DNA from: an uncultured Pelagibacteraceae bacterium
Lineage (GTDB): Bacteria; Pseudomonadota; Alphaproteobacteria; Pelagibacterales; Pelagibacteraceae
Assembly (NCBI GenBank): GCA_902627565.1
Contig: CACOJM010000003.1
Location: forward strand, 1 to 64,000
Reading direction: 5' to 3'
DNA: 64,000 nt
Numbering within the stretch: position 1 is the first letter of the stretch; each line of letters opens with the position of its first letter. Of the stretch, positions 1 through 64,000 are shown piece after piece. The translations under genes and the position numbers were made by a program. The notes beneath the pieces were generated by a model. It ran no database searches and was not told the origin of the DNA. It saw only the letters and a program-made list of their open reading frames with translations.

Positions 1-299
1 AATTCATTATTTAGAAGTGATTTTAATGAAATATTCGTTTCAATATTTTGAATATCTAAAGATTTACTTTCATTAATTACTTTAGGACCAATTGTTTTAA
101 TGCTTAAATTAAGTTCTAATGGGTTTAAGATTAATTTAACATCTTTTAGTTCTACAATTAAATTACTATTAATTTCTCTAATTTTTGACTGAATTTTCTG
201 ATTAAACTTTGTAGTTTCAATACCAAATATACTTAAATAAGTTACTAAAATTGTTAAAATTAAAATTAGGAAAAAAATTGTTTTAAAAATTATTTTCAT
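1..299 (-). CDS. AsmA-like membrane-anchored protein (partial, N-terminal part only)
   Basis: This reading frame begins at ATG 299-297 and runs off the left edge, so only about 99 residues are visible. It opens with one hydrophobic segment (about residues 4-26, rich in Ile, Leu and Phe), followed by a soluble part with alternating polar and hydrophobic residues typical of beta structure. A single N-terminal anchor followed by such a region fits AsmA/DUF748-type periplasmic proteins, but too little is visible to be sure. Its ATG overlaps the prfB stop (ATGA), so it is probably translated in the same operon, after prfB. Confidence 0.5.
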   Translation of the reverse strand, partial: MKIIFKTIFFLILILTILVTYLSIFGIETTKFNQKIQSKIREINSNLIVELKDVKLILNPLELNLSIKTIGPKVINESKSLDIQNIETNISLKSLLNNE

Positions 300-1391
300 T
301 TAATTTGATATAGCGATTGCTCCAAAAACTCGTCTATTTCACCATCTAATATCTTGTCAGGACTGGTGCTTTCAAAGTTTGTTCTATTATCTTTGACTAG
401 TCTATAAGGTTGTAAAACATAAGATCTAATCTGGTGACCCCATCCAATTTCAGATTTTGAAGACTCAAAATTTTGGTTTTCTTCTTCCTTTTTTTTCATT
501 TCAAAATCATAAAGTCTAGCTCTCAACATATTCATACAAGTCTCTTTATTTTTATGTTGTGATCTTTCATTCTGACATTGTACAACAATTTTTGTTGGCA
601 AATGAGTTATTCTAACAGCACTATCTGTTGTATTTACATGTTGTCCTCCTGCTCCACTTGATCGATATGTGTCTATTCTCAAATCTTTATCAAGAATTTC
701 GATATTAATATTTTCATCCACAACTGGAAAAACCCAAACACTTGCAAAACTAGTATGTCTTCTAGATCCAGAGTCAAATGGAGAAATTCTTACCAATCTA
801 TGAATTCCTGATTCTTTTTTAAGCCATCCGAAGACATAATCTCCTTGAATTTTAATCGTAGAAGATTTTATACCAGCTTCATCTCCTTTATGCTCACTGA
901 TTAAATTTGATTTAAATTTTTTGCTATCTGACCATTTTAGATACATTCTTCTAAGCATCTCAGCCCAATCCTGGCTTTCTGTACCACCAGCACCAGCATG
1001 AATTTCTATATAGCAATCTAATGAGTCAGCCTCATTTGATAAAAAACATTTTATTTCATTTTTTTTTACAGACTGTCTTAATTCTTTAATATTATTAAAA
1101 ACTTCATTTTGAATACTTAAATTTTTTTCTTCAATAGCAAGATAATTTAATTCATCTAAATCTTTTAGGTTTTTAATAGAGTTATCATATGAATTAATCA
1201 AATCTTCATATAGTTTTTTTTCCTTTATTATCTTATGTGAATTTGTCTTATCCTGCCAAAAATCAGGATCGAGCATTTTTAGGTTATTCTCTTTTAATTT
1301 TGATAAAATTTTATTTTTTTCAAAGATACTCCTTAACTCTTTGATTTATTTTCTCTATCTCTTTTTTAAAATCTAAATATTTATAGTCCAT
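296..1391 (-). CDS. prfB: Peptide chain release factor 2, expressed through a programmed +1 frameshift
   Basis: RF2 recognises UAA and UGA stop codons and triggers peptide release. The main frame (from codon 1276) has the class I release-factor GGQ motif in GAGGQHVN and the SPF tripeptide in RISPFDSGSRR. A short upstream frame starts at ATG 1391 and encodes 23 residues ending in a Leu codon, then in-frame TGA at 1322-1320. Skipping one base joins it to the main frame, giving 23+15+326 = 364 residues, close to the usual 365. The junction AAG GAG TAT CTT TGA matches the classical RF2 recoding site, with an internal Shine-Dalgarno three bases before the slippery CTT. The start overlaps the mrcA stop (TAATG). 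Starting at 1276 would lose the N-terminal helices. Confidence 0.95.
1320..1334 (-). other. RF2 programmed +1 ribosomal frameshift site
   Basis: On the minus strand the sequence reads AAGGAG TAT CTT TGA. It comprises an internal Shine-Dalgarno (1334-1329), a slippery CTT (1325-1323) and an in-frame UGA (1322-1320). A ribosome stalled at UGA when RF2 is scarce slips +1 to read GAA, so RF2 autoregulates its own synthesis, as known for E. coli prfB. The base after UGA is A here, where E. coli has C. Confidence 0.93.
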
Positions 1392-3727
1392 TAGTAAAAC
1401 TTTAATATATTATTAGTGTCTACTTTGTTATTATTAGAATATAAAATTTTTCCATCAATAACATTCTTGCTTTTATACGCCTCTAAAATCGTATTATTTG
1501 ATGAAAACTTAGCTTTTTGACCTGTAGATGGATCAACTACCATCATTGTAATGCCAGTTGAAACTTTAAATGGTCTTGCATCAGATTTTTTTACAGCAGA
1601 CTCAATAAATCGTTTAAATATTGGTAGGGCTGTTTTTGAACCAGTCTCAAATTTACCTAATGGTTGGGGGTTATCCATCCCAACGTAAACACCGATAACC
1701 AAATCAGAGGTAAAACCAATGAACCAGGTATCTGTATTTTCATTAGTTGTGCCTGTTTTGCCAGCAATATTTAACTTTAAACTTTTTAACTTTTTTCCTG
1801 TTCCTCTCTTAATTACACCTTCAAGGAAAGACGTTATTTGATATGCGGTCTGAGATGAAAATACTTGCTTATAGTCATCTTTTATTTTTGGATAATCGGT
1901 TCCCGTAAATGAAATATTTTGACAATTTAAACAAGTCCTTTTTTCGTTATTTACTATTGTATTTCCCTCACTATCTTGAATTCTATCAATTAATATTGGT
2001 GAAACTAATTTTCCACCATTAACAAATGCTGAGTATGCTGAGGTAAGTTTTAATAAAGTTGTTTCTGCTGATCCTAAAGAAATAGATAATAAAGCTTCAG
2101 GATTATCATAAATACCAAGCTCTTCCGAAAATTTTACAATGTTATTAATTCCTAATTTTTGAGCAATTCTTACAGTCATAAGATTTCTAGATTTTTCAAG
2201 ACCGACCCTTAAAGTTGAAGGTCCATAAAACTTTTTACCATAATTTTCTGGTTTCCACATTTTAAGGTCTGAACCTTGATCCAAAACTAATGGTGCATCT
2301 AAAACTAATGAAGACGGTGTATAATTGTTCTCTAACGCAAGAGCATAAACAAAAGGCTTAAATGCTGAACCGGGTTGCCTCAATGCTTGAGAGGCTCTAT
2401 TGAATTCACTGTTTCTAAAACTAAATCCACCAGATATGGCCAAGACTCTTCCGCTGTAAGGATTCATTACCACAATACCTCCATTTATTTTTGGTATTTG
2501 TTCTAAACTAAATTTCCCATTAGATTGATTTTTTACATAGATGACATCACCTACATTCAATAATTCATTAAATTCTTTTTTTGTCCATGATATATCTTTA
2601 TATTCTATGATACCTTGCAGTTTTTCATTAGTTTCTATCTCTGCAGAAAATTGATTTATTTTTTTTACTATTGCTAATTTCCAATCAATTGATTTTTCTA
2701 AATTGTATTTTTTTAAATCTTTATACCATTCATCAAAATAAGTTTTGTTAAGTAAAGGTCCACGCCAGCCTTTTCTTTTATCATATGCTATCAAACCTTC
2801 TCTTAAAGATACAGTTGCAATTTTTTGTAATTCTAAATCTATAGGAGTGTTAATATTAAATCCTTGTTTATAAATTTTATCATAAGAAAGAGTTTCAATT
2901 ATACTTTTTCTAACATCTTCAATATAGTATTGGGCATCTTCTAAAAAAATTTTTTTTGTTTTTTTTAATTTGATATTTTGTGATTTAAGTTCCTCATATT
3001 CTTTTTGTTTAATGAATTTGTTATCAAATAGATTTTTTAACACCAAATCCCTTCTAAATTTTGCTAATTCAATATTTCTATATGGATTATATTTACTTGG
3101 AGCCTTTGGTAAAGCTGCCAATAAAGCTGCCTCAACATAATTTAGTTCTTTTATTGATTTATCAAAATACTCTAAACTAGCTGCTGCCACACCATAAGCA
3201 CCGCTTCCAAGATAAATTTGATTAAGATATAGTTCTAATATTCTCTCTTTTGACAATGCTCTTTCAATTCTAAATGCTAAGATTGCTTCTTTAATTTTCC
3301 TATTTAAGCTTACTTCATTACTTAATAAAAAATTTTTTGCTACTTGTTGCGTAATGGTAGAGGCACCTTCTAATCTTCTTGAGGTAATAATATTTCTTAT
3401 ATTATTTATAACAGCTCTCAAAACTCCCTTAGCATCCACACCAGGATGTGAAAAAAAATTTTTGTCTTCAGCTGATAAAAAAGCATTTACTACATTTCGA
3501 GGAATTGACCTGTAAGGAACAAATATTCTTTTTTCGGATGAAAAATCTGCAACTAATTCTCCATTTCCTGAATACATTTTGCTTGATACAGGCGGTTTAT
3601 AATTCTTTAAAAATTTATAATCAGGTATATTACTTGAAAAATTCCACAAAATGCCCAAAACAAGAATTACGAGAATTAGCGAAAAACTAGCAAAAGTAAT
3701 TAATATATTTTTAAATAATTTACTCAT
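1391..3727 (-). CDS. mrcA: Penicillin-binding protein 1A, bifunctional peptidoglycan synthase
   Basis: A class A PBP that polymerises glycan strands and cross-links peptides at the periplasmic face of the inner membrane. The 778-residue protein has one N-terminal membrane helix (about 8-30). A GT51 transglycosylase domain follows, with SAEDKNFFSHPGVD (catalytic Glu near 87) and GASTITQQVAKN. The transpeptidase domain has all three signatures: SxxK in GSAFKP (Ser 454, Lys 457), SRN (513-515) and KTGTT (657-661). Length fits the family. It is divergent from rne across a 98-bp gap. A TATAAT box lies 9 nt before the ATG. Confidence 0.96.
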   Translation of the reverse strand: MSKLFKNILITFASFSLILVILVLGILWNFSSNIPDYKFLKNYKPPVSSKMYSGNGELVADFSSEKRIFVPYRSIPRNVVNAFLSAEDKNFFSHPGVDAKGVLRAVINNIRNIITSRRLEGASTITQQVAKNFLLSNEVSLNRKIKEAILAFRIERALSKERILELYLNQIYLGSGAYGVAAASLEYFDKSIKELNYVEAALLAALPKAPSKYNPYRNIELAKFRRDLVLKNLFDNKFIKQKEYEELKSQNIKLKKTKKIFLEDAQYYIEDVRKSIIETLSYDKIYKQGFNINTPIDLELQKIATVSLREGLIAYDKRKGWRGPLLNKTYFDEWYKDLKKYNLEKSIDWKLAIVKKINQFSAEIETNEKLQGIIEYKDISWTKKEFNELLNVGDVIYVKNQSNGKFSLEQIPKINGGIVVMNPYSGRVLAISGGFSFRNSEFNRASQALRQPGSAFKPFVYALALENNYTPSSLVLDAPLVLDQGSDLKMWKPENYGKKFYGPSTLRVGLEKSRNLMTVRIAQKLGINNIVKFSEELGIYDNPEALLSISLGSAETTLLKLTSAYSAFVNGGKLVSPILIDRIQDSEGNTIVNNEKRTCLNCQNISFTGTDYPKIKDDYKQVFSSQTAYQITSFLEGVIKRGTGKKLKSLKLNIAGKTGTTNENTDTWFIGFTSDLVIGVYVGMDNPQPLGKFETGSKTALPIFKRFIESAVKKSDARPFKVSTGITMMVVDPSTGQKAKFSSNNTILEAYKSKNVIDGKILYSNNNKVDTNNILKFY

Positions 3728-3736
3728 TTTGTTTCC

Positions 3737-3742
3737 ATTATA
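3737..3742 (-). promoter_or_regulatory. Candidate -10 box of mrcA
   Basis: TATAAT on the minus strand ends 9 nt before the mrcA ATG, so the transcript would start at or very near the start codon. No good -35 is visible. The box lies inside a small inverted repeat (TTCCA / TGGAA, 3733-3750). Confidence 0.4.
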
Positions 3743-3825
3743 TATTGGAATTTGTTAAAGTTATGGCATTAGAATTATACAAAATTTATAAATAAATATT
3801 TAATGAAACAATCAAATAATAGACT

Positions 3826-5622
3826 ATGGAAAAAAATTTATACATTGATGCTACGCATCCTAGTGAAACTAGAGTTGTACTTAAATCAGACAATAATATT
3901 GAGGATTACGAATACGAAGGCTCAAAAAATAGCCTAATAAAAAACAATATCTATTTAGGGAAAGTGAGCAGAATAGAGCCTTCTTTACAAGCTGCATTCG
4001 TAGATTTTGGAAGAGATAGACATGGCTTTCTATCTTTCAATGACATTCAGTCTGATTACTATCAAATACCACAAAGTGATTTAGAAATTATAAAACTTGA
4101 GGAAGAAAGAATAAGAGAGGAACTTTCAAAAAAAGTTGAAGAAAAAGAGGAAGAAAATATTGCCGGTGGTAACCTAGAATTAGAAGATCCAATAGAAAAA
4201 TTAGATCTAATAGAAAATAAAAATGAGGATGAAAAAGAAAATCTAGATGATTTAAAAAATAAAAAAAACGATAACCGTCCTAAATTTAAGAAATATAAAA
4301 TTCAAGAAGTTATCAAGCCAAATCAAGTCATTTTAGTCCAAGTAATCAAAGATGAGAGAGGTCAGAAAGGAGCTGCCTTAAGTACATTTATTTCTATAGC
4401 AGGTAAATACATAGTTCTTATGCCCAATACACCAAAAGGAGGTGGAATTTCCAGAAAGATATTTAACCCAGCTGATCGAAAAAAAATTAGGGCAATATTG
4501 AATGAAATAGAAATTCCAAAAGAAATGGGATTAATAGTAAGAACTGCTGGAAGTAATAAAACAAAAAATGAAATAAATCATGACTTAACTACATTAATCA
4601 ATACATGGAACCAGATTAAAGATAATGCCATCAACTCAATTGCTCCAGCATTAATACATCAAGAAAGTGAAATTATAAAAAGAACTTTAAGAGATATGTA
4701 TGATGAAAATACAAAGAATATTTTTGTTGAAGGTAATGACGGTTACAAAAAAGCTCAAAATTTCATGAAAATGATGATGCCTTCACATGTTAAAAAAATA
4801 AAGAAATACAGAGGTAAAACTCCGCTATTTATTGAGGAAGGAATTGAACAAAAATTAAATCAGATTTTTGAGTCAGAAATAAAACTAATATCTGGTGGTT
4901 ACTTAGTTATTAATCCTACTGAAGCTTTAGTTTCAATTGATATTAATTCTGGGAGTTCAATTAAACAAAAAAATGTTGAGAGTACTGCTTTAGATACAAA
5001 CCTCGAAGCAGCAGATGAAATTGCAAGACAAATTAAAATAAGAGATTTATCAGGATTAATAATTATTGATTTCATCGATATGCTTAGCTACGGAAATAGA
5101 AAATTAGTTGAAAGAAGGCTTAAAGAAAAATGTAGGGCAGATAGAGCCAGAATACAAATTGGAAGAATAAGTAATTTTGGACTATTAGAAATGTCTAGAC
5201 AAAGATTAAGAGAAAGTGCTGTAAAATGGAAGATAAATTTAACTGATGAGTCTTTTGCACTTAAAATTTTAAAACTAGTTGAATTAAAAACAGTTATGAA
5301 TAAAGCTAAATTTGTTGATTTGAAAGTATGTGAAAAAATTTCGAATTTTTTAAAGGAAAACTTTATTGAGGATTTAACTTATTTTGAAAAAAAAAATAAG
5401 ATGAAAATAGATATAATTACAGATAACAAGTTGATAATACCAGAATATATTATTGATTTAAAAAATAAATCAAAAAAAACACTCGAATTAATAGAACATC
5501 ATGAAAAATTAAGAAATTTAGAAAATCTAAAAAATGAAAATAATATAGTTCAATTTAAAAATAAAAAAAAATTCAAAAAAAAGACCTATCGAAAAAAAAG
5601 ATTTTTTAAGAAAGCTAAATGA
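3826..5622 (+). CDS. rne: Ribonuclease E/G family endoribonuclease, without the usual zinc-link cysteines
   Basis: An endoribonuclease for mRNA decay and rRNA/tRNA processing. Residues about 1-190 form the S1/RNase E N-terminal region, interrupted by an acidic and lysine-rich insert (about 88-150). The catalytic Mg-binding aspartates are present in VSIDINSG (Asp 372) and LIIIDFIDM (Asp 415). The conserved [12 protein letters not shown] follows at about 451-462. After it, E. coli and most alphaproteobacteria have the CPxC zinc-link that joins dimers into the tetramer. Here the sequence passes straight to [16 protein letters not shown] with no such cysteines. At 598 aa it has only a short Lys-rich tail, not a long degradosome scaffold. 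Its 3' end overlaps convergent thiG by 8 bp. Confidence 0.92.
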
Positions 5623-6388
5623 TCCCTTTTAGAGGTGAAGATGCATTTCCCATTAAATTTTTTTCAATTCTTCCTGAAAGGTAAGATTGTCTACCAGCAA
5701 TAACTGCATTTTTAAAAGCTAATGCCATCTCAAAAGGTTTTTTTGCTTTTGCGATTGCAGTATTCACTAAAACTCCATCACAACCAAGTTCCATTGCAAT
5801 AGTTGCATCAGAAGCTTGGCCAAGTCCTGCATCAATTATCAAAGGTAGTTTTGTTTGATTTCTTATAATTTTAATGTTTACTTTATTTTGGATTCCCAAG
5901 CCTGAACCTATTGGGGCAGCTAATGGCATTATTGCACATGCCCCAGCATTTTCTAATCTTTTTGCCATTAATGGATCATCATTACAATAAACCATAACCT
6001 TAAATCCCTCTTTAGATAAAATTTCTGTTGATTTTAAAGTTTCTATCATTTCAGGATATAAATTTTTTTTATCTCCAAGGACTTCAAGTTTTACTAATTT
6101 CCAACCACCAATTTCTCTTGCCAATCTTAAAGTTCTAAGTGCTTCTTTTGAATTAAAACATCCTGCGGTGTTTGGAAGATAAGTTATTTTTTTTGGATCA
6201 ATGTAATCCATTAAAAGAGGCTTATTTTTATCTAAAATATTCACTCTTCTTACAGCAACAGTAACTATGTCTGCTCCAGAAAGTTTAATCGCTTTAGCAC
6301 ACTCAGGAAGACTTTTATATTTTCCAGTACCCACAATTAATCTTGAGTGAAATATTTTTTTCGCAACTATAAATTTATCTTTTTTCAA
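5615..6388 (-). CDS. thiG: Thiazole synthase
   Basis: ThiG builds the thiazole phosphate half of thiamin from deoxyxylulose phosphate, dehydroglycine and ThiS thiocarboxylate. The (beta/alpha)8 protein shows the Schiff-base lysine in [10 protein letters not shown] (Lys 100) and the phosphate-binding glycine segments PIGSGLGI and DAGLGQ. The longer frame opens at a TTG at 6403. A second TTG at 6388 is preferred because a strong GGAGG (6401-6397) sits 8 nt before it and it gives 257 aa, the family length. It follows thiS in one operon. SAR11 is known to make thiazole while lacking the pyrimidine branch (thiC); that part is family knowledge. Confidence 0.93.
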
Positions 6389-6389
6389 T

Positions 6390-6608
6390 TTAACCACCTC
6401 CAATAAAATGAACTATTTCGACTCTATCACTATTTTTCAAATATATTTTATCTAATCTTTTTTTGTCTATTATTTCTTGATTTAACTCAATTGCTACTTT
6501 TTTTAAGGGTATTTTCAAATTATTTACAAGTTTAGATAGATTTATATTCTCCTTAAAAGTCTTTGCTTTACCATTTACTCTAATTTTTATTTTTTTTATT
6601 TTTTTCAT
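6390..6608 (-). CDS. thiS: Sulfur carrier protein ThiS
   Basis: A 72-residue ubiquitin-fold sulfur carrier ending in IVHFIGGG. The C-terminal Gly-Gly is the site that becomes the thiocarboxylate used by ThiG. The N-terminus is unusually lysine-rich. The Shine-Dalgarno for thiG is formed by the last Gly codons of this gene, so the two are tightly coupled. Its ATG lies only 16 bp from the divergent aroQ ATG, leaving no room for conventional separate promoters and leaders. Confidence 0.9.
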
Positions 6609-6610
6609 CG

Positions 6611-6616
6611 TATATA
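6611..6616 (+). promoter_or_regulatory. Candidate shared -10 palindrome between thiS and aroQ
   Basis: TATATA is the same on both strands. It lies 8 nt before the aroQ ATG and 2 nt from the thiS ATG, in a divergent gap of only 16 bp. At least the aroQ transcript would be leaderless. No clear -35 is seen, so this rests on spacing and on the same arrangement at other pairs in the window. Confidence 0.3.
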
Positions 6617-6624
6617 AAAGCTGA

Positions 6625-7071
6625 ATGAATAATAAAATAATTATTATTAATGGTCCAAATCTTAATCTATTAGGTGAACGAGAACAATCACAATATGGAT
6701 CTATTAGTTTTGATAAATTACAGGAAAATTGTCTAAAAAAATCAAAAGAATTAGATTTGGAAGTTAAGTTTGCTCAATCAAATATTGAGGGCGAGCTAGT
6801 AAATATTATTCAAGATTCTAGAAACAAATTTGATGGTATTATAATCAATGCTGCCGCGTTCACTCATACTTCGGTAGCGATAAGAGATGCTTTAGATGTT
6901 TATAAAAAACCTATAATAGAATTACATATTTCGAATATATATAAAAGAGAGGAATTTAGACAAAAATCACTTATTAGTGATATAGTTACTGGGGGAATTT
7001 TTGGTTTAGGAACAGATGGTTATATTTTAGCCATAATTTCTATGCACAAGCTGTTAAAAAATGAAAATTGA
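6625..7071 (+). CDS. aroQ: Type II 3-dehydroquinate dehydratase
   Basis: Third step of the shikimate pathway, dehydroquinate to dehydroshikimate. The 148-residue protein has the type II signature NGPNLNLLGERE at the N-terminus, with the catalytic Tyr in SQYG. The catalytic His and substrate loop appear in ELHISNIYKREEFRQ, and GGIFGLGTDGY lies near the C-terminus. It leads an operon with accB and accC; its end overlaps accB by 11 bp. The aroQ-accB-accC order is common in proteobacteria. Confidence 0.96.
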   Translation: MNNKIIIINGPNLNLLGEREQSQYGSISFDKLQENCLKKSKELDLEVKFAQSNIEGELVNIIQDSRNKFDGIIINAAAFTHTSVAIRDALDVYKKPIIELHISNIYKREEFRQKSLISDIVTGGIFGLGTDGYILAIISMHKLLKNEN

Positions 7072-7492
7072 TAAAAAAATAATTAAAGAATTAACAGACT
7101 GTTTAGATGAATTTAATCTCACTGAACTTGAGTATACTGAGAAAGATACAAAAATTAAAGTCTCAAAAAATAATGTTTCAATAAATAATCAAACTTTACC
7201 TAATTCAAATAATCAACCTTTAACTCAAGATGATAAAACTTCAAAAATTACAACTTCAGGAATTGAAATTACTTCACCGATAATTGGAACAGCATATCAT
7301 GCTCCAGAACCAGGAGCAAAAAAGTTTATTGAGGTGGGAAAAAAAATCAAAAAAGGTGATACTGTGATGATTGTAGAGGCGATGAAAACAATGAATCACG
7401 TACCATCAACTTCAGATGGTGTAGTAAAAAAAATTCTTGTTTCTGACGGTCAACCAGTTGAATTTGGTCAAGTTTTAATCATTTTAGAATAA
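7061..7492 (+). CDS. accB: Biotin carboxyl carrier protein of acetyl-CoA carboxylase
   Basis: Carries biotin between the biotin carboxylase (AccC) and the carboxyltransferase in the first step of fatty-acid synthesis. The 143-residue protein has an N-terminal helical region, a linker rich in Asn, Thr and Gln (about 40-65) and a biotinyl domain. The biotinylated lysine is in VEAMKTMN (Lys 109). The stop shares its last base with the accC start (TAATG), so translation is coupled. Confidence 0.97.
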   Translation: MKIDKKIIKELTDCLDEFNLTELEYTEKDTKIKVSKNNVSINNQTLPNSNNQPLTQDDKTSKITTSGIEITSPIIGTAYHAPEPGAKKFIEVGKKIKKGDTVMIVEAMKTMNHVPSTSDGVVKKILVSDGQPVEFGQVLIILE

Positions 7493-8829
7493 TGTTTAAA
7501 AAAATTTTAATTGCAAACCGTGGAGAAATTGCAGTAAGAATAATTAGAGCATGCAAAGAATGGGGAATTTCAACTGTAGCAGTTCATTCTGATGTTGATA
7601 GAGAAAGTATGCATGTTAAATTAGCAGATGAAAGTATTTGTATAGGGTCTCATCAACCCACCAATAGTTATCTTAATATACCAGCGTTGTTATCTGCCAT
7701 TGATTTGACCAACGCAGAGGCGGTTCATCCAGGCTACGGTTTTCTATCTGAAAATGCTAATTTTGCTAAAGTCTTAGAAGAAAATAAAATTAAATTTATT
7801 GGTGCATCATCTAAACATATAAAAATGATGGGTGATAAAATTCAGGCAAAGATAATTGCTAAGGATAATGGATTGCCTGTTATTGAAGGATCAGAAGGTG
7901 GCGTTAGAGATATAAATGAAGCTAAAGCACTTTGTAAAAAAATAGGATTTCCAGTTTTAATTAAAGCATCAGGTGGTGGAGGCGGAAAAGGTATGAAGAT
8001 AGTAAATAAAGAACAAGATTTTGAAACACTGTTTTCAACAGCCAAATCTGAAGCTCAAAAATACTTTGGTAATGATGAAGTTTATATAGAAAAATTTTTT
8101 CAAAATCCAAGACATATAGAAGTTCAAATTTTAGCTGGAAAAAACAGAGCTATACATTTACATGAAAGAGATTGCTCTGTTCAAAGAAGACATCAAAAAT
8201 TAATTGAGGAAACGCCTAGCCCAGTTTTGACTGATAAAATTAGAAAAGATCTTTTTGAAAAAACAATTAATATGGTCAGTAAAATTGGATATGAAGGTGC
8301 TGGAACTGTTGAATTCATCTATGAAGATGGAAAATTTTATTTTTTAGAAATGAATACTAGAGTACAAGTAGAACATCCTGTTACTGAGATGGTTACCGGT
8401 ATAGATATAATTAAAGAACAAATATGGATTGCATACTCTGGAGAAACTGCATTAAAACAATCAGATATTAATCCAAGAGGTCATGCTATTGAATGTAGAA
8501 TAAATGCAGAAGATCCTAGTAAAAACTTTCAACCTTCTCCTGGAACTATTGGAATGTGCCATCAACCATCTGGTTTTAGAACAAGAGTTGATGGTGCTAT
8601 TTATCAAGGATACAAAGTAACACCATATTATGACAGTATGGTTTGCAAACTAATTTGTCACGGAAGAAATCGAGTTGAAGCAATTCAAAGAATGAATAGA
8701 TCTTTAGACGAATTTGTTATTGAAGGCATTACAACTACTATTCCCTTACACAAAAAGCTACTTAATCATAAAAAATTTATAAATTCAGATTTTAATGTAA
8801 GCTGGTTAGATAACGAAAAGATAATCTAA
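7492..8829 (+). CDS. accC: Biotin carboxylase subunit of acetyl-CoA carboxylase
   Basis: ATP-dependent carboxylation of AccB-bound biotin. The 445-residue ATP-grasp protein starts with KILIANRGEIAVRIIRACKE, has the glycine-rich ATP loop KASGGGGGKGM (about 157-167), the active-site stretch EMNTRVQVEHPVTEM and the C-terminal biotin carboxylase domain with HAIECRINAEDP. Length is normal. Its end overlaps the convergent DUF2155 gene by 4 bp. Confidence 0.97.
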   Translation: MFKKILIANRGEIAVRIIRACKEWGISTVAVHSDVDRESMHVKLADESICIGSHQPTNSYLNIPALLSAIDLTNAEAVHPGYGFLSENANFAKVLEENKIKFIGASSKHIKMMGDKIQAKIIAKDNGLPVIEGSEGGVRDINEAKALCKKIGFPVLIKASGGGGGKGMKIVNKEQDFETLFSTAKSEAQKYFGNDEVYIEKFFQNPRHIEVQILAGKNRAIHLHERDCSVQRRHQKLIEETPSPVLTDKIRKDLFEKTINMVSKIGYEGAGTVEFIYEDGKFYFLEMNTRVQVEHPVTEMVTGIDIIKEQIWIAYSGETALKQSDINPRGHAIECRINAEDPSKNFQPSPGTIGMCHQPSGFRTRVDGAIYQGYKVTPYYDSMVCKLICHGRNRVEAIQRMNRSLDEFVIEGITTTIPLHKKLLNHKKFINSDFNVSWLDNEKII

Positions 8830-9236
8830 TAACATTTTACTAGCCAAATGTCATAAACAGGATGATCGAAAGGTGCAATTGATGGACTAGATGAAAACAT
8901 CCATCCATTAAAAACAAAAACATCGTCTTTATTTTTGTTGGTCAAATCTTTTACTTGAATATATGCCGTAATTTCTGGATTATCATCAAATTCTGAGTTT
9001 TTACATTTCATATTTTTTATAGAAAGATCTTTATGTTTTATTTCTTCACCATTTTTTATTCTTACTAGAGTATTTTTTGAACTAATCTTATCCAAAACTT
9101 TTATCTCTATATAATCTCCCTCTAAATCACTTGAAGCTTTCAATTTAAAAGACAAGTTAAGTAATAATATCAATATTAAAAAAAATAAAAATAATGATTT
9201 AACTTTTCCAACTTTTATATTTTTTTTCACTAACAT
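8826..9236 (-). CDS. DUF2155 family protein, probably exported
   Basis: A 136-residue protein with a lysine-rich start and one strong hydrophobic segment (about 14-32), probably an uncleaved or cleavable signal. The C-terminal half has the DUF2155 pattern, with FNGWMFSSSPSIAPFDHPVYDIW and two cysteines (in MKCKN and VKCY). The function is unknown. In alphaproteobacteria this family often sits beside the NDUFA12 gene and accBC, as here. It overlaps the upstream NDUFA12 gene by 38 bp in another frame, long even for this genome, but no later start codon keeps the signal segment. Confidence 0.8.
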   Translation of the reverse strand: MLVKKNIKVGKVKSLFLFFLILILLLNLSFKLKASSDLEGDYIEIKVLDKISSKNTLVRIKNGEEIKHKDLSIKNMKCKNSEFDDNPEITAYIQVKDLTNKNKDDVFVFNGWMFSSSPSIAPFDHPVYDIWLVKCY

Positions 9237-9558
9237 TTTTATTTTTATTAGGATAATAGGCTGAGTCTGTTCCTGTTAAATTTGGTTGATGAGGTTTTTG
9301 CCAATCATACTTCTCAAGATTATGATTTTTTTCAATTTTATTAGGAGTAAAATGTATCCATGAATACCATTCTACTGGAATTTTTGAAGCATCTATTTCC
9401 CCTGCATATATAACCCATCTTTTTCCATTTTTGCTCTCATAGTATTTATTTCCAAACGAGTCTTTTCCAACTAGTTTTCCAAATAAAATGGTTTTAATTC
9501 TTGTTCCAAGAGTATCTTGATTCCACCAGGTAAAAATTTTTTTAAAAAGTGTCAACAT
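9199..9558 (-). CDS. NDUFA12-family accessory subunit of NADH:ubiquinone oxidoreductase
   Basis: A 119-residue homologue of mitochondrial B17.2/NDUFA12, an accessory subunit of respiratory complex I. This subunit is characteristic of Alphaproteobacteria and mitochondria. Visible family features are the TWWNQDTLGT opening, LVGKDSFGNKYYE, the KRWVIYAGEIDASKIPVEWYSWIHF block and the Pro-rich W-KPHQPNLTGT segment. It is the first gene of a two-gene unit with the DUF2155 gene. It is a strong taxonomic marker for the window. Confidence 0.92.
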   Translation of the reverse strand: MLTLFKKIFTWWNQDTLGTRIKTILFGKLVGKDSFGNKYYESKNGKRWVIYAGEIDASKIPVEWYSWIHFTPNKIEKNHNLEKYDWQKPHQPNLTGTDSAYYPNKNKNVSEKKYKSWKS

Positions 9559-9608
9559 TAAAAGTTTATTAATTTCAATTCAAAATTGTATAAATTAAAT
9601 TAGACTAA

Positions 9609-9650
9609 AATTTGAATTTGTATATAAATTAATGATTCATTATTCAAATT
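9609..9650. repeat. 9-bp perfect inverted repeat in a divergent intergenic region
   Basis: AATTTGAAT (9609-9617) and ATTCAAATT (9642-9650) flank a 24-bp AT-rich spacer between the NDUFA12 gene and the NrdJ-tail-like gene. It could be an operator or chance in AT-rich DNA. The rest of this 115-bp gap holds only a GAGG ribosome-binding site before 9674. Confidence 0.25.
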
Positions 9651-9673
9651 AATTTTAAAATAATTGAGGTCAA

Positions 9674-10495
9674 ATGGCAAAATACTTGGTTGAAACTTAT
9701 TATACATGTACATTTAAGGTAAATCATTATCTTGATGATATTAATGAAACTGAACTTAAAAATCTTGAAAAAAGAGATGACGGAAAATTTGAGGTTTTGG
9801 ATGTAAAACTGGATAATAGAAAGACGAAAAGTTTAGATCCAAATAATAATAAAGTTATTGATAATAAAAAAATTGATATTGCCATTGATAACAATAAGAA
9901 AAACTCAACAAATTTAGAAAATATTATCAAAAATAATAATTCTTCAGAAAAAAGTGGAAAAAGATTTAGTATGCCAGATAGAAGAAAAGGATATATTCAA
10001 AAAGCTACTATTGGAGATCATAAAGTATATCTTCATACTGGCGAATATGAGGATGGAAAAATTGGAGAAATCTTTATTGACACTAGTAAAGAGGGAGAGT
10101 TAGTTAAAGCTCTTATGAATAATTTTGCAATAGCAGTGTCACTAGGTTTACAATACGGGGTGCCTCTTGATGAATTTATAAATGCATTTGTCGGTACAAA
10201 ATTTGAGCCTTCAGGAAAAGTTCATGGAAATGATAGAATTTTAAGTGCATCATCTATTTTAGATTATATATTCAGAGAATTAGCTATTTCATATCAAAAT
10301 AGAGAAGATTTAGCGCACACACCATCAATTGGTGGTGGTGAAAATTTGGGTGCTGATGATAAAAACTCAGAGCATCAAAATCAGCTTTTAAAAATAGTAA
10401 AAGATCTTACGAGTAAAGGTTTTGTAAGAAATAATTATCAGAAAAATCTTGTAGATTTGTCTGATGTTAAAATAAGTCTCAAAGGAAAAAAGTAG
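9674..10495 (+). CDS. Stand-alone protein resembling the C-terminal module of B12-dependent ribonucleotide reductase (NrdJ)
   Basis: Residues about 1-40 form a distinct head ([14 protein letters not shown]), followed by an Asn/Lys-rich linker (to about 95). From about 98 to 215 the protein matches, from memory of the family, the C-terminal part of alphaproteobacterial Nrd[50 protein letters not shown] and [14 protein letters not shown]. The catalytic barrel, glycyl or thiyl radical cysteines and B12 site of NrdJ are absent. No ribonucleotide reductase gene is in the window. It may be a regulatory or accessory piece left after loss of nrdJ, or a separate family. It has a GAGG ribosome site and abuts aspS end to end (stops at 10495 and 10496). 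Confidence 0.7.
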
Positions 10496-12280
10496 TTATT
10501 TTTTAGTCTTGAGAGATAAACTTAACTCTTTTAGCTGTTCATCATTAACTTCAGATGGGGCGTTCATCATTAAATCCTGTGCGTTTTGATTCATTGGAAA
10601 CATCGTAACTTCTCTAATATTTTTCTCATTAGCTAAAAGCATGACTATTCTATCTATTCCAGGTGCAATTCCACCATGTGGAGGCGCACCAAAACTTAAG
10701 GCATTTATCATTCCACTAAACTTTTCATCGACTTGTTTTTGATTATAACCTGCAATAGAAAAAAGTTTATACATCAAATCTGGCTTATGATTTCTTATAG
10801 CGCCAGATGAAAGTTCTATACCGTTACACACTATATCATACTGATATGCAAGAATTTCTAAAGGTTTATCAAAATTAATTTTGTCTGAGTCTCCTTGGGG
10901 CATAGAAAATGGATTATGACTAAACTTGATCTTTTTTGTTTGTTCATCCTCCTCAAACATTGGGTAATCAACTACCCAGCAAAAAGCAAAAGTGTTATCA
11001 TCAATTAAATCTAATTCCTTAGCAATTTTATCTCTTGCTAATGAAGTTATTCTCTCTAATTCTTTTAATTTATTACATGCAAAAAATATACTATCACCTA
11101 CATTAGCTCCAGTTTGCTTCATTAGTTCTAATAATGCCGCTTTTGAAAAAAATTTACCTACAGGACCTTTTCCAGAAATTTCTTTATCTTTTTCAAATGT
11201 AAAATATGCCATTCCAGATGCGCCTTGTTCTTTAGCCCACTTATCTATGCCATCAAAAAAACTTCTAGGTTTGTCTTTTGTGTCTTTTGTAATTATGCAT
11301 CTTACTCTTGATCCTGATTTGACTAATTTCTTAAAAATATCAAATGAAACATCTGCTCTGGTAAAAATTTCAGTAATATCTTTTATGATTAATGGATTTC
11401 TTAAGTCAGGCTTATCCGAACCATATTGCAATAACGAATCTGCATAAGAAATTTTAGGAAATTTATCAAACATTAATTTTTTTTTTGAAAATCTTTTAAA
11501 AGTACTAACAAGCAATTTTTCCACAACATTAAATACATCTTCTTGTTCAACAAATGACATTTCCAAATCAAGTTGATAGAATTCTCCTGGACTTCTATCC
11601 GCTCGAGCATCTTCGTCTCTGAAACATGGAGCTATTTGAAAATATTTATCAAATCCTGAAACCATAATAAGTTGTTTGAATTGCTGTGGTGCTTGGGGAA
11701 GTGCATAAAATTTACCAGGATTTAATCTGCTTGGCACTAAAAAATCTCTTGCACCTTCAGGGCTTGAGGAAGTTAAAATTGGAGTTTGATATTCTAAAAA
11801 TCCAAATTTATTCATTTCACTTCTAATAAAAGAAATAACTTTCGAGCGTAAAATAATGTTTTCGTGAATTTTTTTTCTTCTTAAATCTAAAAATCTGTAT
11901 TTTAATCTTATTTCTTCTGCATATTCTTGATTACTAAATACTGGCAAAGGAAGTTCCTTACAAGTTCCTAAAACTTCAAATTTTTCAATTGCAACTTCTA
12001 TTTCTCCAGTTTCAATATCCTTATTAATTGTCTCACTGGATCTGTTAACAACTTTACCCTCAATTTTGATAACAGTTTCTAGCTGCATCTTTTCTAAAAA
12101 ATCAAATTTAGAATTTTCCTTTTCAATAATACATTGAGTAATTCCATAATTGTCTCTCAAATCTAAAAATAAAAGATTACCATGATCCCTTTTTTTATTA
12201 ATCCATCCTGAGAGAAAAACTTTACTACCAACATCACTCTTTCTTAATTCATTGCAGTTATGACTTCTGTATTTATTCAA
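10496..12280 (-). CDS. aspS: Aspartyl-tRNA synthetase
   Basis: Charges tRNA-Asp (and tRNA-Asn if a GatCAB system is present). The 594-residue bacterial-type class IIb enzyme has an N-terminal OB anticodon domain (about 1-105). Class II motif 2 appears as FRDEDARADR and motif 3 as GAPPHGGIAPGIDRIVMLL near the C-terminus, with the bacterial GAD insertion between them. It is last in a minus-strand unit DUF2066-hdaA-aspS; the hdaA stop directly abuts this ATG region. Confidence 0.97.
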   Translation of the reverse strand: MNKYRSHNCNELRKSDVGSKVFLSGWINKKRDHGNLLFLDLRDNYGITQCIIEKENSKFDFLEKMQLETVIKIEGKVVNRSSETINKDIETGEIEVAIEKFEVLGTCKELPLPVFSNQEYAEEIRLKYRFLDLRRKKIHENIILRSKVISFIRSEMNKFGFLEYQTPILTSSSPEGARDFLVPSRLNPGKFYALPQAPQQFKQLIMVSGFDKYFQIAPCFRDEDARADRSPGEFYQLDLEMSFVEQEDVFNVVEKLLVSTFKRFSKKKLMFDKFPKISYADSLLQYGSDKPDLRNPLIIKDITEIFTRADVSFDIFKKLVKSGSRVRCIITKDTKDKPRSFFDGIDKWAKEQGASGMAYFTFEKDKEISGKGPVGKFFSKAALLELMKQTGANVGDSIFFACNKLKELERITSLARDKIAKELDLIDDNTFAFCWVVDYPMFEEDEQTKKIKFSHNPFSMPQGDSDKINFDKPLEILAYQYDIVCNGIELSSGAIRNHKPDLMYKLFSIAGYNQKQVDEKFSGMINALSFGAPPHGGIAPGIDRIVMLLANEKNIREVTMFPMNQNAQDLMMNAPSEVNDEQLKELSLSLKTKK

Positions 12281-12943
12281 TTATTCTCCTAAAGCTTCTT
12301 TAATAATTTTTAAGTCTATAGATTTTTTCTTTTTTAAACTCATCTCGTCGATTTTATATATAAATTCAAATATTTTACTATATGATCTATCAATTCTTTT
12401 TATTATGTAATTAATTAACTTTTTTTCTATATAAATCTGCCGATCTGACAAATTTTTAAGCAAGAGTGCAAACATCAAATCATCATCGGGCTTTTGTATA
12501 CTTAGTAAAAGAAAGTTTTTTGCTCTCGATTTTAAATCAATTAATTGAAATTCTATATCAACAATAGGTTTATAAGATGTGATAATTAAATACTTATTAT
12601 CCAAATCAATCATGTTATATAAAGTATAAATTAGCTTTTCATTAATATTACTATCTAAATTTTCTAAAACCACATTTTGATGAATCTTTATTTCCTTCAA
12701 TTTACTATCGTTTAAGTCATGCGCATCAAATTTTATTCCCTTGAATTTTTTAAGAAAAATATTTACGAGGTGAGATTTTCCTGAAAACTTTTCCCCATTT
12801 ATATTTAAAAAATTTTTTTCCCATTTAGGCCAATTATTTAAAAAATCAAAGATGTGTTTGTTACTTTTAGATAAATAAAAATCTTCTTTAGTCATACTTT
12901 TATCATGGTCAAATTTAATTATTTGTTGATCTTCATCTCTCAT
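12281..12943 (-). CDS. hdaA: DnaA-related ATPase HdaA (regulatory inactivation of DnaA)
   Basis: A 220-residue AAA+ protein related to DnaA domain III but lacking the DNA-binding domain IV, as in Hda/HdaA. In Caulobacter HdaA works with the beta clamp to promote DnaA-ATP hydrolysis and limit initiation. Visible are a Walker A-like NGEKFSGKSHL (about 48-58), a short clamp-binding-like N-terminus (DQQIIKFD) and DnaA-type helices at the end. The conserved alphaproteobacterial neighbours DUF2066 and purMN lie just upstream. Sequence divergence is high. Confidence 0.82.
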   Translation of the reverse strand: MRDEDQQIIKFDHDKSMTKEDFYLSKSNKHIFDFLNNWPKWEKNFLNINGEKFSGKSHLVNIFLKKFKGIKFDAHDLNDSKLKEIKIHQNVVLENLDSNINEKLIYTLYNMIDLDNKYLIITSYKPIVDIEFQLIDLKSRAKNFLLLSIQKPDDDLMFALLLKNLSDRQIYIEKKLINYIIKRIDRSYSKIFEFIYKIDEMSLKKKKSIDLKIIKEALGE

Positions 12944-12944
12944 G

Positions 12945-14015
12945 TTAATTCAATAACCAGGTTCTATTTTGTGTATCAAAATTGTAATTTTTTTCTCTCA
13001 TTATTTCTAAGAAGATATTTGGTGAGTCATTAAAAATTATTTGATAGTAAGTAAAATTTTTATTGAATTTAGTAATATAAAAATCATAAATCAAGTCCAC
13101 ATTATTTAAATCATTTTCAAAATTTTTAATTAATTCATTGTTAGCAACTTTTATGCTTAAAGGAAATTTTATGGACGTATTTATTTGATTTTTTTTTTTC
13201 CAATAGTCCTCATAGATTAATTTAAGATCGATAATAAGACTCTTAACTTGTTCAGTATTTGAAATATCATTATAAGAATATGATTGATTATTTAAGATAA
13301 CATTATTTCCATTAGAAATTCTTGATAATACTCTCATTCCTTTGTCATTCATGAAAATTAAAGTTATGATCGAGTGATTTAAATTATATTTTGATATAAT
13401 TTCTTTGAAATCATATTCCTCTATATTTTCATAATTTTTTTTTATCTTATCTAAGTCTTCTAAATCTTCAGTGGGTAAAATATATTCAATTAAATAAGTT
13501 TTTTTCAAATTTTCGTTCCATTTATTATAAACTTGATTGTTGTTGAAAATTAAAAGATCTTTTTTTCTTTCATCAATAATAATCGGAATGAATAAAAATT
13601 TTTTTTTTATTGGAACTGAGGGAAAAATATTTTTTTTTTCAAGATAATTAAATATTTTTTTTTTATTGAAAGAAACACCTAAATTTACGTAGTAAATCTC
13701 ATTAATGAATTTTTCCTCCTTTATAGTAAAAGACTCAATCATTCCTTTTATTTCATTTAATTTTGTTTTATTAATCTTTTTTTTATCAGATGAATTAACA
13801 ATAATTGAAATTAGTTCAAAGAAGGCTCTCTTAAAACCTTCATCAATTACCTCATTTTTGTTAAAATTAATTTCAAAAGGTCTCGATATATCAATATTTT
13901 CAATTTCAAAAGATTTTGCAGCTATTTTTTCTGTGGAAAAAAAAAATAAATTTAGAGATAGGATAATGAAAAAAATATATAAGAATTTTAAGTTAATTTT
14001 TTTTTTATTAAACAT
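12945..14015 (-). CDS. DUF2066 family exported protein
   Basis: A 356-residue protein with an N-terminal hydrophobic segment (about 9-30) that looks like a signal peptide ending near KIAAKS. It has no recognised catalytic motif. The identification rests on the weak family pattern and on the standard alphaproteobacterial position between purM (divergent) and hdaA. The coding strand holds several A-runs of 10-11 bases encoding Lys, yet the frame is intact. Its ATG is only 14 bp from the purM ATG. Confidence 0.6.
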   Translation of the reverse strand: MFNKKKINLKFLYIFFIILSLNLFFFSTEKIAAKSFEIENIDISRPFEINFNKNEVIDEGFKRAFFELISIIVNSSDKKKINKTKLNEIKGMIESFTIKEEKFINEIYYVNLGVSFNKKKIFNYLEKKNIFPSVPIKKKFLFIPIIIDERKKDLLIFNNNQVYNKWNENLKKTYLIEYILPTEDLEDLDKIKKNYENIEEYDFKEIISKYNLNHSIITLIFMNDKGMRVLSRISNGNNVILNNQSYSYNDISNTEQVKSLIIDLKLIYEDYWKKKNQINTSIKFPLSIKVANNELIKNFENDLNNVDLIYDFYITKFNKNFTYYQIIFNDSPNIFLEIMREKNYNFDTQNRTWLLN

Positions 14016-14029
14016 CTTATTACATAGTA

Positions 14030-15058
14030 ATGAATAAAAATCTATTTACATATAAAAAAAGTGGTGTTGATATAAATGCAGCAGATAAATTTGTAAAATT
14101 CATATCAAATATTTCTACAAATAAAAAAGGCAAAAAAAAGTTTAAAAATATTGGTGGTTTTGGATCAATCACAAGTATTCCGAAAAACCTTAAGAATCCA
14201 AAATTAGTGGCTTGTACGGATGGAGTTGGTACAAAAATTGAAATAGCAAATGAGCTTAATAAATTTGATACTATAGGAATTGATTTAGTGGCTATGAGTG
14301 TTAATGATTTAATTGTACAAGGAGCAAAACCATTATTTTTTTTAGACTACATATCAATTAATAAAATTGATCTAATTAAACTTAAATCAATAATGATAGG
14401 AATATTAAAAGGCTGTAAAATTTCAAATTGTGAATTAGTTGGTGGTGAAACTGCTGAAATGCCTGGCACATATGAAAAGGGAAAGTTTGATATTGCGGGA
14501 TTTGCTGTAGGGATTGCTGATGAAAAAAATATTTTAAAGAAAAGTAAAATTAAAAAAAATAATCTAATTTTAGCTTTACCTTCAAGTGGTTTACATTCCA
14601 ATGGGTTTTCTTTAGTTCGTAATATAATGAAGAAGAAAAGAATAAATCTAAAAAAAAATAATTTTCTGAAAAAAGAATTGATCAAACCAACTAAAATTTA
14701 CGTAAATGAAGTGGTAAATTTAGTAAACAAAAACTTATTAAATGGTTGTGCAAATATTACTGGAGGTGGAATTTCTGAAAATATCAAAAGAATAATACCT
14801 GACAATTTATGTGCTTCAATTGATTTAAATAAGATTAATACTTTAAAAATTTTTAAGTGGTTAAAAAAAAATAATATTTCTGATAAGGAAATGTTAAAAA
14901 CTTTTAATTGTGGTGTAGGTTTCTGTTTGATAATAAATCCCAAAAACTTAGGAAAAATAAAAAATTTTTTTTCAAAAAGATATAAACCATATGTAATTGG
15001 AAAAATTATTTATGGACCTAATAAAATAAAGCTTAATGATAAAATCAATTGGTGGTAA
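14030..15058 (+). CDS. purM: Phosphoribosylformylglycinamidine cyclo-ligase (AIR synthetase)
   Basis: ATP-dependent ring closure of FGAM to AIR in purine synthesis. The 342-residue protein has the family start YKKSGVDINAAD, the GGFGS loop, CTDGVGTKI, GIDLVAMSVNDLIVQGAKPLFFLDY and GGETAEMPGTY, and a C-terminal ITGGGISENI. The start is right because it aligns with the E. coli N-terminus. The next gene, purN, overlaps by 23 bp. Only 14 bp separate its ATG from the divergent DUF2066 gene; TATTAC (14018-14023) lies 6 nt before the ATG. Confidence 0.96.
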   Translation: MNKNLFTYKKSGVDINAADKFVKFISNISTNKKGKKKFKNIGGFGSITSIPKNLKNPKLVACTDGVGTKIEIANELNKFDTIGIDLVAMSVNDLIVQGAKPLFFLDYISINKIDLIKLKSIMIGILKGCKISNCELVGGETAEMPGTYEKGKFDIAGFAVGIADEKNILKKSKIKKNNLILALPSSGLHSNGFSLVRNIMKKKRINLKKNNFLKKELIKPTKIYVNEVVNLVNKNLLNGCANITGGGISENIKRIIPDNLCASIDLNKINTLKIFKWLKKNNISDKEMLKTFNCGVGFCLIINPKNLGKIKNFFSKRYKPYVIGKIIYGPNKIKLNDKINWW

Positions 15059-15620
15059 AAAATTAGATACCGCAGTCTTTATTTCTGGAAACGGTAGTAA
15101 TCTAAAAAATCTTGTTAAATTTTCGTTAAGTAAAAAATCACCAATAAATATTAAATTTGTTTTATCAAATAATAAAAAAGCAAAGGGATTAAATTTTTCA
15201 AAAAAATATAAAATTGAAAGTAAAATTTTTTTATTTTCAAACAGATCAAAATCTGAAAATCAAATTTTAAAACATTTAAAAAGTAGAAAGATAAAATTGA
15301 TTTGTCTAGCAGGATTTATGAAAATTCTATCAAAAAAATTTATAAAAAGATTTCAAGGTAAAATTTTAAATATTCATCCAGCTTTATTACCTAAATACAA
15401 AGGTTTAAATACACATGAAAGAGTAATTTTAAACAATGAGAAATATTCGGGTTGCACAGTTCATATTGTAAATTCAAAATTAGACTCGGGTAAGATAATT
15501 TTACAAGAAAGAGTGAAAATCAACAAAAAAGATACCGTACAATCATTGAGGAAAAAAATTTTAAAAAAAGAACATATTCTATATCCTAAAGCTATTAAAA
15601 AATTGATTTCTAGTCTTTAA
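15036..15620 (+). CDS. purN: Phosphoribosylglycinamide formyltransferase, folate-dependent
   Basis: Transfers a formyl group from 10-formyl-THF to GAR. The 194-residue protein has AVFISGNGSNLKNL near the N-terminus, the catalytic ILNIHPALLPKYKG (Asn 112, His 114) and the catalytic Asp in SKLDSGKI (Asp 150). Its start lies inside purM, implying translational coupling. A leading MIKSIGGKKLD is a small extension over the usual start, and no better ATG is present. Its 3' end overlaps the convergent ndk gene by 11 bp. Confidence 0.95.
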   Translation: MIKSIGGKKLDTAVFISGNGSNLKNLVKFSLSKKSPINIKFVLSNNKKAKGLNFSKKYKIESKIFLFSNRSKSENQILKHLKSRKIKLICLAGFMKILSKKFIKRFQGKILNIHPALLPKYKGLNTHERVILNNEKYSGCTVHIVNSKLDSGKIILQERVKINKKDTVQSLRKKILKKEHILYPKAIKKLISSL

Positions 15621-16020
15621 AAAAAAAATCTATTTCGATTTTAGCGTTTTCAACACTATCAGAACCGTGAACAGAGTTTTTGTCTATTGAAACTCCATAT
15701 TTTTTTCTAATTGTTCCTTCTGCCGCATCTTTAGGATTTGTCGCACCCATTAGTTCTCTATTATCTAAAACACTGTTGTTTTTTTCAAGTACCATTACAA
15801 CAATAGGTCCGGATGATAAATATGAACATAGATCATTATAAAATGGTTTAGTTTCATGAACTTTATAGAATTGTTCAGCCTCAGATTTTTCTATCCTAAT
15901 TTTTTTTTCCTTTAAAATTTTAAATCCATTATTTCTAAAAATTTCTTTAATCTCATTATCTAAATTTCTTTCTACTGCATCTGGCTTAATAATTGACAAT
16001 GTTTGCTCGATACTACTCAT
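15610..16020 (-). CDS. ndk: Nucleoside diphosphate kinase
   Basis: Exchanges gamma phosphates between NTPs and NDPs through a phosphohistidine. The active-site His is in NSVHGSDS (His 118), with TLSIIKPDAVERN at the start and GATNPKDAAEGTIR for the nucleotide loop. The open frame extends to a TTG at 16032, but ATG 16020 is chosen. It has a GAGG at proper spacing and gives 136 aa, close to the family. It overlaps the pepA stop by 8 bp and is co-transcribed with pepA. Confidence 0.96.
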   Translation of the reverse strand: MSSIEQTLSIIKPDAVERNLDNEIKEIFRNNGFKILKEKKIRIEKSEAEQFYKVHETKPFYNDLCSYLSSGPIVVMVLEKNNSVLDNRELMGATNPKDAAEGTIRKKYGVSIDKNSVHGSDSVENAKIEIDFFFKD

Positions 16021-17473
16021 AGTGTTCCTCAATTAGTTTGTTTAACAACCTCACACCATATCCAGTTGCTCCCCCTTGATTAATAGCTCCACCATATTTT
16101 GAAAAAGCCATTCCAGCTATATCTAAATGAGCCCAAGGAGTATTGTTTAGAACAAATCTTTGCAAAAATTGTGCTGCTGTTGTTGAACCCGCTCCACCTA
16201 TGTAATTAATATTTTGCATATCCGCATTTTTTGAGTTAATAAGTTTATCAAAATTTTTATGCAGTGGCATTCTCCATAATTTCTCATCAACCTTTTCTCC
16301 AGCATTTAAAAGTTGTTTAGATAATTTATCATTATTAGAAAATAGACCACCATATTCTGAGCCTAATGAAACAATTATTGCTCCTGTTAAAGTTGCTAAA
16401 TCAATCATAAATTTTGGTTTAAATTTTCTTTCAGTAAAAGTAATTGCATCAGCTAAAACGAGTCTACCTTCTGCATCAGTATTTAAAATTTCTATTGTTT
16501 TACCACTGTAAGATTTTACAATATCACCGGGTCTTTGTGCATTTCCACTTACCATATTTTCTACTAATCCAACTACACCAACCGCATTGATTTTTGCTTT
16601 TCTTATAGCTAAACTTTTCATTAAACCTACAACTGTAGCTGACCCTGCCATATCATAAGTCATATCTTCCATAAATTTTGCAGGTTTTAAGGAATAGCCT
16701 CCAGTATCAAAGCAAACTCCTTTGCCAATAAATGCTAAAGGTTTTGAGTTATTTCTCAGTCCATTCCATTGTATTGTTACAAGATATGATCCTCTAATAC
16801 TTCCCTGACCAACTCCTAATAAAGCATTCATACCTAATTTTTTAAGTTTTTTTTCATCATAAACATTTATTTTTAAACCAAATTTTTTAAGGGTTTTTAT
16901 TCTTTTTGCATATTCATCGGGGTGTAAAATATTTCCTGGCTCAGAAACTAAATTTTTTGTAAAAAAAATTCCTTCCTCCAAAGCTTTAAACTTGCGGTTA
17001 TTTTGATTAAAGTTTTTATTATTACTATTTAAAACTGTTATCTTAATTTGTCTATTTTCTCTCTTGCTTTTATACTTTGTAAAATCATAAGATTTCAAAC
17101 TAAAGCCATGTAAAAATCTTCCTATAAAATTTCTTCCAGGTTTTTCTTTTATAGATTTTGCATTAATAGCTAAATCGTTTAACTTAAAATTTTTAATAAA
17201 ATCATAAAACTCTGCCCCTAGTTTTTCCACATCTGAGCTGCTCAGGTCATCTTTTACATTCACTAAAATAATTTTCTTTTTTGAACTTAAATCAAAGCTA
17301 CAAAGATTTTTTTTTGTGTCGGTATTTTTTAGTAAGTCATTAATGTAATTAAACTCTTTATTATCGATATATTTTTTAATATTGATAATATTGAAATTTT
17401 TACTACAAAATAGGACATAATTTTTAGCTGACTTACTGCCTATATTACTTTTAATGCTTATTTTTATTGACAT
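16013..17473 (-). CDS. pepA: Leucyl aminopeptidase (cytosol aminopeptidase, M17)
   Basis: A two-metal exopeptidase that removes N-terminal residues from peptides. The 486-residue protein has a divergent N-terminal domain and a conserved catalytic domain. Metal and active-site motifs are GKGVCFDTGGYSLKP, MEDMTYDMAGSA and the family signature NTDAEGRLVLADA. Length fits the family (about 500). It heads a unit with ndk and is divergent from lptF across 82 bp. Confidence 0.96.
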   Translation of the reverse strand: MSIKISIKSNIGSKSAKNYVLFCSKNFNIINIKKYIDNKEFNYINDLLKNTDTKKNLCSFDLSSKKKIILVNVKDDLSSSDVEKLGAEFYDFIKNFKLNDLAINAKSIKEKPGRNFIGRFLHGFSLKSYDFTKYKSKRENRQIKITVLNSNNKNFNQNNRKFKALEEGIFFTKNLVSEPGNILHPDEYAKRIKTLKKFGLKINVYDEKKLKKLGMNALLGVGQGSIRGSYLVTIQWNGLRNNSKPLAFIGKGVCFDTGGYSLKPAKFMEDMTYDMAGSATVVGLMKSLAIRKAKINAVGVVGLVENMVSGNAQRPGDIVKSYSGKTIEILNTDAEGRLVLADAITFTERKFKPKFMIDLATLTGAIIVSLGSEYGGLFSNNDKLSKQLLNAGEKVDEKLWRMPLHKNFDKLINSKNADMQNINYIGGAGSTTAAQFLQRFVLNNTPWAHLDIAGMAFSKYGGAINQGGATGYGVRLLNKLIEEHYE

Positions 17474-17506
17474 TTTTAATAAATATGTACTTTAGGTTGT
17501 ATTTAA

Positions 17507-17535
17507 TTGTAAACTAATAGTTGAAAATATATAAT
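17507..17535 (+). promoter_or_regulatory. Promoter for the lptF-lptG-lptD-surA-pdxA-rsmA unit
   Basis: TTGTAA (17507-17512) and a perfect TATAAT (17530-17535) are 17 bp apart, 20 nt before the lptF ATG. This is the best promoter candidate upstream of the six-gene plus-strand run. Confidence 0.6.
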
Positions 17536-17555
17536 TGCAAATTTGTTAGATTTCA

Positions 17556-18695
17556 ATGAAAAAAATTTTATTTAGAAAATTATTATTAGATTGTCTAACC
17601 TTTTTCTTTATTGCTCTTTTAAGTGCCAGCATAATTATATGGGTATTTCAGGCAGTTAATTTTTTGGATATCATGATTGAGGATGGTAGAGACTACCTGG
17701 TTTATATAAATTACTCACTATTAAATTTTCCGAAAATATTAAGTAAAGTATTGCCTTTTGTATTCTTTTTTAGTTTTTTTTATATAATTTCAAAATATGA
17801 ACTTAATAACGAATTGATTATTTTTTGGAACTTTGGAGTAAATAAATTTCAATTAATTAATTTTTTATTCAAATTTTCAATTTTTTTGGCACTATTACAA
17901 ATATTACTGTCAGCATTTATAGTTCCAAAATCTTTGGATACTGCAAGATCTTTTTTAAGGAGCTCTTCTGTAAATTTTTTAGAAAATTTTATTAAGGAGA
18001 AAAAATTTAATGACACAATTAAAGGTGTAACAATTTATAGTGACTCAAAAGATGATAATGGAAATCTAAAAAATATATATCTAAAAAAAGATGATAATAA
18101 AGATAGCTTTCAAATTACATATGCAAAAAAAGGTAATTTCATCAAATCAAATAATAGCCAAATTTTAGTATTGTACGAGGGTGAAACAATCAACGTTGTA
18201 AATAATAAAATTACAAATTTTAAATTCTCAAAGTCTGATTTTAATTTAAAAAATTTGAAAACCAATACTACAACTTATATTAAAACCCAAGAAGTATCTT
18301 CCATAAAATTATTTAAATGTTTTTTAAGATTAAATAATTATAGATTTTTTAATATTGATACTAAAGATATAATAGTAGAAAACTGTAAAAGTGAAAATCT
18401 AAATAATATAATTAAAGAACTTTATAAACGATTTATAATTCCTTTTTACTTGCCAACATTAATGCTAATAATTTTATTTTTAATTCTTAGATCAAAAGAA
18501 AGTATAGATTATTTTAATTATAGAATTTTTATTTTTATTCTAGGTTTACTTTTAATTATAAGTTCTGAAATGACATTGAGATTTATACAAGATGATTTTT
18601 TGAAAAATATGAAGATTTTCTCTTTACCATTAATCATTATTAGTTGTATTTATATAATTTTTTATTACTACTTAAATAGGCTTCAAAAAAAATAA
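17556..18695 (+). CDS. lptF: LPS export permease LptF
   Basis: Inner-membrane half of the LptB2FG ABC transporter that extracts lipopolysaccharide and pushes it along the Lpt bridge. The 379-residue protein has the YjgP/YjgQ layout: hydrophobic segments near the N-terminus (about 11-32, 55-80, 97-122), a central periplasmic beta-rich domain (about 130-275) and three helices at the C-terminus. It is followed by lptG with a shared base (TAATG), which distinguishes the pair. Confidence 0.9.
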   Translation: MKKILFRKLLLDCLTFFFIALLSASIIIWVFQAVNFLDIMIEDGRDYLVYINYSLLNFPKILSKVLPFVFFFSFFYIISKYELNNELIIFWNFGVNKFQLINFLFKFSIFLALLQILLSAFIVPKSLDTARSFLRSSSVNFLENFIKEKKFNDTIKGVTIYSDSKDDNGNLKNIYLKKDDNKDSFQITYAKKGNFIKSNNSQILVLYEGETINVVNNKITNFKFSKSDFNLKNLKTNTTTYIKTQEVSSIKLFKCFLRLNNYRFFNIDTKDIIVENCKSENLNNIIKELYKRFIIPFYLPTLMLIILFLILRSKESIDYFNYRIFIFILGLLLIISSEMTLRFIQDDFLKNMKIFSLPLIIISCIYIIFYYYLNRLQKK

Positions 18696-19768
18696 TGAAA
18701 ACTTATATAAAATTTTTAAGCAAAACTTACCTTAGTTCTTTTTTTTATGTACTACTTATAATGTTCAGTTTAATATTTATTCTAAATTTACTCAGTGAAC
18801 TAGATTTTTTTAAAAATGAAAATGTCAATAATTTTTTTCCTGTTTACCTCTCTCTTTTAAACTCACCAACACTAATTTTTGAAATGTTTCCATTTATTTT
18901 TTTAATTTCAACACAACTATTTTTTATCAATCTCTTCCAAAATAATGAATTAAATATTTTTAAATACTCTGGTCTCAAAAATTCAAAAATTTTAATTATT
19001 ATAAGTATTATTAGTTTTATCCTAGGTATTTTAATAATTTCTATTTTTTATAATTTATCGTCAAATTTAAAAAATTTTTATTTAGATCTCAAAACTAATT
19101 ATACTAAGGATGGAAAATATCTTGCTGTAATTACAAAGAATGGACTTTGGATTAAAGATTTGGTCGACGATAAAATCTTAATTATACATGCAGAAAAAAT
19201 TAATCAAAATTATCTAATCGATGCTTATATCTCAGAGTTTAATAAAGATTTTGAAATTATCAGAAATATCGTAGGATCAAAAATTGATGTTTCAAATAAA
19301 AAATGGAAAATTTTTGATGCAGAAATTTTTGAAAATAATGAAAAAAAAAATTACAGTAATTTAGATATCAAAACTAATTTTGATTACCAAATAATCCAAA
19401 ATTTATTTTCTAATTTATCCTCATTATCGCTTATAGAATTAATAGAATTAAGAAAAAATTATAAATCTTTAAATTATTCTCTAATTGAAATAGATATTCA
19501 ATTACTTAAGCTCGCTACTTTTCCTATTTATCTTGTATTAATGACAATATTTTCAAGTATTATAATGCTAAGTACTAGAGAATTTAAAAGTTCAATTTTA
19601 AAAATATCATTGGGTCTATTTTTTTCAGTTATCATCTATTATCTATTTAATTTTTTTAATGTTCTTGGAAAAACAGAAAAAATCAACCTATTGAGCTCAA
19701 CAATAATACCTTTAGTACTTTTAACTCTAACAAACTCGATAATAATTAAAAAATTTAATGAAAAATAA
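18695..19768 (+). CDS. lptG: LPS export permease LptG
   Basis: Partner of LptF in the LPS ABC exporter. The 357-residue protein again shows three N-terminal membrane segments, a periplasmic domain (about 120-255) and three C-terminal segments. LptF and LptG are hard to tell apart at this divergence; the assignment follows the usual lptF-lptG order. Its end overlaps lptD by 11 bp, and the coupled lptFGD order points to a functioning LPS or lipid A-type outer membrane. Confidence 0.88.
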   Translation: MKTYIKFLSKTYLSSFFYVLLIMFSLIFILNLLSELDFFKNENVNNFFPVYLSLLNSPTLIFEMFPFIFLISTQLFFINLFQNNELNIFKYSGLKNSKILIIISIISFILGILIISIFYNLSSNLKNFYLDLKTNYTKDGKYLAVITKNGLWIKDLVDDKILIIHAEKINQNYLIDAYISEFNKDFEIIRNIVGSKIDVSNKKWKIFDAEIFENNEKKNYSNLDIKTNFDYQIIQNLFSNLSSLSLIELIELRKNYKSLNYSLIEIDIQLLKLATFPIYLVLMTIFSSIIMLSTREFKSSILKISLGLFFSVIIYYLFNFFNVLGKTEKINLLSSTIIPLVLLTLTNSIIIKKFNEK

Positions 19769-22193
19769 GCTTATAATAATTCTTTTAATTTGTTTTTTTA
19801 ATTTTTTCTTAGCAAAGAATGTTTTTGCTAATGAACAGTTTAATTTTAAAGTATCAGAAATTGAAATTCTTGAAGAAGGAAATAAGATAGTTGGCTCTAA
19901 AAGAGGAACAATATCTACAAATGATGGTATCGTAATTAGTGCTAATAATTTCATATACTTAAAAACTAAAAATATTCTGAGTGCTAATGGAAATGTAATA
20001 ATTGAAGATAAAACTAATAATTATAAATTCTACTCAGAAAAAATTACATATGAAAAAAATAATGAAATCATTTTCACTGATGGTGATACAACAAGTAAAA
20101 TTTATTCTAGGTATGATTTTATTTCAAAAGATACTATTTTTTTAAGAAATGAAAAAATTTTAAAATCTGACAACACAACAAAGATAATTGATAATGAAAA
20201 TAAGACCTTATATGAATTGAGAAAATTTAATTTTGTAATCGATAAAGAAGTTTTAAAAGGTGAAAAAATTTTAGTAACCTCAAATTATAATTTACCGCAA
20301 AATGATAAATTATATTTTGAAAATGGTATATTTGATCTAAAAAATAAAAGTTTTGTTGCAAAAGATATAGAAGTAAAACTTAAAAAAGATATTTTTGATA
20401 ATTTAGATAATGATCCCAGACTAAAAGGTTTATCTGCAGTTGGGAAAGGGAAAATTACTGAGATTAAAAAAGGCGTTTTTACAAGTTGTAAAAAAAATGA
20501 TGATTGTCCACCGTGGGTTATTACTGCTAAAAAAATTAAACATGATAGAGAAAAAAAACAATTAATATATGAGGGGGCTTTATTAAAAATTTACAATATT
20601 CCAGTTCTATATTTTCCAAAATTTTTTCATCCAGATCCGTCAGTAAATAGACAATCTGGTTTATTAAAACCTCGACTTAATAATTCTAATATCTTGGGTT
20701 CATCTTTTTCTTTACCTTATTATCACGTAATTTCAGATAATAAAGATTTCACATTCAGACCAACATTTTTTGACAGTAATATCAAAATGTTACAAAATGA
20801 ATATAGGCAAGAAAACAAAAATTCATCTTTGATTGTAGATTTTGGATATACAGATGGTTATGAATCATCTTTATCAAATAAGAAAAATAGTATTAGTCAC
20901 TTGTTTGCAAATTTTAATGCTGACCTTGCTTTAGAGAATTTTTCTAATAGTAATTTTTTTCTGTCTATTAAAAAAATTTCAAATGATACTTACCTAAAAG
21001 TTTTTGATGGAAACATATTTAAAAGTGATATAACGCCAAAAGACAATAATTTGCTAGAATCTGAAGCCAAATTGATCCTAAATCATGATGATTTTAGTTT
21101 AACTACTGGTTTTCAATCTTTTGAGAACTTAACTCTTTTAAGCTCTGATAGATATCAATTTATCTTTCCATATTATGATTTTGATAAACAAATATTTAAA
21201 GATTATGATAAAGGATCAATAAACTTTTATTCCAGTGGAAGTAATGAATTAAACAATACTAACAATCTTAAGACAGTAATTACTAACAATGTAAACTACA
21301 ATAGTTCAGATATCATTTCAAATAATGGTTTCAAAAGTTCTTATAATTTTTATCTTAAAAATCTTAATACTGTTGCAAAAAATGATAATAAATACAAATC
21401 TAGTCCACAAATGGAACTAATGAGTATACTTGAGTTAAATACCAGTCTTCCATTGATAAATCAAAATAATTCAAGCATAAATTATTTTACTCCAAAAGCT
21501 TCTATTAGATTTAATCCTGGAGATATGAAAAATCATTCCTCAAGTGACAGATCGGTAAATGTAGATGGGATTTTTGATATTAATAGGTTAGCGTTAGATG
21601 ACTCTTTTGAGGAAGGGAAGTCATTAACACTAGGTCTTGAATACAAAAAAACAAAACTTTCTGATATAAATAGATATTTTGAAGCAAAAATTGCAACCAT
21701 TTATAGAGATAAAAATGAAGACTTCATTCCTACATCAAGTGGAATTAACAATAAAAATACCAATTTTTTTGGGACTATATCAAATAATTTTTTTGATATT
21801 GGTTCAATATCTTATGATTTCATCATTGATAATAATTTGAATAATTTTGAATACAACTCAATAAACACTTCGTTAAATTATAAAAATTTTAATACTACTT
21901 TTAATTTCATAGAAGAAAATGGAATTGTTGGAGATACGAACACATTAGAAAATACTACAACTTATAAATTTGATGATCAAAATTATTTATCATTTAATAC
22001 AAGAAGAAACAGAAAAATTAATTTAACAGAATATTATAATTTAATTTATGAATATAAAAATGATTGTTTAGTTGCTGGAATAAAATATAATAAATCATAT
22101 TATGAGGATCGAGATCTAAAACCTTCAGAAAACTTACTATTTACAATAACATTAAGTCCATTAACAAGTTTTGAACAAAAAGTAGATCAGTAA
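19758..22193 (+). CDS. lptD: LPS-assembly outer-membrane protein LptD
   Basis: Outer-membrane translocon that inserts LPS in the outer leaflet. The 811-residue protein has a signal peptide (about 1-25), an OstA/LptA-like N-terminal domain (about 30-170) and a long Asn/Asp-rich beta-barrel region. A cysteine pair is visible in FTSCKKNDDCPPW with another in NDCLVAG near the C-terminus; LptD maturation depends on such disulfides. It sits between lptG and surA, the LptD chaperone. Confidence 0.9.
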   Translation: MKNKLIIILLICFFNFFLAKNVFANEQFNFKVSEIEILEEGNKIVGSKRGTISTNDGIVISANNFIYLKTKNILSANGNVIIEDKTNNYKFYSEKITYEKNNEIIFTDGDTTSKIYSRYDFISKDTIFLRNEKILKSDNTTKIIDNENKTLYELRKFNFVIDKEVLKGEKILVTSNYNLPQNDKLYFENGIFDLKNKSFVAKDIEVKLKKDIFDNLDNDPRLKGLSAVGKGKITEIKKGVFTSCKKNDDCPPWVITAKKIKHDREKKQLIYEGALLKIYNIPVLYFPKFFHPDPSVNRQSGLLKPRLNNSNILGSSFSLPYYHVISDNKDFTFRPTFFDSNIKMLQNEYRQENKNSSLIVDFGYTDGYESSLSNKKNSISHLFANFNADLALENFSNSNFFLSIKKISNDTYLKVFDGNIFKSDITPKDNNLLESEAKLILNHDDFSLTTGFQSFENLTLLSSDRYQFIFPYYDFDKQIFKDYDKGSINFYSSGSNELNNTNNLKTVITNNVNYNSSDIISNNGFKSSYNFYLKNLNTVAKNDNKYKSSPQMELMSILELNTSLPLINQNNSSINYFTPKASIRFNPGDMKNHSSSDRSVNVDGIFDINRLALDDSFEEGKSLTLGLEYKKTKLSDINRYFEAKIATIYRDKNEDFIPTSSGINNKNTNFFGTISNNFFDIGSISYDFIIDNNLNNFEYNSINTSLNYKNFNTTFNFIEENGIVGDTNTLENTTTYKFDDQNYLSFNTRRNRKINLTEYYNLIYEYKNDCLVAGIKYNKSYYEDRDLKPSENLLFTITLSPLTSFEQKVDQ

Positions 22194-22205
22194 TGAAGAA
22201 TTAAC

Positions 22206-23123
22206 ATGAAACTAAGAATAATCTTATTTATTTTTTTGCTCTTTTATAATAATTTTGTTTTTTCAAATGAGAATAAAATCCTTTTTAAAATTGAAAATGA
22301 AATTATAACTTCATTAGATATCTTGAATGAATTAAGATATATTGATTCTGTCAATAATAATTTTCAAGATATTCAAAAAAATAAAAAAATTCAAATAGCA
22401 AAAAATGCACTTATTAAAGATAAGATAAAAATAATTGCATTATCAACAATTGTAAAAAAAATTGAATTAAGTGAAGAAGATTTTAGAAGAATTGCAATTT
22501 CAAACTACTCAAATATGGGAATTGCAAACTATGAGCAATTGATTAATCATTTAAATCAATTCAATGTAGATATTAAATTTTTAAGAAAAAAAATTTCAAT
22601 ATCATCGGTTTGGAATCAATACATTTACGATAGATACGTTCAGAATATCAAAATAGATATCAACCAAATTAAAAAAGATATTTTATCTAATAATAAACAA
22701 AATGAATTTTTTTTGTCTGAAATAGTTTTTAATTTGGAAAAGAATGAGAATCTTAATGAAAAATTTGAGTTAATTAAAAAATCAATTATGAATGATGGGT
22801 TTAAAAATTCAGCATTGACACATAGTATTTCTGAAACATCAACTTTTGGTGGTGAGCTTGGATGGGTAAAAGAAAACTCAATAAATTCAGAAATTTTAAT
22901 AAAAATTAATAATTTAGAAATTAATGAATATACTGATCCAATTACAATACCAGGTGGTTTTTTAATTTTAAAAAAAATTGATATAAGAGAAACTAAAAAA
23001 GAAATTAATCTTGAAAAAGAATTAGAACAAATAATTAAAATTAAAACTAATGAACAATTAAATCAGTTTTCAAATTTATTTCTCAATAAAATAAAGAAAG
23101 ATATAATTATAAATGAACTCTAA
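22206..23123 (+). CDS. surA: SurA-type periplasmic chaperone and peptidyl-prolyl isomerase
   Basis: Helps fold outer-membrane proteins such as LptD. The 305-residue protein has a signal peptide (about 1-20), an N-terminal SurA chaperone domain and one parvulin-like domain (about 165-265). That domain has the glycine-rich STFGGELGWV and the DPITIPGGFLILKKID strand. E. coli SurA has two parvulin domains; a single one is common in small alphaproteobacterial versions. It overlaps pdxA by 11 bp. Confidence 0.85.
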   Translation: MKLRIILFIFLLFYNNFVFSNENKILFKIENEIITSLDILNELRYIDSVNNNFQDIQKNKKIQIAKNALIKDKIKIIALSTIVKKIELSEEDFRRIAISNYSNMGIANYEQLINHLNQFNVDIKFLRKKISISSVWNQYIYDRYVQNIKIDINQIKKDILSNNKQNEFFLSEIVFNLEKNENLNEKFELIKKSIMNDGFKNSALTHSISETSTFGGELGWVKENSINSEILIKINNLEINEYTDPITIPGGFLILKKIDIRETKKEINLEKELEQIIKIKTNEQLNQFSNLFLNKIKKDIIINEL

Positions 23124-24081
23124 ACCAATTTTATTAGTTGCTGGAGAACCTAATAGCATATTTTTAGAAATTCTATTCAAAACTTACAGAAGAAAAAAAA
23201 TTAAAAAACCATTAATTCTTATTTGTTCTTATAAATTATTAATCCTACAAATGAAAAAGCTTAGGTATAAAAAAAGAATTAAGATAATTGATATAAAAAA
23301 AATTAAAAAATATAAATTAGACAATAAATTTATTAATTTAATTGATGTGAAATATCAGCAAAAAAAGGCTTTTGAGAAAATATCTTCCAAATCAAATAAT
23401 TATATAGAAAATTGTTTTAAAACGGCAATCAAATTAATTAACCTTGGAATTGTGAATAATCTTATTAATGGGCCAATTTCTAAAAAATATTTTCTTAGAA
23501 ATAAATTTTTAGGAATTACAGAATTTCTTGCAAAAAAATCTAATAAGAAAAATATTGCTATGTTAATTTTTAACAAGGAATTATCAGTCTGCCCAATAAC
23601 AACTCATCTTCCAGTTAAAAAAGTTTCAAAAAAAATAAATAAATCAATAATATTTGAAAAAATTATCTTAATTGACAATTTTTATAAAAAATATTTTGGA
23701 TATAAACCCAAAATAGCAATTACTGGTCTAAATCCACATTGTGAAAGTATTGAAAGATTCAATGAAGATAAAAGAATTTTAGAGCCAGCGATTAGAAGTC
23801 TTTTAAAAAGAAAATATCGAGTATCTGGTCCTTTTTCAGCAGATACAATTTTTTTAAAAAAAAATAGAATTAAATTTAATGTTATTGTCGGGATGTACCA
23901 CGACCAGGTCTTAACACCAATAAAGACCCTATTTGAATATGATGCCATTAATATTACACTAGGATTGCCATATATAAGAATTTCGCCAGATCATGGTCCT
24001 AATGAAAAAATGCTAGGTAGAAACTTATCTAATCCCTTGAGTTTAATCAAAGCAATAAATTTCTTAGAGAATATAAAGTGA
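23113..24081 (+). CDS. pdxA: 4-hydroxythreonine-4-phosphate dehydrogenase
   Basis: NAD-dependent, metal-requiring step of the DXP-dependent pyridoxal phosphate pathway. The 322-residue protein has the metal-binding histidine in TTHLPVKKV, AITGLNPHCES and the conserved GMYHDQVLTPIKTL. Compared with E. coli the N-terminal half is strongly lysine-substituted. The surA-pdxA-rsmA order is classical. The ORF ends in the GTGA that starts rsmA. Confidence 0.93.
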   Translation: MNSKPILLVAGEPNSIFLEILFKTYRRKKIKKPLILICSYKLLILQMKKLRYKKRIKIIDIKKIKKYKLDNKFINLIDVKYQQKKAFEKISSKSNNYIENCFKTAIKLINLGIVNNLINGPISKKYFLRNKFLGITEFLAKKSNKKNIAMLIFNKELSVCPITTHLPVKKVSKKINKSIIFEKIILIDNFYKKYFGYKPKIAITGLNPHCESIERFNEDKRILEPAIRSLLKRKYRVSGPFSADTIFLKKNRIKFNVIVGMYHDQVLTPIKTLFEYDAINITLGLPYIRISPDHGPNEKMLGRNLSNPLSLIKAINFLENIK

Positions 24082-24860
24082 TTAAAGCAAAAAAAAGTTT
24101 GGGTCAAAACTTTTTAGAGGATAGAAATATTATTAAGAAAATAATTGATACAACAGTAATAAGAGATGAAACTATTCTTGAGATAGGACCAGGCACCGGA
24201 AATTTAACAGAATATATTTTAAAAAAAAATCCAAAGGAATTATTTGTAATTGAAAAAGATAACAATCTTACTTTGATTTTGGAACAGAAATTTAAAGATA
24301 AAATAAAAATAATTAATGATGATATTCTTAAGGTTAATGAGAAAGAAATTACAAAAGATAAACTAATAGTTTTTGGTAATTTGCCCTATAATATTTCTAC
24401 AGAAATATTATGTAAATGGATAATTAATTTAAATAATGAACTATTTTGGTTTAAAAGTCTTATATTAATGTTTCAAAAAGAAGTAGCAGATAGAATTATC
24501 TCAAAAATGAATTCATCACATTATGGAAGATTATCTGTCTTAGCAAATTGGAGACTTAGAATTGAAAAAGTTTTTGATATTAAACCTTCATGTTTTTACC
24601 CAAAACCAAAAGTTGATAGTTCATTGTTAATTTTTAAACCTAAAAAAAGTTTTTTAAAAATTAAGGATGCAAAAAACCTGGAAAAAATTACAAGAGTATT
24701 TTTTAATCATAGAAGAAAAATGATTAAAAAGCCTTACAACTTTTTATTTGATGGGAATCAGAGAATACAAGAAAAATTAAATTTGGACTTAAGTTTAAGA
24801 CCACAAAATTTGAATATTGAAACTTATTGTAATTTGGCAAAAGAATACGAAAATTTATGA
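24078..24860 (+). CDS. rsmA: 16S rRNA dimethyladenosine transferase (KsgA)
   Basis: Dimethylates two adjacent adenines in helix 45 of 16S rRNA with SAM. The 260-residue protein starts at GTG 24078 with [11 protein letters not shown]. The SAM motif is [15 protein letters not shown], and the catalytic NLPYNIS follows. Its GTG overlaps the pdxA stop (GTGA), so it is the last gene of the lpt-surA-pdxA unit. Its end overlaps the convergent gmk gene by 6 bp. Confidence 0.96.
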
Positions 24861-25487
24861 TGTCAATTTTTCAACATGATTTCTTATAAATTCAATATCA
24901 TAATCTTTTGAACCATTATCTAATTCTGCATTAATTAAATTGAGAATTTTAGAATAACAATTATCTAAGTTGTCATTTATGACAACATAATCGTAATTTA
25001 TCCAATGTAAAACATCTCTATTAAATTGATTCATTCTTTCTTCTACCATTAATTTATCATTCATATGTCTGCTTGTAAGTCTATCAAATAGAACCTCTTT
25101 GCTTGGTGGTAAGATAAAAAAAGTAATAAGTTTATAATCAAGTTTTTTATTTTTGATTTGATCAGCCCCTTGCCAATCTATATCAAATAATACATTTTTA
25201 CCTTTATTCAGCTTATCAATTACAGGAGTTCTTGTGGTTCCATAAAGGTTCTTAAAAACTTTGGCATATTCGAGAAATTCCTCATTTTTAATTAGTCTTT
25301 TAAATTCAAACTCATCAACAAAATAATAATCTTTGTTTGGAGTTTCATTTTTTCTTGGTTGTCGTGTTGTATGAGAAATAGAAATTTCAAAATTAGGTTG
25401 TTTTGATAATAAGCCAACCAAAGTTGTTTTACCTGCTCCGGATGGAGAGGATAAAATAATCATAACCCCATCATTTGCTGTGGGCAT
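24855..25487 (-). CDS. gmk: Guanylate kinase
   Basis: Phosphorylates GMP to GDP. The 210-residue protein has the P-loop [11 protein letters not shown] (about 13-23), the GMP-binding [12 protein letters not shown] and [10 protein letters not shown], and [11 protein letters not shown]. Translation may begin at the first ATG (25487) or at the internal ATG at codon 9; the first is kept. It follows acpP by 7 bp and is probably in the same transcript. Confidence 0.95.
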
Positions 25488-25494
25488 CTAAATA

Positions 25495-25734
25495 TTAATT
25501 TGCTTTTCCTTCAATAAATTTAACAGCATCACCTACTGTTAAAATTTTTTCAGCTTCACTATCAGAAATTTCTGAACCAAATTCTTCCTCAAATGCCATA
25601 ACTAATTCAACAGTATCTAAACTATCTGCACCTAAATCATCTATAAAACTAGATTCTTCAGTAACTTTGGCCTCATCTATTCCTAAATGATCTGCTACTA
25701 TTTTTTTTACTTTACTTGAAACATCTTCTGACAT
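25495..25734 (-). CDS. acpP: Acyl carrier protein
   Basis: Carries the growing acyl chain in type II fatty-acid synthesis. The 79-residue acidic protein has the phosphopantetheine serine in [12 protein letters not shown] (Ser 38). It is preceded by AAGGATC for ribosome binding and by its own promoter, whose -35 overlaps the fabG stop. The fabD-fabG-acpP order is standard. The protein keeps near-consensus sequence despite the AT drift of its neighbours. Confidence 0.98.
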
Positions 25735-25757
25735 ATTGATCCTTTATTGTTTTAACT

Positions 25758-25786
25758 GTTATTAGTTTAAAAACTTGTTTTGTCAA
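25758..25786 (-). promoter_or_regulatory. acpP promoter with the -35 built on the fabG stop codon
   Basis: TTGACA (25786-25781) and AATAAC (25763-25758) are 17 bp apart on the minus strand, 24 nt before the acpP ATG. The fabG TGA stop (25785-25783) lies within the TTGACA. A separate promoter fits the high demand for ACP. Confidence 0.6.
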
Positions 25787-26520
25787 GCCATATACATACC
25801 ACCGTTGACATGTAATGTTTCTCCATTAATATAATTTGATTGATCTGATGCCAAAAAAATAACAGCATTTGCTATATCTTCAGGCTCTCCTAATCTGGAA
25901 GATGGAATTTTCGATATAATTGCCTCTTTAAACTTATCATCTAATTTATCAGTCATAGCTGTTTTGATAAAACCAGGTGAAATACAATTAATATTTATAT
26001 TCTTTTTTGCATATTCTATTGCTAAACTCTTAGACATTGCAATAATTCCAGCCTTAGATGCTGTATAATTGGCCTGACCCACGTTACCAGTATGCCCAAC
26101 TACAGAAGTTATATTTATAACTTTTCCTGATTTATTTTTTAACATTTTTTTAATTGAGTACTTACTTAATAAAAATGTTGATGTTAAATTAATGTCAATT
26201 ACTTTTTTCCATTCATCAAGACTCATCCTAATTGCAAGATTATCTTGTGTTATACCTGCATTATTAATAATACAATTCAAATTTCCCCCAAGTTCTTGAG
26301 AAGCATTTTCTATGAATTCTTCTATTTTATCACTAAGTGAGATATCAAACTTTAATATTTTTATATTTTTATATTTTGATTTTAATTCCTGAAGTTTTTC
26401 TAATTTTGTACCTGAAGCCAATATATTTGCCCCATTCTCGTGAAGTTTTTTTACTATAGAATTACCAATTCCACCCGAAGCACCAGTAACAATGATATTT
26501 TTATTAATTAAATTATTCAT
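25783..26520 (-). CDS. fabG: 3-oxoacyl-ACP reductase
   Basis: NADPH-dependent reduction of beta-ketoacyl-ACP. The 245-residue classical SDR has the cofactor motif TGASGGIGNSI (about 13-23), NNAGIT, the catalytic Ser in NITSVVGHTGN and YTASKAG (Tyr-x3-Lys), then SPGFIKTAMT. It ends in a hydrophobic GGMYMA. It overlaps fabD by 4 bp and lies between fabD and acpP. Confidence 0.96.
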   Translation of the reverse strand: MNNLINKNIIVTGASGGIGNSIVKKLHENGANILASGTKLEKLQELKSKYKNIKILKFDISLSDKIEEFIENASQELGGNLNCIINNAGITQDNLAIRMSLDEWKKVIDINLTSTFLLSKYSIKKMLKNKSGKVINITSVVGHTGNVGQANYTASKAGIIAMSKSLAIEYAKKNININCISPGFIKTAMTDKLDDKFKEAIISKIPSSRLGEPEDIANAVIFLASDQSNYINGETLHVNGGMYMA

Positions 26521-27443
26521 ATTATCAACTGTTTTATATCACTCTCATTATTTATTGTATCAATTTTTACATTTTTATTAATTCTTTTTACCAATCCAGA
26601 TAAAACTTTTCCGGGTCCTATTTCAATAAAATGATTAACACCTTGATTAACCATATTCATTATACTTTCTCTCCATCTTACCCTATTTTCAATTTGTTCA
26701 ATTAACAATCTTTTTAATTCCTCTTTATCTGAAATTTCATTTGCAGTAACATTAGAAATAAGTTTCATTTCTGAGTCTTGAAAGCTTGTTTTTTCAATTT
26801 CTTTTTTCATTATCTCTGTTGCATTTTTCATTAATTTACAATGAAATGGTGCACTTACAGGTAACTTAATATTCTTAATATTATTTGATTTTAAAATTTC
26901 AATCAATTTTTCTAAATCATTTTTTTTTCCACTTAAAACTATTTGACCTTCTGAATTATCATTAGCAATCTCCACAGAAAAGTTATCTTGATTTTCTGAA
27001 ATAATTTTTTCTATAATTTCAACGGTTGAGCCTAATATTGCCAACATTCCACCCTCTCCTTTCGGAACTGCATTTTGCATAGCACCACCTCTGATTTTCA
27101 AAAGTTTAATCGTCTCTGAAAAACTTAAGTACCCTGCAGATGATAATGCTGAATATTCTCCTAAAGAATGTCCAGAAAAATATTTAGCTTTTTTTAGATC
27201 AATATTAAACTCTACAGTTGCAACATGAAAAATTGAATAGCTTATTAAAAATATCGCTGGCTGGGTATTTATAGTTAAATTTAATTCATCTTTTGGACCT
27301 TCTAAAATAATTTTAGATAAATTTATTCCTAGAACATCATCAGCCTCTTTAAATAAATTCTTTACTAAATCATATTTGTCAAAAAAGTCTTTGCCCATGC
27401 CAACCAATTGAGAACCTTGACCTGGAAAAATTACTGAAAACAT
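26517..27443 (-). CDS. fabD: Malonyl-CoA:ACP transacylase
   Basis: Loads malonyl groups on ACP. The protein begins FSVIFPGQGSQLVGMG, has the nucleophile Ser in FSGHSLGEYSAL and the catalytic His in SAPFHCKLM (SAPFH motif). The open frame has a TTG one codon before, but ATG 27443 gives the standard N-terminus and 308 aa. It heads the fabD-fabG-acpP-gmk group and is divergent from rpsF. Confidence 0.95.
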   Translation of the reverse strand: MFSVIFPGQGSQLVGMGKDFFDKYDLVKNLFKEADDVLGINLSKIILEGPKDELNLTINTQPAIFLISYSIFHVATVEFNIDLKKAKYFSGHSLGEYSALSSAGYLSFSETIKLLKIRGGAMQNAVPKGEGGMLAILGSTVEIIEKIISENQDNFSVEIANDNSEGQIVLSGKKNDLEKLIEILKSNNIKNIKLPVSAPFHCKLMKNATEIMKKEIEKTSFQDSEMKLISNVTANEISDKEELKRLLIEQIENRVRWRESIMNMVNQGVNHFIEIGPGKVLSGLVKRINKNVKIDTINNESDIKQLII

Positions 27444-27491
27444 CAAAAAAAACCTATTTTATTATCCTTTTTGCTATTGTATTTGAAGTTT

Positions 27492-27497
27492 TATAAT
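27492..27497 (+). promoter_or_regulatory. -10 box for the rpsF-rpsR-rplI operon
   Basis: A perfect TATAAT lies 32 nt before the rpsF ATG. The -35 region 17 bp upstream (TTTTGC) is weak. It is the only consensus-like box in this 83-bp divergent gap on the plus strand. Confidence 0.4.
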
Positions 27498-27529
27498 AGT
27501 ATATCCTCATTTTTTATTAAAGAATTTAA

Positions 27530-27883
27530 ATGAATTTATACGAACATACAATTATAGCAAGGCAAGATGCTTCTCCAAGTGATGTCAAACAATTAACAGA
27601 AAAATATTCAAAAATTGTCGAAAAAAATGATGGTGAAATAGTTAAAACTGAAAATTGGGGTTTATTAAATCTTTCATATTTAATTAAAAAAAATAGAAAA
27701 GGCAGCTACATTCATTTTAAAATTAAGGGAAATGGTAAAGTAATTGATGAACTAGAAAAAAATGAGGCGATTGATAAAAAATTATTAAGATACCTAACAA
27801 TTAAAGTGAAAAAATTTGATTTAGATACAAATTATTTTTCTAAAAAAGAAATTAATGAAAAAAAAGAAGATTATAAAAATTGA
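27530..27883 (+). CDS. rpsF: 30S ribosomal protein S6
   Basis: A small-subunit protein that binds 16S rRNA together with S18. The 117-residue protein begins [12 protein letters not shown] and has the middle signature [22 protein letters not shown]. Its C-terminal tail is lysine-rich. The operon rpsF-rpsR-rplI is conserved across bacteria. Confidence 0.97.
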
Positions 27884-27885
27884 TT

Positions 27886-28158
27886 ATGCCCAAAAGACAG
27901 AATAGTAATAAAAGAAATAAACAAAGTAACTTTGCTAAGCTAAGTATTTTTCAACCAAATAAATATAAATTTAAAAAAAGTTGCCCTCTTTCAATTAAAG
28001 GAGCTCCAAAGATAGATTATAAAAATATTAAACTATTAAAAAAATATGTTTCAGAAAATGGTAAGATTCTTCCATCAAGAGTAACTAATGTCAGTCAAAA
28101 AAAGCAAAGAGAATTATCTTTATCTATTAAAAGGGCTAGAAACCTAGCATTATTGTAA
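27886..28158 (+). CDS. rpsR: 30S ribosomal protein S18
   Basis: Partner of S6 on the platform of the 30S subunit. The start is ATG 27886, just after the rpsF TGA (27881-27883); an upstream TTG frame is not needed. The 90-residue basic protein contains the S18 core [28 protein letters not shown] and [17 protein letters not shown]. Confidence 0.96.
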
Positions 28159-28617
28159 ATGAAAGTTATATTATTAGAAAACCTAAAAAAAATTGGCTCA
28201 ATTGGTGAAATAATTGATGTAAAGAGAGGTTTTGCGAGAAATTTTTTAATTGCTAACAAAAAAGCTTTATATGCATCTAAAGAAAATATTTCAAGAGTTG
28301 AAAAAATTAAGACTGAACTTTCAAAAAAAGACAATGAAAGAAAGCTTGAAGCAAAAAAAATTGCGGAAAAAATAAATAAAAAAATATATAAAATTAAGAG
28401 ATTAAGTACAGAAACAAATGAATTGTATGGATCTGTAAAACCTACTGAGATTTCAAAATTAATTATTGAGTCAGAAAAAATTGAAATCAAACCTTCAATG
28501 ATACAACCAATCAAAGATATTAGATCGATAGGAAAATTTAAGGTAAAAATATCACTACACTCGGAAGTTGATGCAGAAATAATAATAGACGTTACATCAG
28601 CTGAAACTATTCAATAA
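28159..28617 (+). CDS. rplI: 50S ribosomal protein L9
   Basis: A large-subunit protein with two globular domains joined by a long helix. The N-terminal domain carries VILLENLKKIGSIGEIIDVKRGFARNFL, followed by the connecting helix (about 45-80, Lys/Glu-rich) and a C-terminal domain. It starts directly after the rpsR stop. A terminator-like hairpin follows. Confidence 0.97.
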   Translation: MKVILLENLKKIGSIGEIIDVKRGFARNFLIANKKALYASKENISRVEKIKTELSKKDNERKLEAKKIAEKINKKIYKIKRLSTETNELYGSVKPTEISKLIIESEKIEIKPSMIQPIKDIRSIGKFKVKISLHSEVDAEIIIDVTSAETIQ

Positions 28618-28624
28618 TTATACA

Positions 28625-28647
28625 ATCTTTTCCCCAAAGGTTTTTTT
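28625..28647 (+). terminator. Likely intrinsic terminator of the rpsF-rpsR-rplI operon
   Basis: ATCTTT (28625-28630), a TCCCC loop and AAAGGT (28636-28641) form a 6-bp stem with one G-U pair. A run of seven T bases follows. The stem is weak, but position and T-run fit a terminator between rplI and dnaB. Confidence 0.45.
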
Positions 28648-28670
28648 AAATTTTTCTACTAAAATTTTAG

Positions 28671-28676
28671 TATAAT
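28671..28676 (+). promoter_or_regulatory. -10 box of dnaB, implying a leaderless mRNA
   Basis: A perfect TATAAT ends 8 nt before the dnaB ATG. Transcription would begin about at the start codon, and no Shine-Dalgarno is present. No clear -35 is seen. Confidence 0.45.
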
Positions 28677-28684
28677 TTACTCTA

Positions 28685-30103
28685 ATGGAAAATAATTTAA
28701 GCCTCGTAAAAGATAAATTCAAAGAGTTACCCAATAACATTGAAGCTGAACAAGCAGTTATAGGGTCTATTTTAGTGACTAATGAAATTTTTGATGAAAT
28801 TAACACAATAATCTCAAGTACTAATTTTTATGACCCAATGCATCAAAAAATATTTAATGCAATTGAAAATTTGATTTATAAAGGTTTACTTGCCAATCCT
28901 ATAACTCTCAAAAATTATTTTGAAGATGAGAAAGATGACTTGAATGTTCCTGAATATTTAGTCAAAATTACCAAATTTTCTACATCAACTAGACAAGCAA
29001 CCGAGTATTCTAAAATTATATATGACATGTTTGTAAGAAGAGAACTTATAAAAATTTCTGAACAAACTATTGATACTGCAAAATTAAATGATTTAAATGT
29101 CAGTGGTCAAAATATAATTGAAAACTCAGAAAGATTGTTATTTGACCTAGCTGAAAAAGGATCATTCAATTCCTCGTTAATAAAATTTGATGAAGCAATG
29201 AAACAAACAATTGATATGGCTTCAGCTGCTTATAAAAATGAAGAGGGAATTGTTGGCGTACCAACTGGGTTAAGAGATTTAGATGATAGACTTGGTGGTC
29301 TGCATCAATCAGATCTTATAATCATAGCTGGTAGACCATCCATGGGTAAAACTGCTTTAGCAACTAATATTGCATTTAATGCTGCACAAAAAATTCAAGA
29401 GAATAGAAAAAAATCTTCTATAGCTTTCTTTTCATTAGAAATGTCATCTGAACAATTATCTACAAGAATAATAGCTGAACAATCTAGAATAAAATCAAAT
29501 GATATAAGAAGAGGGAGAATTTCAGATGAACAATTTGAAAAATTTATTGAAACTTCGAAAAATATTGCTGAGTTACCTTTATATATTGATGAAACACCCG
29601 CGATAAGTATTGCTGCCATGAGCAATAGAGCAAGAAGGATAAAAAGATTATTTGGTTTAGATCTTATTGTTGTTGACTACATACAGTTAATGAGAGGATC
29701 AATTAATAACAAAGATGGTAGAGTGCAAGAAATTTCTGAAATTACTCAAGGTTTAAAAGCTATAGCAAAAGAACTATCGGTGCCAGTTGTGGCATTATCT
29801 CAATTATCAAGAGCTGTAGAGCAAAGAGATCAAAAAAAACCTCAATTAGCAGATTTAAGAGAGTCGGGTTCAATTGAGCAGGATGCAGATGTAGTTATGT
29901 TTGTTTATCGTGAGGCATATTATTTAGAAAGACAAGAGCCAAGACCTGCAACAGTAGAACATGCTGAGTGGCAAGCTAAAATGAATGAAGTATCAAATTT
30001 AGCAGAAATAATTATTGGTAAACAAAGGCATGGGCCTACTGGAAACATAATGTTAGAGTTTGAGGCAATGTTTACTAAATTTAAAGATACTCAAATTAGC
30101 TAA
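28685..30103 (+). CDS. dnaB: Replicative DNA helicase
   Basis: Hexameric helicase that unwinds DNA at the fork. The 472-residue protein has an N-terminal primase-interacting domain (ELPNNIEAEQAVIGSIL) and a RecA-fold domain with Walker A GRPSMGKTALATNIA and Walker B-like DLIVVDYIQLM. The DnaB motifs SQLSRAVEQRDQKKPQLADLRESGSIEQDAD follow. It lies after rplI, as in many bacteria. Confidence 0.98.
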   Translation: MENNLSLVKDKFKELPNNIEAEQAVIGSILVTNEIFDEINTIISSTNFYDPMHQKIFNAIENLIYKGLLANPITLKNYFEDEKDDLNVPEYLVKITKFSTSTRQATEYSKIIYDMFVRRELIKISEQTIDTAKLNDLNVSGQNIIENSERLLFDLAEKGSFNSSLIKFDEAMKQTIDMASAAYKNEEGIVGVPTGLRDLDDRLGGLHQSDLIIIAGRPSMGKTALATNIAFNAAQKIQENRKKSSIAFFSLEMSSEQLSTRIIAEQSRIKSNDIRRGRISDEQFEKFIETSKNIAELPLYIDETPAISIAAMSNRARRIKRLFGLDLIVVDYIQLMRGSINNKDGRVQEISEITQGLKAIAKELSVPVVALSQLSRAVEQRDQKKPQLADLRESGSIEQDADVVMFVYREAYYLERQEPRPATVEHAEWQAKMNEVSNLAEIIIGKQRHGPTGNIMLEFEAMFTKFKDTQIS

Positions 30104-30123
30104 ATTAAAATATAAAAGGGCTA

Positions 30124-32505
30124 ATGTTTGCCCGATTTTATCAAAATTTTATTTTAAGAAAACCTAAGTCAATATTTATAATTTTATTAATTGCTTTATT
30201 TAGTTTTGGATATTTTTCAAAAGATTTTAGATTAGATGCTTCCTCTGAAACTTTACTAATTGATGGTGATCCCGACCTAGAATACCTTCAAGAAATATCA
30301 AAACGATATGGATCTAAAGATTTTTTGATCCTAACTTATACACCAAAAGATGGTATGGTAACTGATACTTCAATTAACAACCTTCTTAGTCTTAAATATA
30401 AAATTCAAAGCTTAGAATGGGTACATAATGTTGTTACTTTACTAGATGTTCCCTTATTGAATAACTCAGAGGCGCCCCTACAAGAGCGTCTAGAAAAATT
30501 TAAAACTCTTAAAGATGAAGATGTTAATAGAGATAGAGGTTTCAAAGAAATAATAAGCAGTCCAGTCTTTAGAAATTTTGTAATTAGTGAAGATGGTAAA
30601 ACTAGTGGGATAATTGTTTATTTAAAAAAAAATACACCATTAGAAAATATTGAAAATAAGTCAAAAAAAGAAATAGAAAATTATCGAGATCAATTAAAGA
30701 AACAAAATCACAATAATATTTTAGAAATTAGAGGTGTTATCAAAAGTTACGAAGATATTGGAAAAATACACCTTGGTGGAATACCAATGATTGCTGATGA
30801 CATGATGACATTTATTAAAAGTGACATCATTGTTTTTGGATTGGGAGTTCTTTTATTCATAATAATAACTCTTTGGTATGTTTTTAAAAAACTAATTTGG
30901 ATCTTGGTGCCAATAAGTAGTTGTTTTTTTTCTGTAATTATAATGACAGGACTGCTTGGTTTACTTGGATGGAAAGTAACAGTCATATCATCAAATTTTA
31001 TTGCTCTAATGCTTATCTTAACTATGGCAATGAATATTCACATGAGCACGAGATTCTTACAATTAAGAGAAAACTCTCCAGAAAAAGATATTTTTGAAAT
31101 ATTGACCTTAACAACAGGTAAAATGTTTTGGCCAATTTTGTACACAGTGTTAACAACTGTAATTGCCTTTCTCTCATTAATATTTAGTGAAATTAAACCC
31201 ATTATTGATTTTGGTTGGATGATGACAATGGGTTTAATAACATCCTTTATTATCACTTTTTCGTTACTTCCTACTCTCATAAATTTTGTACCTAAAGAAA
31301 ATATTTCTTTAAATAAGAATGAAGTTTCTAAAATTACATCTTTTTTTTCTAGTGTGAGTCAGAAAAATCAAAAATTTATTTTTTTTATTACTGGTATTGT
31401 AATTTTATTAAGTATAATTGGTATTAGCCGTCTTGAGGTAGAAAATAGTTTTATAAACTATTTTAGTAAAAAAACTGAAATATATAAAGGCATGAAATTA
31501 ATTGATGAAAAATTAGGTGGAACTACTCCATTAGAAGTAATTTTAAAATTTCCAAATAAAGAAAAAGATAACAGTGATGATGACGAATTTGAAGATTGGG
31601 AAAATGATAATGGTGATGATGAAAAGTACTGGTTTACAAAAGATAAGATTGATAGAATTGCTTCTGTCCATAACTACCTAGATAGTCTTCCTCAAATTGG
31701 CAAGGTCTTATCCTTTTCCTCAATTATCGATGTAGCAACTTTATTAAATAATAATAAGCCGCTTGGAACTCTCGAAATGGGTGTGCTTTACTCAAAAATT
31801 CCCGAGACTATTAGAACAGAAATAGTAGACCCATATATCTCTATCAAAGATAATGAAGCTAGAATAAATTTAAGAATAATAGATTCTCAAGAAAATTTAA
31901 GAAGAAATGAATTAATTAAAAAAATAAATTATGATCTAAAAAATAAGCTAGGATTAGACGAAAAGGAATTTAAACTTGCTGGAGTTTTAATACTCTTTAA
32001 TAATTTACTTCAAAGTTTGTTTAAATCACAAATTTTAACTTTAGGTCTTGTTATGGTTGGAATATTTGGGATGTTTGTTATTTTATTTAAAAACATCAAG
32101 TTATCTTTGATCGGAGTAGTTCCAAATTTTATCGCAGCTTTTTTTATATTAGGTATAATTGGTTTGTTAAACATACCTTTGGATATGATGACAATAACTA
32201 TTGCAGCAATTACAATAGGTATAGCAGTTGATAATAGCATTCACTACATTTACAGATTTAAGGAAGAATTTAATAATTTGAATGATTATAATAAAACTAT
32301 AGATATCTGCCATTCTACAGTAGGTAAAGCAATTTTAAACACATCAATTACAATTGTATTTGGGTTTTCAATATTAGTTTTATCTAATTTTATTCCTACA
32401 ATCTATTTTGGTATTTTTACAGGTATAGCAATGTTGCTTGCGATGATTTCTGTTCTTACTTTATTACCATCACTAATTTTGTTAATTAAACCTTTTGAAA
32501 AATAA
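30124..32505 (+). CDS. RND/MMPL-superfamily exporter
   Basis: A 793-residue membrane protein with the RND duplication: a membrane helix near residues 14-30, a large periplasmic loop (about 35-225) and five helices. A second helix and loop (about 420-630, with an acidic DDDEFEDWENDNGDDE insert) and five final helices follow. The MMPL/sterol-sensing-like helices show GIAVDNSIHYIYRF in the second half. The substrate is unknown; lipids or hydrophobic compounds are typical for this class. No periplasmic adaptor or outer-membrane partner is adjacent. It lies 20 bp after dnaB and 5 bp before cvpA. Confidence 0.85.
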   Translation: MFARFYQNFILRKPKSIFIILLIALFSFGYFSKDFRLDASSETLLIDGDPDLEYLQEISKRYGSKDFLILTYTPKDGMVTDTSINNLLSLKYKIQSLEWVHNVVTLLDVPLLNNSEAPLQERLEKFKTLKDEDVNRDRGFKEIISSPVFRNFVISEDGKTSGIIVYLKKNTPLENIENKSKKEIENYRDQLKKQNHNNILEIRGVIKSYEDIGKIHLGGIPMIADDMMTFIKSDIIVFGLGVLLFIIITLWYVFKKLIWILVPISSCFFSVIIMTGLLGLLGWKVTVISSNFIALMLILTMAMNIHMSTRFLQLRENSPEKDIFEILTLTTGKMFWPILYTVLTTVIAFLSLIFSEIKPIIDFGWMMTMGLITSFIITFSLLPTLINFVPKENISLNKNEVSKITSFFSSVSQKNQKFIFFITGIVILLSIIGISRLEVENSFINYFSKKTEIYKGMKLIDEKLGGTTPLEVILKFPNKEKDNSDDDEFEDWENDNGDDEKYWFTKDKIDRIASVHNYLDSLPQIGKVLSFSSIIDVATLLNNNKPLGTLEMGVLYSKIPETIRTEIVDPYISIKDNEARINLRIIDSQENLRRNELIKKINYDLKNKLGLDEKEFKLAGVLILFNNLLQSLFKSQILTLGLVMVGIFGMFVILFKNIKLSLIGVVPNFIAAFFILGIIGLLNIPLDMMTITIAAITIGIAVDNSIHYIYRFKEEFNNLNDYNKTIDICHSTVGKAILNTSITIVFGFSILVLSNFIPTIYFGIFTGIAMLLAMISVLTLLPSLILLIKPFEK

Positions 32506-32510
32506 AAGTA

Positions 32511-33053
32511 ATGGAAAGTTTGAAAGAATTTTATAATTCAATATCAATTATAGACTTAATCTATTTAATTCTTACGGTTTTATCTCTTATTAAATGTTAT
32601 AGAAAAGGTTTTGTCTTGAGCATTTTGGCAATGGCCAAATGGTTACTAGCTTACGTTGTTACTTTATTAATTTTTCCAAGAGCAAAACCCTATGTGAAAG
32701 ATATTATTGATAACGAATATATTTTAGATGTTGGACTTGGTATAAGTATTTTCATAGTTGTTATATTTCTAGTTTTACTTATTAACAAAGGAATTAGTAA
32801 AGCTATAAGATATACTGGACTTGGAAGTCTAGATACAATTTTTGGTTTCTTTTTTGGATTCGTTAGGTCTTATATTTTAGCAGTATGTATATTCTCAGGA
32901 ATACATATAGTTTATAATTATGATAAATGGCCTTTAAATTATGATAAATCATACATCTTTCCTTATTTAGAAAAAGGTAGTAATTATTTGTTGAAAGAAT
33001 TTCCTAATGAAAAAACTTATAAAGACTCAAAAGAAAAAATTGAGGAACTATAA
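32511..33053 (+). CDS. cvpA: CvpA family membrane protein
   Basis: A 180-residue protein with four predicted membrane segments (about 13-33, 38-58, 76-95, 105-128). The family was named for colicin V production and is linked to envelope homeostasis. The GFVLSILAMAKWLLAYV and LGSLDTIFGFFFGFVRSYIL stretches match the family. It lies just before purF, the usual partner, and overlaps the annotated purF start by 47 bp. Confidence 0.88.
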   Translation: MESLKEFYNSISIIDLIYLILTVLSLIKCYRKGFVLSILAMAKWLLAYVVTLLIFPRAKPYVKDIIDNEYILDVGLGISIFIVVIFLVLLINKGISKAIRYTGLGSLDTIFGFFFGFVRSYILAVCIFSGIHIVYNYDKWPLNYDKSYIFPYLEKGSNYLLKEFPNEKTYKDSKEKIEEL

Positions 33054-34488
33054 CCCCAAAATAAAAGAGGAATGCGGTGTATTTGGGATTAGTAATTCTA
33101 AGGATGCCTCAGCTTTAACAGCCTTAGGTCTTCATGCACTACAACATAGAGGACAAGAAGGTTGTGGAATTGTAACATTTGATGGAAAGCAATACTTTTC
33201 AGAAAAAAGATTTGGTTTAGTTGGGGATAATTTTAATAAGGAAAAAATTTTAAAAAAGCTCAAAGGAAATTATGCAATTGGGCATAATAGATATAGCACT
33301 ACTGGAGAAAATACTTTAAGAAATATTCAACCTTTTTTTGCTGATACTAATGCTGGCGGTATTGGAATTGCCCATAATGGAAATCTTACTAATTCTATTT
33401 CTCTTAGAAAGAAATTGGTCGAAGAAGGTGCTATTTTTTACACAACCTCAGATACTGAAACTATTGTTCAGTTAGTTGCAAAATCAAAAAGAAAAAAAAC
33501 TATTGATAAAATTATTGATGCTATTTTTAAAATTCAAGGTGGTTATGCGCTCGTAATGCTAACCCAAAATTCTCTTATTGGAGTAAGAGACCCTTTTGGC
33601 ATACGTCCATTGATAATAGGAAAACTAAAGAATAGCTATGTCTTAGCATCTGAAACATGTGCTTTAGATATAATTGGTGCAAAATTTATAAGAGAGGTTG
33701 AAAATGGAGAAATAGTTTTAATTGAAAATGACAAACTAAAAAGTATCAAGCCTTTTCCATCTCAAAAATTAAGACCTTGCGTATTCGAATATATTTATTT
33801 TTCAAGACCGGATAGTATTTTGAATGGAAAAAGTGCCTATGAGTACCGTAAAAATCTTGGTATTGAACTTGCAAAAGAAAATAATTTAAAAGCTGATATA
33901 ATTGTACCAGTACCTGATTCTGGTAATGCAGCTGCACTTGGTTTCGCTCAACATCTAGGAATAAATTTTGAGTTAGGTCTTATAAGAAATCATTATGTTG
34001 GAAGAACGTTTATAGAGCCAAGCCAGAAAATTAGAAGTTTGGGGGTTAAACTAAAATTAAATGCTAATCAATCAACAATAAAAGGCAAAAAAATAGTTTT
34101 AATTGATGATTCTCTTGTGAGAGGCACTACCTCGCATAAAATTATTAAAATGTTATATGATGCTGGAGCTAAAGAGGTTCATATGAAAATTGCTTGTCCC
34201 GAAATTAGATTTCCAGACTTTTATGGTGTGGATACTCCGACAACAAAAGAGCTGCTTGCTGCGAACAAAACAAATAAAGAAATATGTGAATACATCGGTG
34301 CCAAATCACTTAATTTTTTATCTTTAGATGGTTTATATAAAGCAATGGGATTTAATAAAAGAAACAATAATTATCCACAACTTACAGACCATTATTTTAC
34401 TGGGGATTATCCGATTAAACCTATTGATGAACTTGGCGACAATAAAGTAACTCAACTTTCTTTGTTAAATACAGGATATAATGGTTAA
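33007..34488 (+). CDS. purF: Amidophosphoribosyltransferase
   Basis: First committed step of purine synthesis, PRPP plus glutamine to phosphoribosylamine. The N-terminal nucleophile Cys is in EECGVFGISN (Cys 23), so a propeptide of about 22 residues must be removed, as in Bacillus and most alphaproteobacteria. The glutaminase has HRGQEGCGI and GHNRYSTTG. The PRPP site is VLIDDSLVRGTTS (as IVLIDDSLVRGTTS). An alternative TTG start at 33040 would cut the overlap with cvpA from 47 to 14 bp and leave an 11-residue propeptide. Confidence 0.96.
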   Translation: MKKLIKTQKKKLRNYNPKIKEECGVFGISNSKDASALTALGLHALQHRGQEGCGIVTFDGKQYFSEKRFGLVGDNFNKEKILKKLKGNYAIGHNRYSTTGENTLRNIQPFFADTNAGGIGIAHNGNLTNSISLRKKLVEEGAIFYTTSDTETIVQLVAKSKRKKTIDKIIDAIFKIQGGYALVMLTQNSLIGVRDPFGIRPLIIGKLKNSYVLASETCALDIIGAKFIREVENGEIVLIENDKLKSIKPFPSQKLRPCVFEYIYFSRPDSILNGKSAYEYRKNLGIELAKENNLKADIIVPVPDSGNAAALGFAQHLGINFELGLIRNHYVGRTFIEPSQKIRSLGVKLKLNANQSTIKGKKIVLIDDSLVRGTTSHKIIKMLYDAGAKEVHMKIACPEIRFPDFYGVDTPTTKELLAANKTNKEICEYIGAKSLNFLSLDGLYKAMGFNKRNNNYPQLTDHYFTGDYPIKPIDELGDNKVTQLSLLNTGYNG

Positions 34489-35055
34489 ATGAAAAAAGTT
34501 AGCTTTACAGAGATGAAAGAAGGAACAAAAGAAGATTATCTTTTTTTAGATAAGCATGAAAAAAATTTTGCAAGTAAAACTTCAGAAAGAATATTGAAAT
34601 TTATGTCTGGGTTAACAGAGACCTTGGAAGGTTATCAAGTTTCAAGGTTAGAACATTCTCTTCAAAGTGCCACAAGAGCTTATAAAAATGGTGAAAGTGA
34701 AGAAATGATAGTTGCTGCATTATTACACGATATAGGAGATGAATTGGCTCCAATGAATCACTCAGAATACGCTGCAGCAATACTAAAACCATATGTTTCA
34801 GAAAAAACTCATTGGATTGTTGAAAAGCATGGAGAATTTCAAATGTTCTACTATGCCCATCATCTAGGCGGGGATAAAAATAAAAGAGATAAATATAAAG
34901 ATCATAAATATTTCCAAGATACTATTAATTTTTGCGAGAACTATGATCAAAATTCTTTTGATCCAAATTACAAGTCTCTACCTTTGGAGTTTTTTAAACC
35001 AATGGTAAAAAGAATTTTCTCAAGAAAACCTTATTCTCTAAATAAAAATAGATAA
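34489..35055 (+). CDS. HD-domain protein, possibly an HD-type mixed-valent diiron oxygenase
   Basis: A 188-residue protein with an HD fold: His 56 (SRLEHSLQ), His-Asp 80-81 (LLHDIGD), His 91 (NHSEYAA), His 114 (VEKHGEF) and an Asp near 153. This six-ligand pattern resembles the PhnZ/TmpB-type HD-domain oxygenases related to myo-inositol oxygenase. The approach to the first His (EGYQVSRLEH) also resembles PhnZ. An ordinary HD phosphohydrolase remains possible. It abuts the purF stop and precedes gshA, so it is probably co-transcribed. No phosphonate gene is nearby, so the substrate is unknown. Confidence 0.65.
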   Translation: MKKVSFTEMKEGTKEDYLFLDKHEKNFASKTSERILKFMSGLTETLEGYQVSRLEHSLQSATRAYKNGESEEMIVAALLHDIGDELAPMNHSEYAAAILKPYVSEKTHWIVEKHGEFQMFYYAHHLGGDKNKRDKYKDHKYFQDTINFCENYDQNSFDPNYKSLPLEFFKPMVKRIFSRKPYSLNKNR

Positions 35056-35073
35056 AATATTATTTGAATCTCA

Positions 35074-36369
35074 ATGATTGATACAAAAGAAAAAATTATT
35101 AACTATTTCAAATCAGGAATTAAGGAGATAAAGAAATTTAAGATTGGTATAGAGCATGAAAAATTTTTATTTGAAAATCAGAACAATAAAAGAATAGATT
35201 ATCAAAAAATAAAAGTAATGTTTTCAGCCTTAATGGAATTTGGTTGGAACCCGATTTTTGAAAAAAATAATATTATTGGGCTCAATAAAGGTGGAAAAAA
35301 TATTACTTTAGAGCCTGGAAATCAAATTGAGTTGTCAGGAGAAAAACTCAACAATATTCACGAAGCTTGCGCTGAGTCTCATGATTATTTATTTGAATTA
35401 AAACAAGTCACAAAAAAACTAGACATAAGTATAGTAAGTGCAGGTTTTGATCCAATTTCCAAGCTTGAAGAAATTCCAAACAATCCAAAGCAAAGATATA
35501 AACTTATGACTCAAAGCATGCCTTTAGATGGTAAATTAAGTTTAGATATGATGTACCGAACATGCGGAACTCAACTAAATATAGATTATAATTCTGAAGA
35601 AGATTTTATAAAAAAATTTAAAATTGTAAATTCTATCGTACCTATCTCAATTGCATTATTTGCGAATTCCTCAATAGTAGAAAAAAAAAAAAGTAATTAT
35701 CTATCATACCGCTCAAGAGTTTGGCAAAATACATCTCGCGGTGGATTGCCAAAATTTTTTTTTGAAAATATAGATTTTGAAAAATACGCAGAATTTGTCA
35801 TAAACTTTCAAATTTTATTCATTAAAGATAGAGAAAAATATCTATCAGGGCAAAAATATAAATTTAAAGACTTCATGGAAGGTAAAATAGAGGAAATTAA
35901 CAATCGTTTGCCAAATGAGGATGATTTATCTTCTCATCTAAGCACAATTTTTACTGAAAATAGATTAAAGAAATATATTGAACTTAGATCTATGGACACT
36001 TGCGGTTGGGACTGTTTATGCTCTGGTCCAGCATTTTATATCGGTTTACTATACGGAAATTTAGATGAAACTTATGAATTAATATCTAAATGGGATAAAA
36101 ACAAAATAATTAATGCTTACCTTGAATCTCCTCAAAGAGGTTTTAATACTCAGTTGATGGGTAAAGATCTTCTTTATTGGGCATCTTCTCTGCTAAAATT
36201 GTCAAGAAAAGGATTGGAAAAGAGGGATATTCTTAACAAAAGTGGAAAAAATGAAATTCTATTTTTAAATCATTTACAAAAAGTAATTGATAATAAAACA
36301 ACAAACGCAGATCATATGATTGATAAATTTTCTAAGAAAGAAGATTTAAATGAATTGTATGATAAATAA
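35074..36369 (+). CDS. gshA: Glutamate-cysteine ligase, plant/alphaproteobacterial type
   Basis: ATP-dependent synthesis of gamma-glutamylcysteine, the rate-limiting step of glutathione synthesis. The 431-residue GCS2-family protein has GIEHEKFLFE near the N-terminus, TLEPGNQIELSG, MYRTCGTQLNIDY, SRVWQNTSRGGLP and ELRSMDTCGWDCLCSGPAFYIGLLYG. This type lies apart from the E. coli GshA family and is typical of alphaproteobacteria and plants. It overlaps gshB, giving a two-gene glutathione operon. Confidence 0.93.
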   Translation: MIDTKEKIINYFKSGIKEIKKFKIGIEHEKFLFENQNNKRIDYQKIKVMFSALMEFGWNPIFEKNNIIGLNKGGKNITLEPGNQIELSGEKLNNIHEACAESHDYLFELKQVTKKLDISIVSAGFDPISKLEEIPNNPKQRYKLMTQSMPLDGKLSLDMMYRTCGTQLNIDYNSEEDFIKKFKIVNSIVPISIALFANSSIVEKKKSNYLSYRSRVWQNTSRGGLPKFFFENIDFEKYAEFVINFQILFIKDREKYLSGQKYKFKDFMEGKIEEINNRLPNEDDLSSHLSTIFTENRLKKYIELRSMDTCGWDCLCSGPAFYIGLLYGNLDETYELISKWDKNKIINAYLESPQRGFNTQLMGKDLLYWASSLLKLSRKGLEKRDILNKSGKNEILFLNHLQKVIDNKTTNADHMIDKFSKKEDLNELYDK

Positions 36370-37285
36370 AATTATTGCCATTCAAGGAAACCATCCTGCA
36401 AAACTAAATCCTGCGACTGATACGAGTGTTTTTTTAGCAAATGAAATTCAGAGAAAAAGATATAAAATTTTTTATTACGAGCCTAAGAATTTATCTTTAG
36501 TAAATTCTGAAGTTATTGCAGATGGTTTTTTTATAAAGTTTAATTATGATAATAAAATATTTTATAAAATTGTAAAAAAACAAAAACTAAATCTAAAAAA
36601 ATGTAAAGTGATTCTGATAAGACAGGATCCCCCTTTTAACTTAGAATATATCACTACAACCTACATTTTGGATACAATTAAAAATAAAGTAAGAATAATA
36701 AATGACCCAACTTCAATTAGAAATATTTCAGAAAAACTCTATTCGTTTAAATTTCAAAAACATATGCCAAATACTATTTTTTCTCAAAATATTAAAGAAA
36801 TCAAAAAATTTTTCAAAAAACATAATAGAATAATTATTAAACCTATCCATAGTTATAGTGGAAATGATATACATTTGTTTACTAAATTTAATCTAAAATT
36901 AATTACAAAATTAATTAAAAAACACGATTTCATAATGTGCCAAAAATATTTATCTAAAATTCATAAGGGAGATAAGCGTGTTTTTTTAATTAATGGTAAA
37001 ATACGAGGGGCTATTTCAAGAATACCGAAAAAAGGTTCGTTTTTAAGTAATATGAGTAAGGGGGCTAAAGCTATAAATATTAAATTAACTCAAACAGAGA
37101 TTAGAATTTCTAAAACAATTGCTAAACAATTAAAAAAAGAAAAAATCTTTTTTGCAGGTATCGACTTTATTGATCAAAAACTAAATGGAGATATCAATAT
37201 TACATCACCTACTGGACTAAAAACTCTATATGATCTTTCAAAAAATAATTTAGCAAAAATTTTTTGGAAAGAACTTAATGTATGA
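36359..37285 (+). CDS. gshB: Glutathione synthetase
   Basis: Adds glycine to gamma-glutamylcysteine. The ATP-grasp protein keeps the E. coli-type landmarks ILIRQDPPFNLEYITTTYIL, INDPTSIRNISEKLY, IIIKPIHSYSGNDI, GDKRVFLINGKIRGAISRIP and the C-terminal INITSPTGL. An ATG at 36350 precedes; the ATG at 36359 (MINKIIAIQG) is preferred because it gives the family N-terminus. It overlaps the gshA end by 11 bp and ends in ATGA with the following DMT permease. It consumes glycine, the metabolite sensed by the riboswitch at 59.8 kb. Confidence 0.92.
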   Translation: MINKIIAIQGNHPAKLNPATDTSVFLANEIQRKRYKIFYYEPKNLSLVNSEVIADGFFIKFNYDNKIFYKIVKKQKLNLKKCKVILIRQDPPFNLEYITTTYILDTIKNKVRIINDPTSIRNISEKLYSFKFQKHMPNTIFSQNIKEIKKFFKKHNRIIIKPIHSYSGNDIHLFTKFNLKLITKLIKKHDFIMCQKYLSKIHKGDKRVFLINGKIRGAISRIPKKGSFLSNMSKGAKAINIKLTQTEIRISKTIAKQLKKEKIFFAGIDFIDQKLNGDINITSPTGLKTLYDLSKNNLAKIFWKELNV

Positions 37286-38142
37286 AAAATTTAACAGATC
37301 AACAAAAAGGTTCTTTAATGGCTTTTGTGGCTGTAATGTTTATCACGCCAGATTCTTTATTTATAAGACTTTCAAATGTTGATACTTGGGGTTTAGTTTT
37401 TTACAGAGGTATAATTCCTTTTGTCACAGTTTTTTTGGGAATGCTATTAATTTATAAATTAAATTTTTTTAAAATTCTTTTTAATAGTGGTTATCATGGT
37501 CTTTTTTATGTCGCCACCTTCAGTTTAACAAATATAACTTTTGTAGTTTCAATTCAAAATACCAATGTAGCTAACACCTTAGTTATGATTGCAACAGCTC
37601 CTATGTTATCAGCAATTCTTGGGGCAATATTCTTAAAAGAACCACCTGATAGAAAAACATGGATTTCAATAATAATAACATTCCTAGCTATACTTTATAT
37701 TTTTTTCGACTCTTTGAAATTAGGTAATTTTTTTGGAGATGTTCTTGGATTTATTACTGCAATAGGTCTTGCAGTAGGTGCTGTAATTATTCGTTCAGCC
37801 AAGTCAAAAAATTTGGTACCAGCTGCTGTAGTTGGTAAGTTATTTGTTGCTACCTTTGCTTTAATTTTTATTGAAAGTTTTTTATTAATTGAAAAAGACC
37901 TTGTTATTGTGCCCTTAATGTGTATCCTTTGTGTTGCAATTCCCTTTGTATTGGTAACTATAGCTCCAAGATTTATACCTGCAGCTGAGGTAAACTTATT
38001 CTTTTTATTAGAGACTATTATTGGTCCAATTTGGGTATGGCTTATTATCAAGGAACAGCCTAGTGTGGAAACACTTCAAGGGGGTGTAATTATAATAGCC
38101 ACTATTGCAATTCATTCATTTTTAAAGCTGAGAAAATCTTAG
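37282..38142 (+). CDS. DMT-superfamily permease (EamA type) in the glutathione unit
   Basis: A 286-residue protein with about ten membrane helices in two EamA repeats. NTNVANTLVMIATAPMLSAILGAIFLKE ends the first repeat and PAAEVNLFFLLETIIGPIWVW the second. Such permeases import or export amino acids, organocations or nucleotide-like metabolites; the substrate cannot be read here. The start overlaps the gshB stop (ATGA), so it is translated with the glutathione genes and may move a thiol or peptide, which is inference from position only. Confidence 0.85.
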   Translation: MKNLTDQQKGSLMAFVAVMFITPDSLFIRLSNVDTWGLVFYRGIIPFVTVFLGMLLIYKLNFFKILFNSGYHGLFYVATFSLTNITFVVSIQNTNVANTLVMIATAPMLSAILGAIFLKEPPDRKTWISIIITFLAILYIFFDSLKLGNFFGDVLGFITAIGLAVGAVIIRSAKSKNLVPAAVVGKLFVATFALIFIESFLLIEKDLVIVPLMCILCVAIPFVLVTIAPRFIPAAEVNLFFLLETIIGPIWVWLIIKEQPSVETLQGGVIIIATIAIHSFLKLRKS

Positions 38143-38144
38143 GC

Positions 38145-38173
38145 TTGTCACAATTAAGACTTGATTTAATAAT
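38145..38173 (+). promoter_or_regulatory. Promoter of the MFS transporter gene
   Basis: TTGTCA (38145-38150) and AATAAT (38168-38173) are 17 bp apart, each matching the consensus at five of six positions. They lie immediately after the DMT permease stop and 26 nt before the MFS ATG. Confidence 0.55.
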
Positions 38174-38199
38174 AGATCGCAAATAATTACTCCGACTTT

Positions 38200-39537
38200 A
38201 TGAATAAAATTTTAAAAAATTCTTGGGCATTATTTTTGGGAATGGGCTTTTTAATGATGGCCTATGGTTTTCAGGGCTCATTGCTGGGTGTGAGAGCAGT
38301 TCAAGAAGAGTTCAGTTTAACTTCTACCGGATTTATGATGTCTGGGTATTTTGTAGGATATTTTATAGGTGCAGCAACTATTCCAAACATTATATCAAGA
38401 GTTGGACATATTAGAGTTTTTGCAGCTTTTGCATCTTTAGCTTCTTTAGTTATATTAGTACATTCAATAATTATAAATCCATTTATATGGTTCTTGCTAA
38501 GAGTTTTGACAGGAATAAGTATGGTTTGTATTTATACGGTAGCAGAAAGTTGGCTAAATGACAGATCAAGTAATAAAAATAGAGGAAGTGTTTTGTCCAT
38601 ATATATGGTCATTTTATATGGAACAATGGGAATTGGTATGTTCTTGCTTAACTTTAGCTCACCAAAGAATTTCCAGCCTTTTATTCTTGTGTCAGTAATA
38701 ACATCAGTTGCCTTAATACCTATTTTGTTAACAAAAAAAAAACCACCAACCTTTAAAAGAATTCAGGCAATGTCAATCAAAAATCTTTATGAAGCTTCTC
38801 CTTTAGGTTTTGTAAGTTCTTTTTTTTACGGGACTATTCAATCTGCTTTATTTACATTATTAGCCGTTTATGCAAGCTCAATGAACTTTACTATATTAGA
38901 AATTTCTATTGTAACTTTTTTATTAGCAGTTTCTGGTGCAATAGCCCAATTCCCAATAGGAAAATTATCTGATATTTATGATAGAAGAAAAGTTTTAGTA
39001 GTGTCTACATTTGGTGCTGCTTTATTTGCAATTATTTCACTTCTAGTTTCAAGACAAATGTACCTGCCTGAAGGTCTAGCTACTAGCAAAACTTGGTTTT
39101 ATATTTTCTTTATATTGTTCTCTTTTTGCAGTTTACCAATGTTTTCTCTAATTCTTGCTCATACTAATGATAATATTTCTAAAGAAAAATTTGTTGCTGC
39201 AGGGGCCGGTCTTCAATTTTTATTTGGTTTTGGGGCGATGAGTGGTCCATTTTTATGCTCTATATTTATGGATATTGTCGGTCCCAACGGATTTTTTATT
39301 TTCTTATTCTTATTTCACTCTTTAATCGGAATATTTGGAGTCCATAGGATGAGAGTTAGAAAGACGATTGATAATCCTGACTCTCAGTTTGTCGCAATGC
39401 CTCAAACTATTACACCTGCTGGAATAGAGCTTAATCCCTCAACTGAACATATTGAAGAACCTTATTCAGAAAAAGTTAAAGAGATTTTAGATAGAAAAGG
39501 TGTTAATTATAAAAAAGTTGACTCTCAAAATTCATAA
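38200..39537 (+). CDS. Major facilitator superfamily transporter
   Basis: A 445-residue protein with about twelve membrane helices and a hydrophilic C-terminal tail (about 385-445). The cytoplasmic loop 8-9 type motif GKLSDIYDRRKVLV is clear. The N-terminal half carries VRAVQEEFSLTSTGFMMSGYFVGYF. This pattern resembles the YcaD-like branch. The substrate is unknown. It has its own promoter. The C-terminal tail is unusual in its acidic EHIEEPYSEKVKEIL segment. Confidence 0.85.
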   Translation: MNKILKNSWALFLGMGFLMMAYGFQGSLLGVRAVQEEFSLTSTGFMMSGYFVGYFIGAATIPNIISRVGHIRVFAAFASLASLVILVHSIIINPFIWFLLRVLTGISMVCIYTVAESWLNDRSSNKNRGSVLSIYMVILYGTMGIGMFLLNFSSPKNFQPFILVSVITSVALIPILLTKKKPPTFKRIQAMSIKNLYEASPLGFVSSFFYGTIQSALFTLLAVYASSMNFTILEISIVTFLLAVSGAIAQFPIGKLSDIYDRRKVLVVSTFGAALFAIISLLVSRQMYLPEGLATSKTWFYIFFILFSFCSLPMFSLILAHTNDNISKEKFVAAGAGLQFLFGFGAMSGPFLCSIFMDIVGPNGFFIFLFLFHSLIGIFGVHRMRVRKTIDNPDSQFVAMPQTITPAGIELNPSTEHIEEPYSEKVKEILDRKGVNYKKVDSQNS

Positions 39538-39625
39538 AATCGCTTTCAGGTTGTAACTCAATTTAAACAATCATCCTAAATATTTTTACAATTTTTTATT
39601 GAATTAATTACTTTTCTCTAGTGAA

Positions 39626-40354
39626 ATGAAAAAAATAAAAATGCCACTTAAAAAAAAAAAGAAAACTAGACAAAAAAAAGAAGTTAGCGGAATAGCTAAA
39701 ATTGTCAGTAGCGCATACTCAAATTATAGAAAGAATAAAGAACAAAATAAGATTAAAGAAATAAAACTACAAAAACTTGAAGAAAAAAATTCAATTATAA
39801 AAGAAAAAAAAGAATTAAAAATTTGGGAAGAAAGACTAAATAAAGAAAGTAACAAAATAAAGTTAATTGATGAAGAATTAAGAATAAAAGAAAAAGAGAT
39901 TAAGGTTGAGGAAGAAAAACTAAGAATTGAAAGTGAAAGATTAACCAAAAAGGATGAGGAATTAGTTCTAATGACAAAAGAGCTAAGAGAAAAAGAAAAA
40001 CAATTAAAAATTAAAGATGAGGAACAAAATAGAAAAGATATTGATCTAAAAGCTAGAGAAGAGGAACAAAAACAAAAAGAATTAAAAGAACAAAGACGTA
40101 AGAATAGAGAATTAAAATTATTAAAAGAAGAAGAGGATAAACAAAAAGAACTAGAATTTTTAAAAATTAAAGAATGGGAAGAAAAGTTTGACAGAGATCA
40201 AAAACTTAGAGAGCAAGAGGAAATTAGAAGAGAACAAAGATTAATTCAAAAAGAAATGGAAAAAAGAGCTAAGTTTGATGATCTTGAAAATAATTCAAAT
40301 AATCCAGTTAGTGGTTTGGAAAAATTTGATGTTGATAAATCTAAAAAAAACTAA
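39626..40354 (+). CDS. Highly charged coiled-coil protein of unknown function
   Basis: A 242-residue protein made almost wholly of Lys, Glu, Arg, Gln and Leu. After a basic head (KKKKKTRQKKE, then a short VSGIAKIVSSAYSNY segment), residues about 45-215 form a heptad-rich helix with recurring units such as ELRIKEKEIKVEEEKLRIESE and KELREKEKQLK. The tail (about 216-242) is short and less regular. No catalytic motif or signal peptide is visible. It could be a long coiled coil or single alpha-helix scaffold. I do not recognise a family. Confidence 0.7.
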   Translation: MKKIKMPLKKKKKTRQKKEVSGIAKIVSSAYSNYRKNKEQNKIKEIKLQKLEEKNSIIKEKKELKIWEERLNKESNKIKLIDEELRIKEKEIKVEEEKLRIESERLTKKDEELVLMTKELREKEKQLKIKDEEQNRKDIDLKAREEEQKQKELKEQRRKNRELKLLKEEEDKQKELEFLKIKEWEEKFDRDQKLREQEEIRREQRLIQKEMEKRAKFDDLENNSNNPVSGLEKFDVDKSKKN

Positions 40355-40357
40355 AAT

Positions 40358-40804
40358 CTAGCCTATAATAGAAATTTTATCTCCTACATAAATATTTGAG
40401 GAGGATAAAATTTGGCATCTCAACCCCCCTCTTCTAAGAAACTCCTTTAAAATATTATCTTGATTTAACATTTCTGTAAGATGTCTACATGGTCTACATA
40501 GATCAATTCCCTCAACTTTTACACTTCCTATAAGTAATTTTTTACCCACCAGATCATTTAGTTTTATTCCTTTGGTAATAATATTTCTTCTAAAATCTAT
40601 ATAAGGAATATTTAATCCAAATTTTGTATTGTAATAATCTATATTTTCAGACTCAATTAACGATAATTGACAATAAGGATCATTATAATCATCGAAATGT
40701 CTGTCTCCTAATACACCCTTGTTGGCTAGAACTTCAATTGAATCTACTGATACAATTTTTTTATTGTTATTACTTGATATTCCTAACTTAAAAACTTGAG
40801 ACAT
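40358..40804 (-). CDS. MOSC-domain protein
   Basis: A 148-residue MOSC (molybdenum cofactor sulfurase C-terminal) domain. The key sulfur-carrying Cys lies in GIDLCRPCRHL, with NKGVLGDRHFDDY and FRRNIITKGIKLNDLVG as family landmarks. MOSC proteins bind Moco or help reductases such as YiiM or mARC act on N-hydroxylated compounds. Here it stands alone. A moeA gene is 4 kb away, in line with use of Moco. Its coding end is 3 bp from the convergent coiled-coil gene. Confidence 0.82.
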   Translation of the reverse strand: MSQVFKLGISSNNNKKIVSVDSIEVLANKGVLGDRHFDDYNDPYCQLSLIESENIDYYNTKFGLNIPYIDFRRNIITKGIKLNDLVGKKLLIGSVKVEGIDLCRPCRHLTEMLNQDNILKEFLRRGGLRCQILSSSNIYVGDKISIIG

Positions 40805-40827
40805 AATTTACTATTTAAAGATAACAT

Positions 40828-40833
40828 TATAAT
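40828..40833 (+). promoter_or_regulatory. Candidate -10 box between the MOSC gene and the small ORF6C-like gene
   Basis: TATAAT lies 12 nt before the ATG at 40846. It is part of the perfect palindrome ATTATAAT (40826-40833), so it could serve either strand. No good -35 is seen. Confidence 0.35.
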
Positions 40834-40845
40834 ATTTAACTTTAA

Positions 40846-41073
40846 ATGAACAAAGAAAATGCATCCAAATTATGGAAAATTATTCAAGAAGCTGGCGATT
40901 ATTTGGAAGGACAATTACCAGATCATCCCAATCACCCAAAAGGAAGAAATCCATACGCTCATGTGGCTTTTTGTGTAAAAAAAAAATTTTCTTTGAGCTA
41001 TAAAGATATACCTGATGTAAAATTTAAGGAAGTATTAGATTATATAGATTATCTAAAAAAAAATCCAAGTTAG
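40846..41073 (+). CDS. Small conserved-looking protein with an ORF6C-like segment
   Basis: A 75-residue protein. The C-terminal part, NPYAHVAFCVKKKFSLSYKDIPDVKFKEVLDYIDYL, resembles the ORF6C domain found at the C-terminus of phage antirepressor-type proteins (pattern: helix, SYKDIP, helix). No DNA-binding BRO/ORF6N domain precedes it. The first half has LWKIIQEAGDYLEGQLPDHP. It has its own promoter-like box and is convergent with the amidinotransferase gene (4 bp overlap). Function is unknown; the domain resemblance is from memory and weak. Confidence 0.65.
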   Translation: MNKENASKLWKIIQEAGDYLEGQLPDHPNHPKGRNPYAHVAFCVKKKFSLSYKDIPDVKFKEVLDYIDYLKKNPS

Positions 41074-42191
41074 TTTTTCTGATTAGGAAAATAGTCTTTT
41101 AAATCACCTTCTCTATAAACATCAGCTGTACAACAATGAAGTCCACCGCCAAAAGCATATGCATCTCTTAAGTCAACAGGAACAACTTCCATACCAAGTT
41201 TATCAAGTTGCTCTGCTTGATACTTTTCACTTTTTTCTACACAAACAGTTTTTGGATCTAAAACTAAAACATTCATTGAAAGCCAAACAGATGAATAACA
41301 TAGAGGTGGTGGCTCATTATGCGCGGGCTGAGCAGCATCAACTATTTCCCATCCGTTATTTTCAAATAACTTTCTTTGTTCTTTTGGTAATTTTCTTTGA
41401 GGATTATTAATTATCAATCCCTCTTTAATTGGAGTAAAAGTTGCATCAATATGTATTGGATATGGATCTCCAGGAAAATTAACTGCATGAACTCTATGAT
41501 CTTTATAATGTCTTTTTAACCAATCTATACCTTTTAAATTTGTTGTAAAACCGTGTTGAACGACTAAATCTTTTCCAAATCTCAACACATCTGCAGCATC
41601 AAATAATGGTTCTTCCTCAGTTGTTACAAAAAATTTATCTTCAGTCCATTTAAGTCTTTTTTGAATTCCAATTTTATCAGATAGGTAATCCTTTCGATAA
41701 TCTGCATCCGTTAATCTTGGTTTAGGGGCAGATTCATGCCTCATATTAGGATCGCTATTATAATACTCTTTTAAGAGTGGCCGGTAACATAAGTATTCAA
41801 ACCATCGACATCTATAGCTCATTGTTGCTTCTAGAATTTCATTTCCAACTGTTAATAAAACATCTCTTGGGGGCATGCATCCAAACATAGTTTCTGACTC
41901 CCAATCAGGTGTTGATGTTTTTTGATTAAAATCAATAGGTGAAGGTCTATCTACTTTTATGCCTCTTTTTATCAATATATTCGAAAAATCATCTAAAAGT
42001 TGATTTGCTTTATCAACGGTATCTTTAGTTCTAGGGCCAAATTTGCCTCTCATATCCGAGTCCTCAGGAACTTTTGCATCAAGAGCTGGCTCAGGGGCAG
42101 GTATACAAGTCCCATCTGCTCTACCGACTATAACATGCTTAAGCGGATCCCATTCGTTCCAACTATTGACTAAAATTTTATCTTTATTCAT
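41070..42191 (-). CDS. Glycine/arginine amidinotransferase (AGAT family)
   Basis: Transfers the amidino group between arginine and an amine acceptor; in animals glycine gives guanidinoacetate, the creatine precursor. The sequence follows AGAT along its length: SWNEWDPLKHVIVGRADG, DRPSPIDF, PPRDVLLTVGNEI and APKPRLTDADY. The catalytic set is FDAADV (Asp 201), PIHIDATF (His 247) and GGGLHCCTADV (Cys 353). ATG 42191 is chosen (373 aa) with AAGGA just before it; an upstream frame would run into the creatinase gene. It is 1 bp downstream of the creatinase stop, so the two are one operon. A StrB-like inosamine transferase is a less likely alternative. Confidence 0.88.
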   Translation of the reverse strand: MNKDKILVNSWNEWDPLKHVIVGRADGTCIPAPEPALDAKVPEDSDMRGKFGPRTKDTVDKANQLLDDFSNILIKRGIKVDRPSPIDFNQKTSTPDWESETMFGCMPPRDVLLTVGNEILEATMSYRCRWFEYLCYRPLLKEYYNSDPNMRHESAPKPRLTDADYRKDYLSDKIGIQKRLKWTEDKFFVTTEEEPLFDAADVLRFGKDLVVQHGFTTNLKGIDWLKRHYKDHRVHAVNFPGDPYPIHIDATFTPIKEGLIINNPQRKLPKEQRKLFENNGWEIVDAAQPAHNEPPPLCYSSVWLSMNVLVLDPKTVCVEKSEKYQAEQLDKLGMEVVPVDLRDAYAFGGGLHCCTADVYREGDLKDYFPNQKN

Positions 42192-42192
42192 T

Positions 42193-43410
42193 TTATCCTT
42201 TAATAATATTATGTTCTGGTCCAAATGGAAACTTCGTAATATTTTCAGCTCCATTTTTACCAATTACTAAAATATCATGCTCTCTATAACCACCAGCACC
42301 TGGTTTACCCTCTGGAATTAAAATCATTGGCTCCATTGAAATAACCATATTTTCCTCTAAAACTGTATCAATATCCTCTCTAAGTTCTAAGCCCGCCTCT
42401 CTACCATAAAAATGTGAAAGAACTCCAAAAGAATGGCCATAGCCAAAAGTTCTGTATTGCAGATACCCTAGCTCTGCAAACAATTCATTTAATTCTTTAC
42501 AAATATCTGAACATTTAACACCGGGTTTTATTAATTCTAAACCTCTTTTATGAACTTTTACATTTGCCTCCCAGGCTTTAAGAGATTCGTCATCAACCGT
42601 GTTTAAAAAAAGTGTTCTCTCAAGCGCTGTATAATAACCTGAAATCATAGGAAATGTATTCAACGATAGAATATCACCATTTTTTAATTTACGATTAGTT
42701 TTTGGATTATGAGCACCGTCTGTATTAATTCCTGATTGAAACCATACCCATGTGTCCATATATTCTGCATTAGGATAAGAATTTGCAATCTCTCTTTCCA
42801 TTCTATCTCTTCCAGAAATTGCAATTTCAATTTCACTTGCACCTTCTTTTATATTTTTAACTATTTCTTCCCCACCAATATCAGCTATCCTTGCACCATT
42901 TTTGATTATTTCTATTTCATCATTTGACTTTATCATTCGCAACTTCATTAGTTCTTTTGATATATCTTTAAAAACTGATATTGGAAAGATTGATCCAATT
43001 TTTTCTCTCATATCCAGGGTTATGTGATCGTTTTCAATTCCAATATTTTTTGGAAGTTCTTCTATGTCAATGATTGATAGAATGGCTTTTAAAAAATTAT
43101 CTCTTTTCCAATCTGTATAAATAACATTGTCACAATGTGATCTACGCCAAGGTTGACTTGCATCTATGTTAGCTGAAATAGTTGAAATATTGTTTTTTGT
43201 AATTATACAACCATAAGGTCTTCCAAAAGAACAATAAATAAAACCAGTGTAATATGCTATATTGTGCATAGATGTTAAAATAATCATGTCATGATTATTT
43301 TTTTCCATTACTATTCTTAACTTATTTACTCTTTGATTATATTCTTTGTCAGTAAAAGGAAGCTTTGCCCTCTCTCCATTTTTTAAGGTAAAAAAATCAG
43401 GTCTCTCCAT
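42193..43410 (-). CDS. Creatinase (creatine amidinohydrolase)
   Basis: Hydrolyses creatine to sarcosine and urea. It is a metal-free member of the pita-bread (M24) fold. The 405-residue sequence follows Pseudomonas creatinase nearly end to end. Matching active-site residues are Arg 64 (CSFGRPYG), His 234 (TDGAHNP), Glu 264 (TALERTLFL), Arg 337 (YGREAGLELR) and Glu 360 (SMEPM), offset by two from the known H232, E262, R335 and E358. ANIDASQPWRR, TDWKRDN and DTWVWFQSGINTDG are also typical. The metal ligands of M24 peptidases are not seen, so Xaa-Pro peptidase is rejected. A DMT permease is upstream and the amidinotransferase downstream. Confidence 0.93.
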   Translation of the reverse strand: MERPDFFTLKNGERAKLPFTDKEYNQRVNKLRIVMEKNNHDMIILTSMHNIAYYTGFIYCSFGRPYGCIITKNNISTISANIDASQPWRRSHCDNVIYTDWKRDNFLKAILSIIDIEELPKNIGIENDHITLDMREKIGSIFPISVFKDISKELMKLRMIKSNDEIEIIKNGARIADIGGEEIVKNIKEGASEIEIAISGRDRMEREIANSYPNAEYMDTWVWFQSGINTDGAHNPKTNRKLKNGDILSLNTFPMISGYYTALERTLFLNTVDDESLKAWEANVKVHKRGLELIKPGVKCSDICKELNELFAELGYLQYRTFGYGHSFGVLSHFYGREAGLELREDIDTVLEENMVISMEPMILIPEGKPGAGGYREHDILVIGKNGAENITKFPFGPEHNIIKG

Positions 43411-43420
43411 AACTTTAGTT

Positions 43421-44326
43421 TTAATTTAGAGCAATGAATCTTTTATTCCATCTCATAATTAAACTATAATAAGTTATTGAAACAAAAAGAAAAAAACCAC
43501 CGACAATAGTATTTGTTGATGGTACTTCGTTGATACCAAACAATGGTAACCATACCCAAAAAATCCCACCAATTACCTCAGTTAAAGATAACAAAGTGAG
43601 TTCTGCTGCAGGAATTGCTTTTGATCCAATTGAATATAAAATTAATCCCAGACAAACTAATGTTCCATGTAAAGAAAACATAGAACTATTAAAGCTTGTT
43701 GCAAAAAAAGGTTGATTTTTACTTAAAATCATAACCGTTGCTATGATAAAGCAAAATAATCCTGCTATAGCAACTGTAGTAAATTTTGGAGTTTCTTTTC
43801 TCCACCTTAATGTTACGGAAAACACTGAAAATCCAATTGACGAAGTAATTCCAAAAATAAAACCTATCACCGAACTTTTTTCAGTATTACCTAATGCCAT
43901 TATAATTATTCCTATTGTTGCAAGAATTATTGAAATCCAAACATTAAAAGTTATTCTTTCTTTTAAAAATAAAAAGGCTAGTAATGCCGTAAAAAAAGGC
44001 ATTGCTGCTAAACATAACAAAGTGATTGCAGCCGTTGTATTTGTTATTGAGTAAATAAAAGAAATCATTGCTACACCAAGACCACATCCACCAAGTAAAC
44101 CAGATTTACCAATTTTTTTGTAATTCTTATAAAAATTTATTCCTTCCTCAAAATACAAATATAAATTTAAAAGTATAAATATTGTTAAACCCCTACCAAA
44201 TATATATTGCCATGGCACTAAATGGGGTTGTTCCATATATCTAACCACTAATGGACCAAATGACCAAAGTATTCCTGCAAATAATACTACTGGTACTGCT
44301 ATTTTTTCATTTTTAAGTTCAAACAT
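43421..44326 (-). CDS. DMT-superfamily permease (EamA type) beside creatinase
   Basis: A 301-residue protein with about ten membrane helices in two EamA repeats, including ITNTTAAITLLCLAAMPFFTALLAFLFLKE and PAAELTLLSLTEVIGGIFWVW. It lies 10 bp before the creatinase gene on the same strand and heads the unit permease-creatinase-amidinotransferase. It is therefore a candidate carrier for creatine or another guanidino compound. This substrate is inference from position; the family transports many metabolites. Confidence 0.85.
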   Translation of the reverse strand: MFELKNEKIAVPVVLFAGILWSFGPLVVRYMEQPHLVPWQYIFGRGLTIFILLNLYLYFEEGINFYKNYKKIGKSGLLGGCGLGVAMISFIYSITNTTAAITLLCLAAMPFFTALLAFLFLKERITFNVWISIILATIGIIIMALGNTEKSSVIGFIFGITSSIGFSVFSVTLRWRKETPKFTTVAIAGLFCFIIATVMILSKNQPFFATSFNSSMFSLHGTLVCLGLILYSIGSKAIPAAELTLLSLTEVIGGIFWVWLPLFGINEVPSTNTIVGGFFLFVSITYYSLIMRWNKRFIALN

Positions 44327-44380
44327 TAGTGAATTATTAATTCTTATTTATTTCAACTACAACAAAAATTAGATGTTTTG

Positions 44381-45631
44381 TTAAAAAATTTTATTTGGTT
44401 GATTTGGAAAAAAACAATCAACAATTTCATTTTTTTTGAATACTGCTTTACCAGAAGGCAACACAGTCCAAACATTTGATTTGACAAATGGTTTAATTCT
44501 AAATGACTCTTGATTATTAAAAATTTCAACTTCTAATTTACCATTTTTAGTTGTATTAATTCTACTTCTTAAGAATATTGTAAAATTAGCATTTTTTGAA
44601 TAATTATTTTTTAAAACAGCCTTAAAAGATTTTTCTTTTTCAACTTCTAAAGACTCCTCTAAGTAAGGATATACAAAAAATCTTAGACAAGCCACTGATG
44701 AAATCGGATTACCAGGTAAACCAAAAATTACCTTTTGTTTTCCTTTAATCTTTGCAAATAAAACGGGTTTCCCCGGTCTTATAGCAATACTCTTGAAATA
44801 AGCTGATAATCTAAATTTTTTAATAATGCCTGGAACAAAATCAAATTTTCCAGCTGAAACAGCCCCTGAAGTTATAATTATATCATTTTTCGATTTAATA
44901 AAGTTTTTAATTTTTTTTTCAAATTTATATTCATCTTTATCTCTAAGAATACCGCCATTGTGAAAATTATATAAAAAATTCTGACTTGCAGATTTAATAT
45001 AATGTAAATTTGAATTTCTAACTTTCCAATTTTGTATTTTATCTTTGTTACTTATTTCATTTCCAGTCGAAAAAAATAATATATTTGGTATTTTTTTTAC
45101 TCTGATATATTTTACACCTAATGTCTTGAGAGCTAAAATATGATTAGATTTTAAAATTGTACCTTTTTTAATTAAAAGTTCATTTTTTTTATAATCAGAA
45201 CCTTTAAATCTTATATTCTTATTTTTAGTTATTTTTTGATTTATAGAAATAAACTTAGCATTTTTTTTATTTGGATATAACACGACCTGTTCTTTTGGAA
45301 TGACTGCATCAAAACCTTTGGGCAATATACCCCCAGTCATAATTTCATATGTTTCAAATTTTTTTATTTTTTTTGATTTTGGTTTACTTCCTGCTGCTAC
45401 TGAACCTAAAATCTTAAACAATCTAATTCTTTTTGTATTTAAATTCCTTGTTTCTTTCGAATTAATTGCAAAACCATCAAAGGCTGAATTATTTGAAGCT
45501 GGATAATGTGTTTTTGAGTAAATATTAACTGCACTTATCCTATTTAAGCTTTTTAAGCTGTTTATCTTCTCGATATCAAATTTTATCTTATTTTTTTTTA
45601 GGATTTTTAATGCTTGGCTATAAGATTTCAT
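44381..45631 (-). CDS. moeA: Molybdopterin molybdotransferase
   Basis: Inserts molybdate in molybdopterin to form Moco. The 416-residue protein has MoeA landmarks: PASNNSAFDGFAINSKET, TGGILPKGFDAVIPKEQV, FFSTGNEI, DIIITSGAVSAGKFDFVP and FGLPGNPISSVACLRFFVYP. The sequence is rich in Lys. A TATAAT box is 6 nt before its ATG, suggesting a leaderless mRNA. The formate dehydrogenase 1 kb away is of the metal-free type, so the Moco user must lie elsewhere. Confidence 0.92.
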   Translation of the reverse strand: MKSYSQALKILKKNKIKFDIEKINSLKSLNRISAVNIYSKTHYPASNNSAFDGFAINSKETRNLNTKRIRLFKILGSVAAGSKPKSKKIKKFETYEIMTGGILPKGFDAVIPKEQVVLYPNKKNAKFISINQKITKNKNIRFKGSDYKKNELLIKKGTILKSNHILALKTLGVKYIRVKKIPNILFFSTGNEISNKDKIQNWKVRNSNLHYIKSASQNFLYNFHNGGILRDKDEYKFEKKIKNFIKSKNDIIITSGAVSAGKFDFVPGIIKKFRLSAYFKSIAIRPGKPVLFAKIKGKQKVIFGLPGNPISSVACLRFFVYPYLEESLEVEKEKSFKAVLKNNYSKNANFTIFLRSRINTTKNGKLEVEIFNNQESFRIKPFVKSNVWTVLPSGKAVFKKNEIVDCFFPNQPNKIF

Positions 45632-45637
45632 TTTTTT

Positions 45638-45643
45638 ATTATA
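45638..45643 (-). promoter_or_regulatory. Candidate -10 box of moeA
   Basis: TATAAT on the minus strand ends 6 nt before the moeA ATG. It overlaps the palindrome TTATATAA (45639-45646) in the 33-bp divergent gap and could also serve the plus-strand gene. Confidence 0.4.
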
Positions 45644-45664
45644 TAAGTTAGACCAAAAAATTAA

Positions 45665-46063
45665 ATGGATCTAGAAATATTAAATATAGCATCAGATACA
45701 GAAAATAATCGAAATTTAAGCAATCATACACATTTTTCAAAATTAAAAAATTCGATATGTGGAGATGAAATTGAAATAAAATTGATAATTAAAGATGATA
45801 AAATTGTTGATTTTGGTTATCAAGGTCATTCATGTGTTTATTGTCAAGCTTCAGCAAGTTTACTTTCAAAGATTTCAATTAATAAAAAAAAAGATAAAAT
45901 TAATGAGCTATGTAATGATGCAACATCTTATTTTGATGGAAATAAAGAGATAATTAGTAAAAAATGGCTTTTTTTAAAGAAAATATTTAATAAGAAAAAT
46001 CTCAACAAAAAAAGTTGTATATTATTACCTTTTAAAACACTCAAAAAAATTGTATCAAAATAA
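45665..46063 (+). CDS. NifU/IscU-like iron-sulfur cluster scaffold protein
   Basis: A 132-residue protein with the three-cysteine IscU/SufU pattern: Cys in KNSICGDEI (about 36), Cys in QGHSCVYCQASASLL (about 57) and Cys in KKSCILLPFKTL (about 121). An extra Cys forms a CVYC pair. The Asp after the first Cys (CGDE) is the usual cluster-release residue. It probably assembles Fe-S clusters or supplies sulfur in a SUF system. No other isc/suf gene is in the window. The spacing is closer to SufU/NifU_N than to classical IscU. Confidence 0.78.
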   Translation: MDLEILNIASDTENNRNLSNHTHFSKLKNSICGDEIEIKLIIKDDKIVDFGYQGHSCVYCQASASLLSKISINKKKDKINELCNDATSYFDGNKEIISKKWLFLKKIFNKKNLNKKSCILLPFKTLKKIVSK

Positions 46064-46071
46064 GCGAAACA

Positions 46072-46536
46072 ATGGGTAACTTAAAACAATCTATTTTTGC
46101 AGGTTTATTCTCGATTGTCACAATAGGGATATTGTCTTTTTTAACTTACAAAACTGAATTTGGTATATTTTTACTTGCCTCTTTTGGTTCTTCAATGGTT
46201 TTACTGTACGGTTATCCAGAAAGTCCATTTGCACAACCAAAAAATGTTTTTTTTGGACATTTTGTAACAACACTCGTTGGTTTAATTGTTTTACATTTTA
46301 TACCGTTACCAATTTTTATTACTTTACCTGTAGCTGTAGGTTTTGGAGTTGGTTTAATGATCTTACTCAACGTAACTCATCCTCCAGCTGGAGGAAACCC
46401 AATTATTGTCATTATTGGAAGTGTATCTTTTGATTATTTGCTAACCCCTGTAATAACAGGCTCTATAATAATTATTATTTTTGCAATAGTTATCAACAGA
46501 TTTATTTTAAAAAAATCATATCCAGTTCAAAAATAA
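46072..46536 (+). CDS. HPP-family membrane protein
   Basis: A 154-residue protein with four to five hydrophobic segments. It carries the family name motif HPP in NVTHPPAGGNPIIV, together with LLASFGSSMVLLYGYPESPFAQPKNVFFGH. HPP proteins are integral membrane proteins of poorly known function; some are linked to nitrogen oxide transport. It is 8 bp after the NifU-like gene, so they may be co-transcribed. Confidence 0.85.
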   Translation: MGNLKQSIFAGLFSIVTIGILSFLTYKTEFGIFLLASFGSSMVLLYGYPESPFAQPKNVFFGHFVTTLVGLIVLHFIPLPIFITLPVAVGFGVGLMILLNVTHPPAGGNPIIVIIGSVSFDYLLTPVITGSIIIIIFAIVINRFILKKSYPVQK

Positions 46537-46605
46537 TTCATTTGCTTGGGGCCTTAAAATAATGTTAGATACTTTAAAATAAATATTTATTAAACAGGAG
46601 AACAA

Positions 46606-47805
46606 ATGAAGATATTATGCGTACTGTATGATGATCCAAAAGGTGGGATGCCGAAATCATACGCACTTTCTGAATTACCAAAGATAGAAAAATACCCAGA
46701 TGGAATGACTTTACCAACACCCAAAGGTAGAGATTATACTCCTGGTCAATTATTAGGGTGTGTATCTGGTGAATTAGGATTAAGAAAATTTCTAGAAAGT
46801 AACGGCCATGAATTAGTAGTAACTAATAGTAAAGATGGAGATGGGTGCGAAGCTGACAAACACATAGTTGATGCTGACATTGTTATTTCCCAACCATTCT
46901 TTCCGTATTATTTAACGAAAGAGAGGATTGCAAAAGCTAAAAATCTTAAAATGGCAATTACAGCAGGTATTGGCTCAGATCATGTTGATTTGCAAGCAGC
47001 AATGGATAATAAAATTGATGTTGTAGAGGTAACTTATTGTAATTCAAGATCTGTGGCTGAACACATTGTTATGATGATTGTTTCAATGGTTAGAGATTAT
47101 CATAACCAGCACAGAATAGTTAATGAAGGTGGATGGAATATTGCTGATGCGGTTCAAAGATCTTATGATGTAGAGGGTATGCATATTGGAACAGTAGCTG
47201 CAGGACGAATAGGCTTAGATGCATTAAGAAAAATGAAACCTTTTGATGTTCATTTACATTATTTTGATAGACATAAACTACCTGAATCTGTTGAAAAAGA
47301 ATTAAACCTAACATTTCATGAATCTGTTGAATCAATGGTAAAAGTCTGTGATGTAGTAACTATTAATTGTCCTTTACATCCGGAAACAGAAAACCTTTTT
47401 GATGATGCGATGATCAGTAAAATGAAAAAGGGAGCTTATATTGTAAACACTGCAAGAGGAAAAATATGTAATCGCGAGGCAATTGCAAAAGCTCTAAAAA
47501 GTGGTCAATTAAGTGGTTATGCTGGAGATGTATGGTTTCCTCAACCAGCACCTAATGATCATGTATGGAGAAGTATGCCTAATCATGGTATGACACCACA
47601 TACTTCAGGAACATCTTTAACAGCTCAAGCAAGATATGCGGATGGTGTAAGAGAAATATTAGAATGTTTTTTTGAAGGCAAAGAGATCAGAAACCAATAT
47701 TTAATTGTAAAAGATGGTCAATTAGCTGGTATGGGTGCTCATTCATATAGTAAAGGATCTGCTACTGGTGGTTCAGAGGAAGCAGCTAAATATAAGAAAA
47801 AATAA
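46606..47805 (+). CDS. fdh: NAD-dependent formate dehydrogenase (metal-free)
   Basis: Oxidises formate to CO2 with reduction of NAD. The 399-residue D-2-hydroxyacid dehydrogenase-family protein follows Pseudomonas sp. 101 FDH residue by residue: Asn 146 (TYCNS), the NAD motif AAGRIGL, Asp 221 (HYFDRHK) for NAD preference, Arg 284 (NTARGK) and His 332 (PHTSGT). It ends with the FDH-specific tail GAHSYSKGSATGGSEEAAK. The strong AGGAGA ribosome site is 7 nt before the ATG. It ends with a good terminator. It would recover energy from C1 units such as those from glycine cleavage. Confidence 0.97.
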   Translation: MKILCVLYDDPKGGMPKSYALSELPKIEKYPDGMTLPTPKGRDYTPGQLLGCVSGELGLRKFLESNGHELVVTNSKDGDGCEADKHIVDADIVISQPFFPYYLTKERIAKAKNLKMAITAGIGSDHVDLQAAMDNKIDVVEVTYCNSRSVAEHIVMMIVSMVRDYHNQHRIVNEGGWNIADAVQRSYDVEGMHIGTVAAGRIGLDALRKMKPFDVHLHYFDRHKLPESVEKELNLTFHESVESMVKVCDVVTINCPLHPETENLFDDAMISKMKKGAYIVNTARGKICNREAIAKALKSGQLSGYAGDVWFPQPAPNDHVWRSMPNHGMTPHTSGTSLTAQARYADGVREILECFFEGKEIRNQYLIVKDGQLAGMGAHSYSKGSATGGSEEAAKYKKK

Positions 47806-47820
47806 ATTTAAAATTAAAGA

Positions 47821-47856
47821 AAAAGCGGTTTATATTATTATAAACCGCTTTTTTTT
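47821..47856 (+). terminator. Intrinsic terminator after fdh
   Basis: GCGGTTTATA (47825-47834), a TTAT loop and TATAAACCGC (47839-47848) form a perfect 10-bp stem. It is extended by A-T pairs (47821-47824 with 47849-47852), and the right arm runs into eight T bases (47849-47856). It is the strongest terminator in the window. The selO ATG follows the last T directly. Confidence 0.92.
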
Positions 47857-49308
47857 ATGAATAAGATTAATTGGAATTTTGATAATACTTATTTTAATTT
47901 ATCAAGCTCCTTTAAAGAAGATATAAATCCTGTTCCTGTAAAAAACCCTGAATTAATTATACTTAATAAAAGATTAGCATCATCATTAAATTTAGATTTT
48001 TCATTAATTAGTAATAAAGAGCTATCTAAAATTTTTTCTGGAAACACATTACCTGAGGGGAGTAATTCAATTGCTCAAGCTTACGCCGGTCATCAGTTTG
48101 GACACTTTACAATGCTTGGTGACGGTCGAGCAGTTTTAATCGGTGAGCATACAACTAAATCAAATAAAAAATATGATATTCAATTTAAAGGGTCAGGCAA
48201 AACTGCATTCTCAAGAAATGGTGACGGAAGAGCTGCGCTAGGACCAATGTTAAGAGAGTACATAATTAGTGAGGCAATGCATAATCTGAATATTCCTACA
48301 ACAAGAAGTTTAGCTGTTGTTAAAACTGGTGAAAATGTAATTAGAGAAACATCACTACAGGGAGCAATACTTACAAGAGTAGCTTTAAGTCATATAAGGG
48401 TTGGAACTTTTCAATATATTGCAGCTAGAAAGAAAAAGGATGAATTAGAATTACTCTTAAATTATGTAATTCAAAGACATTATCCAGATATTCAAAATTC
48501 TAAAAATAAACCGTTAGATCTTTTAAAAGTAATTTTAGAAAAACAAGTTGATCTTGTTGTCAATTGGATGAGAGTTGGTTTTATTCACGGTGTAATGAAT
48601 ACTGACAATATGAGCATCTCAGGCGAAACAATTGATTATGGACCTTGTGCCTTTATGGATAATTATGATCCAAAAACTGTATTTAGCTCAATTGATCAAA
48701 TGGGTAGATACGCTTATTGTAATCAACCAGTCATTACAAAATGGAATTTATCTAGATTTGCAGAATGTTTAATTCCATTAATAGATAAAGATCAAAATAA
48801 ATCTATCGAGCTTGCAACTGAAATAATTGATTCTTTTGAAAAAAAATATGAGGAAAAGTGGCTTAATATGATGAGAGATAAATTAGGTTTAATTGGTGAA
48901 GATGATAAAGATAAATTATTAATTCTTGATTTGCTCACTTGGATGCATCAAAAAAAATTAGATTACACTAACACTTTTTGTTTATTAATGAATTTTGAAA
49001 TAGAAAAAAAAGAAATTTTTGAAGATAATATTTTTCTTGATTGGAAAAAAAGATGGCAAGAAAGGTTGAAAATTAACAAAAATACTCCTGAAAAATACAT
49101 AAAACTAATGAGAAGCGTTAATCCTATCGTAATACCAAGAAACCATAAAGTGGAAGAAGTTTTAAATGAGGCAAATAGAGATAATATAAAACCACTAGTC
49201 AAACTTTTAGAAATTTTAAGTAACCCATATTCTGAACAAAAAAATATAATTGACTATCAAATGCCCTCTTATACAAAAGAAAAATACCAAACTTTTTGTG
49301 GAACTTAA
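47857..49308 (+). CDS. selO: Protein adenylyltransferase SelO (YdiU family pseudokinase)
   Basis: Transfers AMP from ATP to Ser, Thr or Tyr residues of target proteins, as shown for E. coli SelO. The 483-residue protein has YAGHQFGHFTMLGDGRAVLIGE, QFKGSGKTAFSRNGDGRAALGPMLREYIISEAM, ETSLQGAILTRVALSHIR and the active-site MNTDNMSISGETIDYGPCAFMDNYDP. The bacterial form usually has no selenocysteine, and none is needed here. It starts right at the end of the fdh terminator with no visible ribosome site. Confidence 0.94.
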   Translation: MNKINWNFDNTYFNLSSSFKEDINPVPVKNPELIILNKRLASSLNLDFSLISNKELSKIFSGNTLPEGSNSIAQAYAGHQFGHFTMLGDGRAVLIGEHTTKSNKKYDIQFKGSGKTAFSRNGDGRAALGPMLREYIISEAMHNLNIPTTRSLAVVKTGENVIRETSLQGAILTRVALSHIRVGTFQYIAARKKKDELELLLNYVIQRHYPDIQNSKNKPLDLLKVILEKQVDLVVNWMRVGFIHGVMNTDNMSISGETIDYGPCAFMDNYDPKTVFSSIDQMGRYAYCNQPVITKWNLSRFAECLIPLIDKDQNKSIELATEIIDSFEKKYEEKWLNMMRDKLGLIGEDDKDKLLILDLLTWMHQKKLDYTNTFCLLMNFEIEKKEIFEDNIFLDWKKRWQERLKINKNTPEKYIKLMRSVNPIVIPRNHKVEEVLNEANRDNIKPLVKLLEILSNPYSEQKNIIDYQMPSYTKEKYQTFCGT

Positions 49309-50412
49309 TTAAAGAACGTAAGGCTCTGGTCTAGCTTTTTTTCCTAAAACTCTTTCAACTGCCATATTTGAGATATCTATTGACTGATATGCGCCAGTTG
49401 TAATTAATTCAGTAAGTGCTCTGCCTATCCCTGGGGCTTGCATTAAACCTCTTCCTGTAAATCCTGTTGCTAAATAGACATTATCAAACTTTGGATGTTT
49501 TCCTACAACAGCATTGTTATCTAATCGATTACAGTCATAATATCCTGCCCATCCTCCAGTTAATTTTAATTCTTCCATTGCAGGTATCCTATGTGCTAGC
49601 GCAGGCCAAACAAGTTCCTCAAAATCATCCCAAGCTGGCTCAAGATCTTTTGCATCAAATACTGACTTAGGTGATCCTGCTAAATATTCTTTTCCTTCAG
49701 GTCTCCAATAAACTCCTGTTGTTAAATCACCTGTTAGTGGCATTTCAGGAATATGCTTAGGACATTTTACTCTAAACACAGTATGTTTTTGAGGCTCTAC
49801 TGGAATGTCCTCTAAAAGTTCTTTAGTCCAACATCCTGCTGCTGAAATAATTGTTTTGGCTTTTATTTCAGAGAGTGTTTTAACCTCACCTTTAACGAAT
49901 TCAGCACCAAGTTCCATTGCTTTACTTTTAAGCGCGCCATGAAACATAAATGGATCAATCCACCCTTCACTTTGATTATCTGTAAAAGTTGCAGTCTCAA
50001 TTCCTTCATTATTAATATATGGAAAAAATTTTGTTAATTCAGATCCTTTAATATTTTTTGTTCCAGCCTCGCATGCTTTATGATTCTCTAAAGCCTTATA
50101 TTGTTCCTCTGCATGTTCAGGTCCAAACATTAAAAGGTAACCATTTGTAACCATACTTGCAGTCGGTTTAGGATTTTTTTCAGTTTTTAACAATTCAGGT
50201 ATCTGAAAAATAAACTCTCTTGCAAATTTACCTAATAAAATATTTTCTGTTTGAAAAAATTGTCTTCTAAATCCACCTAATGATAATGGAAATGAGGCAG
50301 TTTTATATGTAGGGTCTCTTTCAATAACTTTAACTTTTCTACCTTCTTTAGACATAAAATAAGCAGTAGCTGTACCAATAATACCTCCACCAATTATTAC
50401 AACATCATCCAT
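49309..50412 (-). CDS. FAD-dependent oxidoreductase of the DAO/sarcosine-oxidase family
   Basis: A 367-residue flavoprotein with the N-terminal dinucleotide motif VVIIGGGIIGTATAYFM and VIERDPTYKTASFP. A C-terminal NVYLATGFTGRGLMQAPGIGRALTELI closes the FAD fold. It is most like FOXRED1/glycine-sarcosine oxidase-type enzymes that oxidise N-methylated or simple amino acids. The substrate is not determined. Nearby creatinase would release sarcosine, which makes sarcosine a reasonable candidate; this is inference. D-amino-acid or dimethylglycine oxidation are alternatives. It is convergent with selO, with no gap. Confidence 0.8.
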   Translation of the reverse strand: MDDVVIIGGGIIGTATAYFMSKEGRKVKVIERDPTYKTASFPLSLGGFRRQFFQTENILLGKFAREFIFQIPELLKTEKNPKPTASMVTNGYLLMFGPEHAEEQYKALENHKACEAGTKNIKGSELTKFFPYINNEGIETATFTDNQSEGWIDPFMFHGALKSKAMELGAEFVKGEVKTLSEIKAKTIISAAGCWTKELLEDIPVEPQKHTVFRVKCPKHIPEMPLTGDLTTGVYWRPEGKEYLAGSPKSVFDAKDLEPAWDDFEELVWPALAHRIPAMEELKLTGGWAGYYDCNRLDNNAVVGKHPKFDNVYLATGFTGRGLMQAPGIGRALTELITTGAYQSIDISNMAVERVLGKKARPEPYVL

Positions 50413-50413
50413 A

Positions 50414-50881
50414 CTAATTTAAAATGTATAAGTTAAAATTTAAAAATAGTGCATAGCAAGTCCAAAGTAAATATGGAATCATTAAGCAAGTGCTTACATA
50501 ATTGACACGTTTAAATCTAATTATAAGAATAATTATCAAAATTATAAGAATCACTATTACTATAAGAGCCAACAAAATTTGATGTAATCCAAAAAAAACA
50601 ATACTCCAAGTTGTATTAAATACTATATGAATAAAATAAATGTAAACTGTATTCATATTTCTATTTTTGCTATGCCAATAAAACCAAATTGCTAACGTCA
50701 TCATTAAATATAAAGTTGTCCAAACAGGCGCAAAAACCCAGTCAGGTGGATTAAAATTTGATTTCATAAGCTGTGAATACCAGGGTTCTTTAAAACGAAT
50801 TGTCGTCATTCCACCAATAAATGATGCTGAATAAGTGATAATAAAAAATAGAAAAAATGATATAAATTTATTTTTTAACAT
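50414..50881 (-). CDS. tspO: TspO/MBR family membrane protein
   Basis: Tryptophan-rich sensory protein, a five-helix membrane protein that binds tetrapyrroles and is often tied to oxygen or light stress. Visible motifs are FKEPWYSQLMKSNFNPPDWVFAPVWTTLYLMM and NTTWSIVFFGLHQ. The frame opens further upstream at a GTG, but ATG 50881 is chosen. It gives 155 aa, standard for the family, and a TATAAT box is 6 nt before it. It is divergent from the SDR gene across 24 bp. Confidence 0.88.
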   Translation of the reverse strand: MLKNKFISFFLFFIITYSASFIGGMTTIRFKEPWYSQLMKSNFNPPDWVFAPVWTTLYLMMTLAIWFYWHSKNRNMNTVYIYFIHIVFNTTWSIVFFGLHQILLALIVIVILIILIIILIIRFKRVNYVSTCLMIPYLLWTCYALFLNFNLYILN

Positions 50882-50886
50882 ATTAG

Positions 50887-50893
50887 TATTATA
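50887..50893. promoter_or_regulatory. Shared -10 region between tspO and the SDR gene
   Basis: TATTATA on the plus strand reads TATAATA on the minus strand. The minus-strand TATAAT (50893-50888) is 6 nt before the tspO ATG. The plus-strand TATTAT (50887-50892) is 13 nt before the SDR ATG. Both mRNAs would have very short or no leaders. Confidence 0.4.
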
Positions 50894-50905
50894 CATCACT
50901 ATAAA

Positions 50906-51667
50906 ATGAATAAAAAAACTATTTGGATAACTGGTGGGAGCACAGGTATTGGTAAGGCTGTAGCAATAAAATTTGCGTCTAAAGGATGGAATGTTGCAAT
51001 TTCAGCAAGAAGAGAAAATCTTCTTAAAGAAATCTCAGATAAAAATGAAAATATCCATGGATTTCCGCTAGATGTGACTGATAGATCAAAATGTAAAGAA
51101 GTTTTTAAAAAAATAAGGGACGAATTTCAAAGTATTGATATATGTTTTTTTTCTACTGGAACATGGAATCCAAAAAAAGAGAGAGATATTGACGTTGAAC
51201 AAATAGAGGATGTATTTAAAGTTAATTTTTTTGGAACATTAAATACTATCAAAGCTGTAGAGGAATATTTTAAAAATAAGCGAGAAGGAATTATTACTAT
51301 TGTTTCATCTATAGCTGGATATAGAGGTCTGCCAAATTCAACTGGTTATGGACCATCCAAGTCAGCATTAAATAATTTAGCTGAAAGTTTATATTTTGAT
51401 TTTAAAAGATCTAATGTGCGAGTTTGCCTAGTATCACCTGGATTTATCAAAACACCTATGACTGATAAAAATGATTTTAAAATGCCATTTTTAAAAACTA
51501 CAGATTATGCAGCTGAGAAAATATACGATGGTTTAATAAATAAGAATATTTTTGAAATTCATTTTCCAAAGACTCTGACTTTAATACTTAAGCTACTTAG
51601 TTTTTTACCAAGTAAAATTTATTTTGCTTTGGTAGGTAAAATGACTAAATATCAAAAAAAAGATTAA
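50906..51667 (+). CDS. Short-chain dehydrogenase/reductase in the lipid-modification cluster
   Basis: A 253-residue classical SDR with the cofactor motif TGGSTGIGKAVAI, the catalytic IVSSIAGYRG (Ser) and YGPSKSAL (Tyr-x3-Lys), and SPGFIKTPMT. A hydrophobic C-terminal stretch (FPKTLTLILKLLSFLPSKIYFALV) may attach it to the membrane, fitting a lipid substrate. In gammaproteobacteria, a similar SDR forms a cluster with DUF1365, CFA-type synthase and DUF3833 genes, as here. It is convergent with the DUF3833 gene (4 bp overlap). Confidence 0.85.
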   Translation: MNKKTIWITGGSTGIGKAVAIKFASKGWNVAISARRENLLKEISDKNENIHGFPLDVTDRSKCKEVFKKIRDEFQSIDICFFSTGTWNPKKERDIDVEQIEDVFKVNFFGTLNTIKAVEEYFKNKREGIITIVSSIAGYRGLPNSTGYGPSKSALNNLAESLYFDFKRSNVRVCLVSPGFIKTPMTDKNDFKMPFLKTTDYAAEKIYDGLINKNIFEIHFPKTLTLILKLLSFLPSKIYFALVGKMTKYQKKD

Positions 51668-52212
51668 TCTTTAACAAACACAACTGTTAATTCAGCTACT
51701 TTGAAACCAAATTTAGTCATGGTTGCTTTATTAATAGCAACACGCTCATCTTGCTTGAATATCCAGTCATCAAAAGTAATTTTCATTTCCTTTCCTTTTA
51801 CTGGAACTAAAAGTACATATTCAAACTTAAATGCTGGCCCATAAGAATAACCTTTTGCTTTTCCGACAACATCACCCGCTGTTCCCTCATAATTATTTTC
51901 ATCAATTTTATTTATTTGCCATTGTCTAGTTTGAATTTCACCATCATCCCAATTAAATTTTTCATCAAGAATGAGTTGTTTACCGTCCCATTTTCCATCT
52001 AAATCAGCAGAAAATTGCCTTAAAACTTTTCCAGATCTATTTTGAAGAACGCCCCATGCTTTAACATTTCCTGATAAATATTCCTCAATAATCAATCTTG
52101 GTTCTTTACTTTTAAAATCTTCCGGTTTCATAGAACTATTATTTGAACAACTTGTAATTAATAATATAGAAATTATCAATAAAATTGATTGAATTAATTT
52201 TATGTTAGGCAT
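51664..52212 (-). CDS. DUF3833 lipoprotein
   Basis: A 182-residue protein with a lipoprotein signal: hydrophobic ILLIISILLI then the lipobox ITSC (Cys near 22). The rest matches the DUF3833 layout, with RLIIEEYLSGNVKAWGVLQNRSGKV, WDDGEIQTRQWQI, DVVGKAKGYSYGPAF and MTKFGFKVAELTVVF. Probably an outer-membrane or periplasmic lipoprotein. The family is found with CFA-like methyltransferases and is thought to act in lipid modification, function unproven. It is 13 bp after the CFA-type gene. Confidence 0.85.
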   Translation of the reverse strand: MPNIKLIQSILLIISILLITSCSNNSSMKPEDFKSKEPRLIIEEYLSGNVKAWGVLQNRSGKVLRQFSADLDGKWDGKQLILDEKFNWDDGEIQTRQWQINKIDENNYEGTAGDVVGKAKGYSYGPAFKFEYVLLVPVKGKEMKITFDDWIFKQDERVAINKATMTKFGFKVAELTVVFVKD

Positions 52213-52225
52213 TATTCTCCTTCAT

Positions 52226-53404
52226 TTATTTATTTTGAATTGAAAATTGAATTAAGTCTATATTTTTTGATTTAAAACCAGCTTCGCAATAGCACAAATA
52301 AAACTCCCACATTTTTTTAAAAGTTGAGTCAAAACCTTGATTCTTAATTTCATACCATCTTTTATTAAATTCGTTTCTCCATAAAGATAGTGTATTAGAA
52401 TAATGATCTGCATAAGAATTATATGATCTTATACTTAGATCATTATCGGATACGTGTTTATTAATAGTATTTTTACTTGGAAGAAATCCTCCTGGAAAAA
52501 TATATTTTTGAATAAAATCTTGTTTGTTTTTATATCTATCAAACAAACTATCATCAATTGTAATCGCTTGAATAGCAGCGGTACCACTATTTGACAAATT
52601 TTCTTTTATAGTTTTAAAATAATTTTGTAAATAATTTTTTCCAACTGCTTCGATCATCTCTATTGAGGCTATTGAATTATATTTATCCTTTAAATCTCTA
52701 TAATCTTTAATTTGAATATTAACTTTTTCATTTAAGCCACATCTATAAATTCTTTTTTTAGCATACTCGTATTGTTTTTTAGAAATAGTTATACAATCCA
52801 ACTTTACGTCATATTTTTTTCCTAAATATTCAGCAAACCCTCCCCAACCACATCCGATTTCCAAAACTTTATCTCCATTCTTAGGTTTAATTAAATTAAT
52901 TAATTTTTGATATTTGTTATTTTGAGCATCAGATAAATCCTGGCTCTTTTCCTCAAAAATTGCACTTGAATAAGTCAAAGTTTTATCAAGCCAAATTGAA
53001 AAAAATTCATTTCCTAAGTCATAATGTTTTGCAATATTTTTTTTACTTCTACTTTTTGTATTCTTGATTAAAGTATTTTTCAAAAAATTTATTATTGGAA
53101 AATCCAATAACCCTGAGAATTTATAAATTATCTTAATATTTCTAGCGGTAATTTCAATTAAGTTTGATAAATTATTTGTTTCAAATTCATCTCTCATATA
53201 CGACTCAGCGAAACCAATGCTCCCACCTCTGATCAAATTAAAAGTAAAATTTGGTTTTTTAATTTTTATGTGAGCTTTTAAAGAATGATCTGAATTCCCA
53301 ATTTTTATTAATTCACCTTTGGTATTTTCTATTTCTAAATATCCAGCATCAATTTCCTCTAAAATCTTGAATACAATCTTGTCCGAAATGCTGTACAAAT
53401 TCAT
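52226..53404 (-). CDS. Cyclopropane-fatty-acyl-phospholipid synthase family methyltransferase
   Basis: A 392-residue SAM-dependent enzyme that methylates or cyclopropanates double bonds of membrane phospholipid acyl chains. It has a CFA N-terminal domain, YDLGNEFFSIWLDKTLTYSSAIF, the SAM motif VLEIGCGWGGFAEYL, ITISKKQYEYA and IEMIEAVGKNYLQNYF, plus the C-terminal FYLCYCEAGF. It shares the ATG/TAA junction with the DUF1365 gene. In this type of cluster the enzyme may make methylated or furan fatty acids and not simple cyclopropanes. That reading is from family knowledge. Confidence 0.9.
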   Translation of the reverse strand: MNLYSISDKIVFKILEEIDAGYLEIENTKGELIKIGNSDHSLKAHIKIKKPNFTFNLIRGGSIGFAESYMRDEFETNNLSNLIEITARNIKIIYKFSGLLDFPIINFLKNTLIKNTKSRSKKNIAKHYDLGNEFFSIWLDKTLTYSSAIFEEKSQDLSDAQNNKYQKLINLIKPKNGDKVLEIGCGWGGFAEYLGKKYDVKLDCITISKKQYEYAKKRIYRCGLNEKVNIQIKDYRDLKDKYNSIASIEMIEAVGKNYLQNYFKTIKENLSNSGTAAIQAITIDDSLFDRYKNKQDFIQKYIFPGGFLPSKNTINKHVSDNDLSIRSYNSYADHYSNTLSLWRNEFNKRWYEIKNQGFDSTFKKMWEFYLCYCEAGFKSKNIDLIQFSIQNK

Positions 53405-54183
53405 TAATTCTCAAAAGTAATATTATTTTTAATTTTTAATCTTTTTTTTATAAATCTTATTCCTTTAATCCATAATTTAAACGCTTCAAAATGTATCGCT
53501 GAAATAATCTTAAATGTCATTAATGGATGTTTTAAATATGATTTAATCAACTCTGAGCTTGTAAAATCTACTCTTTTACCATCTTGGGAAGCATACAATA
53601 TTTTTTCATTTGATTGATATTGATCAATTATAACCGATATTTTTTCTGCAGGTTTTAATATTCTAAAAAAATAGTTACAATCCATTTCAATAAATGGTGA
53701 AACATGAAATTTTTTTTCACAATTATGTTGTAAAAGACTATTATTTTCTACTCTAAATATATAGGTATGTTGTTCTCCAAATGTATTTTTCACCTCGTAA
53801 AGTATTGAAACTAATTTTTCATTAATATCATAAACATAAAAAACACTAAGAGGATTAAAAACGTAACCTAAAATTCTTGGATAACATAAAAGCTTAATCT
53901 TAATATTTTCAGTATTTAAACCATTTTTGTTTAAATTTTTTTTAACCCATTCAACAATTGAGGAACCATCTCTTTCACCATGATCTTTATCAAAAAAACT
54001 TATTAAGTTAAATTTATTATAAGAAAAGTAATTAATTTTTTTATCTAAAATATCTAATTCTGATAAATCAATCAAAAGTGAAAATACTCTATATTTAAAG
54101 AAATGTATTTTGGGCTTAAATCTTTTGTGAATTACAGTGCCGTTATAAATAGAACTAGTCATTAAGGTTTTTAAGCATTTCAA
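53404..54183 (-). CDS. DUF1365 family protein
   Basis: A 259-residue protein with the DUF1365 landmarks SIYNGTVIHKRFKPKIHFFKYRVFSLLIDL near the N-terminus, LLCYPRILGYVFNPLSVFYVYD, VKNTFGEQHTYIF and KKFHVSPFIEMDCNYFFRI. The molecular function is not established; it nearly always sits with a flavoprotein and a CFA-type methyltransferase, as here. It overlaps the flavoprotein gene by 29 bp and the CFA gene by one base. Confidence 0.9.
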   Translation of the reverse strand: MKCLKTLMTSSIYNGTVIHKRFKPKIHFFKYRVFSLLIDLSELDILDKKINYFSYNKFNLISFFDKDHGERDGSSIVEWVKKNLNKNGLNTENIKIKLLCYPRILGYVFNPLSVFYVYDINEKLVSILYEVKNTFGEQHTYIFRVENNSLLQHNCEKKFHVSPFIEMDCNYFFRILKPAEKISVIIDQYQSNEKILYASQDGKRVDFTSSELIKSYLKHPLMTFKIISAIHFEAFKLWIKGIRFIKKRLKIKNNITFEN

Positions 54184-55393
54184 TAGATGATTTTATTCCA
54201 TCTTCATGAAAACCGTAACCAAAATAACTACCACAAAAAAGAATATTTCTTTTATTTTGTAAATTGTGAAGCTCATTTTGATGATCTAGAGCAGATTGAT
54301 CAAAATATGGGTGGGTAAATTTAACTTTTTTTAATATTTTTGACTGATCAATTTCAAAATAAGGATTTAACGTAAGGAATATATTCTCATCACACTTTAA
54401 ATTTTGTAATAAATTTAACCAATAAGTTATTGAACTTTTGTTAATTTCGTCTTTTTTTAATGATGAATTCCATGAACTCCATGTTTTCTTATTATTTGGC
54501 ATTGCTTTCTTATCTGTGTGAATGTAGGCAATATTTTCTCTATAATTAAATTTTGACAAAATTTCTTTTTCTTCGTTGGTTGGATTATCAATTATAGATA
54601 AAGCTTCATCAGCATGTGTCGCTATAACAACTTTATCGTAATTAAAAAACTCACTTTCTCCACCATAATATAAATCTATACCTGAGGATTTACTTTTAAT
54701 TTTCTTAATAGCATAATTTTTAAAATGCTCTCCACTTATTTTAGAAAGAATATTTTGCACATACGATCTACTTCTATTTGAAACTGTAAACCATTCAGGT
54801 CTATTCTTTAATTTAAATAATCCATGATTTTGGAAAAATCTTAAAAAAAAATTTAATGGCATTTGATTTGCTTCATAAGGGGGCATAGACCAAATGGCAG
54901 AAACCATTGGAATTAAGTGATAATTTATAAATTCCTTTGAGAGTTTTTCTTTCTCTAAAAAATTACCAAGTGTTATATTTCCATTAAATTTATCAAAATT
55001 ATCACACTTTTTATAAAAATGAATTATATCATAAAACATTCTTAGGAATTTTGGATTAAATAAATTAAATCTGTTTGCAAAAATTCCATCTAATCCTTTA
55101 CCACAATACTCAAACGTAGTATTTCTCAATGAAACAGAGAAAGACATATCACTTTTTTCTATTTCAATTTTATTTTCATTAAAAAATTTAACTAAATTTG
55201 GATATGTTTTAAAATTAAAAACAATAAATCCAATATCTACGGCGATCTTTTTAGTGCCAATATTAAGATCTATTGTATGGGAATGACCTCCAAAATGATT
55301 TTCTTTTTCAAATAAATCAACTTGGTGGTTTTTTGAAAGATAGTATGCTGCACTTAGACCTGATATTCCTGAGCCAACTACAGCAATTTTCAT
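54155..55393 (-). CDS. FAD/NAD-binding amine-oxidase-like flavoprotein of the lipid cluster
   Basis: A 412-residue protein with an N-terminal Rossmann motif IAVVGSGISGLSAAYYLS and FEKENHFGGHSHTIDL. It ends with LFCGSYFGYGFHEDGIKSS. It resembles the NAD(P)/FAD-dependent protoporphyrinogen/phytoene desaturase-like proteins that precede DUF1365 in CFA clusters. In that setting it probably reduces, desaturates or oxygenates a modified acyl chain. It heads the four-gene minus unit flavoprotein-DUF1365-CFA-DUF3833, immediately downstream of gcvP. Confidence 0.87.
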   Translation of the reverse strand: MKIAVVGSGISGLSAAYYLSKNHQVDLFEKENHFGGHSHTIDLNIGTKKIAVDIGFIVFNFKTYPNLVKFFNENKIEIEKSDMSFSVSLRNTTFEYCGKGLDGIFANRFNLFNPKFLRMFYDIIHFYKKCDNFDKFNGNITLGNFLEKEKLSKEFINYHLIPMVSAIWSMPPYEANQMPLNFFLRFFQNHGLFKLKNRPEWFTVSNRSRSYVQNILSKISGEHFKNYAIKKIKSKSSGIDLYYGGESEFFNYDKVVIATHADEALSIIDNPTNEEKEILSKFNYRENIAYIHTDKKAMPNNKKTWSSWNSSLKKDEINKSSITYWLNLLQNLKCDENIFLTLNPYFEIDQSKILKKVKFTHPYFDQSALDHQNELHNLQNKRNILFCGSYFGYGFHEDGIKSSIEMLKNLND

Positions 55394-55399
55394 TAAATA

Positions 55400-58270
55400 T
55401 TAAGCTGCATCCTCTTTAAATTCATCCATACTTGGACATGTACAAAAAATATTCTTATCACCATACACGTTGTCTACTCTTGCAACTGGTGGCCAAAATT
55501 TATTAGCTCTTAAAAATTTAGCCGGATAAGCTGCTTCTTGTCTTGTGTATTTGTGTTCCCAATTATCTGAAGCAAGCTCAGAGTCAGTATGAGGTGCATT
55601 TTTTATTGGATTATCGATTTTATCAAATTTACCTGATTTAATCTTATCTATTTCTTGTTTAATCTTAATTAATGTGTCACAAAATCTATCAAGCTCCGAC
55701 AAGCCTTCACTTTCCGTTGGTTCTATCATCATAGTACCAGCTACAGGCCATGACATAGTCGGTGCATGAAATCCAAAATCTATTAATCTTTTTGCGATAT
55801 CTTCCTCTGTTACTCCTGTCTCTGATTTAATATTTCTAATATCAATAATACATTCATGTGCAACATTACCTTTTGATCCTTTATACAAAATTGGAAAGTG
55901 ATCTTTCAGTCTATGAGCAATATAATTTGCGTTTAAAATTGCAACTTGAGTAGCAAGCTTTAGTCCCGCTGACCCCATCATTTTAATGTACATCCAAGAG
56001 ATTGATAGAATGCTTGAACTACCCCAAGGAGCTGCCGACACTGCTCCAATTCCAGTTGTTGGTCCACAATCTTTAATTACTGGATGATTTGGCAGATAAA
56101 CTTGTAAATGTTTTTTACAAGCAATGGGTCCCATTCCAGGTCCTCCCCCACCATGAGGAATACAGAATGTTTTATGCAAATTTATATGACAGACATCTGG
56201 ACCAAAGTTTCCAGGCTTTGCAACTCCGACTAAAGCATTTAAATTTGCTCCATCCATGTAAACCTGACCACCATGTTTATGAACTAACTCACAAATGTCA
56301 GTTATTTTTTCCTCAAAAACTCCGTGGGTAGACGGATAAGTTACCATTAACGCCCCAAGGTTTTCAGAATGTTGCTCTGCTTTTTTCTTTAAATCATCAA
56401 AATCAACATTTCCCTCTTTGTCACAATTAACAACAACCACTTTCATTCCAACCATTTGCGCACTTGCTGGATTAGTACCGTGTGCTGAACTTGGAATTAG
56501 ACATATATTACGATTAGCCTCACCTCTATCTAAATGATATTTTCTAATGACCATTAAACCCGCATATTCGCCTTGAGCACCTGCATTAGGTTGAAGAGAA
56601 ACACCTGAAAAACCAGTTATAGATCGCAACCAATTTTTCAGATCAGTAAATAAATCTCTAAATCCCTCCATTTGTTCAATTGGAACAAACGGATGGGGTT
56701 CTGCAAATTCTTTCCAAGAAATTGGTATCATTTCTGCAGCAGCATTTAGCTTCATTGTACATGAGCCAAGTGCTATCATGGTTCTATTCAAAGCTATATC
56801 CTTATCCTCCAGTCTTTTTAGATATCTAAGCATTTCAGTTTCTGAATGATATGAATTAAAAACTGGATGTTCTAAATATTTTGAGGATCTTAATAAGTTT
56901 TTTGGTAGATTAGGCAAACTTACTGAAGGATCTTCTTTCTTAATTGATTCTGCCGCATTAAAAATTTTTAGTAGTTGATTTACTCTATAAACATTTTTTC
57001 TCTCATCAAAAGATACAGCAAGCATTTCAGAATTTACTTTTCGTATGTTAACTTTTTGATTTAAAGCATTTTCATAAATTTGATCAGTTTTTTCTTTTGT
57101 AATAATTGTAACAGTATCAAAAAAATAATTTGAATAGAGCTCATATCCAGACTGTTTAATTTTATCAGCAAAACTTTTTGCTAATTGAGAAACTCTTTCA
57201 GAAATATTTTTTATTCCATCCGGACCATGATAAATAGCATATGCTGCTGAAACTATTGCTAATAAAGCTTGAGCAGTACAAATGTTACTTGTTGCCTTGT
57301 CTCTTCTTATATGTTGCTCTCTAGTTTGCAGTGATAATCTATAAGCCTTCTTACCATGTCTATCAACCGATACTCCAACGATTCTACCAGGCATTGATCT
57401 TTTATACTCATCTTTAGTTGCAAAAAAGGCTGCGTGTGGACCTCCATATCCCATTGGAATACCAAATCGTTGAGAGCTTCCAACAGCTATATCAGCACCA
57501 AGCTCTCTTGGCGTTTTTAATTTTGCTAATGCTAACAAGTCACAAGCTAACACTGCCTTCCCATTCTTTTTGTGAATTTTACTAATTGACTCACTTGGGT
57601 CTTTAATATCTCCTAAAGTTCCAGGATATTGTAAAATTCCACAAACTAAATCCTCTTTTAATTTACCTAAAACATCATCCTCTTTACCAACTAAAACTTT
57701 TAAACCCATTGGTTCAGCTCTTGTTTGAATTACATTTATTGTTTGAGGATGACAGTCCTCTGACACAAAAACTAAATTACTATCTTTTTTATTTAATCTG
57801 TGACTTAGACCCATGGCCTCTGCCGCTGCTGTACCCTCATCTAACAAAGAAGCATTAGCAATATCCATTCCCGTAAAATCAACAATCATTTGTTGAAAAT
57901 TTAATAACATCTCAAGTCTTCCTTGAGCTACCTCGGGCTGATAAGGTGTATAAGAAGTATACCAACCTGGATTTTCTAATATGTTTCTTAAAATTACATA
58001 TGGAGTATACGTTCCGTAATAACCCATACCAATAAAATTAGAGTAAACCTGATTTTTCTTTGAAATTGCTCTTAATTTTCTTAAAGCTTCATATTCCGAG
58101 TTCGACTCACCGATATTTAGTTCGCCTTTAAATTTTATTTTTTCTGGAACAGTATTATCGATTAAATCATCTAGTGATTGATAGTTTAGTTCTTTTAACA
58201 TTTTTGATTGGTCTTCTTTAGAAGGTCCGATGTGTCTTTTTAAAAAGTCTTTTTCTGAATTTGGTAACAT
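55400..58270 (-). CDS. gcvP: Glycine dehydrogenase (decarboxylating), P-protein
   Basis: The PLP enzyme of the glycine cleavage system: decarboxylates glycine and passes the aminomethyl group to lipoyl-GcvH. The 956-residue single-chain form has both halves. The PLP lysine is in HINLHKTFCIPHGGGGPG (Lys 700). IPSSAHGTNPASA and a DGANLNAL block are typical. It shares its start with the gcvH stop (TAATG). The gcvT-gcvH-gcvP operon is controlled by the upstream glycine riboswitch. Confidence 0.98.
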   Translation of the reverse strand: MLPNSEKDFLKRHIGPSKEDQSKMLKELNYQSLDDLIDNTVPEKIKFKGELNIGESNSEYEALRKLRAISKKNQVYSNFIGMGYYGTYTPYVILRNILENPGWYTSYTPYQPEVAQGRLEMLLNFQQMIVDFTGMDIANASLLDEGTAAAEAMGLSHRLNKKDSNLVFVSEDCHPQTINVIQTRAEPMGLKVLVGKEDDVLGKLKEDLVCGILQYPGTLGDIKDPSESISKIHKKNGKAVLACDLLALAKLKTPRELGADIAVGSSQRFGIPMGYGGPHAAFFATKDEYKRSMPGRIVGVSVDRHGKKAYRLSLQTREQHIRRDKATSNICTAQALLAIVSAAYAIYHGPDGIKNISERVSQLAKSFADKIKQSGYELYSNYFFDTVTIITKEKTDQIYENALNQKVNIRKVNSEMLAVSFDERKNVYRVNQLLKIFNAAESIKKEDPSVSLPNLPKNLLRSSKYLEHPVFNSYHSETEMLRYLKRLEDKDIALNRTMIALGSCTMKLNAAAEMIPISWKEFAEPHPFVPIEQMEGFRDLFTDLKNWLRSITGFSGVSLQPNAGAQGEYAGLMVIRKYHLDRGEANRNICLIPSSAHGTNPASAQMVGMKVVVVNCDKEGNVDFDDLKKKAEQHSENLGALMVTYPSTHGVFEEKITDICELVHKHGGQVYMDGANLNALVGVAKPGNFGPDVCHINLHKTFCIPHGGGGPGMGPIACKKHLQVYLPNHPVIKDCGPTTGIGAVSAAPWGSSSILSISWMYIKMMGSAGLKLATQVAILNANYIAHRLKDHFPILYKGSKGNVAHECIIDIRNIKSETGVTEEDIAKRLIDFGFHAPTMSWPVAGTMMIEPTESEGLSELDRFCDTLIKIKQEIDKIKSGKFDKIDNPIKNAPHTDSELASDNWEHKYTRQEAAYPAKFLRANKFWPPVARVDNVYGDKNIFCTCPSMDEFKEDAA

Positions 58271-58650
58271 TATGCTGATGTCTCCTTTGCAAATTTATCG
58301 TAATCATCTTTATTCATTAATGTACTCATTTCAGATGGATCTTTTATTTTAAGTTTGAAAAACCATGCTGAATTTTCTGGATCTTGATTAATTTTTGATG
58401 GATCATCTACTATAGCTTGATTTGTATCAACTACCTCACCACTTACAGGAGTATATACATCGCTAGCGGCTTTCGTTGACTCTACTACACCAGCTGTTCC
58501 ATCTTTTTCTACACTAGTGCCTTTTTCAGGTAGCTCTGCAAACACAATATCTCCTAACATCTCCGTTGCATGTTTTGTTATACCTATTGTTGCTATGTCG
58601 CCCTCTAATTTTATCCATTCGTGTTCTTTAGAATATTTTACTTCACTCAT
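58270..58650 (-). CDS. gcvH: Glycine cleavage system H protein
   Basis: Lipoyl-carrying shuttle between P, T and L proteins. The 126-residue acidic protein has the lipoylated lysine in [17 protein letters not shown] (Lys 60). [20 protein letters not shown] is the normal N-terminus. It overlaps gcvT and gcvP by one base each (TAATG), so the three proteins are translated as a unit. Confidence 0.98.
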
Positions 58651-59753
58651 TAATTGGCTCCTTTCACATAGCTTTTTTTATAAAATGGCAAACTACAAAT
58701 ACTTGCTGCATGTTTTTTACCCCTTACCTCCAAAAATACTTTAGTATTTTTTTTTGAAAATTCATTTTCTACATATCCCATTGCTACAGGTCCATTAACA
58801 CTTGGTCCAAATGTACCACTAGTGATTTCTCCGATATGCACATCTAATTGGTTAAATATTTTTGTTTTTTCTCTAGCTATTATTCTTCCCTCAGGTTTTA
58901 TTCCAACTCTAATTTTACTGACACCATTATTTAACTGTTTAATAATAATATCAGAACCTATAAAGTCACCTTTAGTTATTCTTTCTTTTGAAATTGCCCA
59001 CTTTAAATTTGCCTCTACTGGAGTTTTGTCTTTATCAAGATCATGGCCATATAAACACAAACCAGCTTCCAACCTTAGGGTATCTCTTGCTCCTAAACCT
59101 ACTAACTTAGAGCCTTTGTTGATTAATTCTCTGGTAAACTTATCTGCAAAACTATTTGGTATTGATATCTCAAAACCATCTTCACCTGTATATCCAGATC
59201 GAGTAATATATAGTTTCTGATTTTCAAATGAGAACCAATTTCCTGACATAAAATTTAGATCTTTAACTCCATCAACAACTTCATTTAGTATAGGCGATGA
59301 TTTGGGTCCCTGAATTGCTATTAAAGATCTATTTCCATCCAAAATCATTTTGTACTTTTCATCTAAAAATTCCTTCAAAATCTTAAAATCGTTGTCTTTA
59401 CATGCTGCGTTAAGAATTATTAAAAAACCCCCATCAATTTTTGTGATAATTAAATCGTCCTGTATTCCAGCATCTTTATCCATTAAGAAACTGTATTTTG
59501 AATGATTTAATTTCAAATTTTTCAAATCTAAAGGAAAGATTTTTTCAAAATCTTCAATTAAGTCTTCCCCACCGTAAACAAATAATTGACCCATATGTGA
59601 AACATCAAAGATACCAGAATGATTTCTTGTGAATTTATGCTCTTCGACAATACCTGCAGAATATTGAATTGGCATTTGGTAGCCTGCGAATTCAACAAAC
59701 TTAGCATTACAATCTTTATGTAACTGGTACAGTGATGTTTTTTTTGTGTCCAT
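58650..59753 (-). CDS. gcvT: Glycine cleavage system T protein (aminomethyltransferase)
   Basis: Releases ammonia and transfers the methylene group to THF. The 367-residue protein has [51 protein letters not shown] and [21 protein letters not shown]. It is first in gcvT-gcvH-gcvP and is headed by a tandem glycine riboswitch. The start codon region (59762-59751 on the minus strand) is perfectly complementary to the linker between the two aptamers. Confidence 0.97.
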
Positions 59754-59914
59754 ATTAACTCTTTTTACCCATCTGTATATTTGCCTGAGAGTTTTGCTCC
59801 TTCGGCGAGAATTTAATCTCTTTCCAGAGTTAATATGCTACGGTCCTTTTTGCCTGAGAGATTCCTGGGTGGTTGCTCCTTCGGCGCTACGATTTTCTGT
59901 AGTCTCTCCCGTAG
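59751..59914 (-). promoter_or_regulatory. Tandem glycine riboswitch of gcvT-gcvH-gcvP with a start-codon-pairing segment
   Basis: Read on the minus strand, aptamer I spans 59914-59838: CTACGGGAGAGAC, then CGCCGAAGGAGC, CTCTCAGGCAAAAAGG and closing CCGTAG. Aptamer II spans 59828-59772: TCTGGAAAGAG, CGCCGAAGGAGC, CTCTCAGGCAAA, closing CAGA. The pair is the classical gcvT architecture. Between the aptamers lies CATATTAACTCT (59837-59826), the exact reverse complement of AGAGTTAATATG (59762-59751), which holds the purine-rich segment and the gcvT ATG. No intrinsic terminator fits in the last 20 nt, so control is probably translational. Whether glycine turns expression on or off cannot be read for certain. 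Confidence 0.95.
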
Positions 59915-59918
59915 TGAT

Positions 59919-59947
59919 ATAATCTAACATGTAGATAGATATGTCAA
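59919..59947 (-). promoter_or_regulatory. gcvT promoter with the -35 built on the upstream gene's stop codon
   Basis: A perfect TTGACA (59947-59942) and GATTAT (59924-59919) are 17 bp apart. A start about 7 nt downstream would place the 5' end of the RNA at 59912, at the base of aptamer I. The TGA stop of the DMT permease gene (59946-59944) lies inside the TTGACA. Confidence 0.7.
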
Positions 59948-60822
59948 TGAGTAATAGTTTTTTCACTTTTTTTAATAAGTGTATAAAACTGTATTAAAAC
60001 AGCCAAAAGTATTGTTGCTCCTCCAATTAAACTAAAAATTGAGGGTCTTTCGCTGACAAACAAAAAAGCCCACAAAGGTCCTAAAACAGATTCGGATAGC
60101 ATTATAATGCCAACCATAGCAGATGGGGTAGTCCTTGCACCAATTGTGATGAAAATAAAACCAAATCCGATTTGGAAAAAACCAGCTAAAAAACCTAAAA
60201 AAATATCATGATAAGAAATCATAATTTTATTTGAGAGAATGTATCCAATGATACAGCAACATATACCAGCAACAAATTGTGCAGGCACCATATCAATTGA
60301 AGGAAATTTTCTCACAACAATAATCAGCACTGCAAATGTAATTGGCATAGAAAAAGCAGCCAAGTTTCCTGTTAATTCTCCTGGAGTTAAAGAATTTCCA
60401 ACCATGATTAAAACACCCACCATCGCTAAAATTATTGAAAAAAGTGTAATTGAAGAAATTTTTTCTTTTAAAAAAAAATAACCAAAAACTGCCAAAAATA
60501 AAATTTGTAATGAAATTATAAAATTAGTATTTGCTACTGTGGTACTGTACATAGCTACTACATAACCACAAAAACCTAAAGATAGAATTACTCCAGCAAT
60601 AAATCCTGGCAATCCAGACAAATAAAATGAATTAAATATTTTTTTTTTATAAGTAATCATCAAAAAAATTAAAATCGTAATAGAGAAAAAAATTGATCGC
60701 CAAAATAGTATTTGCCATAAGGTGGCGCCTTCGAAAGATTTAACAATTAATCCTCCAAAGCTTAAGCTCACTGCTCCTAAAAAGACTAAAAGAGGGCCAG
60801 GTAAATCTTTAATTAAATTCAT
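59944..60822 (-). CDS. DMT-superfamily permease (EamA type) downstream of pxpC
   Basis: A 292-residue protein with about ten membrane segments in two EamA repeats (STTVANTNFIISLQILFLAVFGYFFLKE, then PSAMVGIIMLSESVLGPLWAFLFVSE). It follows the 5-oxoprolinase genes pxpB-pxpC and overlaps pxpC by one base, suggesting co-translation. It might carry 5-oxoproline or glutamate-like compounds; that is positional inference only. It is the third EamA permease in this window. Confidence 0.85.
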   Translation of the reverse strand: MNLIKDLPGPLLVFLGAVSLSFGGLIVKSFEGATLWQILFWRSIFFSITILIFLMITYKKKIFNSFYLSGLPGFIAGVILSLGFCGYVVAMYSTTVANTNFIISLQILFLAVFGYFFLKEKISSITLFSIILAMVGVLIMVGNSLTPGELTGNLAAFSMPITFAVLIIVVRKFPSIDMVPAQFVAGICCCIIGYILSNKIMISYHDIFLGFLAGFFQIGFGFIFITIGARTTPSAMVGIIMLSESVLGPLWAFLFVSERPSIFSLIGGATILLAVLIQFYTLIKKSEKTITH

Positions 60823-61766
60823 TAAATTCGAGATATTAAATTTTGAGTTTCCAATTCATACAATTTAAATAATGTTTCTGCATCAGATAATTCTACCTCT
60901 TTAAATCTAATTTTTGATCCTGGCGTAAGTTGCACTAATTTGTCATAATCTGCACTTATAACTACTCCTAATTTAGGGTATCCGCCAATAGTTCCATGAT
61001 CAGATAACATTATAATTGGATTACCATCAGCTGGTACTTGTATTACACCTTTTATTAATCCCTCAGATTTAATGTTCGTGTTAACTATATTTTCAATTTT
61101 AGGCCCCTCTAATCTCATTCCCATACGATCTGATAACTTCGATACAGTAAATTCTTTTTCAAGAAAATTTTTTTTACCTTTTTCTGAAAAGTAGTCGAAA
61201 TTTGTACCCTTAATAATCCTAATATTTTCAATTTTAGTATTTATATAATCTAATTTATAATTATTTAGATTTTCATTAATTTTTGAAATATTTATTTTTT
61301 GATTTTCCTCTAATTTTTTTCCATTATTAGCACCTATGTTTGCTTTCGTATTAGTTGAACAACTTGCCCATTGATATTTTAAGTCTATTTGACCACCAAT
61401 ACCTAAATATCCATAAACAGATTTATTCGTTGAAATAATATCTAACTCATCACCATTTTGGATATTAAATGTTTGATAACATTTGCCATCAATAATTATC
61501 TCATTTCTTTTTATTTTAAAGTTTACATCACCAGTTATTGCAACACTTATTTTGTTTCCGTAGTATTTTAATAAAGGGCCTTGATAAGCAAATTCTATAG
61601 CGGGGTTATCTAATTTATTTCCAGTTAATTTATTTACTAATAAATAATTTCTATTATCCATAGCTCCACTAAATGGTATACCTATGTGGTAAAGGTTATT
61701 TCTACCTTGATCTTGAAAAGTTGTATTGATCCCTGCTCTTTTAATTTCAAAATAGTTTTTAGTCAT
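60822..61766 (-). CDS. pxpC: 5-oxoprolinase subunit C (biotin-dependent carboxyltransferase-like)
   Basis: One of the three parts of the bacterial ATP-dependent 5-oxoprolinase that opens 5-oxoproline to glutamate. The 314-residue protein begins with FEIKRAGINTTFQDQGRNNLYHIGIPFSGAMD and has PAIEFAYQGPLL, SDRMGMRLEGP and LSDHGTIGGYPKLGVVISADYD. These match the KipA/PxpC domain. It overlaps pxpB by 8 bp. Glutathione breakdown and spontaneous glutamine cyclisation are typical sources of the substrate. Confidence 0.92.
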   Translation of the reverse strand: MTKNYFEIKRAGINTTFQDQGRNNLYHIGIPFSGAMDNRNYLLVNKLTGNKLDNPAIEFAYQGPLLKYYGNKISVAITGDVNFKIKRNEIIIDGKCYQTFNIQNGDELDIISTNKSVYGYLGIGGQIDLKYQWASCSTNTKANIGANNGKKLEENQKINISKINENLNNYKLDYINTKIENIRIIKGTNFDYFSEKGKKNFLEKEFTVSKLSDRMGMRLEGPKIENIVNTNIKSEGLIKGVIQVPADGNPIIMLSDHGTIGGYPKLGVVISADYDKLVQLTPGSKIRFKEVELSDAETLFKLYELETQNLISRI

Positions 61767-62433
61767 TGTAATTGTTATATTGATCTTTTGTAATTTCTTT
61801 AAAAGAAATTATGTCTCCTGGATTAATCAAGTTTGGATCTTTTTCTTTTAAGTTATTAAAAATATTCATTGGTGTATTACCTATAATGTTCCATCCTCCA
61901 GGACTTTCATAAGTATAGATATTTGCAAATTGTTCAGTTAAACCAATAGATCCTTTTGGTACTTTAACTCTGGGTGTTTCAAGACGTTCAGCTCTCATAT
62001 TATAATCTAAATCTCCAAGAAATGGCATTCCTGCTATAAAGCCGGTCATATAACAAAAAAATTCTTTATCAAAAAAGTTTTTATAAATATCTTCACGACT
62101 TAAATTCAAAATCTGCTCTAATCTCTTAATATCTAGCGAAAAATTTTCATGAGTACAAACTGGGATTTCAATTTTTTTATTTTTCAAATCACTAGTGTTT
62201 GTAATTGTTAAGTTTTCAATTATATTTTTTAGATCTTTAAAATTTGTTTTTTTTAAATCAAATGAGACTATAAGCTTATTATATGACGGGGTGAGATTAT
62301 TTATCCCCTCTATATTTTTATTTTGAATACTTTTAAAATATCTTATTACTTGTATATTTGTTTCTTTGTTAACGTCCTTTCCAAAATCACAATATAAAGC
62401 TGCGTCACCAAGATTTAATATATTTTTTATCAT
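61759..62433 (-). CDS. pxpB: 5-oxoprolinase subunit B
   Basis: The KipI/PxpB partner of PxpC. The 224-residue protein has FLGDLDYNMRAERLETPRVKVPKGSIGL and ANIYTYESPGGWNIIGNTPMNIF, the classical carboxyltransferase subdomain motifs, and ends with NPGDIISFKEI. It is divergent from pxpA, which is rare: pxpABC genes are more often in one direction. A TATAAC lies 5 nt before its ATG. Confidence 0.92.
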   Translation of the reverse strand: MIKNILNLGDAALYCDFGKDVNKETNIQVIRYFKSIQNKNIEGINNLTPSYNKLIVSFDLKKTNFKDLKNIIENLTITNTSDLKNKKIEIPVCTHENFSLDIKRLEQILNLSREDIYKNFFDKEFFCYMTGFIAGMPFLGDLDYNMRAERLETPRVKVPKGSIGLTEQFANIYTYESPGGWNIIGNTPMNIFNNLKEKDPNLINPGDIISFKEITKDQYNNYND

Positions 62434-62438
62434 GTCAT

Positions 62439-62446
62439 GTTATACT
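62439..62446. promoter_or_regulatory. Overlapping -10 boxes between pxpB and pxpA
   Basis: GTTATACT (62439-62446) holds TATACT for the plus strand (62441-62446) and TATAAC for the minus strand (62444-62439). They lie 8 nt before the pxpA ATG at 62455 and 5 nt before the pxpB ATG. No -35 with good match is visible. Confidence 0.35.
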
Positions 62447-62454
62447 TAGAATTT

Positions 62455-63234
62455 ATGACTATGGAAATTAATATAAACTGTGATTTAGGTGAAAAATCAA
62501 AACATCACTCAAATAAATATGATCCAGATTTATTAGAAATCGTGAACTCTGCAAATGTTGCCTGTGGTTATCATGCTGGAGATGAGGAAACTATGAATCA
62601 GGTTATAAAAATTTCCAAAAAAAATGGAGTAAGTATTGGGGCTCATCCGTCCTTCAATGATCCAGAAAATTTTGGGAGAGAAAGAATAAATTTAAATTCG
62701 TCTGAAATTGCTAAACTAATCATGGATCAATATGAAATCCTACAAAAGATTGCAGTAAATCACGGAGAAAATGTTTCACATATTAAACCACATGGAGCTT
62801 TAAATAATATGGCATGTGAAGATATAGAATTAGCTACAACTCTAGCGAAAACAATAAAAGGTATAAGTAAAGATTTGATATATCTAGTTCCAACGGGATC
62901 AAAAATGGAAAAAGCGGCTAAAAAGTTGGATATGAAAATCGCATGTGAAATATTTGCAGATCGAAATTATGAGGATGATGGAAATCTAGTATCAAGAAAA
63001 AAATCACATGCTTTGATTACTGATCCAGAACAGGCTCAAAAACACGTATTGAAAATGGTTCAATCTCAGTCGCTTAATTGTCACAGTGGAAAACAAATAC
63101 CTTGTGAAATAGACTCTGTATGCATACATGGGGATAATCTTAGTTCGTTAGAAACTGCTAAATGTATTAGAAAGAACTTAGTTGAAAATGGATTAAAATT
63201 GATAACATTAAACAAAATGAAAAAATTTATATGA
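62455..63234 (+). CDS. pxpA: 5-oxoprolinase subunit A (LamB/YcsF family)
   Basis: Third component of ATP-dependent 5-oxoprolinase. The protein begins with EININCDLGEKSKHHSNKYDPDLLEIVNSANVACGYHAGDEE, has GAHPSFNDPENFGRE, HIKPHGALNNMAC and VCIHGDN, all typical of PxpA. The open frame runs to an ATG at 62437, but ATG 62455 is chosen (259 aa) because it suits the family N-terminus and the TATACT spacing; 62461 is also possible. It shares its stop with the TPR gene start (ATGA). Confidence 0.92.
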   Translation: MTMEININCDLGEKSKHHSNKYDPDLLEIVNSANVACGYHAGDEETMNQVIKISKKNGVSIGAHPSFNDPENFGRERINLNSSEIAKLIMDQYEILQKIAVNHGENVSHIKPHGALNNMACEDIELATTLAKTIKGISKDLIYLVPTGSKMEKAAKKLDMKIACEIFADRNYEDDGNLVSRKKSHALITDPEQAQKHVLKMVQSQSLNCHSGKQIPCEIDSVCIHGDNLSSLETAKCIRKNLVENGLKLITLNKMKKFI

Positions 63235-63728
63235 TTAGAAAAATTATAATTACCCTCTCGATTTTTTTTATGATTTCAACAAATTTGTTAGCTGCTGGAT
63301 CTTCAGGTAGCGATAGTAACGGAAGTAAAAAAACCTCAAAATATGATCAAGCGGTTAAATTAATCAAATCAGCAAAAAAATTAGAAAAAAAAGGTAAAAC
63401 TGAAAAAGCAGAGAAAAAATATTTAAAAGCTCAAAAACTATTAATTGCCTCAAATAAATCAAAACCTAACAAACCTGACACATTAAATTATTTAGGTTTT
63501 ACAACTAGAAAAATTGGTGACTTTGAAAATGGGGAAAAGTATTATCTTCAGGGTTTAGCAATTGATCCAAACCATATTGGTATTAATGAATATCTTGGTG
63601 AATTGTATGTTGCAACAAATAGACATAATCTTGCAGTTGAAAGACTAGAAGTTTTGAAAGGTTGTAATTGTGAGGAGTATGATCAACTAAAAGCTATTAT
63701 AGCTGGGGAAAAAGTTTCTAAATACTAA
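63231..63728 (+). CDS. Exported TPR-repeat protein
   Basis: A 165-residue protein with a signal peptide (about 1-21, ending LLAAGS), a short Ser/Gly stretch and a lysine-rich helix. Two to three tetratricopeptide-like units follow (about 40-145), including DTLNYLGFTTRKIGDFENGEKYYLQGLAIDP and GINEYLGELYVATNRHNLAVERL. A CNC pair in GCNCEEYDQL is notable. It is periplasmic and probably a protein-interaction scaffold. It overlaps pxpA by 4 bp. Its stop overlaps the stop of the convergent TRAP gene. Confidence 0.85.
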   Translation: MIRKIIITLSIFFMISTNLLAAGSSGSDSNGSKKTSKYDQAVKLIKSAKKLEKKGKTEKAEKKYLKAQKLLIASNKSKPNKPDTLNYLGFTTRKIGDFENGEKYYLQGLAIDPNHIGINEYLGELYVATNRHNLAVERLEVLKGCNCEEYDQLKAIIAGEKVSKY

Positions 63729-64000
63729 TTTAGATTTTTTACCATTTGTTCAGGCATCCACAAAGCAATTTCAGGAAAAACAACAACTAGAGCCACGGCT
63801 AAAACCATTAATAAGAATAATGGAAAAGCACTTCTTGCTATGTAACCCATATCTTTATTTGCCATGCCTTGGAGAACAAATAAATTAAAACCTACAGGTG
63901 GAGTTATTTGAGCCATCTCAACTACAATTACCAAAAATATTCCAAACCAAATCATATCAAATCCGGCTTGCCTTATCATAGGCTCAATTATTGCCATCGT
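63725..64000 (-). CDS. dctM: TRAP transporter large permease (DctM family), partial C-terminus
   Basis: Only the last 90 or so residues of a large membrane protein are in view; the frame continues past the right edge. QAGFDMIWFGIFLVIVVEMAQITPPVGFNLFVLQGMA is the C-terminal signature of DctM-type TRAP permeases. Two more membrane helices follow (SAFPLFLLMVLAVALVVVFPEIALWMP). TRAP systems import organic and amino acids with a periplasmic binding protein and are abundant in SAR11. The binding protein and small permease would lie outside this window. Confidence 0.9.
   Translation of the reverse strand, partial: TMAIIEPMIRQAGFDMIWFGIFLVIVVEMAQITPPVGFNLFVLQGMANKDMGYIARSAFPLFLLMVLAVALVVVFPEIALWMPEQMVKNLN

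What the first reader, a model, noticed from the sequence alone, without database searches (positions are those of the whole stretch)
41070..44326. Creatinase plus glycine-amidinotransferase operon with its own permease
A gene matching Pseudomonas creatinase at all known active-site residues is directly followed by an AGAT-type amidinotransferase (Asp, His and Cys triad present), with an EamA permease heading the unit. Creatinase makes sarcosine and urea; AGAT interconverts arginine plus glycine with guanidinoacetate plus ornithine. The pair suggests a guanidino-compound pathway (use of dissolved creatine and guanidinoacetate). I know of no established pathway that pairs these two enzymes in this lineage.
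Basis: partly seen in the sequence, partly recalled or inferred. Interest (0 to 1): 0.75.

Follow-up and report, generated by a model that had tools for sequence, protein, structure and literature searches.

The report
SAR11 guanidino-compound operon, swappable enzymes
A small gene set in an abundant ocean bacterium pairs a transporter with two different enzymes that act on guanidino compounds such as creatine; relatives keep one enzyme, the other, or both behind the same transporter, which suggests a little-studied way for ocean bacteria to obtain glycine and nitrogen.

Summary
In detail: a tight three-gene minus-strand unit encodes EamA permease, creatinase and AGAT-type amidinotransferase (gaps of 10 and 1 nt). 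Creatinase matches solved creatinases at the seven active-site residues checked; creatinase in SAR11 is already in print. The amidinotransferase is 45% identical to human AGAT and keeps the catalytic and carboxylate-binding residues, but belongs to an alphaproteobacterial clade with a changed acceptor loop (N300 to Y, M302 to I, one inserted residue), so glycine as acceptor is likely but untested.

New here: (1) the pair is not fixed. EamA occurs with amidinotransferase alone, both enzymes, or (two genomes) creatinase alone; one relative carries a creatinase-deletion scar. (2) In related genera the enzymes fill the same slot before a PotABCD-type importer (amidinotransferase 7, creatinase 8, both 2 of 17), with binding proteins up to 98% identical between the two types. 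(3) All 15 sampled family genomes holding both genes have them adjacent.

Best reading: uptake and breakdown of guanidino acids, creatinase releasing urea, the amidinotransferase running guanidinoacetate + ornithine to glycine + arginine. Direction, substrates and transport are inferred. My paper searches found no account of the amidinotransferase in SAR11.

The parts
43421..44326 (-). EamA/DMT-family permease, head of the three-gene unit (301 aa)
   Evidence: Pfam EamA E 1.6e-17; AlphaFold2 model (mean pLDDT 73) resembles DMT transporters, among them choline importer LicB 7paf (TM 0.66/0.70) and 5i20 (recalled to be the exporter YddG); upstream of AGAT or creatinase-AGAT in 75 of 80 related loci
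42193..43410 (-). creatinase (creatine amidinohydrolase, 405 aa)
   Evidence: E 4.5e-159 to 1chm over 401 aa; the seven active-site residues checked are conserved
41070..42191 (-). AGAT-type amidinotransferase (373 aa), alphaproteobacterial clade with acceptor loop FPGDPYPIHID
   Evidence: 45% identical to human AGAT; catalytic triad and carboxylate-site residues kept, loop changed; start codon

Best explanation
It is an uptake-and-breakdown module for guanidino acids. The permease (EamA in Pelagibacter; a PotABCD-type ABC importer in related genera) brings in compounds such as creatine or guanidinoacetate. Creatinase hydrolyses creatine to sarcosine and urea; sarcosine is then demethylated to glycine by enzymes found elsewhere in this genome. 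The AGAT-type enzyme works in the catabolic direction: it moves the amidino group from guanidinoacetate (or a close relative) to ornithine, giving glycine and arginine, so the nitrogen is kept rather than lost as urea. Shown here: gene identities, catalytic residues, tight spacing, repeated linkage, interchange of the two enzymes behind each transporter. Inferred: substrates, reaction direction, import.
For: Both enzymes sit, singly or together, behind the same two transporter types. EamA + AGAT only: 27 of 80 loci; EamA + creatinase + AGAT: 48 of 80 (the 80 most similar loci of 570); EamA + creatinase only: G006 and G038. First gene of the EutA-M24-PotADBC operon: AGAT 7, creatinase 8, both 2, of 17 contiguous cases. 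Most of those loci were fetched because they hold one of the enzymes; starting instead from the M24 gene, 17 genomes of genera g2, g3 and g8 have the operon, the slot is visible in 15 and holds one or both enzymes in 15 of 15. PotD is 95-98% identical between AGAT-slot L080, L082, L084 and creatinase-slot L089, L092. An ABC operon with a periplasmic binding protein is an importer, which favours catabolism. Two further alphaproteobacterial links: creatinase divergent from and next to AGAT in G523 (L209), and an agmatinase-family ureohydrolase directly upstream of AGAT with PotCBDA on the far side in G727 (L219). A sarcosine-to-glycine route is likely in this genome: two soxB matches over cut-off and two FAO_M matches. 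The AGAT reaction has K about 1 in vitro (PMC9950171, passages), so it can run backwards. A PLP aldolase related to threonine aldolase and GntG follows AGAT in 11 of the 22 EamA-AGAT loci (below both families' cut-offs); threonine aldolase forms glycine.
Against: No substrate or direction was tested. The acceptor loop differs from human AGAT. EamA-family proteins include exporters. PotD is not near-identical in all slot strains: 42% in L091, 58-60% in L093, 89-90% in L094. The EutA-M24-Pot operon also exists without either enzyme in 13 of 13 examined loci from genera g1, g4, g6 and g14, the window's genome included, so its substrate need not be the enzymes' substrate. Of 11 AGAT loci of the same clade outside SAR11, 6 show none of the partners searched. 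Urease is not found in this 85%-complete genome and is over cut-off in only 2 of 41 genus genomes, so urea from creatinase would usually be wasted.
Confidence: 0.55

Rival explanations
1. The amidinotransferase uses an amidino acceptor/donor pair other than glycine/guanidinoacetate (for example sarcosine, taurine, beta-alanine or GABA), made possible by its changed acceptor loop; it still belongs to guanidino metabolism.
For: Clade-wide loop change N300Y, M302I plus one inserted residue (80 of 81 sequences VNFPGDPYPIHIDATF, one FNFPGDPYPIHIDATF). The two positions are linked to the narrow substrate specificity of CyrA (PMC3684758, passages).
Against: AoaA, a near-copy of CyrA, also differs at both positions (F, S) and was shown to use glycine (same passages). 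The carboxylate-site residues R322/S354/S355 are kept; SxtG lacks R322 and S354.
Confidence: 0.25
2. AGAT runs forward (arginine + glycine to guanidinoacetate + ornithine) and EamA exports the product; creatinase is an unrelated add-on.
For: EamA-family members include exporters; EamA-AGAT is the constant core of the unit in the genus (26 of 27 genomes have AGAT); an EamA-family gene also follows AGAT in G876 (L220); the aldolase neighbour could feed glycine to it.
Against: AGAT also leads an ABC importer operon in other genera; the reaction spends glycine and arginine; creatinase interchanges with it.
Confidence: 0.12
3. Arginase bypass: AGAT makes creatine from arginine + sarcosine, creatinase splits it back to sarcosine + urea; net arginine to ornithine + urea.
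For: Chemically closed cycle if sarcosine is accepted; ureohydrolase next to AGAT in G727.
Against: Creatinase is missing in 16 of 27 genus genomes and arginase-family enzymes are already present in 36 of 41, so no bypass seems needed.
Confidence: 0.04
4. Neighbourhood only: the genes share a recombination-prone slot without a joint function.
For: The stretches around the unit vary between strains, and the importer operon occurs without the enzymes in other genera (13 of 13 examined).
Against: 15 of 15 genomes with both genes have them adjacent, in two gene orders, plus a divergent arrangement in another family (L209); counted from the M24 gene, 15 of 15 visible slots in g2, g3 and g8 held these enzymes; gaps are mostly a few nt.
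Confidence: 0.04

Closest known systems
Creatinase (EC 3.5.3.3; 1chm, 1kp0, 7yto) and bacterial creatine utilisation clusters (Pseudomonas, Corynebacterium, Arthrobacter, Roseobacter; PMC8864220, passages seen)
   Same: Same enzyme, full-length match, same active-site residues; gene next to a transporter
   Different: Transporter is EamA rather than the MFS protein CreT of most of those clusters; second enzyme is an amidinotransferase; sarcosine enzymes lie elsewhere in the genome
L-arginine:glycine amidinotransferase (human GATM, 1jdw)
   Same: 45% identity over the whole length; catalytic and carboxylate-site residues kept
   Different: Acceptor loop N300Y, M302I plus one inserted residue; bacterial setting that looks catabolic instead of creatine synthesis
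SAR11 creatine/glycine betaine to glycine pathway (PMC3686209; PMC3160333; passages seen)
   Same: Creatinase already listed as SAR11 'Core SG1a' and a creatine-to-glycine route stated (PMC3686209)
   Different: Word searches of both texts find no amidinotransferase; PMC3160333 does not mention creatine; the enzyme interchange and transporter linkage are not in the passages seen
Ectoine utilisation (eutA/eutD) operons
   Same: The slot operon holds EutA-like and EutD/DoeA-like proteins
   Different: Both score below the NCBIfam equivalog cut-offs (218 against 318 and 463 against 613 bits), so ectoine is not shown to be the substrate

Membership tests
Creatinase (EC 3.5.3.3) | Full-length similarity to solved creatinases well above other M24 proteins | tested here: met
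   E 9.5e-160 to 6.4e-148 against 1e-26 for the next M24 enzyme
Creatinase (EC 3.5.3.3) | Active-site residues F62, R64, H232, E262, R335, E358, H376 (list recalled) | tested here: met
   identical in 21 of 21 sequences; the distant DoeA-like F14 shows 2 of 7 in the same alignment, where its alignment is unsure
Creatinase (EC 3.5.3.3) | Hydrolysis of creatine to sarcosine and urea | not testable with these tools
   needs an assay
AGAT (EC 2.1.4.1) | Catalytic D254, H303, C407 and D170, D305 | tested here: met
   window and all full-length SAR11 rows of the family cluster; one short row, L060, covers only the C-terminal part
AGAT (EC 2.1.4.1) | Amino-acid carboxylate site R322, S354, S355 (roles recalled) | tested here: met
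   kept in the window; S354Y in the second SAR11 copies L077 and L085
AGAT (EC 2.1.4.1) | Acceptor-loop residues N300 and M302 of human AGAT | tested here: not met
   Y and I, with one inserted residue; AoaA differs too and still uses glycine, so this feature is not required for the activity
AGAT (EC 2.1.4.1) | Glycine/arginine amidino transfer | not testable with these tools
   needs an assay
EamA/DMT permease | Pfam EamA match and DMT fold | tested here: met
EamA/DMT permease | Substrate creatine/guanidinoacetate, direction inward | not testable with these tools
   inferred from linkage only

The most novel reading that the evidence does not exclude
In SAR11 the AGAT-type enzyme is a functional stand-in for creatinase: a catabolic amidinotransferase that takes the amidino group from imported creatine or guanidinoacetate and puts it on ornithine, making arginine plus sarcosine/glycine and saving the nitrogen that creatinase would release as urea. 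Strains carry the urea-releasing enzyme, the nitrogen-saving enzyme, or both behind the same importer.
Probability: 0.3. Interest if true: 0.75.

Novelty: new variant of a known kind. Interest (0 to 1): 0.55.

Why it matters
SAR11 cells are among the most abundant in the ocean and depend on outside glycine or serine (recalled). An amidinotransferase found in 26 of 27 sampled genomes of this genus, for which my searches found no described role, is tied to creatinase and to transporters; this points to dissolved guanidino acids as a glycine and nitrogen source. If the reverse-AGAT reading is right, it would be a catabolic use of an enzyme family that I know only from biosynthesis (creatine, saxitoxin, cylindrospermopsin, streptomycin, phaseolotoxin; recalled). 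It is directly testable with purified proteins and with SAR11 strains that do and do not carry creatinase.

Tried and rejected
A regulatory RNA near the unit: Rfam at gathering thresholds gives one hit in the window, a glycine riboswitch at 59921-59831 before gcvT, none at this operon. Promoter/terminator scan: 25 promoter-like sites against 28.2 expected in shuffles and 2 terminator-like against 1.8, uninformative. Coevolution of EamA with creatinase: creatinase presence is clustered (no shuffle of 500 as low) but needs 7 changes on the EamA tree and 6 on the AGAT tree; EamA of a creatinase-free strain (L165) is nearly identical to that of carriers, so I see no sign that EamA is specialised for creatine. 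PotD split by enzyme: rejected, nearly the same binding protein stands with both types in the closest strains. Ectoine as the slot operon's substrate: not adopted, scores below cut-off. A creatine-forming methyltransferase (GAMT) was not searched for: I knew of no family model for it. A first loop-pattern count returned nothing because the pattern was too short; it was corrected. The first creatinase residue check used numbering off by one and was redone. The genome-contig scan kept the 80 best of 570 relatives, all with Pelagibacteraceae/SAR11 titles, so other lineages come from sampled genomes without names. Gene calls in high-GC loci (L210, L218, L221, L222) were spoiled by antisense reading frames, so partners there were sought by tblastn instead. 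On re-checking, my first slot count was partly circular (loci fetched because they held an enzyme); I added the count that starts from the M24 gene.
Full report
What is there. The window is a SAR11 (Pelagibacter-type) contig, G000:C3 of an 85%-complete genome. Its nearest named relatives are Pelagibacteraceae genomes. Three minus-strand genes follow each other closely: EamA permease 44326-43421, creatinase 43410-42193 and AGAT-type amidinotransferase 42191-41070. MoeA ends 54 nt upstream of EamA on the same strand, but several relatives have EamA-AGAT without MoeA in front (L064, L071-L075, L078, L079), so I treat the three genes as their own unit. No transcript was seen.

Creatinase. The protein matches the three solved creatinases along its whole length at E 6.4e-148 or better, far above any other M24 protein. 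The seven active-site positions that I checked are identical in the window, in 19 other SAR11-family sequences and in one from another alphaproteobacterial family. This gene in SAR11 is not new: a 2013 metagenome paper lists creatinase as 'Core SG1a' and speaks of genes to convert creatine to glycine (PMC3686209, passages seen).

Amidinotransferase. The protein is 45% identical to human AGAT and 39% to SxtG. D170, D254, H303, D305, R322, S354, S355 and C407 are all present; SxtG lacks R322 and S354. One thing differs: the loop before the catalytic histidine reads FPGDPYPIHID instead of FKDPNPMHID. Human N300 and M302 become Y and I, and one residue is inserted. Of 81 sequences (the window and the 80 closest loci), 80 have VNFPGDPYPIHIDATF and one FNFPGDPYPIHIDATF. 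On a quick tree the SAR11 sequences and 11 from other sampled genomes form one clade with support 100 and a long stem; human AGAT branches outside it (with the tool's long-branch warning). Two outer clade members have other loops: L212 (I, T) and L223 (F, S). F and S are the residues reported for AoaA and CyrA; AoaA was shown to use glycine (PMC3684758, passages). So glycine use is plausible but not proved.

How constant the pair is. In a sample of 147 Pelagibacteraceae genomes, AGAT is found in 39 (one of them only a distant homologue, G006) and creatinase in 27. In the window's genus AGAT is in 26 of 27 genomes and creatinase in 11 of 27, always with AGAT. Leaving out G006's distant homologue, 15 genomes have both, and in 15 of 15 the genes are adjacent (one cut by a contig end). 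Among the 80 most similar loci of 570, 48 read EamA-creatinase-AGAT, 27 EamA-AGAT, 3 are cut before anything upstream of AGAT can be seen, and 2 read creatinase-AGAT; of these two, L122 is cut upstream, and in L164 extra sequence separates creatinase from AGAT while EamA lies further upstream. Creatinase presence needs 7 changes on the EamA tree, at least 4 forced by well-supported branches (75 loci). In L112 the start of a creatinase gene survives between EamA and AGAT, so there the creatinase was lost.

Conservation. Across 48 loci with all three genes, mean identity to the window is 93% for AGAT, 86% for creatinase and 83% for EamA. These loci were picked by AGAT similarity, so the contrast is biased upward for AGAT.

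The slot swap. In other genera of the family (codes g2, g3, g8, g10) the same enzymes lead a different operon: EutA-like protein, DoeA-like M24 protein, then PotA, PotD, PotB, PotC. The gene before EutA is AGAT in 7 (L080, L081, L082, L084, L087, L280, L281), creatinase in 8 (L089, L091, L092, L093, L094, L278, L282, L287) and AGAT plus creatinase in 2 (L068, L069) of 17 contiguous cases. Because many of these loci were fetched for holding an enzyme, I also counted from the M24 gene: of the 50 of 147 genomes with it, 17 belong to g2, g3 or g8; in two of them (G057, G116) the contig is cut inside EutA, and in the other 15 the slot holds AGAT (6), creatinase (8) or both (1). PotD is 95-98% identical between three AGAT-slot strains and two creatinase-slot strains; it is 89-90% in L094 and much lower in L091 (42%) and L093 (58-60%). 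In genera g1, g4, g6 and g14 the operon was found without either enzyme in 13 of 13 loci examined (7 of 26 in g1, 2 of 2, 3 of 3 and 1 of 1). L279 (contig edge) and L288 (g11, odd arrangement) were not counted. In genus g6, EamA is followed by creatinase with no AGAT in G006 and G038. Each transporter type thus occurs with AGAT alone, creatinase alone, or both. This interchange is the strongest sign that the two unrelated enzymes serve the same purpose.

Other lineages. In 385 sampled genomes of the class, AGAT matches (E at most 1e-40) occur in 12 and creatinase (E at most 1e-100) in 45; 8 genomes have both (in one, G329, AGAT is of another, more distant clade), and in 4 of the 8 they are adjacent: three SAR11 and G523. 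I fetched 11 loci of the same AGAT clade outside SAR11 from the class and phylum samples. In G727 an agmatinase-family ureohydrolase stands directly upstream of AGAT, with PotCBDA, EutA-like and M24 genes on the other side and AA_synth, hydrolase, luciferase-like and aldehyde dehydrogenase genes before it. In G876 an EamA-family transporter follows AGAT. In G306 AGAT leads EutA-, EutB- and EutC-like genes. In G833 a potC-like gene lies about 9 kb away. The other six (L208, L210, L211, L218, L221, L223) show none of the partners that I searched by tblastn. So urea-releasing guanidino enzymes, importers and AGAT recur together, but not everywhere.

How it most likely works. The importer operons argue for uptake and breakdown. 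Creatinase gives sarcosine plus urea; this genome has two soxB matches over cut-off and two FAO_M matches, families that can take sarcosine to glycine (the role of related SAR11 genes is proposed in PMC3160333, passages). AGAT has an equilibrium constant of about 1 in vitro (PMC9950171, passages), so guanidinoacetate plus ornithine can give glycine plus arginine. Urease is over cut-off in 2 of 41 genus genomes and not found in this one, so an enzyme that keeps the amidino nitrogen would have an advantage; that is inference. The permease model (mean pLDDT 73) resembles DMT transporters, among them the choline importer LicB, which shows that import is possible in this fold, not that it happens here.

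What is in print. Searches for creatinase + SAR11 (2 papers), glycine amidinotransferase + Pelagibacter (1, unrelated by its title), amidinotransferase + SAR11 (0), guanidinoacetate + amidinotransferase + marine bacteria (0), SAR11 + creatine (15, 14 listed) and glycine amidinotransferase + Rhodobacteraceae (1, unrelated by its title) found no account of the amidinotransferase in SAR11 or of the pair. For most of these I saw listings only; passages were read from PMC3686209 and PMC11366302, and a word search of PMC12636525 found none of the terms. Only the first 30 of 346 papers holding two of creatinase, amidinotransferase and guanidinoacetate were listed. Most subscription papers are not held; the 2017 study on creatine use in seawater was seen only as a citation.

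Verdict. Observation confirmed; interpretation partly supported. A known enzyme (creatinase) and a divergent relative of another (AGAT) form an interchangeable, transporter-linked module in a dominant ocean lineage. New variant of a known kind, interest 0.55.

Noticed in passing
window 59831-59921 (-): Glycine riboswitch (66.8 bits) upstream of the genes that read as glycine cleavage gcvT-gcvH-gcvP.
   Followed up: no
window 44381-45631 (-), 46606-47805 (+), 40358-40804 (-): MoeA stands without the MobA- and FdhD-like genes (read by eye) that accompany it in relatives such as L061-L063; an NAD-dependent formate dehydrogenase gene and a MOSC gene lie nearby. Possible replacement of a molybdenum formate dehydrogenase.
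   Followed up: partly
L077 9142-10251 (-), L085 8577-9686 (+): Second AGAT copy (75-76% identical, S354Y) in two Pelagibacter genomes, followed by EamA-like, luciferase-like, AA_synth and other genes, in L077 also a 2OG oxygenase; possibly another specificity.
   Followed up: partly
L088 8858-10042 (+): Distant AGAT homologue (35%) in a SAR11-family genome beside a polysaccharide deacetylase and a formyltransferase-domain gene, perhaps for surface-sugar modification.
   Followed up: partly
L269 3090-4076 (-) (G000:C7): Arginase-family ureohydrolase near an aldehyde dehydrogenase and the EutA-M24-Pot operon in the window's own genome; 36 of 41 genus genomes have an arginase-family gene.
   Followed up: partly
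L061, L062, L063, L065, L066, L071, L073, L086, L096, L097, L098: A PLP aldolase related to threonine aldolase/GntG directly follows AGAT in these 11 of 22 EamA-AGAT loci; it is missing behind AGAT in the window.
   Followed up: partly
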